From positions 1,612,001 through 1,676,000 of the forward strand of contig NZ_UZAC03000001.1 in the NCBI RefSeq assembly GCF_900538055.1: 64,000 bases of DNA. The letters are read 5' to 3'. Below the pieces are notes generated by a model, which searched no databases, was not told the origin of the DNA, and worked only from the letters and a program-made list of their open reading frames with translations. Source of the stretch: Pasteuria penetrans. Its GTDB lineage: Bacteria > Bacillota > Bacilli > Thermoactinomycetales > Thermoactinomycetaceae. This document shows, piece by piece, positions 1-64,000 of this stretch; position 1 is the stretch's first letter, and the number at the start of each line of letters is the position of its first letter. Both the position numbers and the translations under genes were made by a program.

Positions 1-1
1 T

Positions 2-631
2 TTTACACCGCAAAAGATACACCTTATGGAAGCAACCCGTTTTGAAGGGAAAAACCTGTACTACTCCGTCCTGGAACCATCTGTTTTCACTGGAAAGCAT
101 GTGTTGATCGCTGGGGGGGGGGATTCCGCGGTAGACTGGACATTGATGCTTGCCCCCCTAGCTAAGCAGGTTACATTGGTACACCGCAGGAACCAGTTCC
201 GGGCCCACGAACGAAGCGTGCAAGAACTGCGATCCCTCCCCTCCGTCCAAATCCTCACACCCTATGAAATCAAGAAACTCCAGGGGGAAACAGAAATCGA
301 ACAGGTCGTCCTCTCTTGTAAGGAAAACGACTCCTCCCCTGTTCTACCTGTCGATGCGGTCATCGCCGCTTTTGGTTTCAAGAGTTCCCTGGGTCCCATT
401 GCCAACTTTGGACTCACCCTAAAAGGAAACAGCATCTCCGTGAATCAGAAGATGGAGACAAACCTCCCCGGGGTGTACGCCGCAGGCGATATAACTACCT
501 ATCCGGGTAAAATCAAGCTCATCGCCACTGGATTCGGCGAAGCACCCATTGCAGTAAGCCATGCTAAGAAGCATATCCACCCTCAAACCCGTCTGCAACC
601 AGGTCACAGTAGTGAGCGATCCTTTGTGTAA
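2..631 (+). CDS. Ferredoxin--NADP(+) reductase, YumC/thioredoxin-reductase-like, 5' truncated
   Basis: The C-terminal two thirds of a thioredoxin-reductase-like flavoprotein of the YumC type, which passes electrons between NADPH and ferredoxin or flavodoxin in the cytosol. Visible are the NADPH-binding GGGDSAVDW motif, the HRRNQFRAH stretch after it, and the C-terminal FAD motif GVYAAGDIT. The frame is open from base 2, so the gene begins outside the window; the first ATG, at 26, is internal because family members carry a FAD-binding GxGxxG domain before this point. About 209 codons are seen of an expected 330 or so. The neighbouring iron-sulfur protein on the other strand recalls the yumC/yutM area of Bacillus. 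The family call is firm, the exact electron partner is inferred. Confidence 0.9.
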   Translation, partial: FTPQKIHLMEATRFEGKNLYYSVLEPSVFTGKHVLIAGGGDSAVDWTLMLAPLAKQVTLVHRRNQFRAHERSVQELRSLPSVQILTPYEIKKLQGETEIEQVVLSCKENDSSPVLPVDAVIAAFGFKSSLGPIANFGLTLKGNSISVNQKMETNLPGVYAAGDITTYPGKIKLIATGFGEAPIAVSHAKKHIHPQTRLQPGHSSERSFV

Positions 632-683
632 AAAATGATCTATGGATCTGTGGCACCGGTATAAAAACACCCCCAATCCATAC

Positions 684-714
684 CTGTCTATTGAAAAAAA
701 TTTTCAATAGACAG
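684..714. terminator. Perfect 14-bp hairpin downstream of the YumC-type gene
   Basis: Arms CTGTCTATTGAAAA and its complement are separated by AAA. It sits 53 bases after the stop codon. There is no T-run after the 3' arm, so it may be a weak terminator or an RNA-stabilising hairpin. Confidence 0.5.
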
Positions 715-803
715 TAGGAAGCAAGAATGACATGGTTGGGTCGGTGGCTTGCTGCTGTCACCATTATAATTTGCACCAACGCCATCTGTATATTCAGACA
801 ATG

Positions 804-853
804 AAAACCCTCTTCCCCGCCCAATAAGCCCCGAGCGGGAGAAGAGGGTTTTT
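804..853. terminator. Bidirectional Rho-independent terminator
   Basis: A long stem (AAACCCTCTTCCCCGC pairing with GCGGGAGAAGAGGGTTT, one bulge) has A-rich sequence on the left and T-run on the right, so it can terminate both converging transcripts: the YumC-type gene from the left and the IscA-like gene from the right. Confidence 0.8.
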
Positions 854-905
854 GCATAGTAACTTTCAGAAAATACCCCTACATTCCCCATGGCAGGGGA
901 CGATC

Positions 906-1262
906 TCAGCATTCCTGTGGACCACCGGGATGATCCGGCGTTCGAAAAGAGGATCCACACCCACACGTCACATTGGCATTGGGATTTTGGATACGGAAAC
1001 CACCACCTAAGGCAGCCTCCTCGTAATCGATCACCGTACCCTTCAGCAATGGCTCAGCAGCCTTATCCACAACGATGCGTATTCCCTGCTGTACCATCTC
1101 TGTATCCCCAGATTGTTTCTGATCAAACCCCAACGAGTAAGACCAGCCACTGCAACCACCGTGCTGCAATCCCAAACGCAAACATTGGCGATCGGAGTCA
1201 GAATCCTCAGCCAACATCTCCTTAACCTGCACGACGGCCCTATCCGTAAGCGTAACCACCAC
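906..1262 (-). CDS. HesB/IscA/ErpA-type iron-sulfur assembly protein
   Basis: A 118-residue A-type iron-sulfur carrier. The three family cysteines are visible: one in HGGCSGWSY near residue 37 and two in the C-terminal CGCGSSF. Such proteins bind iron or [Fe-S] clusters and pass them to apoproteins. The C-terminus continues about ten residues after the last conserved motif, slightly longer than usual. It follows the Spo0E-like gene by 28 bases on the same strand and is closed by the bidirectional terminator. Position next to a YumC-type gene parallels yutM of Bacillus subtilis; whether it acts as carrier or scaffold cannot be told from sequence. Confidence 0.9.
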   Translation of the reverse strand: MVVTLTDRAVVQVKEMLAEDSDSDRQCLRLGLQHGGCSGWSYSLGFDQKQSGDTEMVQQGIRIVVDKAAEPLLKGTVIDYEEAALGGGFRIQNPNANVTCGCGSSFRTPDHPGGPQEC

Positions 1263-1290
1263 TGTTTCCTCGCCCCCATTCCTTCTACAA

Positions 1291-1572
1291 CTATCCTACA
1301 CCATGCTTACAGACAACCCCACACGCACACCGCGTAAGCGGGGACGACCAATGAACAAATGGCAACGCGCGTCCGCACACGCCTCCTAATTTCCCCCACT
1401 CATTGTGCAAGGCATCAAGGGCACAACTCAACTCGTATACCATGGGGTGGCCCCTTCCAAGGTAGGAAGCCGTTCGCTCCATCTGACCGCGTAGGCGCTC
1501 CATCCGCTCCTCAATCAGCCGCCTACGCAAACCCACAGCAACCCCCCTTGTGTCAGCTATTCTTTCCACCAT
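1291..1572 (-). CDS. Spo0E-like aspartyl-phosphate phosphatase
   Basis: A small helical protein of about 93 residues from the ATG at 1572. The segment RLIEERMERLRGQMERT, then YLGRGHPMVYELSCALD and ALHNEW, matches the Spo0E-like two-helix fold, including the S-x-x-L-D signature (here SCALD; SQELD in typical members). These proteins dephosphorylate Spo0A~P and delay sporulation. An AGGAGGT lies about 12 bases before the chosen ATG; a longer frame to 1674 exists but its extra residues look like decayed DNA of another gene. The C-terminal 45 residues (GGVCGRALPF onwards) are not typical of the family. It could share a transcript with the IscA-like gene. Confidence 0.6.
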   Translation of the reverse strand: MVERIADTRGVAVGLRRRLIEERMERLRGQMERTASYLGRGHPMVYELSCALDALHNEWGKLGGVCGRALPFVHWSSPLTRCACGVVCKHGVG

Positions 1573-1609
1573 GCCGACACCACTACCTCCTACAAAGGTA
1601 GTCTGTCCG

Positions 1610-1880
1610 TGCATCGGCACAACACCCCCCGTAAAGGATTCGGCAAGACAGTAAGCCCCATTCCCCATCGACAATCCATGGCTCGGTCTCTATACGCCCC
1701 TCTGCAAACAGAAACAGCCGCTTCCAAACCCCCATGCTGGTATCCAAACAGAGCACTGTACATTACAGAATTAACCAAAACCTCTATCGGGGGAACGCCA
1801 TCCCACCACACAAGACAACGGACCCCCAACCCTCCTGCACCATGATAAGCCGTTTCTCCCCGGAATTCAACACCCCACAT
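1610..1880 (-). pseudogene. Possible decayed dapF (diaminopimelate epimerase) 3' end
   Basis: Two overlapping minus-strand frames hold pieces that resemble the end of diaminopimelate epimerase: GVEFRGE and VRCLVWWDG in one frame recall the family's VEFVE...FRVWERG, and GAYCLAESFTGGV in another recalls the C-terminal HVYLTGPAE.VFEG. No continuous frame joins them and the catalytic second cysteine context (CGTGA) is absent. In Bacillus subtilis dapF is next to the IscA-like gene yutM, which is the main support. The matches are short, so this is a tentative relic. Confidence 0.3.
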
Positions 1881-2655
1881 GCAATCAAAATCCTATCGAT
1901 CCTTGTGTTATGGAATCATAGTTATGGAACACCTTTGCTTCCCGAATCCCGATGGGTCTACTTTCCTTGCCCCTTACACACCAAGAAAAACCAAGCTACC
2001 ACAGGACCAGAAAAACAAACTCGGTCCCGTATTTGGGATTCGAGAAAGAATCCATCATTCAAGTATCAAGCCCATAGGTAGACCCATAGGTAAAAAACTA
2101 TGGTGCCTGCCAGATCGTCGTATAGAAGCATAGATCTACACATCCGGAAACAGCCCAATGTCTCGACAACCCCACATACTATAATCTTACCTTTTTTTAT
2201 ATAATATAATTAAATTATAATATGTTAATATATATACTATAGGTCATCACGAATGAGTAAGGTTGATATGGAAACACATGATTGGACTCCCCCAAAAGTG
2301 TAGACAATCTAACTATATACAAATCATCCGAGGCAATTCAAAGGAAAGAACAAAAAGGAAATATAAATAGCGTCCCCAATCCTGAAATTGAGATTCCCTT
2401 TTGAATAAAATACCCAAACTCCTCCTCTTACTCTAGGTGGAACACTGAAAACACATATCCATACATGGATCCCATACTCTGTTTTCTCATTCATTTTATA
2501 TATAAATATATAAAAATAATTATGAATAAATGATTGGATGAAAGATACCCAGTGGTTGCATTTGCAATATATTTTCCAATGAGTAGAAGCGGGGGGGAAT
2601 GATAGAGTAAGTTCCCCCATCCACCACAGAAAATTCCGTGGGGGTGCTCACAGGT
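1881..2655. other. Non-coding stretch, no convincing gene
   Basis: Short frames on both strands lack ribosome sites and family resemblance. Base 2185 onwards is very AT-rich and may hold promoters of the membrane protein downstream. Nothing else is seen. Confidence 0.5.
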
Positions 2656-3327
2656 ATGGTATGGACTAATATATTCCTCATTTTGACATGGTTTATTCTC
2701 CTATTCCTGTTTTTCATAAGTCCACCCCTCAACCGCTTCCGATTCCTGTTTCTTCACTGTTCATCCCTTCTATTCACCATATGGACTGGGTGGTCCCTAC
2801 TACTTTTTGAAAAAACAAGCAACCTTACCGCCCCCCTAATGTATACAACCACCGTTATATCCTCCATGGTTGTGGCGGATTTCTTTCTCAATAAAAAAAT
2901 GGCAATCTTTTTATCTAGGATCAAACTCGAATGGCTCTCCTTGCAGTACCAACAAGGGGCAAAATACGCTGCCCGGTTCAGCGGATTGCACTATACAACC
3001 CAATTATTATTCTATATACCCTTGTTACTCTTCTTGGGTTTCATTCTCCTCCCGGTGAATCCCCACGCAGGAGCCTCTACTATAGGGCTACTAGTATCCA
3101 CTATAGGAATCATACCCCTTGCCATCCTATTCACTACCCCATTGGGATTAGGTTTGTTACTATCACCACCCATCGTGGCGGGCATCTCTTCATTGATCTT
3201 ACGCCCCGTGTATCGAAAAAAGCATAGAATCGCCTGGCCGATCATGGTATATACATGGACCCGCTATACATTCAGTGTTTCTATAGTACTATTAGCCTTG
3301 ATATCCGTATATTGGATCAGGTCATAA
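2656..3327 (+). CDS. Polytopic membrane protein, unknown family
   Basis: About 223 residues with five or six hydrophobic helices (NIFLILTWFILLFLFFI, then a second near residues 35-50, a third near 60-75, then a basic amphipathic loop with RIKLEWLSLQYQQG and three more helices). I do not recognise a family. The topology (two or three helices, a Gln/Arg-rich loop, then more helices) is loosely like that of the five paralogous membrane proteins at 35-62 kb, but I see no shared motif such as LGQR. The ATG at 2656 was preferred to a GTG at 2638 because GGGGGTG lies at a better distance. It stands alone upstream of the mqnE-like pair. Confidence 0.6.
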   Translation: MVWTNIFLILTWFILLFLFFISPPLNRFRFLFLHCSSLLFTIWTGWSLLLFEKTSNLTAPLMYTTTVISSMVVADFFLNKKMAIFLSRIKLEWLSLQYQQGAKYAARFSGLHYTTQLLFYIPLLLFLGFILLPVNPHAGASTIGLLVSTIGIIPLAILFTTPLGLGLLLSPPIVAGISSLILRPVYRKKHRIAWPIMVYTWTRYTFSVSIVLLALISVYWIRS

Positions 3328-3585
3328 GGTAAGAAATGGAAATATAGGGAGAAAACGGGGGACTAGTGAGTCAAGATTAGGAATTATAGACAAGGAAAGA
3401 TCCTCCATGAAACCACAAACATAGGTTCATTCTGGAAAAATGAGGAAAAAATGGACCGTTCTCGAAATTGGGAATGAAGAACTCATTAGCCCTACTACCC
3501 TGAAATAGGCTACAATGGGGGGGACGATGATCCAGGTTCCCCCCTACTTTCTCCGAAACGACGAAGGGAGCGTTCTTTCATAATC

Positions 3586-4734
3586 ATGTCCCCAACCGAA
3601 ACCCTGTCGAATCTCACAACGATCCACGAAAAAGTGAAACAAGGAAAGCGACTCTCCGCAGAGGAAGGATTGCAATTGCTCACCTCCCATGACCTCCTTA
3701 GTCTAGGGGGGATGGCTGATCAAGTCCGACGGAGGCTTCATGGTGATTTGGCCTATTTCATTGTCAACACGCATCTCAACTACACCAACGTCTGCGCACT
3801 TGGCTGTAAGTTGTGTGCTTTTGGTGTTCCCAGAAATGATGAAACAGCCTACACACTCCCCCTAGAGGAAATCAGAACACAAATTGTCAAAAAGGTAACG
3901 CCCGAGATCACCGAATTACATATTGTGGGTGGAGTTAATCCCGCGTTGCCCCTCTCCTACTATGAATCCATGATCCAAATAGCCAGGGAATATCGGCCAG
4001 ATTTACACATACAAGCTTTTACTGCAGTAGAAATCGATTACCTGGCACGTATCCACCAAGTAGAGATAGGGGAACTCCTAAAACGACTACAGTATGCTGG
4101 TTTGGGGTCCATTCTTGGGGGCGGCGCTGAAATATTTGCACCGGAAATTCGAAGAATCATAGCAGGCCATAAAACGGACGCAAAACGTTGGTTTTTTATC
4201 CATCGCACGGCCCATAAGTTGGGTATACGCTCTAACGCTTCCATTCTATATGGTCACATTGAGCAACCCAAACACGTGGTGGACCACTTGTTGCAAATTC
4301 GGTCCTTACAGGATGAAACGGGGGGCTTTGACGCTTTTTTTGGTTTCGCTTTCCACCCTGATCATACACGCCTAGCGCAGGAGTATCCCTCGATCCCAGA
4401 GGCCACCTCGGGTGTCTACGATCTCAAGATCCTGGCCACTGCCCGTCTGTTACTGGATAATGTTCCCCACATTCGGGCCTTTTGGATCATGATTGGGAAA
4501 AAATTGGCCCAGATTTCCCTTCATTTTGGCGTGGACGATCTTGATGGAACCGTGGTGGAAGAACAAATCGTACGCGCAGCGGGTGCAAAGGGACAGCAGA
4601 TGCTCCCCCCCGCTTCCTTCCTACATATGATCCGCGAGGCGGGGCGGACCCCGGTAGAGAGGGACACCATGTATCGCATCCTACGTCGTTATAACAGAGA
4701 AACCACTACGGATACCGAACCAACAAAAGGCTAG
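3586..4734 (+). CDS. mqnE: Aminofutalosine synthase (MqnE-type radical SAM enzyme), copy 1
   Basis: A 382-residue radical SAM protein. The cluster-binding CxxxCxxC is at Cys70, Cys74 and Cys77 (CALGCKLCAF). HIVGG, AFTAVEI, GGGAEIF and LQDETGGF follow in the order expected for MqnE, which joins a SAM-derived adenosyl radical to 3-[(1-carboxyvinyl)oxy]benzoate in the futalosine route to menaquinone. It lacks the QGG and PPEI motifs of MqnC. One departure is FGFAFHP, where the family has FIPLAFHP. The second, similar gene starts 30 bases later, so both are probably cotranscribed. Tandem MqnE-like genes are unusual; one may have a changed role. Confidence 0.85.
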   Translation: MSPTETLSNLTTIHEKVKQGKRLSAEEGLQLLTSHDLLSLGGMADQVRRRLHGDLAYFIVNTHLNYTNVCALGCKLCAFGVPRNDETAYTLPLEEIRTQIVKKVTPEITELHIVGGVNPALPLSYYESMIQIAREYRPDLHIQAFTAVEIDYLARIHQVEIGELLKRLQYAGLGSILGGGAEIFAPEIRRIIAGHKTDAKRWFFIHRTAHKLGIRSNASILYGHIEQPKHVVDHLLQIRSLQDETGGFDAFFGFAFHPDHTRLAQEYPSIPEATSGVYDLKILATARLLLDNVPHIRAFWIMIGKKLAQISLHFGVDDLDGTVVEEQIVRAAGAKGQQMLPPASFLHMIREAGRTPVERDTMYRILRRYNRETTTDTEPTKG

Positions 4735-4764
4735 GAAAAGGAGAAAGGAAGGACCGATTCCCCT

Positions 4765-5862
4765 ATGGAAACCAGTTATGCCACAGAAAACCTGGAAACG
4801 ATCCGTGAACGCATTCTATCCGGTAATAGACTCAGTTTACAAGATGGTCTTGATCTATATGCCTGTCCAGATCTCATGGCCATTGCCCAGCTAGCTGATC
4901 ATGTCAACCAAAAACGCAACAATCGTCACGTTTATTTTATTCAAAATCTTTACATCAATCCTACTAATGTCTGTGAAGCCAGCTGCTCCTTCTGTGCCTT
5001 CCGCCGCGATGCTGATGCTGAGGGTGCCTACACAATGAACGAGGAAGAGCTGCTCCATTACACAGACTCGCATTATCATGAAGGCATAAAAGAATTTCAT
5101 ATAGTAGGCGGGCACAATACAGAGGTTTCATTTGACTACTATGTCCATACACTGACCACCCTGAAAAAACATTACCCGAAGGTTACCCTGAAGGCATACA
5201 CAGCGGCAGAAATTGTCTTCTTTTGCAAACAAACGGGATGGCCTACGGAAAAAATCCTAGAAACCCTCATGGCCGCCGGCCTTGAAACCCTACCCGGCGG
5301 CGGGGCAGAAATCCTAACAGAACGATATCGGTCTATCACTAGTCCGGACAAGGCAAGTACGGAAGAATGGTTGGATGTCCACCGAACCGCCCACCGTATG
5401 GGTATGTATACCCACGCTACCATGCTCTATGGCGGGATTGAAAGCTATGAGGAACGAATTCTGCATATGTTGCGCATACGCAATCTACAGGATGACACCG
5501 GGGGCTTTCTGGTTTTCATACCCCTTGCCATGCAACCCCGCCTCAAAACTGCCTCCATTCGCAAACGGACATCAGCTATGGATGATCTCAAAACGATCGC
5601 AATCAGCCGCCTAATGCTGGACAACATCCCACATATCAAAGCCTACTTCATCAACATTGGCACACAATTGGCACAACTGGCAACCCATTGTGGTGCTGAT
5701 GACCTACACGGAACACTGATGGAGGAACGCATCAGTCAAGCCGCTGGATCCATCGCCGAAAAAGCCCTTACCACCCAGGATCTTATATGGTTGATCCGCG
5801 GGGCCCAACGTATTCCTGTAGAACGGGACACCTTTTATCGGACCATGACGGTCCACACATAA
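4765..5862 (+). CDS. MqnE-type radical SAM enzyme, copy 2
   Basis: A 365-residue paralogue of the upstream gene, with CxxxCxxC at the same positions (Cys70, Cys74, Cys77; CEASCSFCAF) and the MqnE-like HIVGG, KAYTAAEI, LPGGGAEIL, THATMLYGG and LQDDTGGF. The motifs are closer to MqnE than to MqnC, although AGLETLPGGGAEIL is also compatible with MqnC, whose job (cyclising dehypoxanthinyl futalosine) would be the expected partner. An AAAGGAAGG lies before the ATG. The gene is followed by a hairpin at 5911. So it is either a second aminofutalosine synthase or a diverged radical SAM enzyme of the same pathway. Confidence 0.75.
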   Translation: METSYATENLETIRERILSGNRLSLQDGLDLYACPDLMAIAQLADHVNQKRNNRHVYFIQNLYINPTNVCEASCSFCAFRRDADAEGAYTMNEEELLHYTDSHYHEGIKEFHIVGGHNTEVSFDYYVHTLTTLKKHYPKVTLKAYTAAEIVFFCKQTGWPTEKILETLMAAGLETLPGGGAEILTERYRSITSPDKASTEEWLDVHRTAHRMGMYTHATMLYGGIESYEERILHMLRIRNLQDDTGGFLVFIPLAMQPRLKTASIRKRTSAMDDLKTIAISRLMLDNIPHIKAYFINIGTQLAQLATHCGADDLHGTLMEERISQAAGSIAEKALTTQDLIWLIRGAQRIPVERDTFYRTMTVHT

Positions 5863-5910
5863 CATAAATGGAAAAAATTTATAATAATATAAAATAATGT
5901 GTATCAAGAA

Positions 5911-5943
5911 GGGTTGGCATCATCTCAGCCAACCCTCTACTAT
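5911..5943 (+). terminator. Hairpin after the mqnE-like pair
   Basis: GGGTTGGC pairs with GCCAACCC around a 9-base loop, 48 bases after the stop. The following bases (TCTACTATTAAA) are only moderately T-rich. Confidence 0.6.
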
Positions 5944-6074
5944 TAAATAAATGTATTTAAATATGAAATACAAAATGCATCTGTCCCGGGGACAAACGTC
6001 AGGTCATGCTATATACACATCCTAAATAACAAAAATTACATGAAAAAATATTCAATGATTAGGACCCCCTACCC

Positions 6075-6263
6075 TGTTACCCATCGAGATCAGGAGATCC
6101 CCATCCTACAATCCGGTTGCAAGAAGATTTCCCATTCGGAAGGAAGAGGGAGGGAAAGTTTGGCCATCTGACGGACTGCAATCCTGATAAAAAAGAAAAC
6201 CAACACATTGCGGCTCAGTTTTTTGATACAGCTGTCGATGAGGGTTGAATCCATCCGACAAAA
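6075..6263 (-). pseudogene. Fragment of an IS1182-type transposase
   Basis: Reading the minus strand from 6263 gives CRMDSTLIDSCIKKLSRN, then LPLPSEWEIFLQPDCR, before a stop. This aligns with RRMDSTLINSNIRKLTRN and LIPLPAEWGVFLEKGC in the intact IS1182-type transposase at 11324-13000, covering the segment with the first catalytic Asp. The rest of the gene is missing. It lies next to an IS256-type terminal repeat, so two kinds of element decayed here. Confidence 0.7.
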
Positions 6264-6299
6264 GATGGGGTCCCTATCATCATCAAAAATAGGGGAAAT

Positions 6300-6349
6300 C
6301 TACCCTGAAAACCTTGTTTATAAATTCACACCCACAACGGGATGCTGCC
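6300..6349 (-). repeat. Solo terminal repeat of the IS256-type element
   Basis: On the minus strand it reads GGCAGCATCCCGTTGTGGGT and continues GTGAATTT, which is the outer end of the complete IS256-type element at 43757-45596 with small changes. No transposase of that element is attached here. Confidence 0.7.
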
Positions 6350-7119
6350 CGGCGATTATATAATACAACGATTGTATGATACAGTGGGACCATAGGATTG
6401 ATAAATATTCCATACCTCCTTCCTTCTGCACATAATATAATTCAGTGCGATCGTCTCATTATGATCCTCAGGAGATCAAGCTACTACTGCTATCACACAG
6501 CGATTCATGGGGTAGGGGATTCTCCCTTTCTTAAAAATTAAAATAATAGGGAGATGGGGTTATCATGACTTCTACTATAAGAAAGTTAGGATTATGGTCC
6601 TTAATGCTAAAGGAGTTTCAATTAATTTAGTTTTCATTTTATTATGTATTAAATTAATGAAAATTTTGTATATTTTGTATATTTAATTCTTATAATTCGA
6701 AATACACCAACATATAGTACTACCTGGGGTGGCCCAATCGTTTATGATGCTTATCATATTGTGCATCATTATTCTTATCACGCAAATATCTCTTCCAAAA
6801 CCTCCTCAGTCGACGAATTGTACTTGAGGGGGGTTCCCCTTTTCATTGGGAACAACCCCCCCTAATCCCCTTCACATTGGCTGTACATTGGCTGTAGGCT
6901 CCCTGTACCGGGCCAATCTGGAACCCCGATACCAGTAACCCAATTCATCCGAATATCAGAAAGCCCCTCCTATTGAGCTTGGTGTATGTTTTTATCTGCA
7001 TGGAAATAATTTTATGATATCTACATAAAATTTCTTAAGTTAGTTCCATGTTTTTATAAGGAATATCACCCCTTAATCAAAATAAATGTATTTAATTATG
7101 TGCTGTGTTACATATATCC
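6350..7119. other. AT-rich non-coding DNA
   Basis: No open frame with coding character on either strand. A T/C-rich block near 6835-6880 (GGGGTTCCCC and AACCCCCC pieces) could form a weak hairpin. Otherwise nothing is seen. Confidence 0.5.
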
Positions 7120-8133
7120 CTACTGGAAGGTTGATACCGTATTGAAAACAACACTGTAGATCACATGGAACCATATGGACAACCATAGGGAATACCTACG
7201 TGCTATCCATCCAAGGAGCAGGGAGGCCGCAAGAGTCCACAGAAGAGTAATCCAGTCGTATGGCATGTGCACTAGGGTAAACACGATACTGGAAAGCCAG
7301 ATCCCTATGCGCGGTTGGAGTATCCCCCGGAATAGTAACTCGTCGCCAATCCCGTTCAATATATCCGGTACTGTTGCCATCATATAAAGGAGGGGAATGA
7401 ACCCGATCGTATGTTTAGGTTCGCCAGAGTGGACGAAAGATATCATAAATTTTTGAATAGCCACAAAGGCAACCAGAAGTAAACACACAAAGAAAAATGT
7501 CCCCCACGCTGGTTTTCTGTTGAGTCCCAGGCGAGTGAGCGCCCCCCTCCAATTGTAGGAGGTGGTGGTACCCCATCCCACGAATAGTAGGGCCATAGCG
7601 CCGGATAGGGGGGAGGATAGAGTGGATGTCTCTGATAGTCCCCCTGAGAATCCTATTAAGCTATATCCATCGGAATGGATAGATAGGGTGAATGCATTTT
7701 CAATGAGAACTGCTAGTAATACACAGACTATAGCACGGTGAAGGTATTTTTGGGGATTTAATTTAAATTTACACATAATTTCATGCCTGAATGCTGGCCA
7801 TAAAAGAAACCCTATCGTAAATAGGCATAGGAAGACAAAACCGAGAAAGACAAGCTGCTGGAACATTGAAAGATTGGAGAAAACATATTTCTTTGTCATT
7901 CTACCAAGATCATGAATCCTCCATAAATATCCTAAGAGCGCGGGAAGGAATAGAATATCAATGATTCTACCCCAATTCTGAACCCTTTTTCTATGGGGAC
8001 TACGTTCCAATACCACTGTATGTTGGTGGTAAATGAAATCAAATTTTGCTAAGATCCACAGGAGGCCTACCACCACCATCGTCATCAGGGTTGAGTATAG
8101 AAGTTCTTGCATCATCATTTTTATTAGGTTCAT
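7120..8133 (-). CDS. CPBP (CAAX/Abi) family intramembrane metalloprotease
   Basis: A 337-residue polytopic membrane protein. The C-terminal third carries the CPBP glutamate-arginine motif in the form D264-E265-LLF-R269 (normally EExxxR), the FxxxH motif F285-TLV-H289 and a later helix with H323, which together make the intramembrane metal site. Members process prenylated proteins or peptides, or protect against bacteriocins. At least eight hydrophobic segments are seen, with an unusual N-terminal half of two helices and a basic loop. AAAGGGG lies 12 bases before the ATG. It stands alone between intron and IS relics, so its substrate cannot be inferred. Confidence 0.85.
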   Translation of the reverse strand: MNLIKMMMQELLYSTLMTMVVVGLLWILAKFDFIYHQHTVVLERSPHRKRVQNWGRIIDILFLPALLGYLWRIHDLGRMTKKYVFSNLSMFQQLVFLGFVFLCLFTIGFLLWPAFRHEIMCKFKLNPQKYLHRAIVCVLLAVLIENAFTLSIHSDGYSLIGFSGGLSETSTLSSPLSGAMALLFVGWGTTTSYNWRGALTRLGLNRKPAWGTFFFVCLLLVAFVAIQKFMISFVHSGEPKHTIGFIPLLYMMATVPDILNGIGDELLFRGILQPRIGIWLSSIVFTLVHMPYDWITLLWTLAASLLLGWIARRYSLWLSIWFHVIYSVVFNTVSTFQ

Positions 8134-8269
8134 AGATATTAAATTCCCCTTTGATACAAAATTGAAACATTGGTCTATAAATGTCAGTGGAGTCGCAGTC
8201 TATGGGGAGTACACGGGACAGAATAGTCATTGTGGACGAATGTCAGTTGTAGAGTATATTGATTCCCTA

Positions 8270-8812
8270 TGGACAGTTTCCTACATCGGGAAAACTGTGT
8301 ACCAAGCTAAGTGCGGGGAAGATAGAGGTAGGGTTAGGTCCTTTGGGACTGTAGGTATAATAGGTTCCAAATCGCTCTAGCGTGACTAACATTGGGAACA
8401 TAGGTCGTTTTTGGCGGCCAAGAGGGAAAAGTTGGGGCATAGCGTCCTATCAGGTGTCAATGTCGAGAAAATTAGCGCAATCGAATCCTTTGATGACGCA
8501 TTGAAATGCTTAGTTCATGTCGAAACCGGAGGGTATGGATTCCCATCCCAGGACTAAACTACAGAGGTAGACCTATCTACTCTACTATCTTAGTACATAC
8601 GATAGTGTATAGGCGAAACGGAACCCTACATAGGCTTTTCTGTGCAACTTGGGACACCTGTCGAAGCCAAAAGGGATATCGAGAGAATTCCTTATTGACT
8701 GCATTTTTTGTATCATATATTTATATTAGGATGGGAAGGAATGGATCATGCGAGTGTGTTAAATCTGACTGCGTGGGGGGCGGCTGAAATGCTGGCCCAC
8801 CTGATGAGATAG
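8270..8812 (+). mobile_element. Degenerate group II intron copy, no ORF
   Basis: Blocks match the better preserved introns at 21980-22700 and 59496-60907 in order: CTATCAGGTG near 8450, GCATTGAAATGCTTAGTTC and ATGTCGAAACC near 8500, GACCTATCTACT near 8570, and a 3' end with ATGCGAG, then GGCGGCTGAAATGCTGG near 8785 that corresponds to domains V and VI. Many substitutions have broken the domain V stem, so it is not expected to splice. Confidence 0.6.
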
Positions 8813-8923
8813 TAGGATGATGGTAGTCATTCGAAATAAGGATGATAACCCCCTCCCCATGTCCCTTTTTCTTTTTGAAAGGTCCTAATAGGCCCCTATT
8901 CGCTTACCCATAGATTTGTTGTC

Positions 8924-9583
8924 CTACCCCCGTAAAGTTAATAATTTTCTCAGATGATTGTCCAGTAGTTTGTCGATATCAGGTCTCGGGCCATATTGAG
9001 CATGAGCAATCCGTCCTGTTGCGTCAATGAAGATGATTGTTGGTGAACCTATGACTGAGTAGAGAACGTTTGTGTCTTCATCCCCTAGGAGAACGGGGGA
9101 GGGCGGGGACAGGGATTGTCCTGTTTTTTCATGGGATTGATCGATAAATTTTTGCACTGTTTGGATGTTCGGCTCGTTTTGAAATTCGTTCACATATAGA
9201 AAGTTGATTTGATCCCCATACTGGCTTTGCATTTTCTTGATGGAGGGTAATGTTTCCACACAAGGCCTACAACTAGTGTAGAAAAAGAAGAGAACCACAG
9301 GCTTGTTCATGTACCTTGATAGGGTCACTTTATTGCCCTTTTGACCATTTTGCAGAATGGGGAAAGTAAAATCAGGGGCACATTGTCCGCTATGGGGGCC
9401 TACTTCCCCATTACAGCGGGGGGAGGCAGATACAAGAGGAGGTGATTTTCTATTAATAAACCATAGGATAATTCCGGATATGACAATAAGTCCTATTATA
9501 ACTAATGTTACCATTTGTTTACCTACGGGAGAACGGGGTGATGGGGTACTGGTTTTTTTCTCCCCATTGTCTAGAACATTCAT
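8924..9583 (-). CDS. Membrane-anchored thioredoxin-like protein (ResA/TlpA type)
   Basis: 219 residues with one N-terminal signal anchor (residues 24-43) and an outside thioredoxin-like domain. The active site is Cys105-Arg-Pro-Cys108 (TSCRPC) and the cis-proline loop is GSPTIIF. ResA-like proteins reduce apocytochrome c haem-binding cysteines, taking electrons from CcdA; a ccdA-like gene lies 480 bases upstream on the same strand, which supports that role. A spore role like that of StoA, which also depends on CcdA, is an alternative. A good AGGAGG stands 11 bases before the ATG. Two further cysteines before the domain (RCNGE and GQCAP) are unusual and could form a disulfide. Confidence 0.85.
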   Translation of the reverse strand: MNVLDNGEKKTSTPSPRSPVGKQMVTLVIIGLIVISGIILWFINRKSPPLVSASPRCNGEVGPHSGQCAPDFTFPILQNGQKGNKVTLSRYMNKPVVLFFFYTSCRPCVETLPSIKKMQSQYGDQINFLYVNEFQNEPNIQTVQKFIDQSHEKTGQSLSPPSPVLLGDEDTNVLYSVIGSPTIIFIDATGRIAHAQYGPRPDIDKLLDNHLRKLLTLRG

Positions 9584-9830
9584 AATGTGGCATGCCTCCT
9601 GAATTCATAACGGGATTTTGGGATTAGAAATAGAGTATGGATTTGCGGGTTGGAAAACCTGTTCCCGAGAGGGCTTCTCGTTACACTGTTTTCCTTTCTC
9701 CATTAGCGGATTTTCTTGAACCGGTATGAATAAAGGCATGATAGGGAAAATAGTCCTCCCTTCCAGGGGAATTTGGGGTGAAAACTTAGGGTGTACGGTT
9801 CCTTGTTAGGATAGATGGAATTGTCCTATG

Positions 9831-9886
9831 GTTGCATTTCAAGTTTGGTGTCGGAGCCTCCGAAGGGGGATCTCTTTTTCGTCCCC
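9831..9886 (+). repeat. GGTTGCAT... repeat with hairpin and T-run
   Basis: GGTTGCATTTCAAGTTTGGT followed by GTC, an imperfect GC-rich stem and CTCTTTTTCG. The same head sequence followed by a hairpin and Ts recurs at 36386 and 59242, so it is a small dispersed element, perhaps a mobile terminator. Apart from this, 9584-10060 holds nothing recognisable. Confidence 0.5.
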
Positions 9887-10060
9887 CCTACGTCATCTGA
9901 TCACCTGTCCCTGAATCTATTTTTTTTATAAATTATTACAATATATGATAACAGCTATAGCTTCATTCGGACAAATGCTGTCTACATGGCGGAGTGGGAG
10001 TCTACTATGGGATTGACTACACTAAGCCCTGAACCAATGTTTTAGAATTATATGAGGGGA

Positions 10061-10795
10061 CTACTTCAAAATGTTTAATTTACCGATTATCAGAAGAACC
10101 CCAAAGAATATCATAGTGGTACCACCTATAATCTGCAATATACGTGTACACCGAACGAGAAACTTCATCCAACTGAGAAAAAAAGCGAACAGTATGAAAG
10201 GGGCACCAAAACCGAGGGACAACAAGGTCATGCAGCCGAATGCTTGATCGGGTTGTTGGGTGATGAAGGCGAGAACGGGACTTACCGCGACTATGAGACA
10301 AGGCGACAAACCAGAAACAAGCCCTAGCCCGATAAGGAAGGAACTTATATACCCCACGGATTTGTTGGTGGTGATAGTAACGTGGCGTTGCATGCGAAAC
10401 AACCACGTGGGTTGGAGTACCCCTGCCATGATGAGTCCCATGAGGATCAAAACGAGACCACCTATAACGCGCATTGTGCCCTTTTGGTCGTACCAAAAGG
10501 TGCTAAACCAAGAACCGGTGGCACTTATTCCAAATCCAAGGGCATAAAAGACTAGGGAAACACCTGCCACGAAGCAAAGACTGTGTACAATTAGGGTTCG
10601 TGAGGTGGCCCAGGTCCTACCCCCCTCTTGTAGAGAGGTTGCGGATATACCCGTTAGATAGGCTATATAGGTGGGATATAGAGGGAGAAAACAACTGGAG
10701 AAAAAAAAGAATATACCTGCTAAGAACGACCCCAAAAAGGGTATTGATTCCACAATGTTTTCTACTGCATCCGCAGATAATCCCATAGTGTCCAT
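10061..10795 (-). CDS. ccdA: CcdA-type cytochrome c biogenesis protein
   Basis: About 244 residues, six hydrophobic helices. The pair of membrane cysteines typical of CcdA/DsbD is seen in SSCFLPLYPTY at the first helix and GLSPCLIVAVSP at the fourth, each followed by prolines. CcdA carries reducing power from cytosolic thioredoxin across the membrane to ResA or StoA. The frame opens at 10819, but GGGAGG stands eight bases before the ATG at 10795 (MDTMGLSADAV), so this start is preferred. The probable partner is the ResA-like gene downstream on the same strand. Confidence 0.85.
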   Translation of the reverse strand: MDTMGLSADAVENIVESIPFLGSFLAGIFFFFSSCFLPLYPTYIAYLTGISATSLQEGGRTWATSRTLIVHSLCFVAGVSLVFYALGFGISATGSWFSTFWYDQKGTMRVIGGLVLILMGLIMAGVLQPTWLFRMQRHVTITTNKSVGYISSFLIGLGLVSGLSPCLIVAVSPVLAFITQQPDQAFGCMTLLSLGFGAPFILFAFFLSWMKFLVRCTRILQIIGGTTMIFFGVLLIIGKLNILK

Positions 10796-11323
10796 ATCTG
10801 TATCCTCCCTCCCATGCAAGATTTTCTGTTGAATAGATGGAAATTCCTGAACCGGACGACCGAAGACGGCGGCTCCCTTTGGGGGTTCTCACAGTGACTT
10901 ATAGAATGGCCCCAGACGATGATCAAAAACTGGCTTGAACCTACGCCGGAATCGCGATCTCACCCCGATTCGTATGTATGGTGCTGGTGCTGGAATTAAA
11001 AGTCAGTTGATTTGGTTTTTTCCGATATTAATTATATTTCAAAATAATATATATTGATTGCTATTAGTTAATGAATTACTTCTGTATAATATGTATGGAT
11101 AATTTGTAATGTAAATAAAAAATTGAATAGTATGAATGTTTTGGACCGGATATGTGTGAAACGTAACGATTATGGTTGGATTTCTACTATAACCATGGAA
11201 ACTCGGTTTTTGAACCCATGAGCGCGGAAATGAATGCCCTATTCCGCACACCTTGGCACGCCAAATAGACCGGCCTATAGTTCCGATTATTTTATGAATT
11301 TTTTAAATTATTAGATATGCTCA

Positions 11324-13000
11324 TCACGATATGACTTCTCTCCTTCTTATTCTTATAAATTTTACTATATATTCGGAGACTTGAGATGTGTTATACGCTA
11401 CACACTTTGCGAACATTGTCAACCTAGCTCTTCGTTCACCACGCACCTTAAGTCGGCGAGCTCCGTAAGCATTTTTTAGTGCGGAGCAAACGCCCTCAAT
11501 GGCCGCACGACTGTTCCCTGCTTCCCTATATTTTGTCTCCTCCAATTGATCTCTTTGCTCCGCCGCCGAGTACGTTCGGTCGGTTAATCTTATGGTTCTT
11601 CCCCCTGTTTTGTTGAGTTTGCCAATGCACTGATCCGCAAAGGGGCACTTCTTGCAATCCTCCCCGTTGAAATAAGCCACACTGGTCCCGCTCCCTGGTT
11701 TTCTCCCTGGTTTGTACTGGCTGTTCTCGGGTTCCTTGTTTGCCACGCACCGTGTAATTTCCTTTGTTCTTTTGTCTCGCACAAACGTGCTTGCCCTCAA
11801 TTTATCGGGGTTCTCCCTTCGGCCCGTCATATTGGTGAAGCATAGCGAAATACCCTTTGATTGGGCAAGTTCGCTTATCTCATGGCTGTAGTACCCCCCA
11901 TCGGCACACAACCGCATTCCATCATGGGGAACCCATGTTTCTATGTACTCCTTCGCAAAGGCCGTATCTGGATGAAGGGAACCTTTCATATCAAAGAAGG
12001 AAATTAGGCTTACTCCCTTCTCTCCATCACGATCCTCTACGATTTGTCCGGAATATCCCCAACATTCCTGTTTGTTCTTCTTCCTGTACTGAGCATCAGG
12101 ATCATAAGGGCTTTGTAGACTACCAGAACGCACCTTGGAGAGCATCCTGAGATTTCCTTGTTCATCCTCCTCAGTTTGTTCCCAGATCACCCTTTCCAGC
12201 AATGCATACTCCTTGGTTGATCTGATGTTGTCATAGTGGGAGACCTGTTCCCTTACAGCCAAGCAAACCCCAATTAGCTCTGCAGTCCTATGATCCCTTG
12301 CTGTTGCTCCTTTTTTTGGGGGAAGGGGAGGCTGATAGCCCAATGATTGCCGACTATCGATGTCTGTTAGTTTGCACCCCTTCTCCAGAAAAACCCCCCA
12401 CTCCGCGGGGAGGGGAATCAGGAGTTCAGCCGAGATACAAACCACATTTTTTGCCACCAGATAGATCACGTCATTACGGGTCAATTTCCTTATGTTGCTG
12501 TTGATTAGCGTGCTATCCATTCTACGGCAGGTGGATGTCATACCTACTATTGACTTTTGGAAGGTGGTGAAGTGCTGAAAGGAGTCCCGTGTAACATTGC
12601 ATTTTGTTTTCTCCTCGTATGCCAACAACCGTTTTCTGCCTTCGTATAATGTTCTCCTACCTATAAGGGGCTTTCCTTTTTTGCCCCCCAGAGCTTCAAA
12701 AAACCTTCCTTCCCGTGGAATACGTTCGATCAATTCCCTGTCTGTCCACCCAAAGGTTTCTTTAATGGACTCCAGGATTATGGTAAAAAGGATATCCTTG
12801 CAGGGTTGACCGATAGTATTATGATAATCGGCATATGTTTCCTTGTACCATGAAGCATGTTTCGCGTAATACTCGCAAAGGGTTGCAAGTTTAATTTCTT
12901 CCTTGGTGGAACACCAGCGCCACTTATCCGCGAAGCATTCAATCCATTCCTCTATCCCTTCCAAGTTCGACTGTTCTATGGTACAATACCCTGAGACCAT
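11324..13000 (-). CDS. IS1182-type transposase (558 aa)
   Basis: A DDE transposase with the IS1182-like order: N-terminal helical region, RRMDSTLINSNIRK with the first Asp, LCADGGYYSHE with the second Asp, a zinc-knuckle-like CKKCPFADQC, and AAIEGVCSALKNAYG with the catalytic Glu near the C-terminus. It cuts and joins the element ends. GGGAGG lies nine bases before the ATG. The ATG and this ribosome site lie in a large inverted repeat (12994-13062) that could hide them in read-through transcripts. The protein is full length and differs from copy 2 by only a few residues, so the element probably moved recently. Confidence 0.95.
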   Translation of the reverse strand: MVSGYCTIEQSNLEGIEEWIECFADKWRWCSTKEEIKLATLCEYYAKHASWYKETYADYHNTIGQPCKDILFTIILESIKETFGWTDRELIERIPREGRFFEALGGKKGKPLIGRRTLYEGRKRLLAYEEKTKCNVTRDSFQHFTTFQKSIVGMTSTCRRMDSTLINSNIRKLTRNDVIYLVAKNVVCISAELLIPLPAEWGVFLEKGCKLTDIDSRQSLGYQPPLPPKKGATARDHRTAELIGVCLAVREQVSHYDNIRSTKEYALLERVIWEQTEEDEQGNLRMLSKVRSGSLQSPYDPDAQYRKKNKQECWGYSGQIVEDRDGEKGVSLISFFDMKGSLHPDTAFAKEYIETWVPHDGMRLCADGGYYSHEISELAQSKGISLCFTNMTGRRENPDKLRASTFVRDKRTKEITRCVANKEPENSQYKPGRKPGSGTSVAYFNGEDCKKCPFADQCIGKLNKTGGRTIRLTDRTYSAAEQRDQLEETKYREAGNSRAAIEGVCSALKNAYGARRLKVRGERRARLTMFAKCVAYNTSQVSEYIVKFIRIRRREVIS

Positions 13001-13062
13001 CTGTTATCAACCTCCCTTTATAGTGGGTATAAAGAGGATTGTATAGGAATAACAGATGGTCT
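12994..13062 (-). promoter_or_regulatory. Inverted repeat enclosing the IS1182 transposase start
   Basis: AGACCATCTGTTAT (12994-13007) and ATAACAGATGGTCT (13049-13062) are perfect complements. The transposase ATG lies in one arm and its ribosome site in the loop side. Transcripts entering from outside would fold and hide the start, while one beginning inside the repeat would not; this is a known protective design in other IS families. The same repeat is present in copy 2 at 42302-42370. Confidence 0.6.
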
Positions 13063-13334
13063 TCAAGTTTCTTTGAGGGTATTTTTCAGGTAATACATAT
13101 AAAGTTGTTTCGAATGTACGTAAGGAAGGTAGGGTCATATCCTATTTTGACTATATGTTCGGAATATTATTATAATATCGGTAACCTAACCATAATTAGG
13201 GAACCGAGCTTCTATAGATAGTATGATTTCATAAAAGTTTATGTAGTTATTTTTATGAATCCGCAAAAGCCCACTTTCCATTTTTATTCGAACCTCAGGA
13301 AACAATTGTGAACCTTTTTAACGGCACCAGCACC

Positions 13335-13641
13335 ATGTATTGATATCGTAGGGTATTTTGACAACATTCCACATAATTTGATGAGGGATGCTCCCCGGCA
13401 CGTTACGGATGATAAAGTCATACTACTATGCGGTATTACCACGTTCAAAATAAATAAAAATATTCTAGTTGATGATCGATGTCATTTTTTGCACTCAATC
13501 CATAGTGGATGGTCTCCCAATTCATTTTTTAACCGACTACTTTCTAAATTCCTCACTTTCCAGGGGCTGTTTCAAATCATCAATTTTCCCTACCGTAGGG
13601 ATCGAAACGCTACAAGACTTAGCGAAGGCCTTCCTAAATAA
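13335..13641 (+). pseudogene. Possible group II intron reverse-transcriptase relic, split by IS1182
   Basis: Right after the IS the plus strand reads VCIDIVGYFDNIPHNLM, then DAPRHVTDDKVILL. This resembles reverse transcriptase segments of the form VDIKGYFDNIPHDLLM...I.D..VL.LI. Across the IS, removing the element and one target repeat restores the codons before VCIDI. The later part of the frame lost its resemblance and ends at a stop at 13641. No YxDD motif is seen. The group II intron copies in the window lack ORFs, so this could be a relic of the enzyme that once moved them. Confidence 0.45.
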
Positions 13642-14219
13642 GGGAGGCAGGGTCCACAACTTACCCTCTTCTGCTCCTTTCACCCATCTTCCGATTGCGT
13701 GCGTTGGCCGCCACATTATACTGTCTAAAAACCTGGGTAACGCGATGTCTATTTTGTAAATCTGACCCACTACCTCTTGCTTGAATTCCAGTAAGAAATT
13801 TTTGCGTCCTACAATGTTGACCCCTTATGAAAGATGTCCATTCAATAACCAGGTACCTGTTCGGGTTTATCAGGGGGCGTGGGGTCAAAAGTACCCCGCA
13901 GGGCTCCTAAGTCTTCGGGAACTATCTTATATTTTTAAATATAATATATTTATTTATTAATGTAGTACCCATCACATGTATTTTTTAGTAAATAGTATCC
14001 TATGACTGTATGATAACAAGCACGAAAACTGGGATAGGCGTGTCTAAACGATCGGCTGGTACCATCTCATACTTTTGACCCGACCCCAGGGGCTCACTAA
14101 ACCCCTATCTCCATTATAGAACGGATAGACAACATATAACATGTATTGTATATTAAAATAACATTACACTTTTGTAAGGAAATACACGGAAGTTCCACGC
14201 GTCTAGGTGACTATCCTAC
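13642..14219. other. Decayed DNA, no recognisable gene
   Basis: Short frames on both strands near 13640-13890 have some coding character but no family I can name. GGGTCAAAAGTA at 13884 and the reverse-oriented TACTTTTGACCC at 14072 are an inverted pair that may mark the ends of a lost element. Confidence 0.4.
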
Positions 14220-14983
14220 CGAAAAATAAAGCGTTGGGAGAGGGTGAAACGAGGAATTCCCTTTCTTGCCGAGGATCCACTTTGTTTGCCCTGCGGTGAC
14301 CTCCAGCGACATACCGTCGGTTCGAAGGGAGACGAGCTTTTTCAACGAGTAGGGATCATAACGGAAGTAGGGATCCGCTAGAACAGATTGGAACTTGGCG
14401 TTTCATATTCTAATAATTTTACATCGTACTCCATTGTCCCTTTGATAGCTTTTCCGCCCCAGATATAGGACCCTTTCATAGCCAGCCAACCATATCCAAG
14501 CCTTTCCAATGGTGGAATTTCCCCAGTTTTTATCGTGCAGAACGAAACACCCGACAGTTTGGATGGCTTACTCGGGTAAGGATCCTGATTGTTTGTAAAT
14601 ATTGTACCCGCTCTGGGAGATCGTTCTCCATTTTTTTATCACAAATAGGGGCCGGTAAGGCAGTATGAGTATTGTGGCCCATCAATCTATATCCTGCTCG
14701 TAATTCCATAAAATTTTTTATTTTCACGGGACAGTATAACAGAAAGATAAACAAAAAGAAAATGGAAATTGATTACCATTTTCAATGAATCAGAACGGTC
14801 CAGATACTATAGTGAATAGGTAAAAAAGGGGAGGACAGAGCCAGAAAAACAAAATATATTTTTTATATTTTAATATAATAAATGTATTTTATATAGTAAT
14901 CCATAGGGAAAGCACCCAGAATGGAGGGAAATCTCCCTCAAAAACCCTGTTCGGAAATTCACACCCCCAACGGAATACTGCCC
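14220..14983 (-). mobile_element. 5' half of a decayed IS256-type element
   Basis: On the minus strand it starts at an IS256-type end (GGCAGTATTCCGTTGGGGGT with GTGAATTT after it), followed by the transposase N-terminus ALPAPICDKKMENDLPERVQ. It then follows the intact protein at 44056-45312 through TWLAM and ADPYFRYDPYLLEK to FAGQTKWI near 14260, with frameshifts. The C-terminal half, with most of the catalytic residues, is gone. Confidence 0.8.
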
Positions 14984-15019
14984 CCGAGAATCCTCATAAT
15001 GGGGAAGCGGCAAGTTCCC

Positions 15020-15485
15020 CATATGAGGAGCGCGTAGCAGTCATCTTAACGATACTGTTCCGTCAGTTTTTTTCTGTGTCCCAGTATTTCTAAAAGTGCT
15101 AGTTTATTTTCGTAGGTAAGACGTCCCTCATCATCTTCTACTACATCCCTGAATAAAACAATCTATATCTGCAATGAACTTCCTGTCGCCCAGGGTTTGT
15201 TGTAAGAGAAGGTGAAGGGGGTGGGAGGCTCCTTCCTGAACCCCCCAAGCCCCTTATTCTCCCCGTCTTCCCAATAAAGATCGGGTTCCATAGACCCTAA
15301 TATAATAAGATTGATGAGGAAATGAACCAGCCGACACACCCTCTCCTGTCCTCCTTTACCCATCTATTTACACTACCTAGATATCTGGTCCCTATGTTGT
15401 CCATTCTTGACTTACTCAACCGTCTTTTGTTTGAGTTCCAACGGGAATTTTTTTCGAACCGTCTTCATGGTTACCCCCTACAGGA
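15020..15485 (-). pseudogene. Relic of an IS3-like OrfA helix-turn-helix gene
   Basis: On the minus strand MKTVRKKFPLELKQKTVE is followed by VKNGQHRDQISR and KGGQER with in-frame stops between, which resembles the N-terminal helix-turn-helix of IS3-type OrfA. A second, also broken, copy lies at 35045-35232. Downstream on the same strand are the open segment TYENKLALLEILGHRKKL and a stop near 15053. The family call rests on the first 30 residues only. Confidence 0.4.
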
Positions 15486-15734
15486 AAATACCTCTACTGT
15501 ACCGGGATCCATGACACTAGAGGTTCTAATAGATAGTCCCCTCCTCTCCTGTTTCCTCCCGAAACCATCATCCCCCGCTTCTCGGCATCATCCCCGGAAC
15601 AGAGCGAACCCAGGGGGACAAGTATGCCTCAACGCACCCCTATCCCCTCTATCCCATTGCTAAGGAAAAACGCAGAAAAAAGGGACCCAAAAATACTACT
15701 CAGAGACGATGATATAGAAGCAAACTCCTAAAAA

Positions 15735-15815
15735 CGACCACCTTAATATTATCTAAGTCAAGATGTAGGATCAGGGTACCTCTTCTGACCCTACATCCCC
15801 TATGGCCCATTTCGA
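15735..15815. repeat. Hairpin-bearing repeat shared with 23750-23822
   Basis: CTTAATATTATCTAA followed by GATGTAGGATCAGG and, after a short loop, TGACCCTACATCCC. The same layout recurs at 23757-23822, where the hairpin overlaps the stop codon of a small secreted protein. It may be the 3' end of a lost copy of that gene or a dispersed terminator. Confidence 0.5.
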
Positions 15816-15937
15816 ATTATACATGAATATATGAGTAGCATCATAAAATTGTAATTTTAACCTAAAACAAACAAAGAAAAAGACCCCCGGCATGAACCCC
15901 CATAGAAAAAGTGGATATCCCCTGATATCCACCACTA

Positions 15938-16549
15938 TTAGGACTCCTCCACACCATTCTCAGATGATGGTTCCTCCTTACTGCTGTCCCCTCCCTCATC
16001 ATCTCCATTGTCTTTCGCCTTGCCCCCCTCATCCTGATCTTCCATGTTCTCACTATCCTTCTCACTACCCCGCACAATACGAACTGATGTACCTTCAGAA
16101 ACCCTACCGTACAATTCCTTCGCATCCCTATCCAACATACGTATGCAACCGTTAGAAACCTTAGCACGCTTCGTAACAAGATCCGGACTACTAGTTCCGT
16201 GAATAGCTACCCCATTTCCACCTTTTAAGGGCATGAAAACAGCACCAAACGGATTACCTCTTGCGCAACCCTCGTACAAAATCTCCCCTGTGTCCTTGTC
16301 CCTAAACGGATGGCACCGCTCTTTATACCATATACTAAACACACCCGCCGGTGTTTTAGTGCTATCCTTTCCTGTAACCACAGGGAATTTCTTCTGCAGC
16401 TCCTTTCCTTCATATAATTTCAACATATTTTCCTTAAGATTAACTACTATATGAGTCCCTTTAGGTTGGGGATTGCTTTCTGCGGAAGCAATCGATGAAA
16501 ATAAAAAGCTACACGACAAGGAAACCAACCATACAAAAAATTTATTCAT
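15938..16549 (-). CDS. Secreted L,D-transpeptidase (YkuD domain)
   Basis: 203 residues: signal peptide 1-23 (cleavage after ASA), YkuD domain about 31-158, then an Asp/Glu/Ser-rich tail of about 45 residues. The catalytic signature is H117-GTSS with S132-NGC135-IRM; Cys135 is the nucleophile that forms the acyl-enzyme with peptidoglycan stem peptides and makes 3-3 cross-links or attaches other molecules. The domain start KGTHIVVNLKENMLKLYE and the TPAGVF motif are typical. No LysM wall-binding module is present; the acidic tail is unusual. It stands alone. In spore formers such enzymes often work on the spore cortex, but no context shows that here. Confidence 0.9.
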   Translation of the reverse strand: MNKFFVWLVSLSCSFLFSSIASAESNPQPKGTHIVVNLKENMLKLYEGKELQKKFPVVTGKDSTKTPAGVFSIWYKERCHPFRDKDTGEILYEGCARGNPFGAVFMPLKGGNGVAIHGTSSPDLVTKRAKVSNGCIRMLDRDAKELYGRVSEGTSVRIVRGSEKDSENMEDQDEGGKAKDNGDDEGGDSSKEEPSSENGVEES

Positions 16550-17010
16550 AAGTTTATTCCCCCCTATTCCATTCTTAGATGGATCCTGAAACCAATCTCA
16601 AATTTAATTATATTCCTTCACCCCATGGAATACAACAACTGATATTTTTTCATTTAATAATAACTTAATTTATATTTATTTTATATTTATATATAAACAT
16701 ATAAATATGCATATGTATATAGTAAAATATTATATTAGATAGTAATACAACCATGGGTATAAACAAATATAGGCCGAAAATCCTATCCTCATCTATCCCG
16801 TTCCCTATAGGGGGTGGAATGAATCCCTTCCCAAATCAAACCTCCCCCCCTATATACCAGTCGAAAACCGAATAAAAACACCAACAAAAACCGCCCATAT
16901 CATTCCATTGCCCATTCCCCCACACATCACAATATGAATGAAATCAAAAAACTACTACAAAAGCACCCGTATTCCAAATCATGACAGATCCCTTTTCTTC
17001 TACACTCCCA
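16550..17010. other. AT-rich intergenic stretch
   Basis: Holds the upstream region of the L,D-transpeptidase (poly-AT 16640-16740, likely promoters) and the 3' side of nadA. CCCTATAGGGG near 16802 is a short palindrome. No gene is seen. Confidence 0.5.
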
Positions 17011-18120
17011 TTACGCGAGGGAGAGCATACGATCAATCGCCAATTTAGCCCAATGCTTTGTCACCTCATCCACAATGATGCGGTTCACGGGCTCCTTGGC
17101 AAGAATGCAATCCAAGGACCAGAGAAGATGCGGACGATCGATCCGATTCATGGTCAGACAGGGACACATGGTAGTACTCAACAGGCGAATTTTTTTCTCC
17201 GGGTATTGTTTCGCCAATCGCTGTACAAGATTAACCTCCGTACCTACGGCCCACCGGGTCCCCGCCGGTGCCGCTGCAATCGTTTTTATAATAGATTCTG
17301 TAGATCCAGAATAATCAGCTGCCTGCACCACCTCGAAAGAACACTCCGGATGAACAATGATCTTGCAATCCGGTTCCCGTTTCCTAAAACTCTCCACATG
17401 CTCCAAGGTGAACTTCTGATGGACAGAGCAATATCCTTGCCAGAGAATAAGCTGCAACTGCTCCACAGGCACGGTTGCATCGATGATCTTACCCAATCCA
17501 GGGGACCAAATCGCCATCCGTTCCAGAGGCACCCCCATAGCGTAAGCCGTATTTCTCCCCAGATGTAGGTCCGGCAAAAAGAGAATTTTTCTTTTCCGTT
17601 CCCAGGCCCATGTAAGAACCCTCCTAGCATTGGAAGAGGTGCAAGTCAACCCATGATGTTTGCCAACAAACGCCTTGATGGCCGCACTGGAGTTCACGTA
17701 CGTAACCGGAAGAATGGTATCCCTCCCACACACCTCCTCCAGAATTCCCCACGCTTCCTCCAGATCCCCTATATCCGCCATATCCGCCATGGAACAACCC
17801 GCACGCAGATCCGGTAGAATCACCTGTTGTCCCGGGGCAGCCAAAATATCCGCCGTCTCCGCCATAAAATGTACCCCGCAAAACACAAGAAAACGCGCCG
17901 TCCTTTGTCTAGCACCCTTTTTCGATAGTAACAGGGAATCACCACGATGGTCAGCATAAACAATGACATCTTCCCTCTGGTAATGATGCCCAAGAATAAC
18001 CAAATCTTTCCCTAGGGTAAACTTCGCTCTGCGTATGCCTTCATCCAATCGATCCCCCGCTAGCTGCCGATAAATCTGTGGGAGTGGTTCGACCATAAAA
18101 TTCCCACGTTCGATAGCCAT
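17011..18120 (-). CDS. nadA: Quinolinate synthase
   Basis: 369 residues. NadA condenses iminoaspartate with dihydroxyacetone phosphate to quinolinate, using a [4Fe-4S] cluster. The cluster cysteines fall at the Bacillus-type spacing: Cys109 (RAGCSMAD), Cys231 (WQGYCSVHQ) and Cys319 or Cys321 (TTMCPCL). LGHHYQRED and HPECSFEVV are also typical. It is the last gene of the nadB-nadC-nadA cluster, 26 bases after nadC on the same strand. Iminoaspartate comes from NadB and quinolinate goes to NadC, so the three genes form the whole de novo pathway to nicotinate mononucleotide. Confidence 0.97.
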   Translation of the reverse strand: MAIERGNFMVEPLPQIYRQLAGDRLDEGIRRAKFTLGKDLVILGHHYQREDVIVYADHRGDSLLLSKKGARQRTARFLVFCGVHFMAETADILAAPGQQVILPDLRAGCSMADMADIGDLEEAWGILEEVCGRDTILPVTYVNSSAAIKAFVGKHHGLTCTSSNARRVLTWAWERKRKILFLPDLHLGRNTAYAMGVPLERMAIWSPGLGKIIDATVPVEQLQLILWQGYCSVHQKFTLEHVESFRKREPDCKIIVHPECSFEVVQAADYSGSTESIIKTIAAAPAGTRWAVGTEVNLVQRLAKQYPEKKIRLLSTTMCPCLTMNRIDRPHLLWSLDCILAKEPVNRIIVDEVTKHWAKLAIDRMLSLA

Positions 18121-18146
18121 TCTAATCCTCCCCTAGCCAGTTTCAT

Positions 18147-18980
18147 TCATGTAGGAACATCAAACCCTATATCCAATGCTACCGCGGCCTGTGTTAAACA
18201 TCCGAGGGAAACCGCTTGAACCCCTGTGGAAGCCATATCACCCACATTATCTAAGGTAATACCCCCGGAAGCCTCCAAAAATGCCCTGTTTTTCACCCTG
18301 GACACAGCCGTTCTTACCTCCCCCACAGAAAAATTATCCAATAGAATATAGGACACACCCGCCTCAAGGGCCTCATCTAGCTGCGACAACGTCTCCACTT
18401 CCACAATCACGGGCAGAAAAGGACCCGCAAGCCGTTGAATCTTTTGCAAAGCTTCCCTCAAATCAGAAATAAAGGGCCAGTGATTATCCTTGACTATGGC
18501 TGCATGACCTAAATCAAAACGGTGATTATACCCACCCCCTATACGAACAGCATAACGCTCTAGTGCACGCATCCCCGGCATCGTTTTTCGGGTATCCAAA
18601 ACTTTACAATCCCAGGCAGCCACCTTCTCCACCACCTGACGTGTTTTAGTAGCAACACCTGATAAACGCTGTACGAGATTGAGTATCACCCGTTCCCCGG
18701 TAAGGATTGCACGTGCCCTTCCCTCCACAGTCAATAACTTCATCCCCGATACCACCTGTTCCCCCTCAGAAACATGATGATGACAGATTATGGAGGGATC
18801 CAACCGTTGCAAAATACGCAGGGCCAACAACAAACCTGCTACAACACCCTCTTCCCGTGATACCATGTGAACAACAAAACGTGCCTCCTCGGGAACCAGG
18901 GACTCTGTCGTGAAGTCCCTGATACCTACATCCTCCTGTAAGGCCCTCTGAACAAAAACTTCCTCATCCCTGTTGAGCAT
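18147..18980 (-). CDS. nadC: Nicotinate-nucleotide pyrophosphorylase (carboxylating)
   Basis: 277 residues from the ATG at 18980 (MLNRDEEVFVQRALQEDVG), although the frame is open to 19307 inside nadB. NadC converts quinolinate and PRPP to nicotinate mononucleotide with loss of CO2. Seen are DFTTESLVP near the start, GERVILNLVQRLSGVAT, TRKTMPGMR, GGGYNHRFDLGHAAIVKDNH and the C-terminal EASGGITLDNV. The start overlaps the end of nadB by 17 bases, and GGGTGG stands before it, so the two are probably translationally coupled. Confidence 0.96.
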   Translation of the reverse strand: MLNRDEEVFVQRALQEDVGIRDFTTESLVPEEARFVVHMVSREEGVVAGLLLALRILQRLDPSIICHHHVSEGEQVVSGMKLLTVEGRARAILTGERVILNLVQRLSGVATKTRQVVEKVAAWDCKVLDTRKTMPGMRALERYAVRIGGGYNHRFDLGHAAIVKDNHWPFISDLREALQKIQRLAGPFLPVIVEVETLSQLDEALEAGVSYILLDNFSVGEVRTAVSRVKNRAFLEASGGITLDNVGDMASTGVQAVSLGCLTQAAVALDIGFDVPT

Positions 18981-20496
18981 AACACACCACCCTATAATGT
19001 CGTGTGGACCATTGTGGTAACGTTTGGGAATAGTCAACCCGATAATGACCACCCCGACTCTCCTCCCGCCAGAGGGCTGCGCGTACGATCGCCTGGGCCG
19101 CAATCCATAAATTGCGACAAACAAAACAACCTGAGGGAAGGGAATCTCCCCATAACTGCAGTTGTTGATGGGCCAATTGTAGTCCCTCCGAAGTGCGCAT
19201 AATCCCCACATGATCCCACATAAGAGTCTGCAACCGATCCTTGAAGACAGCCACGACCTGGGACTCCGAAAGAGGGGGAACCCCACGGGTAGGAGGCACA
19301 CCCCCATGATCCACCACTGTGGTTCCCTGGAGTCGCTTAGCTACCCGCTGTGCAAAAACAACGCCTTCCAGCAAAGAATTGCTAGCCAGACGATTGGCAC
19401 CATGTGCTCCCGTGCAAGCTACCTCTCCACATGCATAGAGATTAGGGAGGGGGGTCGCCCCCCCCAAGTCCACCTCAACCCCTCCCATAATGAAATGCGC
19501 CGCCGGTGTAATCGGGAGCATCTCTGTAGCAGGATCGATCCCCCTTTGCCGACAAGCCCGATCGATATGAGGGAAGCGCTGCGTAAAATCTGCCCTCAAA
19601 CAACGGGCGTCAAGGAAAATACGCCGCCCTTGGGATTGTGCAAGATGAATGGCACGAGCCACAACATCTCTCGGTGCAAGATCCCCCCTACTATGCAGAT
19701 GGGCCAAAAGCGGTTCCCCTGTTTCATCGACGATTTGAGCCCCTTCCCCACGCACGGCCTCTGAAATGAGAGGCATAGGATTCTGTCGTATATCCAAGGC
19801 TGTTGGATGAAATTGCACAAATTCCATATCCAAAAGGGGTACCCCTGCACGGTAGGCAAGTGCAAATCCATCCCCTGTTGAAACCGGATCATTGGTGGTG
19901 CGTCCGTACACCTGGCCACAACCACCGGTTGCCAACACCACGCCCAAACGGGCCCGATAGAGTACGAGCCGACGATCCCGAGTTATAGCCCAAACACCCT
20001 GACATCTACCCTTACTCACCCACAGATCAAAAGCAAAAACATGCGTGTGCAAAAAAAAATTCTCCCGCCCCACCACACGTCGTAATAGGGTTTGGGTCAT
20101 AGCTGCCCCCGTTGCGTCCCCAAACGCATGTAGGATACGCGCCACACTATGGGACCCCTCCATACCGAGCAACCACCCCTTGTCGTTCCGATCAAAGGGT
20201 ACCCCTGCACGGGAAAGTCGCCGAATCGCATCCGATGCCGAATTCACTAGCACATCAACGGAACAGGGATTACACATTTGCACACCCGTTCGCAAGGTAT
20301 CTTCTTTATGCAGAGTGGGCGAATCTCCCACACCCACCGCGGCCGCTATTCCCCCCTGTGCACGGTAGGAATTACTCTGCTGTACATGTGCCTTTGTCAA
20401 AACCGTCACGTGAATCCTAGCATCCATATCCAATGCCACTGCCAATCCAGCAACCCCACTGCCTATAATGAGAACATCAGTCCCATAACATTGCAT
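18964..20496 (-). CDS. nadB: L-aspartate oxidase
   Basis: 510 residues. A FAD enzyme that oxidises L-aspartate to iminoaspartate for NadA. Visible are the FAD-binding IIGSGVAGLAVALDM at the N-terminus, SYRAQGGIAAAVG, VLATGGCGQVYGRTTNDP, FVQFHPTAL, EAVRGEGAQIV, PAAHFIMGG and GEVACTGAHGANRLASNSLLEG, all in the order of succinate dehydrogenase/aspartate oxidase flavoproteins. It is the first gene of the nadBCA cluster and diverges from nifS over about 200 bases. In Bacillus this arrangement is controlled by the niacin repressor NiaR (YrxA), but I cannot point to an operator here. Confidence 0.97.
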   Translation of the reverse strand: MQCYGTDVLIIGSGVAGLAVALDMDARIHVTVLTKAHVQQSNSYRAQGGIAAAVGVGDSPTLHKEDTLRTGVQMCNPCSVDVLVNSASDAIRRLSRAGVPFDRNDKGWLLGMEGSHSVARILHAFGDATGAAMTQTLLRRVVGRENFFLHTHVFAFDLWVSKGRCQGVWAITRDRRLVLYRARLGVVLATGGCGQVYGRTTNDPVSTGDGFALAYRAGVPLLDMEFVQFHPTALDIRQNPMPLISEAVRGEGAQIVDETGEPLLAHLHSRGDLAPRDVVARAIHLAQSQGRRIFLDARCLRADFTQRFPHIDRACRQRGIDPATEMLPITPAAHFIMGGVEVDLGGATPLPNLYACGEVACTGAHGANRLASNSLLEGVVFAQRVAKRLQGTTVVDHGGVPPTRGVPPLSESQVVAVFKDRLQTLMWDHVGIMRTSEGLQLAHQQLQLWGDSLPSGCFVCRNLWIAAQAIVRAALWREESRGGHYRVDYSQTLPQWSTRHYRVVCYAQQG

Positions 20497-20703
20497 CGGC
20501 AGGCATTAACTCCCTTCTCTAACTCTATTCATTGTGGCAGGAAAAAATAGATGATGTCAACCGTATGCCATACCTGGATTCCCTAAGGCTAGTTTCACAT
20601 TTTTCTACATTCCTCAACGCTAATCCCCCGCTCAGAAAAACTCTCCATTGATTTCATGGGGAAAGAGACAAAGTATAGAAATGAACATAAGGAGGAATAC
20701 CAT

Positions 20704-21849
20704 TTGGAAAGTATCTATTTGGATTATGCTTCAACCGGGCCTCTACACAAAGAAGCCCTATTGGCCATGCTACCGTTTTGGCAAAAGGAATTTGGCAATT
20801 CTAGCAGTTTACACGATATTGGCCAACGCACAGCCGATGTACATCGATACTCCCGCCAACAAGTTGCTGAAGCTATCGGGGCCACCACACCACGTTGCGT
20901 CCTTTTCACCTCCGGAGGAACGGAGGCAAACAATATAGCTATTCTTGGCACCATGCGTAGAGAACCCCGCGGCAGCCACATGATCACTTCCACCATTGAA
21001 CATCCCTCTGTTTTAGAAGCTGTACGGGCACTGGAGAAGGAAGGCTATGAGGCAACCTACATCGGTGTCAATTCGGAGGGATTCCTAACTGTTGATGAGG
21101 TAAAAAATGCCATCCGACCCTCTACCCGATTGGTAAGCATTATGGCCGCTAACAATGAAACGGGGACCTTACAACCCATTGCGGGGCTGGCGAATCTCCT
21201 CCGCCCACACGATATCCTATTACATACGGACACCGTCCAGTATTTCGGAAAATTGCCGATCAATGTGGAGGAGTTAGGGGTGGATATGGCCTCCCTGAGT
21301 GCCCATAAAATCTATGGTCCCAAGGGAATCGGTGCTCTCTACGTACGCAATGGTGTACGCCTCACACCCATACTACACGGTGGTGGGCAGGAACGAGGAC
21401 TACGCCCAGGAACGCCACCTACACCCCTGATCGTTGGTTTTGGTGCTGCCTCCGCCTGGGTGAGCCAATCCGTAAAGGGGGAAGCTGACAGACTCCAAAC
21501 ACTACGGAATCAACTCTGGGAGGGAATGCAATCCTGGGATGGGGTGATCCGGAATGGACATCCGGAGAACGTACTTCCAAACCTTCTCAATGTGAGCTTT
21601 ACCAATATCGAGGGCCAAGCTATCATGCTAGAACTCAACCGCCAACAAATCTATGTATCTAGCAGCTCGGCCTGCGCTGCCGGAAAACATGCCCCTTCCC
21701 ATGTACTGATGGCTATGGGAAGAACCGAGGAGGAAGCTTACCAGAGTGTACGTTTCAGTTTGGGAAAGGATACGGAGACTCCAACCATTCAAACTGTACT
21801 CCATCGTTTGCAACATGCAGTAAATTACTTACGCCAACAGTACCCCTGA
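20704..21849 (+). CDS. nifS: Cysteine desulfurase (NifS, NAD-locus type)
   Basis: 381 residues from a TTG at 20704; AAGGAGG stands eight bases before it and the protein then starts LESIYLDYA as in the family. An ATG at 20656 in frame has no ribosome site. A PLP enzyme that takes sulfur from cysteine. The PLP lysine is K202 (SAHKIYG), His100 is in IEHPS, and the active-site cysteine is C324 in the loop SSSSACAAGKH. In Bacillus the divergent nifS gene supplies the [4Fe-4S] cluster of NadA, which fits its place opposite nadBCA. It ends before a group II intron. Confidence 0.95.
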   Translation: MESIYLDYASTGPLHKEALLAMLPFWQKEFGNSSSLHDIGQRTADVHRYSRQQVAEAIGATTPRCVLFTSGGTEANNIAILGTMRREPRGSHMITSTIEHPSVLEAVRALEKEGYEATYIGVNSEGFLTVDEVKNAIRPSTRLVSIMAANNETGTLQPIAGLANLLRPHDILLHTDTVQYFGKLPINVEELGVDMASLSAHKIYGPKGIGALYVRNGVRLTPILHGGGQERGLRPGTPPTPLIVGFGAASAWVSQSVKGEADRLQTLRNQLWEGMQSWDGVIRNGHPENVLPNLLNVSFTNIEGQAIMLELNRQQIYVSSSSACAAGKHAPSHVLMAMGRTEEEAYQSVRFSLGKDTETPTIQTVLHRLQHAVNYLRQQYP

Positions 21850-21979
21850 AAGACATACCCCACTATCAGGGAACCCATATAGTGGAGAACAGAAATGGAT
21901 GACAACGGGGACCGGTCTCAACACCCCTGTGTGATCCGGCCCCTCTCACTCCACATAAACAAATCAACGGTGCACAGCG

Positions 21980-22700
21980 TGTGTCCCATATCTATTAGGC
22001 CCCCCGTCATCATAGGTCCAGGTGGGTATAAATGGGAGCAGTCTAGGAAAAGGCGGGGTAGTACCCCTGTCAGGTGGAAATCAGGGAGATCAGCGAGAGC
22101 GAACCCTAGGAGGTAAGCATCGAAGGGCTCAGTCGATGTCGAAACAAGAGTATTCGGATCCTATCCTTGGAACAAAGCCATGAAGGGCGAACCACCTACT
22201 AGTCCTGGCGGCATCCGGCACACAGATGGAATAAACCTGATTTAGGGGTGGTCCTCATAGGGAACCACAGAATACTGTCGCACGGACACCTGGCCTTAGC
22301 CAGGTGTAAAAAATCTAAGACCACACCGAAACCCCCATAAACAGAGTCGGATCAACTCATAGTAGTGAAGAAACCCTTGCAATGGGGGGGGAGCGGAGGA
22401 ATTGAATGGTCCGCCTGGACCAGCCAATGTACAATCCGGAGCAAGGAGATGATCGTGGGGTAGACCCGATGGGTCTACCTGAAGAAGCACAATCTGAGAT
22501 AAGGGGATGATCGGAAAGTTGGACTAGGCAACATCAGATCGAAACCCGAATAGAATATAGCAAAGGAAGGTACAAAGAATGTGACACCAGACCGGGGTTC
22601 TGAGTGGGCAAAATCCTATGGGGCCATAAGAGCCACATAATGCGAGAGTAGTACGTGTGATTCTGTGAAAGGATTGACTAAGACGCCAGCCCTACTCGAC
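21980..22700 (+). mobile_element. ORF-less group II intron, nearly full length
   Basis: About 720 bases from a GTGTGTC 5' end to a CTACTCGAC 3' end, without an ORF. A domain V candidate of 34 bases (22630-22663) starts GAGCCACATAATGCGAGAG and ends ACGTGTGATTC. It has the AGC triad, but position 4 pairs C with A, so it may be inactive. Domain VI follows. The blocks CCTGTCAGGTGGAAATCAGG, GATCAGCGAGAGCGAACC and TCGATGTCGAAAC match the minus-strand copy at 59496-60907. It lies between nifS and AT-rich DNA and does not interrupt a recognisable gene. Boundaries are inferred from motif positions. Confidence 0.75.
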
Positions 22701-23780
22701 AGTAATTTAAATGCATTTTTTCTATATTTTTTTAATTATTGTAATGATTTCTCCTTTCACTACTAAAGATTTAAAGTAATTTTGCATAAATTTTAGTAAT
22801 GAAGGGAGAAATTAATATGGGAAACGAAATAAATACAATCAATGTGATTATATGTTGATAGCCCCCAAAATACATCTTTTATAAAAAAATCATGTTCAAT
22901 ATATTTTAAATGGACATTATGGAAAATAAAAAATGACATATTTTGGAAGGGTATGGGTCCGAAAGATATATAGAATAGTTCCTAAAAAAAGAAAATTATT
23001 AGATCTTTAATAAAATATAACTATTTATTAGTAAAAATAAATACCAAATGAAGTTACTAGTAAATGTCATTTTATAATTATACAATAACAGAAAAAACAG
23101 AGACCGGGATAAGTATGCCTATATGAACGACCAAGTGCTATCCATACTTTTGACTTGACATCCAAACAATAACCGTAATCACCACCATCGTTTATGCTAA
23201 CACCGATTATGTAAAATTTAATAAATTTAAAATAATAAGGATAATCTACGCAATGAAAAAGAAAGAAGAATCGTAACCTTATCAATATTAGGTCTACTGG
23301 GGATTGTTTCCACAGGATCCCCAGTTTCTCTTTGTTCTATTTCCTCTGTTTTGTAGTCATTGGGTATTGTGTTACAATGTTGAGAAGCCATCTGTTCTCT
23401 TGTCTTCTTATATTTTTTTGTCTATGATAAGGAAGATTATACAATAAGGACAGATTGATTTTCCATTATCTATTACCATGTTTTTTAATCAACAAGATAT
23501 AATTACCATGGGTTAATATATAATAATATAAATAAACTGTTTATTATGAAATATAGTGCTGATCTATTTCCTGGGAATGCATTGAATGAAAGAGAAAGTA
23601 CTATCAAATAACCCTACTATATTTATTAAATTTTATTATAGGTCGGGGAGGGAACCAAATTTTGGAAAACAGTGTTCTGGGCGGTACTTGTCGAATCGTT
23701 CCTTTTTGCGGTAGCATCAGACCCGAAAATGATTATATAGAAACGGACTTCTAAGAATGATATCTTAATATTATCTAAAG
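22701..23780. other. AT-rich non-coding DNA with one strong hairpin
   Basis: No gene is recognised. At 23296-23325 ACTGGGGAT pairs with ATCCCCAGT around a 12-base loop and is followed by TTCTCTTTG, a possible terminator. The rest is over 70 percent A+T by eye. Confidence 0.5.
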
Positions 23781-23781
23781 C

Positions 23782-23822
23782 TAGGGTGTAGGGTCGGGGG
23801 ACTTATGACCCTACACCCTACC
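23782..23822. terminator. Strong hairpin overlapping the end of the small secreted gene
   Basis: AGGGTGTAGGGTC pairs with GACCCTACACCCT around about 12 bases. The right arm contains the stop codon of the gene at 23811-24104. A relative of this hairpin lies at 15765-15810. Confidence 0.6.
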
Positions 23823-24104
23823 GAGCCCACCAAATATATTCCTCACAAGCTCAGCAATTTTTGAATTACCACCTAGGATATCTATGGAGTTCTTCACGGT
23901 GTCACTTATAGACTGCCCTAAGCTACCAATAGAACCCATAGGATCTGTTTTCCCAATGCCCATAGATGAATTTACAATTCCCGTAATGGACTCAGAAAGA
24001 CCCCCAGCATGGGTAGTTGTGGGCACTACAGAAAAACAAAATATACCAACGAGAAACATGTGGGTAAAGAAACGACGATATGATAGAATCATCTTCATTC
24101 TCAT
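23811..24104 (-). CDS. Small secreted protein, unknown function
   Basis: 97 residues. A basic N-terminus and hydrophobic stretch (FLVGIFCFSVVPTTTHA) form a signal peptide with cleavage likely after THA. The mature part of about 63 residues is Gly/Ser/Ile-rich, has no cysteine, and shows weak internal repetition (SITGIVNSSMGIGK, SIGSLGQSISDTV). GGGAGG stands eight bases before the ATG, which supports translation. It is isolated; its 3' hairpin recurs at 15.8 kb. It may be a peptide-like secreted product of the same general class as the larger secreted proteins near 50 and 63 kb, but there is no sequence match to them. Confidence 0.55.
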   Translation of the reverse strand: MRMKMILSYRRFFTHMFLVGIFCFSVVPTTTHAGGLSESITGIVNSSMGIGKTDPMGSIGSLGQSISDTVKNSIDILGGNSKIAELVRNIFGGLGRV

Positions 24105-24210
24105 AATTCAACCTCCCTACTCATAAAATAATAAAAAATAAACTAATATAAAAAAATAAATACAGTGTAATTATATCATTAATAAATTTTTATTTCAATG
24201 GCAAGTGACC

Positions 24211-25450
24211 GGCAGCATCCCGTTGGGGGGTGTGAATTTCGACTCTTGGCCAAACTTCGGACCTGAAATATCCTTAGGTGGTTTTTTCCTAATTCTGGAT
24301 TGTAAGGATGAGTTAGGTGGGGCCCCAGGTTTCCCGAATCCTCACAGGAACACCTGATTCCCGGAAATGGACGGTTGACAATGGACTCTAGGATATAACT
24401 CATTTTATCTGATTTTGTGGTTCCCAATTTTTCTATTTTCACGATTTTCACTTCGTCCGAAAAAGGGGGGACCCCGGGAAATTTAGTTCTGTTTTCATAT
24501 CAACAACCCCTTATTACCTGATAGGGGGTGATTCGCCTATCCCCACTCCCGAGATCGAACCCCCAGGTCCGATATGCGGCCAAGATCCAATTCTTTACGT
24601 TGGATACGGTCCACCTGAAACGTTGGACACCTGGAACCAGATTTTCAAAAATCTCCGCTCGCGGGGTTTATCATCGGTTCCTTTGATCGTTACCGACGCT
24701 CACCCTGGCCTCGAAACGGCTGTTCGTGTCCATTACCCCGCATCGGATTGGCAACGATGTATTGCCCATTTCTTTAAAAACCTGCGGGATGCCGCTGAGG
24801 AGGACTCTTTTCCCCCAGAGATACTCTTTGATAGGATGCGCAAAGAGGTTCTGGAATCCCCGGATTGTGAAACGGCCTATGCAGTTGGCATGAGGATATG
24901 CGAGGATTATAAAGACGTGGCCCCGAAAACGGTAAAAGCATTGCGAAAGAGCCTGCGAGATATCCCATCCACCTCGGACACGACCTTACCCATCAGAAGT
25001 CGAATCGGAGTACCAACATCCTGGAGAATTTAAACGGGAATTTAAAACGCATTACGAACAAAGCTCGCTGCTATCCTGATGACAGGGCTGCTTATCGGAT
25101 ATCCACCCTCTTCTGTCTCCGTGATCACCAAAAACGGCAGGAAACAACGGACCAGAGGATAGCATGAATCATAGGGATTGGGAAGAAAGCAGAAATAGTA
25201 TGGAATCATGTGTTTTTTTGCGATTTAGATCGAAAATTTGGTAAAGTAAGAATCGTCTTTTTTTCCAATCCCTATAGGATTCATAATAAAAATGGACGAG
25301 AGGGGACCAGAGGACAGGAATGAATTTTCTATCTATACAAATTAATAAGATAATTATGCTTAAAAAGTACAGGAAAAGGTCATCCAAGGAGACAAAAAAG
25401 TGGGACTGAAAATCACCCCGAAAAATGCACACACCCGTTCGGATGCTGCC
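24211..25450 (+). mobile_element. Internally deleted IS256-type element
   Basis: Both outer ends are present (GGCAGCATCC at 24211 and GGATGCTGCC ending at 25450) but only the 3' half of the transposase remains. Bases 24244-24592 between them are foreign: they are bounded by inverted copies of a TTCAGGTCCGAAGTTTGGCC-like string, and the right one joins a coding fragment also found at 46 kb. No target duplication is visible. Confidence 0.8.
24596..25167 (+). pseudogene. IS256-type transposase, C-terminal half only
   Basis: Starts at LYVGYGPPETLDTWNQ and follows the intact transposase at 44056-45312, including the second catalytic Asp (VTDAHPGL) and the region of the catalytic Glu (ILENLNGNLKR), with a one-base loss near 24965 that shifts the frame. 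The N-terminal half with the first catalytic Asp is gone, so it is inactive. The small downstream ORF of the element is present but shifted by one extra T. Confidence 0.85.
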
Positions 25451-25745
25451 ATCGACAAAGCCATGGGGGAAATGAATAGAATAGCATCATCCCCATGGGA
25501 ACAGTCGGAAATCCCCTTCTCCCCCTGATCTCAATACTACTCAAAAATAATGGTATCTAATATATAATAATTTTATGTAACAATTTTTATAAAATAATAA
25601 TATATTATAAAATATATATTGTATAATTTATTTATGATTTAAATTCAAAAATTATATAATATATATTTTATAATATGAAATTTAGATAAAAATGCGTATT
25701 TAAAAGTATATTTTAAAAAATAAAAATAAATAGGGGATGTTATCT
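25451..25745. other. Very AT-rich upstream region of the collagen-like gene
   Basis: From 25555 almost only A and T with several TATAAT-like strings; likely promoter region of the gene downstream. Nothing else is seen. Confidence 0.45.
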
Positions 25746-26294
25746 ATGTCCTTTTCACAAGATAGTCATCATGCTCCTTCCAGTTGCGGCAACATATGCG
25801 GGGGAAGCAGGGTCTTGTGTGCAACAGGACCAACAGGACCAACAGGACCAGCAGGACCAATAGGACCAACAGGACCAACAGGACCAGGCCCGGGACCAAC
25901 AGGATCCATTTCCCCAACCCAAAATTATCTACAAGCCAGTTTTAGTGGCATACCAGGAGGTTTCGTTATTTCTTCTATTGATGCCATCGGAGGATCATCG
26001 ATTACCCTATCACCCCCTACACTCTTTATTAACCTAGCAGCAGGAAGAGCCTATGAGGTCACCCTAGTAGGACGAGGCCCTATCGACTCTAGTATAAGTA
26101 TAACATTGAATGATGTTATACTACGAACTGTAACCGGATTGGCGGAACCCTTTGAAAACCTTATCAATACTCTCATCTTCAATACACCCCCAGCCCCACC
26201 TTTTAGCACTCTTTCCTTCATACTCGACCCACCCGTAGGACCCCCAGTCATAAATCCCGTCCCCATCAGCATTTCCATTATACAGATATCCTAA
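25746..26294 (+). CDS. Collagen-like (BclA-type) surface protein
   Basis: 182 residues from the ATG at 25746, which has AGGGGAT seven bases before it; an ATG at 25737 lies inside that site. An N-terminal segment of about 28 residues (SFSQDSHHAPSSCGN, ICGG) is followed by about nine Gly-X-Y triplets, mostly GPT, with one GPG irregularity, then a C-terminal beta-rich domain of about 120 residues. The layout matches exosporium or spore-surface BclA-like proteins, in which triplets form a collagen triple helix and the C-terminal domain trimerises. The repeat is short, and such arrays change length easily. It stands alone, with a terminator at 26486. Confidence 0.8.
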   Translation: MSFSQDSHHAPSSCGNICGGSRVLCATGPTGPTGPAGPIGPTGPTGPGPGPTGSISPTQNYLQASFSGIPGGFVISSIDAIGGSSITLSPPTLFINLAAGRAYEVTLVGRGPIDSSISITLNDVILRTVTGLAEPFENLINTLIFNTPPAPPFSTLSFILDPPVGPPVINPVPISISIIQIS

Positions 26295-26485
26295 CTAAAA
26301 CTAATGATCCCCGATCAGAATAAATACCATAAAACTGATCCATTTCATTCCTTTCCATCCCTACGAGGACGATGGGATCATAAAAAAACGACAATAATGA
26401 CCTCCCCTGACGACGTTTTTTTATGAAACCCTTTTTATGAAACCCATTGAACGCACAAAATATCCTACCATAGGTTTCCAACATT

Positions 26486-26518
26486 AAGACCTGCCCCCAG
26501 GGACAGGTCTTCTATTTA
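26486..26518. terminator. Terminator between the collagen-like gene and mnmA
   Basis: AAGACCTG pairs with CAGGTCTT around CCCCCAGGGA, followed by CTATTTATTT. It lies between two converging genes and can serve the plus-strand one. Bases 26295-26711 otherwise hold nothing recognisable. Confidence 0.7.
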
Positions 26519-26711
26519 TTTAACATATAAAGATAGAATTGTACTCTATTGTCTTTGATCCATTTATACTACTAACTCTAGGTTCTATTGATGATACTGA
26601 AATTACCCCGGTACTCCCTAGAAAATTTACACACGAACTCAGAAATACCTTCATGATACTATTTCGATAACCCCCATTCCTGGGATCAAAAAATAAAGTG
26701 GTCTACACGAT

Positions 26712-27809
26712 TTACGAAGTAGGGATCCGCTCCGGCTCTTCAATAATCCCACCGCCTAGACATACCACGCCATCGTAGAGAACCAGGGCCTGTCCCGCTG
26801 TGACAGCCCATTGCGGTTCTACAAAAGTCACCAAAATAGAGGAAGAATCTACCACCTCTACCCTACAGGCAGCATCCCGCTGTCGATAACGACATTTTGC
26901 CGTACCCATCCATTCCCCCCGTGGAGACTCCGTGAGAAGCCAATTCATGGATCCCACCCGAACACACCGTTGAAAAAGTGCGGGATGATCCCTCCCTTCT
27001 ACTACATAGAGGAGATTACGTTGTACATCCTTGCGAGCTACGTACCAAGGACCCGTTCTTCCCACCTGACCTCCAATCCGTAACCCACGCCGCTGACCAA
27101 GGGTAGCAAATACGGCCCCCTCGTGCGTTCCCAAAACAGCTCCCGTATCCAAACAACGGATATCCCCTGGTTTCCTGGGTAGATAATTTTGTAAGAACTC
27201 TACAAAAGGTCTCTTGCCAACGAAACAAATCCCCACACTATCCTTCTTTTCGGCATTTACAAAGCCCGCCTCGCGGGCCAAATGACGCACCTCACTCTTT
27301 TCCAGTTCCCCGACGGGAAAAATCGTATCCCGAAGTGACTCCCTCGTCGACATAGCGAGAAAATATGTCTGATCCTTATCCTGGTCTATACCCCTGGCCA
27401 AACAACGTCCATATCTTGGATCCTCCACCCAACGGGCATAATGCCCAGTAGCAATCTGTGTTGCCCCCAATGCCCTAGCCTGATCACGGAAAACACCAAA
27501 CTTGATCACCTTATTACAAAACAAATCAGGATTAGGGGTCCAACCTCGCTGTAAATCCTCTAGAAAGGAGGAAAAAACCCCTTCCCGATAATCCTTCGCG
27601 AGATTAATTGCATAGCATGGAATTTTTAGAACATCGCAAATCCTTTCTACATCCCGATAATCCACCGCGGCCTCACAATATCCTGACTCATCTTCCCAAT
27701 TCTTCATAAACAAACCAATGACCTCATATCCCTGCCTCTGCAAGAGGATCGCAGAAACAGAGGAATCTACACCCCCAGACATGCCCACCACAATCCGCGG
27801 AAAATTCAT
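26712..27809 (-). CDS. mnmA: tRNA-specific 2-thiouridylase
   Basis: 365 residues. MnmA adds the sulfur of 2-thiouridine at the wobble base of tRNA-Lys, Glu and Gln, with ATP. The PP-loop is SGGVDSS at 11-17; the catalytic cysteines are Cys98 (NPDLFCNK) and Cys195 (SVGICFVGKR), and GHYAR follows. It takes sulfur from a cysteine desulfurase; in Bacillus that is the neighbouring YrvO, which is absent here, so NifS-like or another desulfurase must serve. It diverges from yunB across about 130 bases. Confidence 0.97.
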   Translation of the reverse strand: MNFPRIVVGMSGGVDSSVSAILLQRQGYEVIGLFMKNWEDESGYCEAAVDYRDVERICDVLKIPCYAINLAKDYREGVFSSFLEDLQRGWTPNPDLFCNKVIKFGVFRDQARALGATQIATGHYARWVEDPRYGRCLARGIDQDKDQTYFLAMSTRESLRDTIFPVGELEKSEVRHLAREAGFVNAEKKDSVGICFVGKRPFVEFLQNYLPRKPGDIRCLDTGAVLGTHEGAVFATLGQRRGLRIGGQVGRTGPWYVARKDVQRNLLYVVEGRDHPALFQRCVRVGSMNWLLTESPRGEWMGTAKCRYRQRDAACRVEVVDSSSILVTFVEPQWAVTAGQALVLYDGVVCLGGGIIEEPERIPTS

Positions 27810-27941
27810 ACACTCCCCCCTTTATAAAACCACACACCCATTCCCCCCAGCTAATAGAGAAAATACCCATCCGAGGTCTGTAATCCCCCCCCGCTGCGTA
27901 CCCTCTTGATATTCGATACTCATCCGATCAGGAGGAAACAG

Positions 27942-28847
27942 ATGCGCAAACATCGCATCTGGTCACACCTAAGGCGTTGGTGGGCCCGGCAAAATAACCA
28001 CTCTATAGGGAGAATACGGGGATTACGGAAAAGGTATCACCCTCTGAGAAACCACCACAAAACCAACAAGGGAGGAAAAAAACATCGCGGTAGATTTATG
28101 ATTCCTATAGTCCTCCTATTAGTTCTACCCTCCTGCGCCTATGGGATTTGGAAAATGGAGGGGAACTTGCGACCAATGCTACTACTTATTGCTCAATCAA
28201 AGGTAAAAAAAATCGCCCAGCAAGCCATGCTGGAAGGCGTACGAGAAATCCAGGCCCATCTAGGAAATGAACTCAACGGAGTCATGCAAATTGAAAAAGA
28301 GCAAAAGGGTAGAATTTCTTTTGTGCAAGTGAATGCCAAATTGCAGGCCTCTATCTATGAACATATGGTAGAACGTGTGCAGCAAAAACTGGGGCGGCTA
28401 CGGGAACAGATAATCGAGATAAAAATTGGCCAAATCCTACAAAGCCAATTGCTCTCCGATATAGGTCCTAGCATCTCCGTACAAATGTGGCCCAAAGGTG
28501 CTAGCAAGGTATCTATCATACCCCATATGGAATCACAGGGCATCAATATGGTTATGGTCACATTGCAAGTTCGCGTCTATACAGAAATGGGGGTCATAGT
28601 ACCATTCACAGAAGAACACTTCCCCGTTTCGTTTTCTTATCCCCTCGCTCAAGCACTTGTTGTAGGGGATGTCCCTGAGACCTATTATACCTGGAATCAA
28701 CCCAATCACACCCAAGGGGGACAAAAGGAAACAAGGCCCTTCCCCCCACGCTTACCAATGCAAAAAAATTCACCCCATCACCATATTCCTTCGACAAGCG
28801 AGCCAGGAACCCCCGGGGAGGAATTATCAGTAGACCATGGGGAATGA
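27942..28847 (+). CDS. yunB: Sporulation protein YunB
   Basis: 301 residues from the ATG at 27942, with AGGAGGAAACAG before it; a frame from 27906 has no such site. A basic N-terminus of about 50 residues is followed by one membrane helix (FMIPIVLLLVLPSCAYG) and a domain ending VGDVPETYY, the YunB hallmark; QVRVYTEMGVIVPF and SISVQMWPKG are in the expected places. YunB is made in the mother cell under sigma-E in Bacillus; its function is not known. The C-terminal Pro/His-rich tail of about 45 residues after ETYY is unusual. Confidence 0.85.
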   Translation: MRKHRIWSHLRRWWARQNNHSIGRIRGLRKRYHPLRNHHKTNKGGKKHRGRFMIPIVLLLVLPSCAYGIWKMEGNLRPMLLLIAQSKVKKIAQQAMLEGVREIQAHLGNELNGVMQIEKEQKGRISFVQVNAKLQASIYEHMVERVQQKLGRLREQIIEIKIGQILQSQLLSDIGPSISVQMWPKGASKVSIIPHMESQGINMVMVTLQVRVYTEMGVIVPFTEEHFPVSFSYPLAQALVVGDVPETYYTWNQPNHTQGGQKETRPFPPRLPMQKNSPHHHIPSTSEPGTPGEELSVDHGE

Positions 28848-29137
28848 GGATCCTCCACCATTTTTAATGGTTCTCACCCCCATAGATCCTACATAGACGT
28901 AAAAACAGGGCAGGATAACCCCCCTTCGGAAACAACATGATAGGAGCATAGGAATATTAGGGCCCTATCCCCCCCTATTATCGCTGATAGACCCTGGGTA
29001 TCAACTTACGGGACATTGAAGCCACCCCCAGCGGCTGGAAATACTATTGAGCTACCGAATTACATCCACCCGAAAACAAGGAAATAGGAATCCCGATCCC
29101 TATTCCCAATAAAAGTACGGAAAACCACAGCGATCCA

Positions 29138-29560
29138 ATGACAAACCAAATAAAACCACAGAAGGCAGGGAAAACATCTAAAATGTACTGGTATAATCCC
29201 TACCACAACATACCGGAATACCACGGGAAAACACCCACCGTGGTACCCATATCCAAAAAAAGGAAAACCTACGCCGTCCAATACATTCAGACAAAGGTGG
29301 GAAAAAAGGTCACTGCCTATATGACCTACGAAGGTGAAACAGAGGGAACTGGGAAAGTTTTCTCAGGTATCCTTCGGGAAGTAGGAAACAATTATTTTGT
29401 CATTTCCGAGCGAACCCCAAAGAAAAATATCATGCTCCTAACCATAAATCTTGACTATATGGTCGTAGAAGCAAATGCGAAACCAGTCCCTGGCCAAACC
29501 TCGGACTCGGGACATCATCAGGTGACCTCTGACACCAACTCTTCTGTATTTTTAAGATGA
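29138..29560 (+). CDS. gerQ: Spore coat protein GerQ-like, copy 1
   Basis: 140 residues, or 125 from the in-frame ATG at 29183 (MYWYNPYHNIPEY), which better matches the start of copy 2. The core YIQTKVGKKVTAYMTYEG, KVFSGILREVGNNYFVIS and TINLDYMVVEA is the GerQ domain. GerQ is a small inner-coat protein, cross-linked by transglutaminase, which anchors the cortex hydrolase CwlJ. Here no cwlJ directly precedes it; traces of cwlJ and gerQ follow downstream, then an intact pair. The C-terminal tail after VVEA is Ser/Thr-rich and not conserved. Confidence 0.8.
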   Translation: MTNQIKPQKAGKTSKMYWYNPYHNIPEYHGKTPTVVPISKKRKTYAVQYIQTKVGKKVTAYMTYEGETEGTGKVFSGILREVGNNYFVISERTPKKNIMLLTINLDYMVVEANAKPVPGQTSDSGHHQVTSDTNSSVFLR

Positions 29561-29599
29561 ATTGGATAAGAGCCTGTTTTTCTTTCCACAATGAATTTT

Positions 29600-29766
29600 C
29601 ATATATCCATTATGGATCACAAACTAACGCCATTTGGAATACAATGGCCATTTGGGCGGATGTAAATAAGGAGCCTTATCACGAAACATTCAGCTCATCA
29701 AACCATGGTGTAAAACCCGTTCCCCAGACCGGGTTCCAAGACCCAACATTCAGCCAAGATCTGTGA
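29600..29766 (+). pseudogene. Protein fragment with YHxxF...SNHG motif
   Basis: The plus frame reads AIWADVNKEPYHETF, SSSNHGVKPVP and ends PTFSQDL. A fragment at 45975-46183 reads ADINTETYHDAF, DLSNHGSALTP and KFGQEP, and another tail (TPEIEPPGP, GQDP) lies at 24546-24590. Three partial copies of the same unknown protein end thus exist here. I do not recognise the family. No start codon with a ribosome site is seen, so it is listed as a relic. Confidence 0.4.
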
Positions 29767-29926
29767 ACCCTACATCAGGGGGATTCATGTACCTATATAA
29801 CCTAACGCTGGAAGACGATCATGAAACCCTTACACACGAAATTACTATCCCCCTGTAGTTTAGAAAACCCCACGATCATGTTCCGAATTTGTGCCCCACA
29901 CAAATCTAGAACAAGGTGATGACGCG

Positions 29927-30364
29927 ATGGGGATGGGAACCCTCATCCGAACAAGTTATGGGGATGTTAGGCTGTTGGCTCACCCCATGCGCGTGTTGAG
30001 GCAGAGGAACGAGGGGGAACTCTGGGTATGCGGCTGGTGGGTTGTGCTGGCGTCCATCGTGTACGCCTCTAACTGTCTTGATTTTGTCAACATCCGCGCA
30101 TATCGGAAATGGTCTGTCCCCAACCCGGAGGATTTGCATCAGTTTTAAAACCCTGTTTTTATCAGGCAGCTGGGCCCAAAAACATTCGCCTAGCGCAAGA
30201 TATCATCGATGGGGAATTCATCCATCCAGCTCGCCGTGCCCTTTGATTCCTTCGTCCCCCACATACCATCTGTCCCGGATTTTGGTTCCACCAACCCCAC
30301 ACCGCTCAATATAAACACCACTGTTTCTATAAACCCCAGCCCGATATGTGTCCAAATCTAATAT
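29927..30364 (+). pseudogene. cwlJ pseudogene
   Basis: Follows the intact cwlJ at 30648-31076 from the same ribosome site (AAGGTGATGACGCG) to its end, but frameshifts split it: GTLIRTSYGDVRLLA, then ELWVCGWW in another frame, ASNCLDFVNIRAY, and later FWFHQPHTAQYKHHCFYKP. The leader before the ATG is also duplicated. Just upstream (29788-29866) MYLYNLTLEDDHE may be a trace of a further gerQ. Confidence 0.85.
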
Positions 30365-30407
30365 AAATTGGAAAGATAAAATTTTCATAAAAAAGGGAGG
30401 GCGATTC

Positions 30408-30584
30408 ATGCCAGAATTATCTCTATTGCCCAATACAAGGCACGTCGTTCATCACCCACACGGGATACCTAGAAACCTGACGTTTACCCCTACCGCCCCC
30501 CAATCCCTAGGGAAAGAATCCATTACCCGGAGAACCTCATCCGGAAAAATATTGGCCAACAAATCACTATCCCCTGTGATCTAA
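30408..30584 (+). pseudogene. gerQ pseudogene (N-terminal part)
   Basis: MPELSLLPNTRHVVHH, then HGIPRNLTFTPTAPQSLG aligns with HGIPGNMAFTTAAPPPVP of gerQ copy 2. After that the frame shifts and ends at a stop; the GerQ core domain is missing. It follows the cwlJ pseudogene as gerQ follows cwlJ in the intact pair. Confidence 0.75.
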
Positions 30585-30647
30585 GAAGCCCCACGGTAAC
30601 GTTACGAACTTGTATCCCACATAAATCTAGAACAAGGTGATGACGCG

Positions 30648-31076
30648 ATGGGAGCCCTTGTCCGCGCAAATCATAAGGATGTTAAGCTGTTGGCCCGCCT
30701 CATGCAAGCCGAGGCAGAAGGCGAGGGAGAACTGGGCATGCGAATGGTGGGCGCTGTCGGTATCAACCGCGTACGCGCTAACTGTCTTGATTTTACCAAC
30801 ATACGCACCATACCAGATATGATCTATCAAAACCCCGGTGGATTTGAATCGGTTTTAAAACCCATTTTTTACCAGGCAGCCAAACCTAAAAGCATCCGCC
30901 TAGCGAAAGATACCATCAGTGGGAAACTCATCCCTCCAGCCAACCAATCCCTTTGGTTCTTTCGTCCTCTACATGAAGACTGTCCCGAATTTTGGTTCCA
31001 CCAACCCCTTAGCGGTCAATATAAACACCATTGTTTCTATGAACCCCGGCCCGGCAAGTGTCCAAACATAAAATAG
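30648..31076 (+). CDS. cwlJ: Spore cortex-lytic hydrolase CwlJ
   Basis: 142 residues, the usual CwlJ length. The start ALVRANHKDVKLLARLMQAEAEGEG carries the conserved E-A-E-A-E-G-like stretch of the SleB/CwlJ hydrolase fold, whose first Glu is catalytic; ANCLDFTNIRTI, MIYQNPGGFESV and YKHHCFYEPRPGKCP are all typical. CwlJ hydrolyses the muramic-lactam-containing cortex during germination and is activated by calcium dipicolinate. There is no signal peptide, as expected for a coat-located protein. AAGGTGAT lies six bases before the ATG. gerQ follows 22 bases later, the standard arrangement. Confidence 0.95.
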   Translation: MGALVRANHKDVKLLARLMQAEAEGEGELGMRMVGAVGINRVRANCLDFTNIRTIPDMIYQNPGGFESVLKPIFYQAAKPKSIRLAKDTISGKLIPPANQSLWFFRPLHEDCPEFWFHQPLSGQYKHHCFYEPRPGKCPNIK

Positions 31077-31098
31077 ATTAGGAAGGAAAAATTTTCAT

Positions 31099-31497
31099 AT
31101 GAAAGGAGGATCCTATTTGTACTGGAATTATCCCTATTACTCAACGCAGGGCATGCCGATTATCAACCACGGGATACCTGGAAACATGGCGTTTACCACT
31201 GCTGCACCCCCACCAGTCCCCCAGGAAAAAAATTATTACTCGGAGGACCTGATCCGGAGAAATATTGGCAAACCGATCATTGCCTATATGACCTTCCCAC
31301 AGAATGACCAATGGAGGGGCAAGATCTTCACCGGTACCCTAACAGAGTCGGGCAGGGATTATTTTGTTATCATCCAACCCGATACGAAGAAGAATATCAT
31401 CCTACTAACCGTCAACCTGGACTACATGGTTATCAATACCCCCACGGAAACAACAACCATGTCCCCAATCCCCCAAAAACCTACACGAAAAACCTAA
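31099..31497 (+). CDS. gerQ: Spore coat protein GerQ, copy 2
   Basis: 132 residues. The N-terminal YWNYPYY region is followed by the core DLIRRNIGKPIIAYMTF, KIFTGTLTESGRDYFVII and LTVNLDYMVI. It needs to be with CwlJ in the coat for CwlJ to locate and work, and the two genes are 22 bases apart here. GAAAGGAGG lies within the beginning of the frame, so the translation start could be a few codons downstream of the listed ATG. The short Thr/Pro-rich tail after MVINT is not conserved in copy 1. Confidence 0.9.
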   Translation: MKGGSYLYWNYPYYSTQGMPIINHGIPGNMAFTTAAPPPVPQEKNYYSEDLIRRNIGKPIIAYMTFPQNDQWRGKIFTGTLTESGRDYFVIIQPDTKKNIILLTVNLDYMVINTPTETTTMSPIPQKPTRKT

Positions 31498-31525
31498 TGC
31501 ACCCAACAAGAGAGCAAAAAAATCG

Positions 31526-33131
31526 TCAACGACGTCGGATGTAGCGGGCTAACAAGGGCTGCTCTTTGAGCAGGATATTGTGTAACTGGGACATGGACTG
31601 CCGAATATCCCATTGTGCATCCGCAGCTGTACGGAGATTGATCAAATGATAAAGTTCCCATAGGCTACAGGTCGCCACCACCTGTCTCCGATGGGCATTG
31701 GTGAGACTATAGGCAGCTAATGAAGGATCGAAAGCATGGAGTTTCTCGTATACTCTCTCAGCTCTCTGAATCACATCGGTCAACAAATTGGCCCCCCCTG
31801 CTGCCTCAATCCGTGGTGGTAGAGTCCATCCATAGAACGGGCTAGGTGGAGTAGTCACAAAATGAATTTTCCGGTTGTGCCGCAGCAATTGATGCCAATT
31901 GGCCTCTGAAATCATAAGCTCTGCCTGATAGTATAAATGCTCAAGTAGGCCATCGGGATAATCAAAGGGACACAATGAAGTCAACAGGGAGGAGACAACC
32001 GCCTCACAATTCTCCTGCGACCAGGTTTCCATAATTCGTGACTCCGCTTCCCCCAAAGGGATATTAGCCCCCCGCATATACGCCAAGGATGCCAGAGTAA
32101 ACAATGCCTTGTCGTAATCAGGCAACCGGCGAAAACACGCGGTGGGACCACTAGGTAGGGAACCACCCCTGCCCACCTGTTGTGGGTGTGGGCCTCGCCC
32201 CCCCCCCCAGGTGATCGAGAAGCAATCCCAACTCCCGGCGACTGGAAAGAAGATAATCACTGGGCTGTATGTAACGGAGCAGGGTGGGAATGACACAACG
32301 GACCTCCTCTTCCATAACCCGTGCCAATGTCTGACATTCCGCATAAGGAGAAGTCAACAAATGGACAAGCGTGGTTCGTAGGCTCCGACCGTTGGCTGTC
32401 ATGCCCAGATGAGTGTGGAAAGCTAGGGTGAGCGCATACCGAGCATCCTCCAATGCCAATTTGCGTAAACGACGTATGCGCGCCCCCTCTCCCTCCCCTT
32501 CCTTCATAGGCTCTGTAGTTTGCAAGTGTTGAAACAGGCATTCATTTAATTTATGATAAGAAATATAGACACTTTTCTGAAATTCATGATAGAGGGACAG
32601 CAAACGGGGCTTTGTACAAAGAACCGTTGGGGTATAGTAAGCCCCGGGGGGCAGGAGCTGATAACGTTGACTATATTCGGTAAGACTATGGAACGAACTG
32701 GAGAGGGCCAATTCAGCAGACGCCAGTCTGCTAATTTTTTCAATTCCCATGTGGGCTACGGCATGTTCAGCTACACTACTGTGTCCATAATTAAGGACCC
32801 ATTTTTCATGGAAGGAGGCTGCCTTAGGGGAAAAATGAGTGGTTAGAACCCCCCCTACAGCAGCGGAACGTCCCAATTGATCCTCTTGGAGTAGAGCAGC
32901 TAGATTCTCACGGAAACCCAAGGAACTACGACTCACATAGGCAAACACAACAGCTATGACTTCCTCCGGCAGATTGAACAATACATAAACATCACGATCC
33001 GTGTTGGAAACGAAATTTTTCAACAAATCCTCAGATGAAGAAATACGATCACCCCCGCTCCTTTCCCCATCTTCATCACAACAACAGAGAGGGTCATCCC
33101 TACCAAACTCGGAAGGATCCCACACCCCCAA
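31526..33131 (-). CDS. thyX: Two-domain FAD-dependent thymidylate synthase, frame broken at a G11 tract
   Basis: Two minus-strand frames, 33131 to about 32209 and about 32198 to 31526, together make about 534 residues. The first has KWVLNYGHSSVAEHAVAH, SLTEYSQRYQ and ALEDARYALTLAFHTHLG as in ThyX; the second has SLTNAHRRQV and LRTAADAQWDIRQSM like a second ThyX-type domain. ThyX methylates dUMP with FAD and NADPH. The frames meet at eleven Gs on the coding strand (32198-32208); ten would restore one frame. This could be a real mutation, phase variation, slippage or a sequence error. The usual RHRxxS motif is not recognisable. The start (TTG at 33131) is uncertain. Confidence 0.75.
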
Positions 33132-33220
33132 GGGAAGATGACTATAGAAAAAACAAAAACCCCCTCCCTAAATCAGGAGACGGTCCTCCATACCCCATAC
33201 TTTTGTAAGAAAACCAACAA

Positions 33221-33294
<74 letters not shown>

Positions 33295-33317
33295 AGAATA
33301 AACAAACCACCAAACCA

Positions 33318-33403
33318 TGCGGACGAAGGGACTCGAACCCCCACAGCCGTAACGGCCACAAGAACCTGAATCTTGCGCGTCTACCAAATTCCGCCACGTC
33401 CGC
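33318..33403 (-). tRNA. tRNA-Leu (anticodon CAG)
   Basis: Class II tRNA of 86 bases with a long variable arm (TGGCCGTTACGGCTG) and anticodon loop TTCAGGT between CAAGA and TCTTG. Confidence 0.95.
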
Positions 33404-33421
33404 CCACACAAAAACGGGGCA

Positions 33422-33493
33422 AGGCGGCACCCGGAGTCGAACCGGGGATCGAGGTTTTGCAGACCTCTGCCTTAACCGCTTGGCCATGCCGCC
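33422..33493 (-). tRNA. tRNA-Cys (anticodon GCA)
   Basis: Acceptor GGCGGCA/TGCCGCC, anticodon loop CTGCAAA between GAGGT and ACCTC. Confidence 0.95.
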
Positions 33494-33588
33494 CCAACAT
33501 TCAAATCGCAATCGTCAGAAACCGGCTCTCCTCACACACACCCTACCAAAACCACACAAGGTTCCCCGCCACCCGCTCCATACGGCTA

Positions 33589-33659
33589 CAGGGGCGGCAG
33601 GAATCGAACCCACGCTAGAGGTTTTGGAGACCTCCGTTCTACCATTAAACTACGCCCCC
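33589..33659 (-). tRNA. tRNA-Trp (anticodon CCA)
   Basis: Anticodon loop CTCCAAA between GAGGT and ACCTC, T-loop GGTTCGATTCC. It resembles Bacillus tRNA-Trp closely. Confidence 0.95.
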
Positions 33660-33666
33660 GAAACGA

Positions 33667-33739
<73 letters not shown>

Positions 33740-33753
33740 AGGACACAAAAAGG

Positions 33754-33826
33754 TGGCTCGAGACGGAATCGAACCGCCGACACGTGGATTTTCAGTCCAC
33801 TGCTCTACCGACTGAGCTATCGAGCC
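33754..33826 (-). tRNA. tRNA-Phe (anticodon GAA)
   Basis: Acceptor GGCTCGA/TCGAGCC, anticodon loop CTGAAAA between TGGA and TCCA. Confidence 0.95.
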
Positions 33827-33876
33827 AAAAGAGCACACGATCCTAAAAAGAACCGCCAATAAAAATCGATAACCCC

Positions 33877-33970
33877 TGGCGGAGAGAGAGGGATTCGAAC
33901 CCTCGAGACGGGTACAACCCGCCTACACGATTTCCAGTCGTGCTCCTTCAGCCAACTCGGACACCTCTCC
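33877..33970 (-). tRNA. tRNA-Ser (anticodon GGA), CCA encoded
   Basis: Class II tRNA with acceptor GGAGAGG, anticodon loop CTGGAAA and a long variable arm. The 3' CCA is encoded (TGG at 33877-33879 on the plus strand). It is the first gene of the array. Confidence 0.95.
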
Positions 33971-34264
33971 GCAAGAACCGCACACCCATGATCATATCAT
34001 CCATGGCCCATGGAAGTCAACTGCCGATATCCTCTTGGACACCTGCACCACACGCTGGGAACATAGCGGGGACCCGGAATCATAAAAGGAAGGAACCATA
34101 GAAACAACGGGGACCCTAACATCATAACCCTATGGATAAAAAATACCCAATCACTCAATCGTAACGGTGGGAGAAATGGGAATGAATACCGGGAAAAAGA
34201 GAACCTCTGGAATGAATGGATCCACAAGGAATAAATCCCAAATTACCCCGAATGATGCCGGTTA

Positions 34265-34528
34265 TTGTTATTGGGAACACGGGAACAGATGATAGGAAGG
34301 AAAGTCGGATTGAGAGGCACCAAGCAAGGACTGGGAGTCGACAAGATCCAACCGCAAATGATTTTTTGGGAAAACCATCAACTCATTATGTATAAAACCA
34401 AGGGGTTAAAAAGTGCGCTTACCTGTAATCTATGCCAAAATCGGGAAGTGTGTCACCAGCAACTCTACACAAATGGGGCGCCACACATTATGCGGGATCC
34501 AAAAGGTGCAAAGGATCTCAATCAATGA
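34265..34528 (+). CDS. Hypothetical small protein with Cx2C...C, possibly a transposase fragment
   Basis: 87 residues, basic, ending LTCNLCQNREVCHQQL and then NGAPHIMRDPKGAKDL. The three clustered cysteines (C-x2-C-x5-C) resemble the zinc-knuckle of IS1182-type transposases (CKKCPFADQC in the intact copies), but no catalytic motif is present. No good ribosome site precedes the first ATG. It may be a relic. Bases 33971-34264 hold nothing else recognisable. Confidence 0.35.
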   Translation: MLLGTREQMIGRKVGLRGTKQGLGVDKIQPQMIFWENHQLIMYKTKGLKSALTCNLCQNREVCHQQLYTNGAPHIMRDPKGAKDLNQ

Positions 34529-34639
34529 ACCTTGACCAGCCCTGTATGCAGAATCCGAACAGATGTATGCATACCCCCAGAAGAATTTTTGGTACCAATT
34601 TTTATCCCCTTGGGGGACATTCTCCCATACCTTTTAAGA

Positions 34640-34800
34640 AAAATTTTTGTAGACAGCCATGTCATCAGGATGACAGCGCGATCTTTACCCGTAAACGCTA
34701 GATGGATCAGTCACCGCCTAAGATGGGTGGGTACTATCGCGTAGGTCCCTTCGCACAATTTTTACAGCTTTCGGGGCAATTGCTTCTCAGTAATCCACGA
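34640..34800. repeat. Diverged repeat related to 59045-59215
   Basis: Shared in order: GTCATCAGGATGAC (GTCGTCAGGATAAC in the other), GATGGGTG, and CACTTCGCA...TTT..CA..TTTC.GGGCAAT near the end. Both can form two neighbouring hairpins at the start. Function unknown; it may be another decayed mobile element. Confidence 0.45.
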
Positions 34801-35044
34801 GGATCCATATTATTTCCGGTTTTTCCCAAAAATTCTTCTTTCCCTATACTGCTCACTCAACCCCTGACGGTGTTCTGAAGATGAGCCCATATTTGTGGGC
34901 AACCTTGGACATATTACCGTTATGCAGAATCCCTTTCGCTATTTTTTTTAGTTCCATGGTATAGATATTTTTTTCATTCCCCCCCATCCTTTCCCTATGC
35001 AAGGGATCGGAGGAAAGGCAAATTCATCTGATACACGGACCTCT

Positions 35045-35232
35045 GGTAGAGAAAACGAGCCAACCAACACACCCTCTCGTCCTCCTTTACTCATCTATTC
35101 ATCTCTTAGCAACATCGCACTGTCTAGACACCTGGTCGACATGTTATCCATTCTTGACTTGTTCAACCAACCGCCCTTTGTTTGAGTTCTAACAAGAATT
35201 TTTTTGAACCGTTTTCATGTTTACTCCCCCCG
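35045..35232 (-). pseudogene. Second relic of the IS3-like OrfA gene
   Basis: Minus-strand frames read MKTVQK, LLELKQRAV, then VDQVSRQCDVAKR and KEDERVCWLARF with frameshifts, parallel to the relic at 15020-15485. It directly adjoins a group II intron fragment. Confidence 0.4.
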
Positions 35233-35234
35233 GT

Positions 35235-35439
35235 TTATCCCAACATAGTGTGCTGACATTGGTTTTAACATGGACTACGATTTTCGATACGTCATCGAAA
35301 TCATGCCTTGCCTTTTCCTAGACCGCTCACTACTTAGGGCTCTTTACCTCAGCAGCGCTAGGCGGTTTGAAACCTGTCCCTATCAGCCGGTTCCGAAGGG
35401 CCAGAAAAACTTCATCTCTTGTACAACTTCTTGACACAC
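35235..35439 (-). mobile_element. 5' fragment of the group II intron
   Basis: On the minus strand it begins GTGTGTCAAGAAGTTGTACA and follows domain I of the intron at 60907: GAACCGGCTGATAGGGACAG, CTGCTGAGG, GTGAGCGGTCTAGGAAAAGG. It stops before domain V. The DNA before its 5' end (GGTTGCGTCCGATCGCGTAC) is nearly the same as that before the 60907 copy, so both entered the same kind of target. Confidence 0.7.
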
Positions 35440-35558
35440 GTACGCGATCGGACGCAACCTATTTTTATTCGTAATTATCATAAAATTAATTAAAGTATTT
35501 TCGTTTTTATTCTTCCTAACCATCAATCTTAAGTGCTATCCTCTATAGACAATTTTAT

Positions 35559-36344
35559 CTATGTCATAGGTTCCTCAGGGGGCGTCTCACCAAAACTACC
35601 ATATGAATTTTCCTCCCATAACAAACCCCAGAAAGTCATTTTTTGTGGTGTTTTACGTTGTCCCAAACAAAGGTGCAGCCATTTAGAAAAAACAGAAATA
35701 GATGTATATAAAAAGAAAAAGCTAATCACGGATATAACCTGCACCCTTACAGAAACACGGTTCCCATAAGTATGAAAAACATACAAAGCAATGGTATATA
35801 ATATCAGAGACTGCAATATCCTCGTATTGATAAAGTCCAAATCAATAGGACCTGCTTGAAGACACCACCGACATTCTCGCCTTATTTGCAATCGAAGAAA
35901 CCCGCACCAACCCGCCATTCCCACCACCAATACCCAAAGGGATCTTTCTTGTATGCTCATATGCATAAATATGAATATAGACAAGAGCATCCATAAAGGA
36001 CCCACCCAAAAGAGAGAATACCATCGCCATCTTGAAAATCCCTGCGTTTGATATAAACGAAGACATTCTTGCCTATAGGTTCGCATCCGCAAGAGTTGAT
36101 TGTAAAGATCATGCCATCGATATTTTTGCCCTTCCCGGAGAGGCATAATCGTTGATTTTACAGAAAGATAAAACCAAAAAATGGAAAAAAACAATACATA
36201 GAATGTTATTTCCTTAGAAAACCAACTATATAAATAAATAGGGAATACCATAAAGATTTGAAATAATAATCCCGTAACTATGAAGGGAGAAATAATTACC
36301 CATTTTGAGCTTCTGACCCCAGATCTTTTCATCTGATTTTCCAT
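35559..36344 (-). CDS. Polytopic membrane protein, LGQR family, copy 1 (short C-terminus)
   Basis: 261 residues, six hydrophobic helices. Shared with the copies at 57964 and 61070: KSTIMPLREGQKYRWHDLYN after helix 2, a basic amphipathic loop with YRQECLRLYQTQGF, LRLQIRRECRWCLQAG after helix 4, and HLCLGQRKTPQKMTFW after helix 6. Unlike those copies it ends early (PPEEPMT) and lacks the last helix. Upstream TTGACA and TTTATC-like boxes 17 bases apart are partly kept in the other copies. I do not recognise a known family; there is no transporter or enzyme motif. No secreted partner lies next to it. Confidence 0.65.
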   Translation of the reverse strand: MENQMKRSGVRSSKWVIISPFIVTGLLFQIFMVFPIYLYSWFSKEITFYVLFFSIFWFYLSVKSTIMPLREGQKYRWHDLYNQLLRMRTYRQECLRLYQTQGFSRWRWYSLFWVGPLWMLLSIFIFMHMSIQERSLWVLVVGMAGWCGFLRLQIRRECRWCLQAGPIDLDFINTRILQSLILYTIALYVFHTYGNRVSVRVQVISVISFFFLYTSISVFSKWLHLCLGQRKTPQKMTFWGLLWEENSYGSFGETPPEEPMT

Positions 36345-36385
36345 AAACCTTTAGATAAAACCCCTCTCAAGAAGGATGTCAAGTC

Positions 36386-36440
36386 GGTTGCATCCCAAAT
36401 TTGGTATCACCCCCAAAAAGGTGATTTTAGGTTCCTTATC
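36386..36440 (+). repeat. GGTTGCAT... repeat with hairpin
   Basis: GGTTGCATCCCAAATTTGGT, then ATCACC-CCCAAAAA-GGTGAT and TTTA. Same dispersed element as at 9831 and 59242; the hairpin sequence differs but its place is kept. Confidence 0.5.
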
Positions 36441-37494
36441 CTTGCCCGCGAATCGCTCCCCTGGGGGTATTTTTTAACCAATAATTAGGATCATGATCCT
36501 TTATTTAGACCCTCTTCTACTTCTTTTTGACTCCTGCCCTCGATAACTGCCAATACAAGCCCTTGAATCCTGATCATGGATGGGTTATGAAATAAATACC
36601 TCTTGCCCCTTACGGGTTGATACATCATCCATACCAATACGTATAGGCCCATTCCGTAATTCTGCATCCTCTAGGGCTCCGGGTCAACCCCCTATTTTCA
36701 ACCCACCATGGCAAAATAGCCCTACCATCCGTCTTGTGCGACACAAAGCAAGCCGATGCCCCATTTTCTTCGTAATGATTCCCGAATTTATAAACCATTT
36801 TTATGATATTGCTTCATATAACCCCCGACTCTAGCTCCATTCGTTCTCATCAGGTCCGGTTTTCTGAAAGTAATCCAAAGTAGGAAATTGCCCCCCGAAA
36901 CCGTGGGCAAAATGTAATTTATAGTGCATCCCGAGCCAACTTTTCGATACACCCAAAACCGAAAAAAGCGATCCAAAGGGTAGGTGCTAGGTAAGCCCGA
37001 GGGGCCTTCACCTGGGATGCCCTAACGGACATCCCTCGGCCCCGATGGGAAAAGCAGCCTATTTCGGAACGAAACAGACTTGTATTTATGGATTATCATT
37101 CAACCACTAAGAGGGTGGCTAACGAAAGGGATATACATTTTTATTTAAATAAAGTTTATATAGTATTTTATTATATCATTCTATTTTTATTCATATTGAT
37201 TGTTTCTTTATATATGCAATATGAATTTATATGTCAAGAATGTTGCTCTCTCCGGCCCCACAGTTGGCGTAAACGAATTGGGGGCCTTTTTCCCATGAAA
37301 CTAAATAGTACTAATTTTCAGTTATGGAAAATGCAAAAAATCCCTCTTGATGTATCTCCCCGAGCGGATCGCTGTGTCCATTATTGTAAAATATATGTAA
37401 TATAATAAATTTTTACTTATTACCCTATACATACGATTACTCTTTTGTTATAATTTGAAAAAATATATCTATGAAAATAAGGGAGTAGATATAG
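36441..37494. other. Intergenic DNA before the IS4/IS5-like transposase
   Basis: An 84-codon frame at 36580 and a 105-codon frame at 37088 have no family resemblance and no good ribosome site. At 36989-37045 CGAGGGGCC pairs with GGCCCCG to make a strong hairpin. The left end of the transposase element is not identified. Confidence 0.4.
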
Positions 37495-38592
37495 ATGTCC
37501 TATCCCATAGACGATATAAGTAATTTTCCAGATCTTCATGGGAAATTAGAAAGAAAAAAGAGAAGAGAACAGGTGAGGAAAAAGAAACCCAATCTTTCAG
37601 AACAGCCTTGGGAAGATCATGAGGGCATAGGGGCAGAAGAAAAAAGCCGACTGCTTATGCTGCAGACATTAGCTACCACGGTCTACGGTTTCCCGAATGA
37701 GGAGAAGTCAAGCCGTACCCGTGTGATCGATCACCATGTGTCGATATTGTGCTGTTTCGTTATGGCTATTTGGAATTTACAAAGTGAAAGGGAATTAATA
37801 AATATTATAAATGGAAATAAAATGATAAGAGATATTATAGGGATTACGAAAGGGTTTAGTCGATCATTATATGATAAAAACATTAAAAAATGTATTGCAA
37901 GAAACGGAGAAACAATAATTTTTAACCTATTAGAACTTCTTAGTGAAGAAGATCAGAAGGTTATATTGTCGGAAATAAAGGAAAAATATCTTTTCTTGGA
38001 TCAAGTGATTGTGTCGACAAGCAGACGGGCGAAAGATACGGCCACCCTTCGGAACTATAAGGGCTTTCACAGGGGAATAGGAGTAACCGTGGTGGCAACC
38101 ATGGACGGCAGAATACCGTTGGTATTGGCCATGGGCCCCGCAAATTTAGGCGAGGTTGAAGCGTCCTGTTTACTGATCCCCGAGATATCAACCTTAGGAT
38201 GTAGGGGCCTAGTAGCAGACAGTGCTTACGACGTACATGATCTGTTCGAATTATGTAAACAACACGGTTTGAAATTACTGGCTGGATATAATAAGAGAAG
38301 AGCCAAAACACCGAACTCCATCACCAGTCCACTGCGAAAGGAGAATTTTTATCGACTACAAACAAAGGGATGTAAAGAGTTAATGAAAAAACGTTCATCA
38401 GGAGAGCATTGTTTCACAATACTAAAGCATACAATGGGGCTAGATAAACATAGACCAACGTCATATAATCAGGCATTCATGCTAATTGTCTCATATATGA
38501 TGACTATATGTTTTGATAGTATGATTCAGAAAAAGAATAACATAAACATAAGAAAGTCCCCGGGTAGACGTTTTTACCAGCAGATTTCCTGA
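37495..38592 (+). CDS. DDE transposase, IS4/IS5-like
   Basis: 365 residues. The DDE residues are probably in FLDQVIVSTS (Asp), GLVADSAYDVHDLFE (Asp) and RSSGEHCFTILKHTMGL (Glu), the order of the DDE_Tnp_1 fold. A very charged N-terminus (KLERKKRREQVRKKK) precedes a helical DNA-binding region. AAGGGA lies ten bases before the ATG. The frame is intact, so it may be active; I could not find the terminal repeats, so the exact element limits and IS family remain open. Confidence 0.75.
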   Translation: MSYPIDDISNFPDLHGKLERKKRREQVRKKKPNLSEQPWEDHEGIGAEEKSRLLMLQTLATTVYGFPNEEKSSRTRVIDHHVSILCCFVMAIWNLQSERELINIINGNKMIRDIIGITKGFSRSLYDKNIKKCIARNGETIIFNLLELLSEEDQKVILSEIKEKYLFLDQVIVSTSRRAKDTATLRNYKGFHRGIGVTVVATMDGRIPLVLAMGPANLGEVEASCLLIPEISTLGCRGLVADSAYDVHDLFELCKQHGLKLLAGYNKRRAKTPNSITSPLRKENFYRLQTKGCKELMKKRSSGEHCFTILKHTMGLDKHRPTSYNQAFMLIVSYMMTICFDSMIQKKNNINIRKSPGRRFYQQIS

Positions 38593-39341
38593 AGGGGGCA
38601 CCGATCTAATAATTTAAAATTTTCAAAAAACTATCAGAACATCCCGGTACGCACTATGATGGTAATATTTTACATAATAAGGAAGAAAAACCCTGGGATG
38701 AACTGGATAATTCCAATGAGCAGCAATTTCCAATTACATTGACGGTTGTACCAAGAAGGTACCTTGATTTTAGATTGTTATGTTCATCTTAATAAACTAT
38801 ATGTATATTTTATTTCTATAAATATTATTACACAATATCGATATCAATAAACATTTTTTTGGGTAGTAATACTTATAGACGTAAATAGGAGGGGGCTGTT
38901 CGCACCCCTCACTAATTTTTGATCGAAACCAATGACCCCATTTATTACCTGTTGTAAAAAACAAATCGTAAATAATAAAACAAATCTCATCAACATTTAT
39001 TACCTAAAATTAAGTAGGGGTGCTACCGCGAAAAAGGTATCAAACTTATTAAAATATTTTTGTAGATTAAATGATGTGTTCAGTAAATGTTTATATTGTT
39101 AATGTATATAAAAACAGTCTGCTTGGGTATTTCCGGCGTAAGTTCTTTGGGATGGAAAGGTACCCCTTTCTAGGGGGATTGCACCTGAAAATTTCGTGCG
39201 ATCGGTTATTTTTTGTTGAACCACCGAAATCACCGTGGAATCATAGGATCCGGTTCCTATCTCGCCCCTTTTGCGCACACCAAAGAAACCGACATAAAGT
39301 CGAATTTTATTTTTTATTTAAATAGTATTATATATTAAACC
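38593..39341. other. AT-rich DNA after the transposase
   Basis: No convincing gene. A T-box-like string at 39017 was considered and rejected. A short frame at 39071 (84 codons) has no ribosome site. Confidence 0.4.
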
Positions 39342-40287
39342 CTATGTAGTTATGGGTGATCTTATCCTTATCTTCCTGATCTTCTTTTGAAGATAACGAA
39401 CGGCCTGGGATAAATTATAAGCAGATCCTTTTGCCATCATGGCCCGTGCCACCCTCGTCTTACCACGCACCTTCATTTTGGCCGCCTGAAAACGGTTCTT
39501 CATAGAAGAACAAACCCCCTCCACAGCCGCACGACGATTACCCTTCTCTTTGTACCCCGGTTGCTCCATTTTGTCTCGTTGTTCCGCCGTTGAATAGGAC
39601 TGATCTGTGGTGCGCAGGACCCTTTCCCCCCTCTTCAGAGGTTTGGCTGCACATTGCTCGGCAAATTTACATCCCCCGCAAGTCCCCTCATGGAAGCGGG
39701 CCACTATCTTACCCTTGCCCTTCTCTCCGGGTTGGTACGTGGATGAGTCGGGGGTCTTGCCACCAGGACACCGATGGATCTTTCCATCCTTTCCCCTCTT
39801 GAACCCGCTTACCCTTTTTTTACTGGGATTTTCCTTTCTTCCCAACATATCAGTTGGGTGTATATCGATAGTACGTTCTTTAGCCGCCTCCCTTACCTCA
39901 TGGCAGTTGTACCCTCCGTCGAAATACAAGGTCTTGTTGTCCTCTGGTGCATGGTTGGATATATAGTCAACTCCAAAATCCTTATCGGAATGAAGTGCCC
40001 CTTGGGTATTTACATGGGTGAGTATACTCAATCCCTTCACCTCATCACGGGCCTCGACAAGGTTACAAACATACCCTCTACACAATTGCTTACCCTTGAT
40101 ACGACATTGGACGTCTGGATCAAAGGGGCTTTGCAGACTGCCTGATGGCGAGGTGGAACGCACCATGAGTCTCTTTTGCCCTTCCTGTTCAACTTCCTCT
40201 GTCTGCTCTCCTATCACCCTTTGCAACAGTATATGGACTGGGGCGGATTGAAACTCCTTGTACTGGTTCCCAAAGTGTTTGAGGGCT
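39342..40287 (-). pseudogene. Second-type IS1182 transposase, C-terminal part, cut by IS1182 copy 2
   Basis: About 315 codons: ALKHFGNQYKEFQ, RVIGEQTEEVEQ, LYFDGGYNCHEV (second Asp), CGGCKFAEQC (zinc knuckle) and AAVEGVCSSMKNRFQ (Glu). It is 40-50 percent like the intact IS1182 transposase by eye, so it belongs to a different element. The N-terminal side continues after the inserted IS at 42650 (GNTARDLS) for about 20 codons only. The gene therefore lost its start before or after the insertion. Confidence 0.85.
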
Positions 40288-42643
40288 GGTGCTGGTGCTG
40301 GAATTAAAAGTCAGTTGATTTGGTTTTTTCCGATATTAATTATATTTCAAAATGATATATATTGATTGCTATTAGTTAATGAATTACTTCTGTATAATAT
40401 GTATGAATAATTTGTAATGTAAATAAAAAATTGAATAGTATGAATGTTTTGGACTGGATATGTGTGAAACGTAACGATTATGGTTGGATTTCTACTATAA
40501 CCATGGAAACTCGGTTTTTGAACCCATGATCGCGGAAATGAATGCCCTATTCCGCACACCTTGGCACGCCAAATAGACCGGCCTATAGTGCCGATTATTT
40601 TATGAATTTTTGAAATTATGAGATATGCTCATCACGATATGGCTTCTCTCCTTATTATTCTTATAAATTTTACTATATATTCGGAGACTTGAGATGTGTT
40701 ATACGCTACACACTTTGCGAACATTGTCAACCTAGCTCTTCGTTCACCACGCACCTTAAGTCGGCGAGCTCCGTAAGCATTTTTTAGTGCGGAGCAAACG
40801 CCCTCAATGGCCGCACGACTGTTCCCTGCTTCCCTATATTTTGTCTCCTCCAATTGATCTCTTTGCTCCGCCGCCGAGTACGTTCGGTCGGTTAATCTTA
40901 TGGTTCTTCCCCCTGTTTTGTTGAGTTTGCCAATGCACTGATCCGCAAAGGGGCACTTCTTGCAATCCTCCCCTTTGAAATAAGCCACACTGGTCCCGCT
41001 CCCTGGTTTTCTCCCTGGTTTGTACTGGCTGTTCTCGGGTTCCTTGTTTGCCACGCACCGTGTAATTTCCTTTGTTCTTTTGTCTCGCACAAACGTGCTT
41101 GCCCTCAATTTATCGGGGTTCTCCCTTCGGCCCGTCATATTGGTGAAGCATAGCGAAATACCCTTTGATTGGGCAAGTTCGCTTATCTCATGGCTGTAGT
41201 ACCCCCCATCGGCACACAACCGCATTCCATCATGGGGAACCCATGTTTCTATGTACTCCTTCGCAAAGGCCGTATCTGGATGAAGGGAACCTTTCATATC
41301 AAAGAAGGAAATTAGGCTTACTCCCTTCTCTCCATCACGATCCTCTACGATTTGTCCGGAATATCCCCAACATTCCTGTTTGTTCTTCTTCCTGTACTGA
41401 GCATCAGGATCATAAGGGCTTTGTAGACTACCAGAACGCACCTTGGAGAGCATCCTGAGATTTCCTTGTTCATCCTCCTCAGTTTGTTCCCAGATCACCC
41501 TTTCCAGCAATGCATACTCCTTGGTTGATCTGATGTTGTCATAGTGGGAGACCTGTTCCCTTACAGCCAAGCAAACCCCAATTAGCTCTGCAGTCCTATG
41601 ATCCCTTGCTGTTGCCCCTTTTTTTGGGGGAAGGGGAGGCTGATAGCCCAATGATTGCCGACTATCGATGTCTGTTAGTTTACACCCCTTCTCCAGAAAA
41701 ACCCCCCACTCCGCGGGGAGGGGAATCAGGAGTTCAGCCGAGATACAAACCACATTTTTCGCCACCAGATAGATCACGTCATTACGGGTCAATTTCCTTA
41801 TGTTGCTGTTGATTAGCGTGCTATCCATTCTACGGCAGGTGGATGTCATACCTACTATTGACTTTTGGAAGGTGGTGAAGTGCTGAAAGGAGTCCTGTGT
41901 AACATTGCATTTTGTTTTCTCCTCGTATGCCAACAACCGTTTTCTGCCTTCGTATAATGTTCTCCTACCTATAAGGGGCTTTCCTTTTTTGCCCCCCAGA
42001 GCTTCAAAGAACACTCCTTCCCGTGGAATACGTTCGATCAATTCCCTGTCTGTCCACCCAAAGGTTTCTTTAATGGACTCCAGGATTATGGTAAAAAGGA
42101 TATCCTTGCAGGGTTGACCGATAGTATTATGATAATCGGCATATGTTTCCTTGTACCATGAAGCATGTTTCTCATAATACTCGCAAAGGGTTGCAAGTTT
42201 AATTTCTTCCTTGGTGGAACACCAGCGCCACTTATCCGCGAAGCATTCAATCCATTCCTCTACCCCTTCCAAGTTCGACTGTTCTATGGTACAATACCCT
42301 GAGACCATCTGTTATCAACCTCCCTTTATAGTGGGTATAAAGAGGATTGTATAGGAATAACAGATGGTCTTCAAGTTTCTTTGAGGGTATTTTTCAGGTA
42401 ATACATATAAAGTTGTTTCGAATGTACGTTAAGGAAGGTAGGGTCATATCCTATTTTGACTATATATTCGGAACATTATTATAATATCGGTAACCTAACC
42501 ATAATTAGGGAACCGAGCTTCTATAGATAGTATGATTTCATAAAAGTTTATGTAGTTATTTTTATGAATCCGCAAAAGCCCACTTTCCATTTTTATTCGA
42601 ACCTCAGGAAACAATTGTGAACCTTTTTAACGGCACCAGCACC
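40288..42643 (-). mobile_element. IS1182-type insertion sequence, complete copy 2
   Basis: 2356 bp, nearly identical to 10980-13334, with the same GGTGCTGGTGC ends and a 6-bp direct repeat AGGGCT (40282-40287 and 42644-42649). It sits inside another IS1182-like transposase gene. Two different 6-bp target repeats at the two copies fix the element's ends and duplication length. Confidence 0.97.
40632..42308 (-). CDS. IS1182-type transposase (558 aa), copy 2
   Basis: Same length and motifs as the protein at 11324-13000 (RRMDSTLINSNIRK, LCADGGYYSHE, CKKCPFADQC, AAIEGVCSALKNAYG), with only a handful of substitutions, for example EGVFFEALG for EGRFFEALG and RIIRREAIS for RIRRREVIS at the C-terminus. 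Start and ribosome site lie in the same inverted repeat (42302-42370). Intact and probably functional. Confidence 0.95.
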   Translation of the reverse strand: MVSGYCTIEQSNLEGVEEWIECFADKWRWCSTKEEIKLATLCEYYEKHASWYKETYADYHNTIGQPCKDILFTIILESIKETFGWTDRELIERIPREGVFFEALGGKKGKPLIGRRTLYEGRKRLLAYEEKTKCNVTQDSFQHFTTFQKSIVGMTSTCRRMDSTLINSNIRKLTRNDVIYLVAKNVVCISAELLIPLPAEWGVFLEKGCKLTDIDSRQSLGYQPPLPPKKGATARDHRTAELIGVCLAVREQVSHYDNIRSTKEYALLERVIWEQTEEDEQGNLRMLSKVRSGSLQSPYDPDAQYRKKNKQECWGYSGQIVEDRDGEKGVSLISFFDMKGSLHPDTAFAKEYIETWVPHDGMRLCADGGYYSHEISELAQSKGISLCFTNMTGRRENPDKLRASTFVRDKRTKEITRCVANKEPENSQYKPGRKPGSGTSVAYFKGEDCKKCPFADQCIGKLNKTGGRTIRLTDRTYSAAEQRDQLEETKYREAGNSRAAIEGVCSALKNAYGARRLKVRGERRARLTMFAKCVAYNTSQVSEYIVKFIRIIRREAIS

Positions 42644-42649
42644 AGGGCT

Positions 42650-42715
42650 AGACAAATCTCTAGCAGTGTTGCCCTCCGTGGGGACGGTCAGATCTTTCTG
42701 TACGGAACCTCCATA
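42650..42715 (-). pseudogene. Continuation of the interrupted second-type IS1182 transposase
   Basis: Minus-strand codons GGSVQKDLTVPTEGNTARDLS run into the IS target site; GNTARDL aligns with GATARDH of the intact transposase. Further upstream the similarity stops, so the N-terminal third is missing. A 23-bp part of this fragment recurs at 43734-43756. Confidence 0.7.
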
Positions 42716-43478
42716 CGTCAAAAAACCCGCTCCAGTAAGGAGAAGGGTTTTATTTTTTTAAAAATGTTAATTGGGAATCCAACCCGAACCCTTGTATCTA
42801 TCTTTCTCTATACCTTTCAGGCCTCATTGGGTATGATTTAATATATATTCATAAATGCATTTATATTGTTATTTTTATTTTATAATTATGAATATGATAC
42901 AAGGATTGCCCCTATCGTGTCAGATTCAGATGATGATGATCCCCATAATGTGTACTTGTGAGGCCTGTAAAACCTTGTTGGGGGTTCCCAAAGGCCCGGT
43001 AACACTTGCACACTTGCATTGCAGTGTTAGGGATTCCGTCCCTTCCATTAGACCCAGGGGATTGGGAAGTTCCACTGGCACCCATATCATACCCCGGTGG
43101 TGTATCAGACCTTGTGGAACCTAGGGAGAGACCAGCGGGAAATCGCTAACAGCTGCGGTATCCGGATCAGGACTGGGCCTAAATTGTACAGGCCCTTGCG
43201 CGGGGAATTCCGAAACCCAGGGAGGCAGTGGCACCTGTTTTCGGAGATCCTTGTATACTCATGGGACTTTGATAAACCGGGGGACCAACAGGGGTACCCA
43301 CAGTGACGCCCCCGGAATCTAATCGAACCTACATTCAGGAATTCCGTATATCACCTACGGGATCCCCTAGATTCTTCCCCCGAAGGGATCAGGAATGTGG
43401 GCTAAGAGGACACCGGGGAATCTGGTACGGTGGTAAGCCGGATACCACCAGGACGTATCAAACCATTGTAGCCATTTT
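42716..43478. other. Decayed DNA, possible collagen-like relic
   Basis: AAAACCCGCTCC and GGAGAAGGGTTTTA (42720-42756) form a terminator-like hairpin. On the minus strand 42920-43320, broken frames contain GASGTSQSPGSNGRDGIP and TVGTPVGPPVYQSP, which could be remains of a Gly-X-Y gene, but several stops interrupt them. No intact gene is seen. Confidence 0.3.
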
Positions 43479-43754
43479 CTATAACAAAAGCTGATTATGC
43501 CGTATCCATAATAGCCCATTGCAACATTCAATAGTTTGTTTTGCCAACGAGGCAAGGATGTTCCCCAATTCTTGGCAATCTCCTTTCCATCCCTTTATAC
43601 ATATCTCCATAAGACTCCGACAGTTTTTCTCGACACGCCCTATTTTAAACTCAAAACATTTTTCCTTATCAGAAATTTCTTCATCAAGGATTAGATCCCC
43701 TTCCTTGAATGGGAAAATAAGGGGGGATTTTTCGGGGACGGTCAGATCTTTCTG
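43479..43754 (-). pseudogene. Truncated ORF cut by the IS256-type element, unknown
   Basis: An open minus-strand frame of 92 codons starts at the IS256 end without a start codon and ends at TAG: PFKEGDLILDEEISDKEK, CFEFKIGRVEKNC, then GWKGDCQELGNILASLAKQT. Its composition is protein-like. The N-terminal side is missing on the far side of the insertion. I do not recognise it. Its first seven codons (QKDLTVP) are shared with the relic at 42650. Confidence 0.4.
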
Positions 43755-44055
43755 TAGGCAGCATCCCGTTGGGGGTGTGAATTTCTGAACAGGGCTTTTG
43801 GGGGAGGATTTCCCCCCATTTGAGGTGCTTCTCCCATGGACTACTATATAAAATAAATTTACTATATTAAAATATAAAACGTATATTTTGGTTTTCTAGC
43901 TCTTCCCCCCCTTTTTTACCTATGTCACTATAGTACTTGACCCATCCTAATTCGTTAAAAATGGTAATTAATTTCCATTTTCTTTTTGTTTATCTTTCTG
44001 TTATACTGTTCCGTAAAAATTGAAAATTTTATGGAATAGAGGGGGATATAGATTG

Positions 44056-45312
44056 ATGAACCACACTACTTATACCGCCTTACCGGCCCCTATTTGTGAT
44101 AAAAAAATGGAGAACGATCTCCTAGAGCGGGTACAATATTTGCAAAAATCAGGATTATCATACGAGAAAGCCGTTCAAACTGTCGGGCATTCTATTCTGC
44201 ATGATAAAAACTGGGGAAATTCCACCATTGGAAAAGCTTGGACATGGTTGGCCAACTATGAAAGAGATCAATATCTGGGGCGAAAAAAGTATCAAAGAGA
44301 CAACGGAGGACGCTGTACAATCATCAGAAATGGATATAGAAAACATGTTTTAGATACCCATAGGGGTCCCATTACCTTTTTCATTCCACGATTACGAGAC
44401 GTCAAGTTCCAGTCCGTTCTAGCCGATCCCTATTTCCGTTATGATCCCTACTTGCTGGAAAAGATCGTTTCCCTTCGAATCAGCGGTATGTCCCTGGAGG
44501 TCATCGCGGGGCAAACAAAGTGGATCTTCGGCAAGAGGATTCCCCGTTCCACCCTCTCCCAACGTCTTATTTCCCAGTATGATAGCCACCTAGACGCGTG
44601 GAATCTCCGTTCCCTACAGAACCAGTATTCCGCTCTTCAGGCCGATGCTACTTATCTCAGGATCCGGGGGGGCAAAGGGAAAAAAATAGCCATTTACATA
44701 GTAATGGGACGTAGGTGGGACGGTGTATGGGAAATTCTTTACGTTGGATACGGTCCACCTGAAACGTTGGACACCTGGAACCAGGTTTTCAAAAATCTCC
44801 GTTCGCGGGGTTTATCATCGGTTCCTTTGATCGTTACCGATGCTCACCCTGGCCTCAAAACGGCTGTTCGTGTCCATTACCCCGCATCGGATTGGCAACG
44901 ATGTATTGCCCATTTCTTTAGAAACCTGCGGGATGCCGCTGAGGAGGACTCTTTTCCCCCAGAGATACTCTTTGATAGGATGCGCAAAGAGGTTCTGGAA
45001 TCCCCGGATTGTGAAACGGCCTATGCAGTTGGCATGAGGATCTGCGAGGATTATAAAGACGTGGCCCCGAAAACGGTAAAAGTATTGCGAAAGGGCCTGC
45101 GAGATATCACCATCCACCTTGGACACGACCTTACCCATCAGAAGTCGAATCGGAGTACAAACATCCTGGAGAATTTAAACGGGAATTTAAAACGCATTAC
45201 GAACAAAGCTCGCTGCTATCCTGATGACAGGGCTGCTTATCGGATATCCACCCTCTTCCGTCTCCGTGATCACCAAAAACGGCAGGAAACAACGGACCAG
45301 AGGATAGCATGA
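44056..45312 (+). CDS. IS256-type transposase
   Basis: 418 residues from the ATG at 44056, with GAGGGGG ten bases before it; the frame opens 12 codons earlier. A mutator-type DDE enzyme: first Asp in QADATYLRI, second in VTDAHPGLKTAV, Glu in ILENLNGNLKR; SDWQRCIAHFFRNL is the family's conserved C/H stretch. The N-terminal part (KAVQTVGHSILHDK and others) is DNA-binding. It ends ATAGCATGA, overlapping the ATG of the next ORF by four bases. Confidence 0.93.
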   Translation: MNHTTYTALPAPICDKKMENDLLERVQYLQKSGLSYEKAVQTVGHSILHDKNWGNSTIGKAWTWLANYERDQYLGRKKYQRDNGGRCTIIRNGYRKHVLDTHRGPITFFIPRLRDVKFQSVLADPYFRYDPYLLEKIVSLRISGMSLEVIAGQTKWIFGKRIPRSTLSQRLISQYDSHLDAWNLRSLQNQYSALQADATYLRIRGGKGKKIAIYIVMGRRWDGVWEILYVGYGPPETLDTWNQVFKNLRSRGLSSVPLIVTDAHPGLKTAVRVHYPASDWQRCIAHFFRNLRDAAEEDSFPPEILFDRMRKEVLESPDCETAYAVGMRICEDYKDVAPKTVKVLRKGLRDITIHLGHDLTHQKSNRSTNILENLNGNLKRITNKARCYPDDRAAYRISTLFRLRDHQKRQETTDQRIA

Positions 45313-45554
45313 ATCATAGGGATTGGGAAGAAAGCAGAAATAGTATGGAATCATGTGTTTTTTGCGATTTAGATCGAAAATTTGGTAAAGTAAGAATCGT
45401 CTTTTTTCCCAATCCCTATAGGATTCATAATAAGAATGGACGAGAGGAGGTTGGAAGACAGGAACGAATTTTCTATCTATACAAATTAATAAGACAATTA
45501 TGCTTAAAAAAATACAAGAAAAGGTCACCCAAAGAGGCAAAAAAGTGGGACTAA
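45309..45554 (+). CDS. Small passenger ORF coupled to the IS256 transposase
   Basis: 81 residues, starting in the ATGA overlap with the transposase stop. MNHRDWEESRNSMESC is followed by CVFCDLDRKFGKVRIVFF and a basic tail (YKLIRQLCLKKYKKRSPKE). IS256 elements normally have a single ORF. The same ORF is present but frameshifted by one T in the relic at 24211-25450, so it belonged to the element before. Its first 20 bases are inversely repeated at 45407-45428, so the mRNA can fold over it. Function unknown; it could also be a by-product of conserved terminal DNA. Confidence 0.45.
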   Translation: MNHRDWEESRNSMESCVFCDLDRKFGKVRIVFFPNPYRIHNKNGREEVGRQERIFYLYKLIRQLCLKKYKKRSPKEAKKWD

Positions 45555-45596
45555 AAATCCCCTCCGAAAAATGCACACACCCGTCCGGATGCTGCC

Positions 45597-45894
45597 GGAT
45601 TTGTGATAGAGTGGGGGTAGGTCATTAGCTCTAACACCTGCTTTTCCATAGGAATTTGAGGGTTCTCTATGGAGCATTATAGCAGAAGAGGGGCTAATGA
45701 CCTAATTTTTTTGTTGTTTTCTTAATAACTATCAAACTAGGGGACCATGATCCTTAATTTTACAGTCATCGGATAGGTGCTCCCTAGCAAGCATCTTATT
45801 CGTTTTCTAATACGTCACCGCCCACCCGATTCCTATAAAAAAATCCATGCTAAAGAGTCGCCATTCATCTACCCGCTATGAACAGCGGAGACCC
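45597..45894 (-). mobile_element. Left-end relic of the ISL3-like element
   Basis: It is the reverse complement of 54389-54685, from the outer GGGTCTCCGCTGTTCATAGC end to just after the start of the first ORF, with few changes. The IS256-type element at 43757-45596 has cut it off from the rest, which is not found. Confidence 0.85.
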
Positions 45895-45974
45895 CCTGAT
45901 AGAGGGTGAGTTGCCAATTATTATAACATATAAAACTTAAATTTTATAAAAATAACGCATATGTACCACTGTGT

Positions 45975-46183
45975 TCCCACAAGAATACCTTGGAATACAG
46001 TGGGAGAGAATCCGAATCTAGGCAGATATAAACACAGAAACCTACCACGATGCATTTGATCTATCGAACCATGGTTCAGCCCTCACTCCTGAGACTGAAC
46101 CCCCAGGTCCGAAGTTTGGCCAAGAGCCCCAAACATTAAATCGAACTAGCACCCGAATAAGGAAGAATCCTATAGGGCAGTAA
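45975..46183 (+). pseudogene. Second fragment with YHxxF...SNHG motif
   Basis: EYLGIQWERIRI, a stop codon, then ADINTETYHDAFDLSNHG and SALTPETEPPGPKFGQEP. It aligns with the fragment at 29600-29766. Its end runs into group II intron DNA from about 46110, so the intron piece probably entered this gene. The family is not known. Confidence 0.4.
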
Positions 46184-46256
46184 GAGTCATATAATGCAAG
46201 GGTATTTATATATAATCCCATGAGCTGGATTGGCATTTCAGCCGACCCATCCCGAC
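46110..46256 (+). mobile_element. 3' fragment of a group II intron
   Basis: AATCCTATAGGGCAG, GAGTCATATAATGCAAGGGT (domain V region) and GGCATTTCAGCCGACCCATC ending in CCCGAC correspond to the 3' ends at 22700 and 49709. Stem pairs in domain V are largely lost. Confidence 0.6.
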
Positions 46257-46278
46257 GATTGTTATCTACGGATACCAT

Positions 46279-46570
46279 TCACGAACAAAATCGATTACAA
46301 ACATAAGTGCTACCTACACCAGTAAGTCCCCCTACACCCATACCAACGTAATAAGCAAAGGGCTTCGTCACGGGATGGATCTGAGAGACCCCATAGTCAA
46401 CCCAGTAACTGCCTGCACCCGTGGCACCGGCGCAGGCATAATCACAAAAACCCTCGCGTCTAAACCGTCCCCCATTAATCTCACTAGAGTATTTGTAAAA
46501 ATCGTCAGTACCCCCTTCCTCCAATTCAACCATTGGGGGTGCCGAAAAATCCAAAGTTTGATATGGACCA
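46279..46570 (-). pseudogene. Secreted Cys-bracketed protein, C-terminal fragment
   Basis: From SAPPMVELEEGGTDD to the end it is over 70 percent identical by eye to the C-terminus of the secreted protein at 49732-50838: INGGRFRREGFCDYAC, a Gly-rich run, QIHPVTKPFAYYVGMG, then STYVCNRFCS. The N-terminal part with signal peptide and repeats is missing; the piece overlaps the 3' end of the membrane-protein gene in another frame. A deletion has fused membrane gene and secreted gene remains. Confidence 0.7.
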
Positions 46571-47530
46571 ATCATAGGTAAGACAACAAAGCGACAATAG
46601 CGTTGAAACACAGAGGATAGCCCAAAGTAAGCCATTTTTGATATCGCTATGGGACTGTAACACACACCCCCCCTGCGTATCATGATCATAATTGAATATT
46701 CCTAGATAATTGCAAGGAGATGCGCAAAATAAATCTTTTAAAAGATCGGAAATAGAATGAATTCTGGGGAAGGGTCTCAAGAAAGCACGGCGCTGACCTA
46801 AAAGAAGATGGGCCCAGGAAGGTAGGACACGGGAAAATCGAGCCCAGGTATACATAAAAATACATTGAAGTATCATATCCAAGTGAAGAGGATTGATACC
46901 AGAAACAAAATAGGGAACGAAATGAAACAAATGCAGGGGTGACAAATACCCTGATAGGCACATAATGATTTGTCTATTGACAAAATTCACATCGATGCCC
47001 TGCACCCCCAACCAGTGTTCCTCTTGCCAAATTCTCCCGCGTAAGGCCGCCATCCATCCTATTGTGCCTAGTGTCAACAACCATACGGAAGGAAAGATCC
47101 ATAGGAATACACATGTCATAACCAAAAAACATAACGCACCTCCCCATGAAACCAAGTACCACCCCCCCCTTCTCCATAAACTATGTTGTACTATAGCACG
47201 CTGACAATTTTCTCGGGCTGTGGACCACTGAATCATCTGTCTAGCCGCTACCTGGAGGAGGAATCCACCATTCTTTTTTCTTTCCTTTTTCAACCAAAGA
47301 ACCACCATAATAGAGAAATATATATAACAAAAGGAACTCAACATCAATGGTGTTCCATACTTTGACACGATCCGTCCCTTTTCTACCATGTAAAGTGACA
47401 TATGAAGAAAAAGTAAAAAATGAAAGAAAAAACTAATCCAACCCCAACGCGCCACAACAAATCGTATAGGGTAACAAGGATCTTTATCTCCGGGCGACCC
47501 AATCATTGAAGTCCACAATCGTTTCCCCAT
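46526..47530 (-). CDS. Polytopic membrane protein, LGQR family, copy 2
   Basis: 334 residues. Seven hydrophobic helices, closely related to the copy at 48239 and distantly to those at 35559, 57964 and 61070. RQMIQWSTARENCQRAIVQH is the amphipathic loop before helix 3, LRGRIWQEEHWLGVQGIDV follows helix 4, and HLLLGQRRAFLRPF follows helix 6. The last few codons (FFGTPNG) come from out-of-frame secreted-protein DNA, so the original C-terminus was lost by deletion. A start at 47530 (MGKRLWTSM) matches copy 3. No known family motif. Confidence 0.65.
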   Translation of the reverse strand: MGKRLWTSMIGSPGDKDPCYPIRFVVARWGWISFFFHFLLFLHMSLYMVEKGRIVSKYGTPLMLSSFCYIYFSIMVVLWLKKERKKNGGFLLQVAARQMIQWSTARENCQRAIVQHSLWRRGGWYLVSWGGALCFLVMTCVFLWIFPSVWLLTLGTIGWMAALRGRIWQEEHWLGVQGIDVNFVNRQIIMCLSGYLSPLHLFHFVPYFVSGINPLHLDMILQCIFMYTWARFSRVLPSWAHLLLGQRRAFLRPFPRIHSISDLLKDLFCASPCNYLGIFNYDHDTQGGCVLQSHSDIKNGLLWAILCVSTLLSLCCLTYDWSISNFGFFGTPNG

Positions 47531-47739
47531 TCCTTTTTCCCCCTGAAACTATAGAAATACCTACCTTCTCAATCCCTTACCTTAGACCACAACCGGTTCC
47601 ATTCCCGTTCAACTCCCAGTTTCTGATCCACCACGGTCGACTATTTCGACATTTGCCCCTATGGTGACACGAAGTAGGATCAATCTCCATTTTCCGTGTC
47701 ATAATTCCCACATTCGTAGTCCATAACTCGTCCCTCCGA

Positions 47740-48180
47740 TCCTATCCTAGCGACAACAACCCCCTAACTTTCCTTCTCCATCCCGATTCTCCAATTGGGG
47801 CTATGGGACCTTGGCAGTGTGCGGGTAAATCACAACCACTAGGGGAGCAAATCCATTTTGGGAATACCACCAGTAAGGCTAGCATCTCAGCCAACCCTCT
47901 CACAAAACCACACGCTTGATCTCCACAACCCACCACACCCAACAGGCCTCCCCGCCTTTTCCTTGACCAACTCACTACCAATGCTTCTTACACCAGCAGC
48001 GCAAGGTGGTTTAGAATCTTCCCCCTACCAGACCGATTCTGAAAAGGACACAAGACCCCAATCGGGGTCCTCCCTCATCTTCCATGCAACTTTGCAAAGC
48101 GTGCGATCCGACTCCGTTCACAACCGCAGCTTCGGTATAGTCTTAGCCCTTTCACCTGGCTAAGTCTAGGTGTCCATGCA
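47740..48180 (-). mobile_element. Scrambled group II intron remnants
   Basis: Pieces of the intron family on the minus strand: near 48110-48165 (CACGCTTTGCAAAGTTGC next to a target-like CGGAGTCGGATCGCACGC), near 47990-48040 (AAACCACCTTGCGCTGCTGG), and near 47875-47900 a domain VI-like GGTTGGCTGAGATGCTAGCC. Order is kept but the sequence is too decayed to fold. Confidence 0.45.
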
Positions 48181-48238
48181 ACAGCCTCTCGTGATTCCAA
48201 ACGACAATTTTTTAGCTCGGGTGAGTCAGGAGAGGGGA

Positions 48239-49246
48239 TCAGAAGAGAATCAATTTGATATTAACAATTTCACAGATAAGACCACAAAGTGAAAACAACG
48301 TTAAAACACCGAGAATAACCCAAAGTAAGCAATTTTTGGTACCACTACGGGACTGTAACACTCTCTTCCTCTGTGTATTATTATAATAATCAAATATTTC
48401 TAGATAATTGCAGGGAGGTGAGAAAATTAAATGCCTGAAAAAACCAGAAGTAGAACGAATGCTAAGGAAGGGCCTAAAGAAAGCACGGCGCTGGCCTAAG
48501 AGGAGATGAGCCCAGGAAGGTAAAACAGGGTAAAGCGAAAAACAAGAAAAAGAACTACCGGCGCGAAATATCATATCCGAATGAAGAGAAGGGTTTGAAC
48601 CAGCGCCAAAATGAGAAACGAAATGAAGCAAATGTAGGAATAACAAATACCCTAATAGACACATAATGATCCGTCTATTGACAAAACCCACATGAATGCC
48701 TTGCACCCTCAACCAGTGTTCTTCTTGCCAAATTCTCCCTCGTAAAGCCGCCATCCATCCTACTGTGCCTAGTGTCACCAACCATACGGAAGGAAAGGTC
48801 CATAGGGATACACATGTCATAACCAAAAACCATACCCCTCCTCCCCATGAAACCAAGTACCAAGCCCCCCTTCTCCATAAACTATGTTGTACTATAGCAC
48901 GCCGATAATTTTTACGGTTTGTGGACCACTGAATCATCTGTCTAGCAGCTACCTGGGCCCGGGAAAGGAATTCATTATTTTTTTCTTTTTTTATTTCCTT
49001 TTTTAACAAAAAAATAACCATAATAGAAAAACATATATAACCAATGGAACCTATCATCAATGGCATTCCATACTTTGGCAACGCCTGTACCCCTTCTACC
49101 ATGTAGAGTGACACAGAGAAGAAGAGTAAAAAATGAAAGAGAAAGCTAATCCAACCCCAACGCGCCACAACGAATCGTATAGGGTAACAAAGATCTGTAT
49201 CCCTAGGCGGCGGCCCATGCATTGAAGTATACAGCCATTTCTCCAT
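48239..49246 (-). CDS. Polytopic membrane protein, LGQR family, copy 3
   Basis: 335 residues with seven hydrophobic helices: two before an amphipathic loop (RQMIQWSTNRKNYRRAIVQH), two with LRGRIWQEEHWLRVQGIHV after the second, two ending at HLLLGQRRAFFRPF, and a last one (CLLWVILGVLTLFSLCGLI). Intact. It lies downstream of the secreted-protein gene at 49732-50838 on the same strand, with a group II intron piece between. The pairing is repeated at 61-63 kb. It might be an immunity, export or receptor protein for the secreted partner, but the sequence alone does not tell. Confidence 0.7.
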   Translation of the reverse strand: MEKWLYTSMHGPPPRDTDLCYPIRFVVARWGWISFLFHFLLFFSVSLYMVEGVQALPKYGMPLMIGSIGYICFSIMVIFLLKKEIKKEKNNEFLSRAQVAARQMIQWSTNRKNYRRAIVQHSLWRRGAWYLVSWGGGVWFLVMTCVSLWTFPSVWLVTLGTVGWMAALRGRIWQEEHWLRVQGIHVGFVNRRIIMCLLGYLLFLHLLHFVSHFGAGSNPSLHSDMIFRAGSSFSCFSLYPVLPSWAHLLLGQRRAFFRPFLSIRSTSGFFRHLIFSPPCNYLEIFDYYNNTQRKRVLQSRSGTKNCLLWVILGVLTLFSLCGLICEIVNIKLILF

Positions 49247-49379
49247 TCCCGCCCCCCCTAAACTATAGAAATACTTGCTCCTAAATCCCTTAGACCAAAA
49301 TCGGTTCCATTCCCATTCAATTCCCAGTTTCTATCCACCACGATCGACTACTTCGACATTTGCTTTTAAGTAAATCACA

Positions 49380-49709
49380 ACACTAGGGAGAAAATCCATT
49401 TAGGAATATCAAACTCACAATAGTGATGAAACCCCCGTAATAGGGATGTAGCAGGGGATTTGAATTACCCGGCTTGATCCAGCAGCCAACGCACAATCCA
49501 AATTGCGGAGAATCATCGTAAAATGAACCAAACATTAGATCGAAACTCGGACAGATACAGCAAAAAGGGGTACTGCGCCGCAAGGCCACAACATCAGACT
49601 GGCACCCGAATAGGGAAAAATCCTATGGGGCAGTGGGGGTCACATAATGTGACGGTATTTATTTATAGTTACATGAGCTGGATTGGCATTTCAGCCAACC
49701 CAGCTCGAC
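49380..49709 (+). mobile_element. 3' half of a group II intron
   Basis: Follows 22330-22700 in order: AATAGTGATGAAACCCC, ATCCAGCAGCCAACGCACAA, GATCGAAACTCGGACAGATA, AATCCTATGGGGCAG, GGGTCACATAATGTGACGGT and GGCATTTCAGCCAACCCAGC ending in CTCGAC. It ends 23 bases from the secreted-protein gene's stop codon, as does the piece at 46256. Confidence 0.65.
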
Positions 49710-49731
49710 AATTGTTATTTACGGATATCAT

Positions 49732-50838
49732 TCACGAACAAAATCGATCACAAATATAAGTGCTACCTACACCAGTAAGTCCCGCTACACCCACACCAAC
49801 TAAATGACCAAAGGGCCTCGTCACGGGATGGATCCGAGAGACCAGAACGCCAATCCCGTAACCGCCTGCACCCGTGGTAAAGCCGCAGGCATATTCACAA
49901 ACACCCAAGCGCTTAAACCGTCCCCCACTAATCTTACTAGAGTATTTGTGCAAATCGTCAGTACCCCCTTTCTCCAACTCAACCATTGGGGGCGCCGAAG
50001 AATCCATTGAGGTAAAGAGTAACCCCTTCCTCTCACCTGTACCCGTATCCACGATCTCAGTTTCAGAAACAAAAGTAACATCTCCAGGCATTTTTCTCAA
50101 TAGTTCTGCTGAAGCCCCTTCCTTAATCTGAAAGCGAAGCAAACGTGTGTTCTTCTTATTTAGTTTCATCCCTTTATCAGTCAGGAATTCATTTAACTTT
50201 AACATTGGCTCACGTCCGACTTTTTCCTCCCAAGAACCAACTGAACGCGATGGTAATTCCTCAGGGGTTACCGCCTTCACCTCCAACTCCTGTTGTAATT
50301 TCGTTAGTTTTTCTTCCCATGAGTCGTTACTGCGATGCGTTGCCTCATTTAACAATCCCCGCTCTTTGTTCGTGGATGGCACACTCCCTGATTTTCCTTC
50401 CTCCCCTGAATTACCCACACCAGAAGCCTGCTTTCCTACTTCCTCAGGAAGCACACCCCCCGATTTTCCTTCCTCCTCTGAATCACCCGCACCAAGAGGA
50501 GCCTGCTTTCCCACTTCCCCAGGGAGCATACCCTCTGATTTTCCTTCCTCCCCTGAATCACCCACACCAGAAGCCTGCTTTCCCACTTCCCCAGGGAGCA
50601 TACCCCCTGATTTTCCTTCCTCCCCTGAATCACCCACACCAGAAACCTGCTTTCCTACTTCCTCAGGGAGCATACCCCCTGATTTTATCCCCCCTTCTGA
50701 ATCGCCAACACTAGAGAAGCCTGCCTTCTTAATTTTCCCCTCTTCCGCTGTTGAAGAGTGGACTGGGAGTGATGCAACAACGACCCCGGATAACATCAGG
50801 TAGATAGCTGACTTCGTCATTTTTTTGAATTTTCCCAT
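49732..50838 (-). CDS. Secreted protein with 24-residue repeats and Cys-bracketed tail
   Basis: 368 residues. Signal peptide 1-31 (cleavage near SSTA), then about five repeats of a 24-residue unit (SGVGDSGEEGKSGGMLPGEV, GKQA), then a helical middle (ATHRSNDSWEEKLTKLQQEL) and a tail: ISGGRFKRLGVCEYACGFT, Gly-rich run, SRIHPVTRPFGHL, Gly-rich run, STYICDRFCS. The tail has two Cys pairs around a PVTR core and could be a processed peptide after the GG. AGGAG lies ten bases before the ATG. Related tails are at 46279 and 62392. No known family; bacteriocin precursor or surface protein are both possible. Confidence 0.7.
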   Translation of the reverse strand: MGKFKKMTKSAIYLMLSGVVVASLPVHSSTAEEGKIKKAGFSSVGDSEGGIKSGGMLPEEVGKQVSGVGDSGEEGKSGGMLPGEVGKQASGVGDSGEEGKSEGMLPGEVGKQAPLGAGDSEEEGKSGGVLPEEVGKQASGVGNSGEEGKSGSVPSTNKERGLLNEATHRSNDSWEEKLTKLQQELEVKAVTPEELPSRSVGSWEEKVGREPMLKLNEFLTDKGMKLNKKNTRLLRFQIKEGASAELLRKMPGDVTFVSETEIVDTGTGERKGLLFTSMDSSAPPMVELEKGGTDDLHKYSSKISGGRFKRLGVCEYACGFTTGAGGYGIGVLVSRIHPVTRPFGHLVGVGVAGLTGVGSTYICDRFCS

Positions 50839-51187
50839 ATTATTAAAACAACTCCTACTTTGATTTTTTTATATTATTTTTGGGATAACTAAAAACGAAA
50901 ACATCTGGAACAAGTAGCAACATAACATATGCTGTCATTTTCTCCGGGACCGTGCAATTTCTTGTGGGGAATGCCCTATCTATGAATCTAGTCTCACCTT
51001 TTCGTAAAGCAATTGAGTAACATAATAACATTTTGTTATGACACTGTTCCTGTTTTGATATCCACGGCGGATTTATCTTATTTCATATGAATTTTTATAA
51101 AATTTTTACTAGGTCCTTGCGCGGAAGACGAACATTGTGTTGTAGTAAGATCCATCCTGTTTATGGTACGTACAAAAACAACAAAAA

Positions 51188-51214
51188 ATCCGTAATGTTG
51201 TCAACATTACGGAT
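51188..51214. promoter_or_regulatory. 27-bp palindrome upstream of the large transposase
   Basis: ATCCGTAATGTTG and CAACATTACGGAT flank a single T. It lies 180 bases before the transposase start within the element. It could be an operator or a hairpin that limits read-through into the transposase. Confidence 0.5.
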
Positions 51215-51394
51215 AAGATGGAACAAGGTTCCATTACCATGGACAAAGCGATCTGATCAACAAATAGGGCACGATCGCACGATCTGCAGTGAAAAAGAAT
51301 GAAGCGTTATTATGTAAAAAGGGGATGACTCATGCCCCCTACCTCTGATAGAATATTGATCATCAACAAACAATAAACTCAGAGGAGGGAAAAC

Positions 51395-53470
51395 ATGAGC
51401 ATCCACACCCATAATACAACATTATCAGGAAAAATCAATATCCAAAAAGAAGAGTCATGGATAGCTAGAAATTCGATGAAGATAGGCGACCGGTCCATTG
51501 ACTCCCCGTATTGTGGAAAAACACTGAAAAGTACGTGTCCCTTCTGTCATAGCCATAATGTCTTACTAGATGAGAAACTGATTCTAACCGATAGGACCAT
51601 AATGGCAATAGCAAACGAAAAGCTGGCCCTAGCCAACGAGACAATGGCAATGGCAAACGAGAAGCTGGCCCTAGCCAACGAGACAATGGCAATGGCAAAC
51701 GAGAAGCTGGCCCTAGCCAACAAGGCAACGGCAATGGAAGCAGGGAATAAGGACACAAAATGGTCTGCGGTAGCCGGTGAGATTGGGAAATTACATAGTA
51801 CGAATCCGTCCCCTGCCCCCCAAGAAACGGAACCCAACCCACTGATCGGGGATTCTCCATCCATAACTTTGCGTGACGGAAAAGATAAAGGTCCAGGGAA
51901 TGCACGATCCGAAGGGGATGGATATCATCAATTGCACGATCCAAAAACTCGGGATCGATTCTTACGTGCTCAACGTTTTTTCGATGATCTCAAGGAGGGA
52001 ATTACCTCATGGGGTCCCAAGGAGTGGGAGGAATCTAGGCATCTGATTGAGAAACTGCTATTATTGTGTTGTCCATCGAACCACAAGGAAAAGACGAAGG
52101 ATTCCCTTCCCCTGGACGATATTACTAGCCTCATGTTCCATCACGACGGTGGTAGTATTTTGGTGCGGGCGCTGATTGGATTGTTAAAAAACGCATGGAT
52201 CCCAGAGATAGACCCTCTAACCGACCCAAAGAATTGGAAACCCGTTGTCGAGGACCTATGTAACTTACGCATGCGTGTAGATCGAACCCTCCATTGTCTG
52301 AAATATCCCCAGGATGAGGGGAATGGGGTCTATCATCGCGGATATAGCACACTGTTTGGGGAACTAGATCTAGAGGTTCCTAGGACAAGATGGGAATTTT
52401 CACCGTACTCGTTACCACGTTATCAGAGTGCAAAGAATACCCTCAAAGATTTCGTTTATCGTCTTTATCTTCCGGGCCTCTCCTTGCGAAAAATTAGTAA
52501 ACTATTGGAGGAAGGATTCAACCTTCGGACGCCCCCTGAAACGCTTTCGCAGTGGTTGCAACCTTATTACAACGATGCTATACAATATTTCGAAAGGGAT
52601 CTGAGCACGACAGTATATACAGCCATAGGTATGGATACCCTCTTTGTTCCCATTCGGGAGGAGGGTCGTTATGTTTCGAAGGCGATCGCAGTCAGCACGG
52701 GTATCACGGCGGAGGGGAGGCGGGATATAATAGGGATCACCCCCTCGCCTGATGAGAATGTGGAATCCTATGATCAGCATATAGGGAAACTAAAGGAACG
52801 GGGCCTGAATGTCAACGATATACGTATCGTTACCACAGATGGGCATAGGGCTTTTCCCTTAGTTGTACGCAAGCATTTTCCTCACCATACGGTTCACCAA
52901 CGATGTTACGTTCACGCGATTCGTAACATCATGAATGCAGCTCCTAAAAGTATGAAGAAGGAAATGGCTAAGGATGCTTCTTACGTCTTACGGTCTGGGG
53001 ATATGGGACAGGCACTAGAACGGTGGTCTGAGTGTGCAGGGAAGTATCGGTTTGGAAATAAGGCGACGTGCGAAGCATGGGAAAGGCTCAGTCCTAAAAA
53101 AATCTCCCTGAGCTTACAAGCGGCATCCATAACCCAAAATCCCATACTTCTGCCCTATATACTGTCCACGAACTACACGGAATCTCTGAATGCTTTGTTT
53201 CGTGAGAGAACGAATAGCAAAAAAGGTGGATTCGTTGGTCTTGAGGTAGCGATGAAGGAATTGATGCTTACCGCTTTCTATTGGGTGGGGAAACAAAAAG
53301 AAAACCCCAACCCATTGCCTGTCGAGGATCTTCTTTCGATCCCTGCTGACTACGAGTCCGAAATTTCGAACGGAGAACCTCTCCCCACCACGGCTTATGA
53401 CTTTCATCCCCTCTTATGCACGGAACAAGGGCAGGGTTGTATGGACGATGTCCATACCCTTGATTTCTAG
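51395..53470 (+). CDS. Large mutator-type transposase (691 aa) with repeat-bearing N-terminus
   Basis: The C-terminal 400 residues are a mutator/IS256-type DDE domain: GMDTLFVPIREEGRYVSKAI with the first Asp, VTTDGHRAFPLVVRKHFP with the second, HQRCYVHAIRNI, and NYTESLNALFRERT with the Glu. The first 200 residues are unusual: a Cx2C-like STCPFCHSHN, then three tandem copies of a 14-residue unit (ALANETMAMANEKL), then a Pro/Asp-rich linker. GAGGAGGG stands six bases before the ATG. IS256 transposases are usually about 400 residues, so this is a fusion or extended type. Intact. Confidence 0.85.
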   Translation: MSIHTHNTTLSGKINIQKEESWIARNSMKIGDRSIDSPYCGKTLKSTCPFCHSHNVLLDEKLILTDRTIMAIANEKLALANETMAMANEKLALANETMAMANEKLALANKATAMEAGNKDTKWSAVAGEIGKLHSTNPSPAPQETEPNPLIGDSPSITLRDGKDKGPGNARSEGDGYHQLHDPKTRDRFLRAQRFFDDLKEGITSWGPKEWEESRHLIEKLLLLCCPSNHKEKTKDSLPLDDITSLMFHHDGGSILVRALIGLLKNAWIPEIDPLTDPKNWKPVVEDLCNLRMRVDRTLHCLKYPQDEGNGVYHRGYSTLFGELDLEVPRTRWEFSPYSLPRYQSAKNTLKDFVYRLYLPGLSLRKISKLLEEGFNLRTPPETLSQWLQPYYNDAIQYFERDLSTTVYTAIGMDTLFVPIREEGRYVSKAIAVSTGITAEGRRDIIGITPSPDENVESYDQHIGKLKERGLNVNDIRIVTTDGHRAFPLVVRKHFPHHTVHQRCYVHAIRNIMNAAPKSMKKEMAKDASYVLRSGDMGQALERWSECAGKYRFGNKATCEAWERLSPKKISLSLQAASITQNPILLPYILSTNYTESLNALFRERTNSKKGGFVGLEVAMKELMLTAFYWVGKQKENPNPLPVEDLLSIPADYESEISNGEPLPTTAYDFHPLLCTEQGQGCMDDVHTLDF
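51601..51735 (+). repeat. 42-bp tandem repeats in the transposase gene
   Basis: About three copies of a 42-base unit (AATGGCAAACGAGAAGCTGG, then CCCTAGCCAACGAGACAATGGC) encode the 14-residue repeats. Copies are almost identical, so the array is young or kept uniform. Confidence 0.85.
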
Positions 53471-53895
53471 CTAGCACCTTTCGGGGAAAATCCGTCTAAG
53501 GCGCCACGACGGTTTTTCCCCGGGAAACTCCCTCCATCCGACGAGTTCTTCCACGGAACGGAGGTACCATATTCCTTCTCAAGAATCCCACCGCCTAGTT
53601 CTGGGGGTAACCTATGTGGTACAATCCTTCCAGCATCAGACTGGGTATCCGCCGCCCATCTCAATATCCATTATACCCCTAAATCTCGCAACGGTCTGTC
53701 CAGCCCATCATTTTCTGAATTTACAATAAATTAGTGATTAAAGGAAACACCTTATAAATATAAGATAAATCCGCCGTGGATATCAAAACAGGAACAGTGT
53801 CATAACAAAATGTTATTATGTTACTCAATTGCTTTACGAAAAGGTGAGACTAGATTCATAGATAGGGCATTCCCCACAAGAAATTGCACGGTCCC

Positions 53896-54388
53896 GTCGC
53901 GCCAACATAGGATACCATTGAGCTAACAGAGCTGTATTCCCATTCTGCTTCAACTGCTGCAATCCACCCTGCGGAATACGAAGATGGTAATCCATGTCCA
54001 AAGTCAGCGCTGTACCCACGGCACGCCGTGGTAAATCCACCTTCATCACGGTTTCATCTCGCCACAATTTTGCTGAGACCTCTTGACCATTTACTTTTAC
54101 GTTTTGGACGCTCAAAAAACCCGGTTTTTCAGGATGTGATTCCTTATCGACCGCCCAATTGTGATGGAAAGCATTAGGATAAAGTCGAAAAAAAACTTCC
54201 TCACCCTTAGCCTCGGGAAGATCCGACGGGATTTCAACCCGCATATGTCCGGTTACATCACGTTGCTGTGGAGAATAAGTGGCCGAAATTTGATACACCG
54301 GACGAGAAGAATGATCCCCCCTATTTTCAAAAACCCTACTTGTGTAGGCATGGGAATCAAAATAACATCCGGGATCTAACAGAATACC
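53896..54388 (-). pseudogene. M1-type metallopeptidase N-terminal fragment between two IS ends
   Basis: GILLDPGCYFDSHAYTS, YQISATYSPQQRDVTGHMRV, FRLYPNAFHHNWAVD and ALLAQWYPMLARRD resemble the N-terminal beta domain of gluzincin (M1) aminopeptidases, just before the catalytic domain. The frame is cut on one side by the large IS256-like element (53895) and on the other by the ISL3-like element (54389). A few more codons may lie at 57776-57785. The HExxH catalytic region is absent, so it is dead. Confidence 0.7.
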
Positions 54389-54633
54389 GGGTCTCCGCTG
54401 TTCATAGCGGGTAGATGAATGGCGACTCTTTAGCATGGATTTTTTTATAGGAATCGGGTGGGCGGTGACGTATTAGAAAACGAATAAGATGCTTGCTAGG
54501 GAGCACCTATCCGATGACTGTAAAATTAAGGATCATGGTCCCCTAGTTTGATAGTTATTAAGAAAACAACAAAAAAATTAGGTCATTAGCCCCTCTTCTG
54601 CTATAATGCTCCATAGAGAACCCTCAAATTCCT

Positions 54634-55095
54634 ATGGAAAAGCAGGTGTTAGAGCTAATGACCTACCCCCACTCTATCACAAATCCCCTTGGCAGTATAG
54701 ACAGCGTAATATCTTATGTTGAAGTCGGTTTATCGGACGTACCCAAACACTGTGGACGCATTTTCCAGAGTAGGGTTCGGGACCTTTCCGAGGTTCTTCT
54801 GAACATGAACCCCAACAAGGATTTGGATCCCGAGTCTGTCGTAGAGAGCATTCAATTTTTGTCTGCTAACAAAAATAAATTACAAACCACCTATTGGGCC
54901 AAGGATTTTATAACCACAAAGATATTGCTTGAAGCGGTGATTGGGAAGTTACGGAACCTTGGCTTTAATGATATAGATATTTTTGAGTGGATAGCCAGAA
55001 CACTCAAGGAGGCTCTAGAGGAGGCAGAACCTTCACAAGGATGTGTCATTGGGAACTACTACCTGTGGTTGATGGACCGGATGTGGATTCCATAA
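54634..55095 (+). CDS. N-terminal part of the ISL3-like transposase frame
   Basis: 153 codons from an ATG, ending in TAA. The next frame continues in the same phase directly after the stop (QFGYLPKTEEGFIDYLKQSL), so this is most likely the N-terminal region of one protein of about 905 residues, cut by a nonsense mutation, or an element that relies on read-through. The segment is helical (EVLLNMNPNKDLDPESVVES) with no known motif. No good ribosome site is visible before the ATG. Confidence 0.55.
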   Translation: MEKQVLELMTYPHSITNPLGSIDSVISYVEVGLSDVPKHCGRIFQSRVRDLSEVLLNMNPNKDLDPESVVESIQFLSANKNKLQTTYWAKDFITTKILLEAVIGKLRNLGFNDIDIFEWIARTLKEALEEAEPSQGCVIGNYYLWLMDRMWIP

Positions 55096-55152
55096 CAGTT
55101 TGGGTATCTTCCTAAGACAGAGGAGGGCTTTATCGACTATCTGAAACAAAGC

Positions 55153-57348
55153 TTGTCCCTCATGCAGCTATGGGGAATACCTTGTACAGAAGCAGTCCGT
55201 GTCGTTGTCCTAAAAATACAAAGGATCCCCAGTCAATACAATCTGCCCTTGACAAGCGCCTATGCCTGGTTGAAAACGGAGGGTTATCAGGACGTACTGG
55301 ATGGTATAACTATGCCTAAGGATCAATCTATCGAAGAAACGGAAAAGACTACTGTATCTATTTTTCTAGATCCGGATCATGTGAAAAATTTGAAGGATGC
55401 GGTAGCAATAAGGGAGTTCAATCACAATATGCCAAAACCCGTCCTTTCACCCCCCGCTCATGGGATACCCGAAGTAAAGGTGGTAGGCTTGGTGGCAGCA
55501 CATCTCCCAGAAAAGTACGGACCTGTTGGGGAGAGGGTGTCGCTGACCATACTTGAATCTCGCGCAAAACAACCCTCACCTGAAACAAAATGTGCTGCCT
55601 GCGGGTGTTGCTTGGTAAAAACGGGATACTGGGTAAACAAAGCCGGTTTTCAGGATAAACCCCGAATTATAAAACACGGAATCATCAATGACTGGGTTTG
55701 TTTATCGATTATGCGTACACAGAGATGGGAGTGCCCGTTGTGCGGGAAAGACGTTACCCATGTGTATTCCATAATTGAACCTAAGAACACGTACACAAAG
55801 GCATGTAAAAAATCAGTTGCTGATATGGCAAGCGTTTCGACAGCAAAAGCTTCCGCAGGGTATCATGGGATTCCAGAGAAGACGGCTTATGGTATGTTAT
55901 TTGAGGGGGCCCTTCCTAAACAAGGACAGGAGCTAGAAGCGGAGGCCTTGAAAAGATACAAAAACCGGGAGGTCAGTCCAGAAAAGATGCAGGAGATTTT
56001 GCATTGGATTATCGAGACATGGAACAAAAATATAGTAAAATCAACAGATCTTGATAAAATTGATAGTTCGGACGAACTCCCGCTGTTCGGACGAACTCCC
56101 GCTGTTCGGACGAACTCCCGCTGTTCGGACGAACTCCCGCTGATGGATCCAAGTCAGAAAAATACCATTATGTACGATGGAGAAGGAAGGGGTGTAGTGT
56201 TATCCCCTCAGGAACTGAAACGGCTCCGTGCCCTGTGTACATATGGTATCGTTTGCATCGATGATACCGCCGTACGTAAAGGAAATGAGTATGTAACCCT
56301 CTTTCATGATCCAATTCATAAGACTGTATTGGCCGTGATCAAGGGGAGAAGTCAAGAAGAACTCGAAAAGAATATCAAGGAGTTCCACCCGGAATTGCTT
56401 GAGCTGAAACCAGCTGCCGTTATTATTGATCGCGCTAGGTCCTATCGTAATTTCATAGAAAAAAACTATTGTGATGCGGTGATCATCCATGACAGATTCC
56501 ATATTGTTATGAACATAAGGGATCATGCCCTGCATCCAATGGTAACGGGCTTTTTCAAAAATAAAAAATTCGTTGATTCTGTTGATCAAATGCTTCTGGA
56601 TTTGCTTCAAAAAAGCCTTTATAAGCAACTTACACCCCAGGATGAACTGGCACTGCAGGAGCTACTCAAATACTTTCCTGACCTCAAACTCCAATACGAG
56701 AAAATAGAGAAAACCCGCTCCCGTTTTCGGAAACAGTATGAACAATCTAAGCTATCTAGGGATGATGTTGATGAATGCATATCATATATTATCGATATGT
56801 ATGAAAACCTAATATCAGAATACAAAAATATGCCTAAAAACAAGAAAAAGAATTGTTTTTTAAAAATAAAGCAGGCAATCCGCGGGGCCTTGAAGAACCG
56901 TTATTGGGAAACCATGGATTCACAGGTGAGAGCCTTCATAAAAAGGGTTTTTGAGTATACTTCCTCTTGGTCCCATTTGGAGAAAGCTTATGGGTTTGTA
57001 ACTGCACTGGGGCATTGGTATGACAATGAGTTCCATACGATCCAGGAGGCTCGGGACGCCCTGCGTGCCCTGATTGAAGCAGGACTACAATCCCGGTGTG
57101 TGGGCATTCAAAACGCGGCAAAAAGCTTAGAATCCGGCGAGGATTATATCGCCAATTACCACCTCTGTAGAATGACCAATGGCGTTGCAGAGGGTAGAAA
57201 TTGTTTCGTCAAGTCCATCATGCGCCGATATTTCGGGATTAAGAATGATAAAAATTACAAAAATCTAGTGATTGTGTTATCCAACCGTCCTCGCACCCAA
57301 ACCGAGTACAAACCTCGATATTCCCGTGTTAGATCCTGGGCCTCATAA
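55153..57348 (+). CDS. ISL3-like transposase
   Basis: 731 codons from the first ATG after the in-frame stop. A zinc-finger-like region (CAACGCCLVKTGYW ... WECPLCGKDVTH) precedes the ISL3-type catalytic domain: IDDTAVRKGNEYVTLFHDP (Asp), VIIDRARSYRNFIEKN and VIIHDRFHIVMNIRDH (Asp), and TNGVAEGRNCFVKSIMRRYF (Glu) at the end, with helical insertions between. Usual ISL3 proteins have about 430 residues, so this one is much enlarged. A 19-bp repeat array inserts SDELPLFGRTPAVRTNSRC between finger and catalytic regions. Without the first frame it may be inactive. Confidence 0.8.
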   Translation: MSLMQLWGIPCTEAVRVVVLKIQRIPSQYNLPLTSAYAWLKTEGYQDVLDGITMPKDQSIEETEKTTVSIFLDPDHVKNLKDAVAIREFNHNMPKPVLSPPAHGIPEVKVVGLVAAHLPEKYGPVGERVSLTILESRAKQPSPETKCAACGCCLVKTGYWVNKAGFQDKPRIIKHGIINDWVCLSIMRTQRWECPLCGKDVTHVYSIIEPKNTYTKACKKSVADMASVSTAKASAGYHGIPEKTAYGMLFEGALPKQGQELEAEALKRYKNREVSPEKMQEILHWIIETWNKNIVKSTDLDKIDSSDELPLFGRTPAVRTNSRCSDELPLMDPSQKNTIMYDGEGRGVVLSPQELKRLRALCTYGIVCIDDTAVRKGNEYVTLFHDPIHKTVLAVIKGRSQEELEKNIKEFHPELLELKPAAVIIDRARSYRNFIEKNYCDAVIIHDRFHIVMNIRDHALHPMVTGFFKNKKFVDSVDQMLLDLLQKSLYKQLTPQDELALQELLKYFPDLKLQYEKIEKTRSRFRKQYEQSKLSRDDVDECISYIIDMYENLISEYKNMPKNKKKNCFLKIKQAIRGALKNRYWETMDSQVRAFIKRVFEYTSSWSHLEKAYGFVTALGHWYDNEFHTIQEARDALRALIEAGLQSRCVGIQNAAKSLESGEDYIANYHLCRMTNGVAEGRNCFVKSIMRRYFGIKNDKNYKNLVIVLSNRPRTQTEYKPRYSRVRSWAS
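56066..56141 (+). repeat. Four perfect 19-bp tandem repeats in the transposase gene
   Basis: GTTCGGACGAACTCCCGCT occurs four times head to tail. Three extra units add 57 bases, 19 codons, so the reading frame is kept, and each unit is read in a different phase. Perfect identity points to recent expansion. Confidence 0.95.
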
Positions 57349-57785
57349 TCATTTTTTACATATAGAACTACATGGGTAGTTGGGAGAGGGGGATATCCCG
57401 TTTGTTTCGGCATTCCAAACTAAGGTGCTATGTTGCACAGTGAGCGTCCCATTGGGCCCATCCCCCTTGTACACTGTGCATGCTGCTCGAACGTATAGGA
57501 CAGGTCTGTTGTTGGTTCTCTCCTTTCGCGACTTTTCCCGAGGTACCATACCCCTTAGATTTGGTGTGTACTTAGTCGCAGCTGCTGTTGTCCATAATGA
57601 AAAGGGGGGAGAGCCTATCAACTAGGGTTATAGGGCAGCCCGGTGAACTCAAACGATCTGTTTGCCTACCATCCGTTCTTCATATGCTACTCCATAATAC
57701 TGCCTGCCTGATTCATGCAATAATTTCATACCCTAAAGCCTCTGTTCATCCACCCGCTATGAACAGCGGAGACCCAAATACCCCT

Positions 57786-57903
57786 GGGATACAAAAACAG
57801 GAACAGTGTCATAACAAAATGTTATTATGTTACTCAATTGCTTTACCAAAAGATGAGACTAGATTCATAGATAGGGCATTCCCCACAAGAAATTGCACGG
57901 TCC
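57786..57903 (-). repeat. Solo end of the large IS256/MULE-like element
   Basis: 118 bases with three substitutions relative to 53761-53895, in the same orientation as that right end. No transposase is attached. With 53895 it brackets the M1-peptidase relic and the ISL3-like element. Confidence 0.9.
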
Positions 57904-57963
57904 CCAGGCACTATCCGAATTAAGCATTACTTCTAGATCAAAGAATGAAAAAAATATTTATAT

Positions 57964-58863
57964 TTAAGTTAACCATCCTTCTTTATAATAATAGTAATAT
58001 ATTAATGATATATATAAAACTATTACTATAGATATAAATAATACACGAAATAAAGCAGACCACCTTTTTTGAGAAACAGATAGGGATGGGAAGGAGGGAA
58101 CAGGGAGCAATTCACCAAAACTTCCGTATGGTTCCTCCCTTAACAATAAATCCCAAAAAGTCATTTTTTGTGATGTTTTACGTTGTCCCAAACAAAGATG
58201 CATCCACAAAACAAAAACAGATGTATAGAAAAAGACAAAAGGAATCATAGATATCGCTTGTACCCCAACAGGAACACGGTTCCCATAAGTATGAAAAACA
58301 TATAAAGCTATGGTATATAAAGTCAAAACTTGCAATATCCTCGTATTGACAAATCTCAAATCAATAGAACCCGCTTGAAGACACCACCGACATTCCCGCC
58401 TTATTTGTAATCGAAAAAGCCCACACCAACCCGCCATTCCCACTACTAATACCCAAAAGGATCCTTCTTGTATGTTCACACGCATAAATATCAATATAAA
58501 CAAGAGCATCCATAAAGGACCAGCACAAAAAAGAAAATACCATCGCCATTTTGAGAAGCCCTGCATTTGATACAAACGACGACATTCTTGCCTATAAGTT
58601 TGCATCCTCAGGAGTTGGTTATAGAGATCATGCCATCGATATGTTTGCCCTTCCCGAAGAGGCATAATCGTTGATCTTATTGAAAAACAAAGATAAAGAA
58701 CAGAAAAAGACAATACATGGAATGTCATTCCAGCAGAAAACCAACTATATAAATGAATGGGGAACATCATGAGAATTTGAAAAAATAATCCTGCAATTAC
58801 AAAAGAAGAAAAAACTACCCATTTTGAGTTTCTGATCCCAGGTCTTTTCATATGATTTCCCAT
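57964..58863 (-). CDS. Polytopic membrane protein, LGQR family, copy 4
   Basis: 299 residues, seven hydrophobic helices. It shares with copy 5 the segments RNSKWVVFSSFVIAG (helix 1), STIMPLREGQTYRWHDLYNQ, RQECRRLYQMQGFSKWRW before helix 3, LRLQIRRE-like FRLQIRRECRWCLQAG after helix 4, and HLCLGQRKTSQKMTFWDL after helix 6; the last helix ends in YISLIYYYYYKEG. Intact. Its upstream region keeps the CTCTAGAGGAGGG string of the other copies. No secreted partner is next to it; group II intron DNA lies upstream. Function unknown. Confidence 0.7.
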   Translation of the reverse strand: MGNHMKRPGIRNSKWVVFSSFVIAGLFFQILMMFPIHLYSWFSAGMTFHVLSFSVLYLCFSIRSTIMPLREGQTYRWHDLYNQLLRMQTYRQECRRLYQMQGFSKWRWYFLFCAGPLWMLLFILIFMRVNIQEGSFWVLVVGMAGWCGLFRLQIRRECRWCLQAGSIDLRFVNTRILQVLTLYTIALYVFHTYGNRVPVGVQAISMIPFVFFYTSVFVLWMHLCLGQRKTSQKMTFWDLLLREEPYGSFGELLPVPSFPSLSVSQKRWSALFRVLFISIVIVLYISLIYYYYYKEGWLT

Positions 58864-59044
58864 TACCTTTAAATTAACCCTCCTCTAGAGAGAATTCATA
58901 GTCCTACCTTTAAAACCATTGGGAAAACATCTCTCCACATTTCTATCAATCTACTGAATAGGAAATTCGTTCTCATTCCTCATCCCTCACGCGTCCATTT
59001 CCGATTCATCTCTAACACTAACGAAAACAAGGAAGAACCAAATA

Positions 59045-59215
59045 GCTCAGTCGTCAGGATAACGACGGGCTTCATCCGTCGTAATACGTGGGAACATTAG
59101 TGCTACCCCCCACCAATTTTCAAATCCCGATGGGTGAGCCGCCGCCAGAATCGGCAGTACGATTACGTAGACCACTTCGCATAGTTTTCACAAATTTCAG
59201 GGCAATGGATTCATA
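59045..59215. repeat. Diverged repeat related to 34640-34800
   Basis: GTCGT-CAGGATA-ACGAC and GACGG-GCTTCAT-CCGTC form two adjacent hairpins; GATGGGTGAG and CCACTTCGCATAG, then TTTCAGGGCAAT follow as in the other copy. Origin unknown. Confidence 0.45.
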
Positions 59216-59241
59216 ACCCCCGGGAATCCCTATACCAACTA

Positions 59242-59290
59242 GGTTGCATCCCAAATTTGATGTCAGGGCCTCGCGGGGGCCCTTTTTCGG
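59242..59290 (+). terminator. GGTTGCAT... repeat with strong terminator hairpin
   Basis: GGTTGCATCCCAAATTTGAT, then GGGCC-TCGCG-GGGGCCC followed by TTTTT. This is the best formed copy of the dispersed element also seen at 9831 and 36386. No plus-strand gene precedes it, so it may be mobile rather than tied to a gene. The DNA from here to 59495 holds a 34-codon minus frame (59330-59434) of doubtful value. Confidence 0.6.
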
Positions 59291-59495
59291 ACCTCTTCCT
59301 CCTTACCCAACTCATTGCTGTTGTGTTTGTGTTGGCCTGATCCATTGTGCCACACTACTGTATAATGGCGCCTGGCTTCCCCACCGTGAGGGGCTCCAGA
59401 ATGGCCGCTGTTGCATGGCCTTCCTTTATCCCTTCTCCCTCCTTCCTCTCTGGGGAGGAGGTTGTGGGCCCTCCGTACTGTCGTTGCCCTTGTTT

Positions 59496-60907
59496 GTCGA
59501 GTAGACCCGGCATTTCAGCCGAGTCCCTCACAGAACTGGACGTGATACTCTCGCATCATCCAGCTCTTCCCATCCCATCCCAATCTTCAGACCCTTTGGG
59601 TCCTACTTCGATTATGGGGATGTTGCTCCGAAGTTCCAGTGATCTCCTCCAGTGGATTTCCACTAAAGTTGTCGTTTGATCTCCTCCAGCGGATCTCCCG
59701 CTAAAGTTCTCATCTAACTGTCCTCCGCAGGATGAGTCAGCCCCTTCGCTCCACTTCCATTACAGAAGCTTCCTCACTACTATGAGCTGATCCGACTTCG
59801 TGCACGGAACCTCAGTTGTCCTCGGTCTTTCCATCTGGCGGGAGCCAGACGCCGTACGACGATCTCTCAAGTTCCGATCAAGAGCCTAAATCGGGTTCGT
59901 CGAGTAGACCTGGCATTTCAGCCGAGTCCCTCACAGATCCGGACATGATACTCTCCCATCATCCGGCTCTTCTCATCCCATCCCAATCTTCAGACCCTTT
60001 AGGTCCTACTTCGATTATGGGGATGTTGCTCCGAGGTTCCAGTGACCTCCTATAGTGGATCTCCACTAAAGTTGTCGTTTGATCTCCTCCAGCGGATCTC
60101 CCGCTAAAGTTCTCTTCTAACTGTCCTCCGCAGGATGAGTCAGCCCCTTCGCTCCACTTCCATTACAGAAGCTTCCTCACTACTATGAGCTGATCCGACT
60201 TCGTGCACGGGACCTCGGTTTGTCCTCGGTCTTTATACATCTGGCGACAGCCAGACGCCGTACGACGATCTCTCAAGTTCCGATCAAGAGCCTACATCGG
60301 GTTCATCCCGCCTGAACACCGCATGCCACCGGGGCAGTAGATAGGTCATCCCCCACGGTTCATCCCGACGTTCGGGACCCACATCGGTTTTGACATGGAC
60401 TATACCTTTCGATGCGTCTTCGGCTGGTTCGCTTTCGCTGATCTCCCCGATTCCCACCTGACAGGGTCATGCCCTGCCTTTTCCCAGATCGCTCACCACC
60501 GGGGTGTTTCCACACCAGCAGCACTAGGCGGTTTGTAACCTGCTACCTATCAGCCGGTTACGAAGGGCCGAGCATCCTTCATCTCTTGAACGACTTCTTG
60601 ACACACATCCCGCCTATACACCGCATGCCACCAGGGCAGTAGATAGGTCATCCCCCACGGTTCATCCCGACGTTAGGACCCCACATCGGTTTTGACATGA
60701 ACTAGCCTTTTCGATGCGTCTTCGAACGGTTCGCTTTCGCTGATCTCCCCGATTCCCACCTGATAGGGTCATGCCCTGCCTTTTCCTAGATCGCTCACAA
60801 CCAGGGCACTTTACCCCAGCAGCACTAGGCAGTTTGTAACCTGCTACCTATCAGCCGGTTACGAAGGGCCGAGCAACCTTCATCTCTTGAACGACTTCTT
60901 GACACAC
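59496..60907 (-). mobile_element. ORF-less group II intron with internal tandem duplications
   Basis: On the minus strand it begins GTGTGTCAAGAAGTCGTTCA (60907) and ends at CTACTCGAC (59496). The 5' domain I segment of about 302 bases occurs twice in tandem (60606-60907 and 60304-60605), and the segment holding the 3' domains of about 403 bases also occurs twice (59899-60301 and 59496-59898). Each 3' copy has its own domain V and VI. No reverse transcriptase is encoded. It is better preserved than the other copies. The DNA before the 5' end is the same as before 35439. Confidence 0.8.
59533..59566 (-). ncRNA. Group II intron domain V
   Basis: 34 bases: GAGCTGGATGATGCGAGAGT then ATCACGTCCAGTTC on the minus strand. 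G1-C34, A2-U33, G3-U32, C4-G31 and the following pairs all form, with the catalytic AGC triad, a GAGA tetraloop and the two-base bulge region. Domain VI (GGGACTCGGCTGAAATGCCG) follows. A second domain V lies at 59936-59969. Confidence 0.85.
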
Positions 60908-61069
60908 GTATGCGATCAGACGCAACCAAGAGTGTTACGTTCGGCGGTAGGCTCAACTGAAATGCTGGGCCAACTTAATGATACTTTAGGGATACAAATC
61001 ATCGAATCATCACTCAATTCAATTAGATAAAAATACATGGTAATAATAAAACTATAATATAGGCAATAC

Positions 61070-61957
61070 TTACTTGTAATAATAATAATATACTAAAGAT
61101 GCATATAAAATAGTTACTATGAATATAGATAAAAAATCAAATAAATCAAATCCACCTTTTGAAGAAACGGAGGAGGAAGGAGAAGAACCGGGAGGCGGAT
61201 CACCAAAACTACCGTATGAATTTTCCTCCCATAACAAACCCCAGAAAGTCATTTTTTGTGGTGTTCTACGTTGTCCCAAACAAAGATGCAACCATTTAGA
61301 AAAAACAGAAATAGATGTATAAAAATAGACAAGGAAAATCATAGATACCGCCTGCGCTCCTCCAGGCATACCATTCCCATAAGTATGAAAAACATACAAA
61401 GCGATGGTATATAATATCAAAGACTGCAATATCCTCGCATTGATAAAACCCAAGTCAATAGAACCCGCTTGAAGACACCACCAACATTCCCGCCTTATTT
61501 GCAATCGGAGAAACACACCCCAACCCACTATTCCCACTACCAATACCCAAAAGGATCTTTCTTGTATGTTCATACGCATAAATATCAATACAAACAAGAG
61601 CATCCATAAAGGACCTGCACAAAGAAGAGAATACCATCGCCATTTTGAAAATCCCTGCATTTGATACAAACGACGGCATTCTTGCCTATAGATCTGCATC
61701 CGTAGGAGTTGATTATAAAGATCATGCCATCGATATTTTTGCCCTTTTTGAAGGGGCATAATTGTTGATTTTATAGAAAGATAAAACCAAGAAATGGATA
61801 AAAGCAACACATGTAATGTCATTCCACCAGAAAACCAACTATATAAATGAATGGGAAACATCATGAATATTTGAAATAATAATCCCATAACTATAAATGA
61901 ACAAATAACTACCCATTTTGGGCTTCTGACCCCAGATCTTTTCATCTGATTTTCCAT
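61070..61957 (-). CDS. Polytopic membrane protein, LGQR family, copy 5
   Basis: 295 residues, seven hydrophobic helices, over 70 percent like copy 1 (35559) by eye but with the full C-terminus (FLSIFIVTILYASLVYYYYYK). Motifs: KSTIMPLQKGQKYRWHDLYN, RQECRRLYQMQGFSKWRW, LRLQIRRECWWCLQAG and HLCLGQRRTPQKMTFW. It lies downstream of the secreted-protein gene at 62392-63232 on the same strand, about 430 bases away, which repeats the arrangement at 48-51 kb. Intact. Function unknown. Confidence 0.7.
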   Translation of the reverse strand: MENQMKRSGVRSPKWVVICSFIVMGLLFQIFMMFPIHLYSWFSGGMTLHVLLLSISWFYLSIKSTIMPLQKGQKYRWHDLYNQLLRMQIYRQECRRLYQMQGFSKWRWYSLLCAGPLWMLLFVLIFMRMNIQERSFWVLVVGIVGWGVFLRLQIRRECWWCLQAGSIDLGFINARILQSLILYTIALYVFHTYGNGMPGGAQAVSMIFLVYFYTSISVFSKWLHLCLGQRRTPQKMTFWGLLWEENSYGSFGDPPPGSSPSSSVSSKGGFDLFDFLSIFIVTILYASLVYYYYYK

Positions 61958-62391
61958 AAACCTTAAATAAACCCCCTCTCAAGGAGGATATCAAGTCCCA
62001 CTTCTATAGCTATTTTTTTGAATTAATTTTTGTTATATTAATTTATATATATAAAATTATTTCTTATTCTTTACTCCCCTCGTCAATTTCCAAGCTATTT
62101 CGGATTCTATTATAACGACGTAGGATCAAAAGTTGTAGATAATACTGATCGGTCACCCAAACGTGCTTACTCTAGTTCTTATGTTTTCTATTTACTAATA
62201 AATGAACAAAATAAAAACTTTTATTAGTAAATGGGTATATTCAATTTAAAAATTTGATCGGATAGGTTTCCGGAGATTTAGAAGCTCTGTTGAGAACCTT
62301 TGATCCCACGCCCTCAGAAATCCTGGGGACTTTCAACCCTGCGCCCACTTATCATCATTCGCACCAAAACACCATTGGTACCCCATACTTA
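61958..62391. other. Intergenic DNA between secreted and membrane genes
   Basis: Contains the upstream region of copy 5, with TTGATA and TTTATT boxes about 17 bases apart and an AT-rich part at 62020-62070. TTTATTTACTAATAAATGA (62187-62206) and CTTTTATTAGTAAAT (62217-62232) form an inverted pair. No gene is seen. Confidence 0.45.
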
Positions 62392-63232
62392 TTAAGAAAA
62401 GCGGCGTAACCATGCGTTTACTTTGTCACACGACCATTCACCAATAAAATAAGCAGCCGCACCTGCTGCACCACCACAAGTATATTTTCTTAACATCTTA
62501 TTAGATTTTGCCAATTTCTTTACCACCGTATTAACTGTCCTAGTCACGGGATTCAAGCTACATAAGAATTCAGCTCCCACACCGGACACGATCGCAAAAC
62601 CGGCGCCACAGGCGTTGACTTCCCTCTTAGAACGCAAAAGTTCCTTTCCCCGATAAACACGGTTATCGGAAGGGGACAACACGTAAAGATTGCTTCCATC
62701 ATCCTCATCTTTAACAAAAACAGCCTTTGAGGGGGATGAACCATCCACGGAAGAGAGTAGAAAACCTATCTCCTCCTCGCTCTGCTTATCCACAATAGCA
62801 TGCTTCATAAAATGGTTAGACAAAAAAGAATCCCCTAAAATTTCCCTTATTTCCTCTGTAGCATCTTCCGTCGGAACCAGTTCATACAGGCTTGGGCTAT
62901 ATGGACCGGAAGGCCAGGCCCCTACTTCCACCCCCATATAATCCAACTTTCTCTTTAATACCGCATCATTTTCAAGGGGATTCCTCATATGGTCCGCAAT
63001 CGCATCCCTCACGGTAACCGTGAAAGATTCGCCCCTGTACTCCAATATTACGACCTGGCATACGAATTACTTCCCTTACCCCTATACCAAAAGATAGCTC
63101 ATGAACTGGCCCTGCCCAGAGTACCCGAGTATAGCTGTAATCCAACTCAGCAGCCCTACCAAAGTTCCCGAAGCACGGAGAAATAGCAACAACCAACAAA
63201 GAAACTTTAAGCAAAGAAGTTCCTTTCTTCAT
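62392..63232 (-). pseudogene. Secreted Cys-bracketed protein, third member, frameshifted
   Basis: The 5' frame (63232-62972) begins with a signal peptide (MKKGTSLLKVSLLVVAISPC, cleavage near GRAA) and the 3' frame (to 62392) gives VTVRDAIADHMRNPLEN, a helical acidic middle and the tail VNACGAGFAIVSGVGAEF, LCSLNPVTRTVN, KYTCGGAAGAAAYFIGEW, SCDK. Tail layout (Cys, Gly-rich, NPVTR, Gly-rich, Cys) matches the protein at 49732. The frames overlap between 62972 and 63061; one base change there would join them into about 275 residues. It is either decayed or a sequence error. The membrane-protein gene copy 5 follows. Confidence 0.6.
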
Positions 63233-63601
63233 GAAAACTCAACCCCCAAACATCATTATAAGTTAGGATCCTATATCCTAAACATACATACGATCCTACA
63301 TCGCATGCCAAGGAAAAATTTCAACCGCCAATTATATCTAGAAAAATTTAAATATACTGAAAAATAAGAGTAAGTTAAAACCATAAAAACACAAAAGGAT
63401 CTCTGACCTAACCTCTATACTTGGAAACGGCAAACACAACCAGGATCAAACAAGAAACAGGATAAAATTGGCTTGTACACCCTATATAAGTTTGCAACAC
63501 CGGGGACAGAAAAGCAAAAAAGGGGCTGTAATTCGCCCCATTTCACCTTACTGTCAAACCAATGGACAGGGGCGCGATTGCCCCCCTTATGTAAAAACAC
63601 T
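63233..63601. other. Downstream of the rRNA operon
   Basis: No gene is seen. AGGGG-GGCAATCGCG-CCCCT (63565-63585 region, minus strand) is a hairpin just after 5S rRNA and may be the operon's terminator, although no long T-run follows. Confidence 0.45.
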
Positions 63602-63719
63602 GCTTGGCAACGTCCTACTCTCCCAGGGGTCTGCACCCCAAGTACCATCGGCGCTGGAGGGCTTAACGACTGTGTTCGGAATGGAAACAGGTGGTTCCCC
63701 TCCGCCATCGTCACCAAGC
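63602..63719 (-). rRNA. rrf: 5S ribosomal RNA
   Basis: 118 bases. On the minus strand GCTTGGTGACGATGGCGGAG starts it, CCGAACACAGTCGTTAAGCC is in the middle and GACGTTGCCAAGC ends it; the terminal helix GCTTGG...CCAAGC pairs. It is downstream of 23S rRNA in the usual order. Confidence 0.95.
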
Positions 63720-63782
63720 TCGTACCCTGCCATCCTACATTATGGATTTTATACAAAGCGCAAAGACTATTTTCTATTACTA

Positions 63783-64000
63783 GGTCAAACCCTCGACTGA
63801 TTCGTATCCGTCTGCTCCACACCTCGCGATGCTTCCACACCGGACCGATCGACCTCGTATTCTACAAGGTGTCTTACCCGCTTTTCTGCGGCGGGAGGCC
63901 TCATCTTAGGGCGGGCTTCGCGCTTAGATGCCTTCAGCGCTTCTCCCTTTATGCTTAGCTATTCTGCTGTGCCCCTGGCGGAGCAACAGATACACCAGCG
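63783..64000 (-). rRNA. rrl: 23S ribosomal RNA, 3' end (partial)
   Basis: Minus-strand sequence with ATCTGTTGCTCCGCCAGGGG, GCTAAGCATAAAGGGAGAAG, GAAGGCATCTAAGCGCGAAG and the end CGAATCAGTCGAGGGTTTGA matches the 3' end of 23S rRNA. It continues beyond the window. The 63-base spacer to 5S (63720-63782) holds no tRNA. Confidence 0.95.

Follow-up and report, generated by a model that had tools for sequence, protein, structure and literature searches.

Nested ORF-less group II introns in the genome of Pasteuria penetrans and their probable movement by reverse transcriptases of related introns

Results and discussion

Group II intron sequence in the window

The stretch of Pasteuria penetrans DNA analysed here (the window; 64,000 nucleotides, C1:1612001-1676000 of a genome of 2,519,642 bases) carries group II intron sequence at all seven loci where the initial annotation had placed it (8270, 21980, 35235, 46110, 47740, 49380 and 59496), as judged by BLASTN with five intron references; Table 1 lists the pieces found. 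The F2b reference was cut from the window itself (60606-59899) and the other four from elsewhere in the genome, and the E value quoted for 60605 comes from the F2a reference, which was taken from outside the window. With the same references, dinucleotide-shuffled windows gave no match at E<=0.01 in 20 of 20 cases. The loci had been assigned to one intron family; what the window holds are members of two families, F1 and F2, that are related to each other (about 73% identity over positions 37-475), mostly in the form of fragments.

Only one of the seven loci is near-complete, an intron inside an intron (a twintron) at 60907-59496 on the minus strand, previously entered as 59496. Five others (8425, 35439, 46166, 48198 and 49408) are decayed pieces; the end of the last of these, the 49408-49711 relic, is a diverged duplicate of the relic at 46166. 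Two more starting points had to be moved, from 8270 to 8425, and from 47740 to a piece that runs from 48198 to 47872. Rfam on its own finds two D1 matches (90.6 and 87.0 bits) and two D5-D6 matches (60.3 and 51.0 bits) at 59496-60881, single D1 matches in two of the decayed pieces (Table 1), and no match at 8425, 46166 and 49408. The absence of a reverse transcriptase (RT) from all of the loci was correctly noted, as none of the 27 RVT_1 matches in the genome falls inside the window.

The window has some further features of note. A weak, isolated D6-like hairpin at 5904-5938 (E=0.002), absent from the earlier list, could be an intron relic or else a terminator. Two paralogous ORFs of 334-335 aa (46526-47530 and 48239-49246), without an NCBIfam match, belong to a local duplication that has intron relics between its copies. 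There are also transposase ORFs of the Mutator family (51395-53470) and the ISL3 family (55153-57348), and close to them lie perfect inverted repeats, 298 and 137 nt long.

Table 1. Intron pieces and adjoining features in the window, with the best BLASTN E value of each locus and, in brackets, the position to which it belongs.
Feature	Position	Strand	Best E	Remarks
Decayed F2-like relic	8425..8795	+	2e-11 (8425)	pieces of D1, later core and D5-D6; 72-75% identity
Dispersed repeat, ~50 nt	21989..22040			abuts the truncated intron; not intron D1
ORF-less F1 intron, 5'-truncated	22036..22700	+	0 (22036)	F1 positions 111-764; D5-D6 at 22628-22700
F2 5' fragment	35226..35439	-	5e-38 (35438)	positions 1-255 with internal deletion; 85% identity; RF01999 (D1) at 35306, 64.6 bits
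F1 3' relic (D4-D5)	46166..46206	+	8e-5 (46166)	degenerate D6 behind, by eye
Rearranged F1 relic	47872..48198	-	1.5e-18 (48198)	order 330-421, 54-134, D5/D6; RF01999 (D1) at 47937, 52.3 bits
Decayed F1, 3' half	49408..49711	+	1.4e-12 (49412)	matched to 49659; domain VI to 49711 by eye
Outer F2 intron, 3' part	59496..59898	-		positions 302-end; D5-D6 at 59496-59568; RF00029 60.3 bits
Inner complete ORF-less F2b	59899..60606	-	0 (60605)	708 nt, GTGTG...CTACTCGAC; Rfam D1 and D5-D6 matches
EBS1 of inner intron, GUCCCGA	60372..60378	-		6/6 pairs with exon end CGGGAT in outer intron
Outer F2 intron, 5' part	60607..60907	-		positions 1-301; 95% identity to F2a (painting with intron references)

The truncated copy at 22036-22700

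This copy is 84% identical over 667 columns to an intact F1 copy at C1:308756, and lacks the first 110 nt of domain I together with the 5' splice site. It had been placed at 21980-22700: the 3' end at 22700, which reads CTACTCGAC, is right, while the 5' start is not, and the real extent is 22036-22700. Starts at 21979 and 21929 were both rejected as chance occurrences of GTGTG; the 108 nt before 22036 (from the GTGTG at 21929) resemble the 5' ends of F1, F2a and F2b no better than shuffles do (z 0.1, 0.6 and 1.1). The D5-D6 region folds poorly (-11.8 kcal/mol), and Rfam RF00029 scores it at 34.7 bits against a cut-off of 40; a covariance-model scan, which had been proposed as a check, supports the family and leaves this particular copy under the cut-off. 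The copy is dead. The dispersed repeat that abuts it matches 13 other genomic places at 80-90%, and at C1:3444-3493 and C1:1257436-1257485 a repeat of this type stands directly 5' of an F2a copy that is cut at its position 88, corresponding to the target at site 87.

The twintron at 60907-59496

Here a complete F2b intron splits another F2 intron into two complementary parts, an arrangement also found at other loci, and five further full-length copies of the inner F2b, at 99%, are present elsewhere in the genome. The EBS1 of the outer intron forms only 2 of 6 pairs with its own exon, a point against the choice of target by EBS1. Nearly the same 20 nt (ggttgcgtc.gatcgc.tac) precede two F2 copies of the window, at 60908-60930 and 35440-35460, and the EBS1 of the outer intron is unmatched to this shared flank; the flank may represent a target repeat followed by a later change of EBS1, or a duplication of intron and flank together.

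Number and state of the introns in the genome

In the whole genome (2.52 Mb) there are 117 D5-D6 matches, 90 of them over the Rfam cut-off (RF00029); a repeat of the search gave 103 rather than 117, with fewer candidates scored in the repeat. The same kind of match occurs 0-12 times per genome in 30 relatives, and F2b DNA left a weak trace in one of 22 other genomes of the family. According to the accessible parts of two papers, most bacteria have three or fewer group II introns and ORF-less introns are rare in bacteria (PMC4424553, PMC8919778). The available text of a 2022 survey gives 101 as the maximum per genome, for Arthrospira platensis, obtained with a different method, which is said to overlook the outer introns of twintrons (PMC8919778); because of this difference in method we claim no record for the P. 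penetrans count. Searches of the open-licence literature for group II introns with Pasteuria penetrans found none, the listed hits for 'pasteuria' being, to judge by their titles and opening lines, on other subjects and many of them on Clostridium pasteurianum, and the word 'intron' is absent from the main text of a paper on five Pasteuria ramosa genomes (PMC13233619). One Spo0A match and 123 collagen-repeat matches were found in the genome.

Painting with the five references covered 80 stretches around the listed matches, and pieces shorter than 25 nt were dropped before counting. The intron DNA recognised in the painted stretches amounts to 92,951 bases, or 3.7% of the genome. Complete introns make up 51 of the 312 parsed pieces, the others being fragments, and 44 of these 51 are ORF-less. 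Intact copies begin with GTGTG or GTGCG and end with CTACTCGAC, in agreement with the group II ends 5' GUGYG and 3' AY; their D5-D6 regions fold into both hairpins with a bulged A in F1, F1_RT, F2_RT and F2a, and into a weaker D5 in F2b. Thirteen aligned F1 copies have one ORF-less domain IV stretch in common (a piece before it is missing from L102, and L098 and L105 are divergent behind it), which would follow from a single loss of the ORF and a subsequent spread of the shortened intron.

RT-bearing relatives

Since ORF-less introns need an enzyme supplied in trans, an RT-bearing relative had been suspected elsewhere in the genome, and two were indeed found: complete introns of 1871 nt (F1_RT) and 1873 nt (F2_RT), whose RT contains YVDD and is joined to a maturase domain. 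Over their first 464-524 nt the ORF-less references share 92-94% identity with these introns, and in D5-D6 78-95%. F1 matches F1_RT at 93.7% across 524 columns and at 95% in the final 83; F2a and F2b reach 92-94% over 464-467 columns of F2_RT, and only 78-82% in D5-D6. Domain IV of F2a and F2b has no match to the RT introns, and this, with the low D5-D6 identity, weakens the assignment of a particular RT to them. Three F2_RT copies stand at 100% identity.

Nine of the genome's RVT_1 matches are full-length or nearly so and without a stop, and 16 contain a stop or cover at most 136 of 205 positions. In RT proteins of 423 and 441 aa, Pfam finds RVT_1, GIIM and a marginal RdRP_1, and no endonuclease family. 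Group IIC introns have a class C RT and insert behind terminators; the best solved-structure match of the RT is the GsI-IIC RT, over 289 residues, a match that leaves the class undecided. The closest plasmid relatives are Sinorhizobium meliloti ltrA genes, at 54% identity. A related RT with a similar tandem habit is seen on the S. meliloti plasmid pMl3 (CP140952.1 133276-139481), where two RT-bearing copies of 1865 nt each stand head to tail, 1861 nt apart, and are 99.9% identical over 1865 nt. A further RVT_1 match at C1:1779205-1779816, in a 596-aa open frame, scores 29 bits, far below the intron RTs, and is perhaps an RT of another kind.

EBS1 and the choice of target

We placed EBS1 at domain I positions 228-235 after seeing its fit to the F2a and F2b sites: GGCACUA of F2a fits UAGUGCU at site 87, and GUCCCG of F2b fits CGGGAU at site 301. 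In the same position, GGAACC of F1_RT fits GGUUCU at the domain V/VI junction, and GUAUCG of F2_RT fits CGAUAY, which occurs at dispersed sites outside recognised intron sequence. Another candidate for EBS1, the loop GGGAACCAC, which matches the intron's own domain V strand, was dropped; positions 228-235 explain the different exons of F1, F2a and F2b, and pair with GGUUCU as well. In minimum-energy folds EBS1 lies in a hairpin loop in F1 and is paired in F2b, the latter speaking against this placement.

The pairing of EBS1 with the 5' exon that characterises group II introns was scored in the 59 copies (of the 312 parsed pieces) that have both a 5' end and EBS1. Each copy forms on average 5.37 of 6 pairs with its own exon, compared with 3.81 for shuffled exons, and none of 20,000 shuffles was as high. 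Leaving out four tandem junctions gives 5.58 against 3.89 (n=55). When, again without these junctions, only distinct combinations of EBS1 and exon are counted (n=24), the mean is 5.12 against 3.83, with 0 of 20,000 shuffles as high; the pairing is then perfect in 11 combinations and limited to four pairs or fewer in five. At random positions, 6/6 pairs with EBS1 occur in 0.36% of cases. As a check on the register, 141 offsets around it were scored. The chosen one came out best over the full set of 24 combinations (5.12; next 3.62; median 2.5), and again over the 18 left when the six that had served to read it were set aside (4.83; next 3.67).

Introns inside introns

The copies mainly sit inside each other, a fact that the initial annotation overlooked. 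Among 67 intron 5' ends found by strict motifs, a search that misses diverged copies, 40 are located within another intron or immediately adjoin one. Site 301 accounts for 15 of these 40, site 87 for 11 and a site in the F1 RT gene for five; four are at D5/D6 (one of them 1 nt past the junction), four head to tail, and one elsewhere in D1. Four recurrent insertion places thus take most of the nested ends, and three of these lie in the ribozyme core.

The largest nest, at C1:1851374-1858163, consists of ten complete introns in four levels with no base left over, and can be written as F2a(1-301) { F2b(1-87) {F2a F2a F2a} F2b(88-302) { F2b(1-87) {F2a F2a} F2b(88-708) } F2b(303-708), F2b(1-87) {F2a} F2b(88-708) } F2a(302-667). 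Five levels are reached at C1:637876-641750, F1_RT { F2a { F2b {F2a} { F2b {F2a} } } }, where the outermost F1_RT is 5'-truncated and ~88% identical to the reference. At L188 (C1:1818264-1820709), an F2a copy in site 87 of another is split by ~1.87 kb of other DNA between positions 57 and 390.

Recombination, or the assembly of near-identical repeats, could account for part of the nests and tandems. We hold it to be improbable that they are mostly products of homologous recombination or misassembly with few true insertions behind them, even though the inner copies are 98-100% identical to the references, the tandem junctions have no matching exon, some loci were duplicated together with their flanks, and the genome assembly is in 4 contigs. 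The brackets close exactly, with the host intron resuming at the very next base, and they do so in different hosts at a small number of shared sites; EBS1 predicts the insertion site, also in the held-out combinations; and the five-level locus repeats the nesting pattern at another place. In four kinds of host intron (F2b, F2_RT, F2a and F1), site 87 carries insertions with one and the same EBS1, which argues for separate insertions rather than the copying of one composite. Not all copies are independent, since segmental duplication links some of the loci (C1:5630 and C1:1259622, for example).

At loci with a domain V upstream we also considered circular permutation, and rejected it: wherever both parts are present, the domain VI that closes the bracket lies behind the inner intron, and D5-D6 was not found before D1 within one element. 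The introns had been described as lying between genes, and this agrees with the 17 outermost complete insertions with distinct flanks, where joining the flanks rebuilt no clearly interrupted sense gene. Joined frames of more than 300 codons arose in three of the 17; two of them run in the sense direction, where only 7 codons precede the insertion, and the third is antisense. Interrupted genes as a reason for the retention of the introns were accordingly set aside, with no clear case among these 17.

Tandem rows and strings of domain VI

L164 contains four head-to-tail junctions, which pair poorly in place (2, 2, 2 and 4 of 6); the 5'-most copy of each row touches a matching exon, and the later copies do not. 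This pattern is predicted by insertion at the IBS1-G junction; unequal recombination would also give it.

Extra domain VI units directly behind an intron end were seen at 17 loci, including two pairs with alike flanks. The longest string, five extra units at C1:1418642-1418821, stands beside a complete F1_RT that starts at a D5/D6 junction. We read these strings as the probable remains of nests from which recombination has removed the intron bodies; they may also have arisen by slippage of the 36-nt unit. In Clostridium tetani, domain V/VI repeats serve alternative 3' splice choice, and a similar role would suit strings of as many as six domain VI units, all of them ending in CCCUACUCGAC and having the bulged A of the F1_RT fold. 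We nonetheless consider such a role very improbable here, because the repeated unit is domain VI alone and not V-VI, and because at four loci the 5' end of an intron directly follows the domain V 3' strand of another (at one of them 1 nt further on). The 17 outermost insertions also offer no clear host genes, although the longest string lies outside those 17.

Origin of the ORF-less copies

Taken together, the findings make it likely, in our view, that the ORF-less F1 and F2 introns multiplied by being moved in trans by the RT/maturases that complete introns of both families encode, and that several EBS1 variants came to target the introns themselves. The sequences, the nests and the pairing are observed directly, and from them we infer retrohoming in trans and the order of events. 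The target would be set by the pairing of EBS1, in domain I, with the final 6-7 nt of the 5' exon. For F1 this would be the domain V/VI junction, between GUGGUUCU and GUG, for F2a the domain I site between CUAGUGCU and GCU (site 87), for F2b the other domain I site, between GGCGGGAU and GAACC (site 301), and for further F2 variants the site in the F1 RT gene. Because the EBS1 variants match the introns themselves, new copies would bring new targets. Since F2a and F2b insert before a G at these sites and every intron here starts with G, the junction between IBS1 and intron would still be a legal target, making head-to-tail rows possible. Copies in the D5/D6 site would leave a second domain VI behind, and recombination between the long intron bodies would then leave strings of domain VI.

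Our judgement is evenly divided on a stronger version of this reading, by which the introns form a self-feeding community: the EBS1 of F1, F2a and F2b would match core sites that both families carry in some form, and each insertion would create new targets for its own kind and for the others without ever saturating them, and would regenerate the IBS1-G junction, so that rows and nests could grow without limit and be trimmed only by recombination, the domain VI strings being a record of nesting depth.

Splicing and present-day activity we can likewise only infer, and the ORF-less copies might be fossils of a burst, moved once by the RTs and with nothing mobile or spliced now. We regard this as possible, if rather unlikely: it fits the low share of complete introns among the parsed pieces, the truncation or decay of six of the seven window loci and the many defective RVT_1 matches, whereas recent movement is suggested by the F2_RT copies at 100% identity and by 11 F2a copies that are identical over 667 nt, all of them at site 87 or in tandem there.

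A small genome with more than 100 domain V-VI matches offers, in one cell, a series from the single insertion to the five-level nest, in which target choice can be read from EBS1. The evolution of intron targets, a possible role of RTs shared in trans in driving bursts and a possible inside-out splicing of nested introns become testable questions. Annotation pipelines can undercount such elements; one of them is stated, in the available text of its description, to miss outer twintron introns (PMC8919778).

Comparison with known systems

A close parallel for the nests is found in the archaeon Methanosarcina acetivorans, where, according to the accessible text of its description, group II introns are nested by homing into one another, repeatedly and site-specifically, outside genes, with a perpetual target and in balance with recombinational deletion (PMC4424553; cited in PMC2882425). 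Up to five nested introns are reported there, compared with ten in one nest here (PMC4424553). Unlike what that text describes, P. penetrans has more than 100 D5-D6 matches, complete copies that are mostly ORF-less, and targets in D1, at D5/D6 and in an RT gene. In the open-licence literature, as far as its accessible text goes, we found no bacterial nests of comparable size, no set of several EBS1 types aimed at the ribozyme core and no domain VI strings, which does not prove their absence.

Thermosynechococcus elongatus (TeI3/TeI4) reportedly has 28 group II introns. As in P. penetrans, the available parts of the source describe ORF-less introns moved in trans by the RT of a relative, EBS families with different targets, and insertion into introns (PMC2882425). 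One family inserts there between start codons of the RT gene, giving two-intron twintrons, and the text mentions that the RT has an En domain (PMC2882425). In contrast to this description, the introns studied here combine several types of EBS1 with four main target sites and are nested to a depth of up to five levels, and Pfam finds no endonuclease domain in their RTs. Trichodesmium erythraeum has a bacterial twintron too, with the inner intron in domain I; in the portion of the report available it is a single one, within a gene, with an RT gene in both introns, and is spliced in vivo (PMC4649490).

In circularly permuted group II ribozymes, as partly accessible in their description, domain V can stand 5' of domain I (PMC8637638). 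The upstream domain V in P. penetrans is instead that of the outer intron, whose domain VI lies behind the inner intron where both are present.

En-less introns of the RmInt1 kind belong to class D. An RT/maturase without an endonuclease domain is a feature that the P. penetrans introns share with the En-less introns of Sinorhizobium, as these appear in the accessible text (PMC8914252). In the RT described here Pfam finds no D/En domain, and a place in class D is a possible one, the S. meliloti ltrA hits being perhaps RmInt1. Nesting and ORF-less introns mobilised in trans are already known, and the introns of P. penetrans are an extreme bacterial variant.
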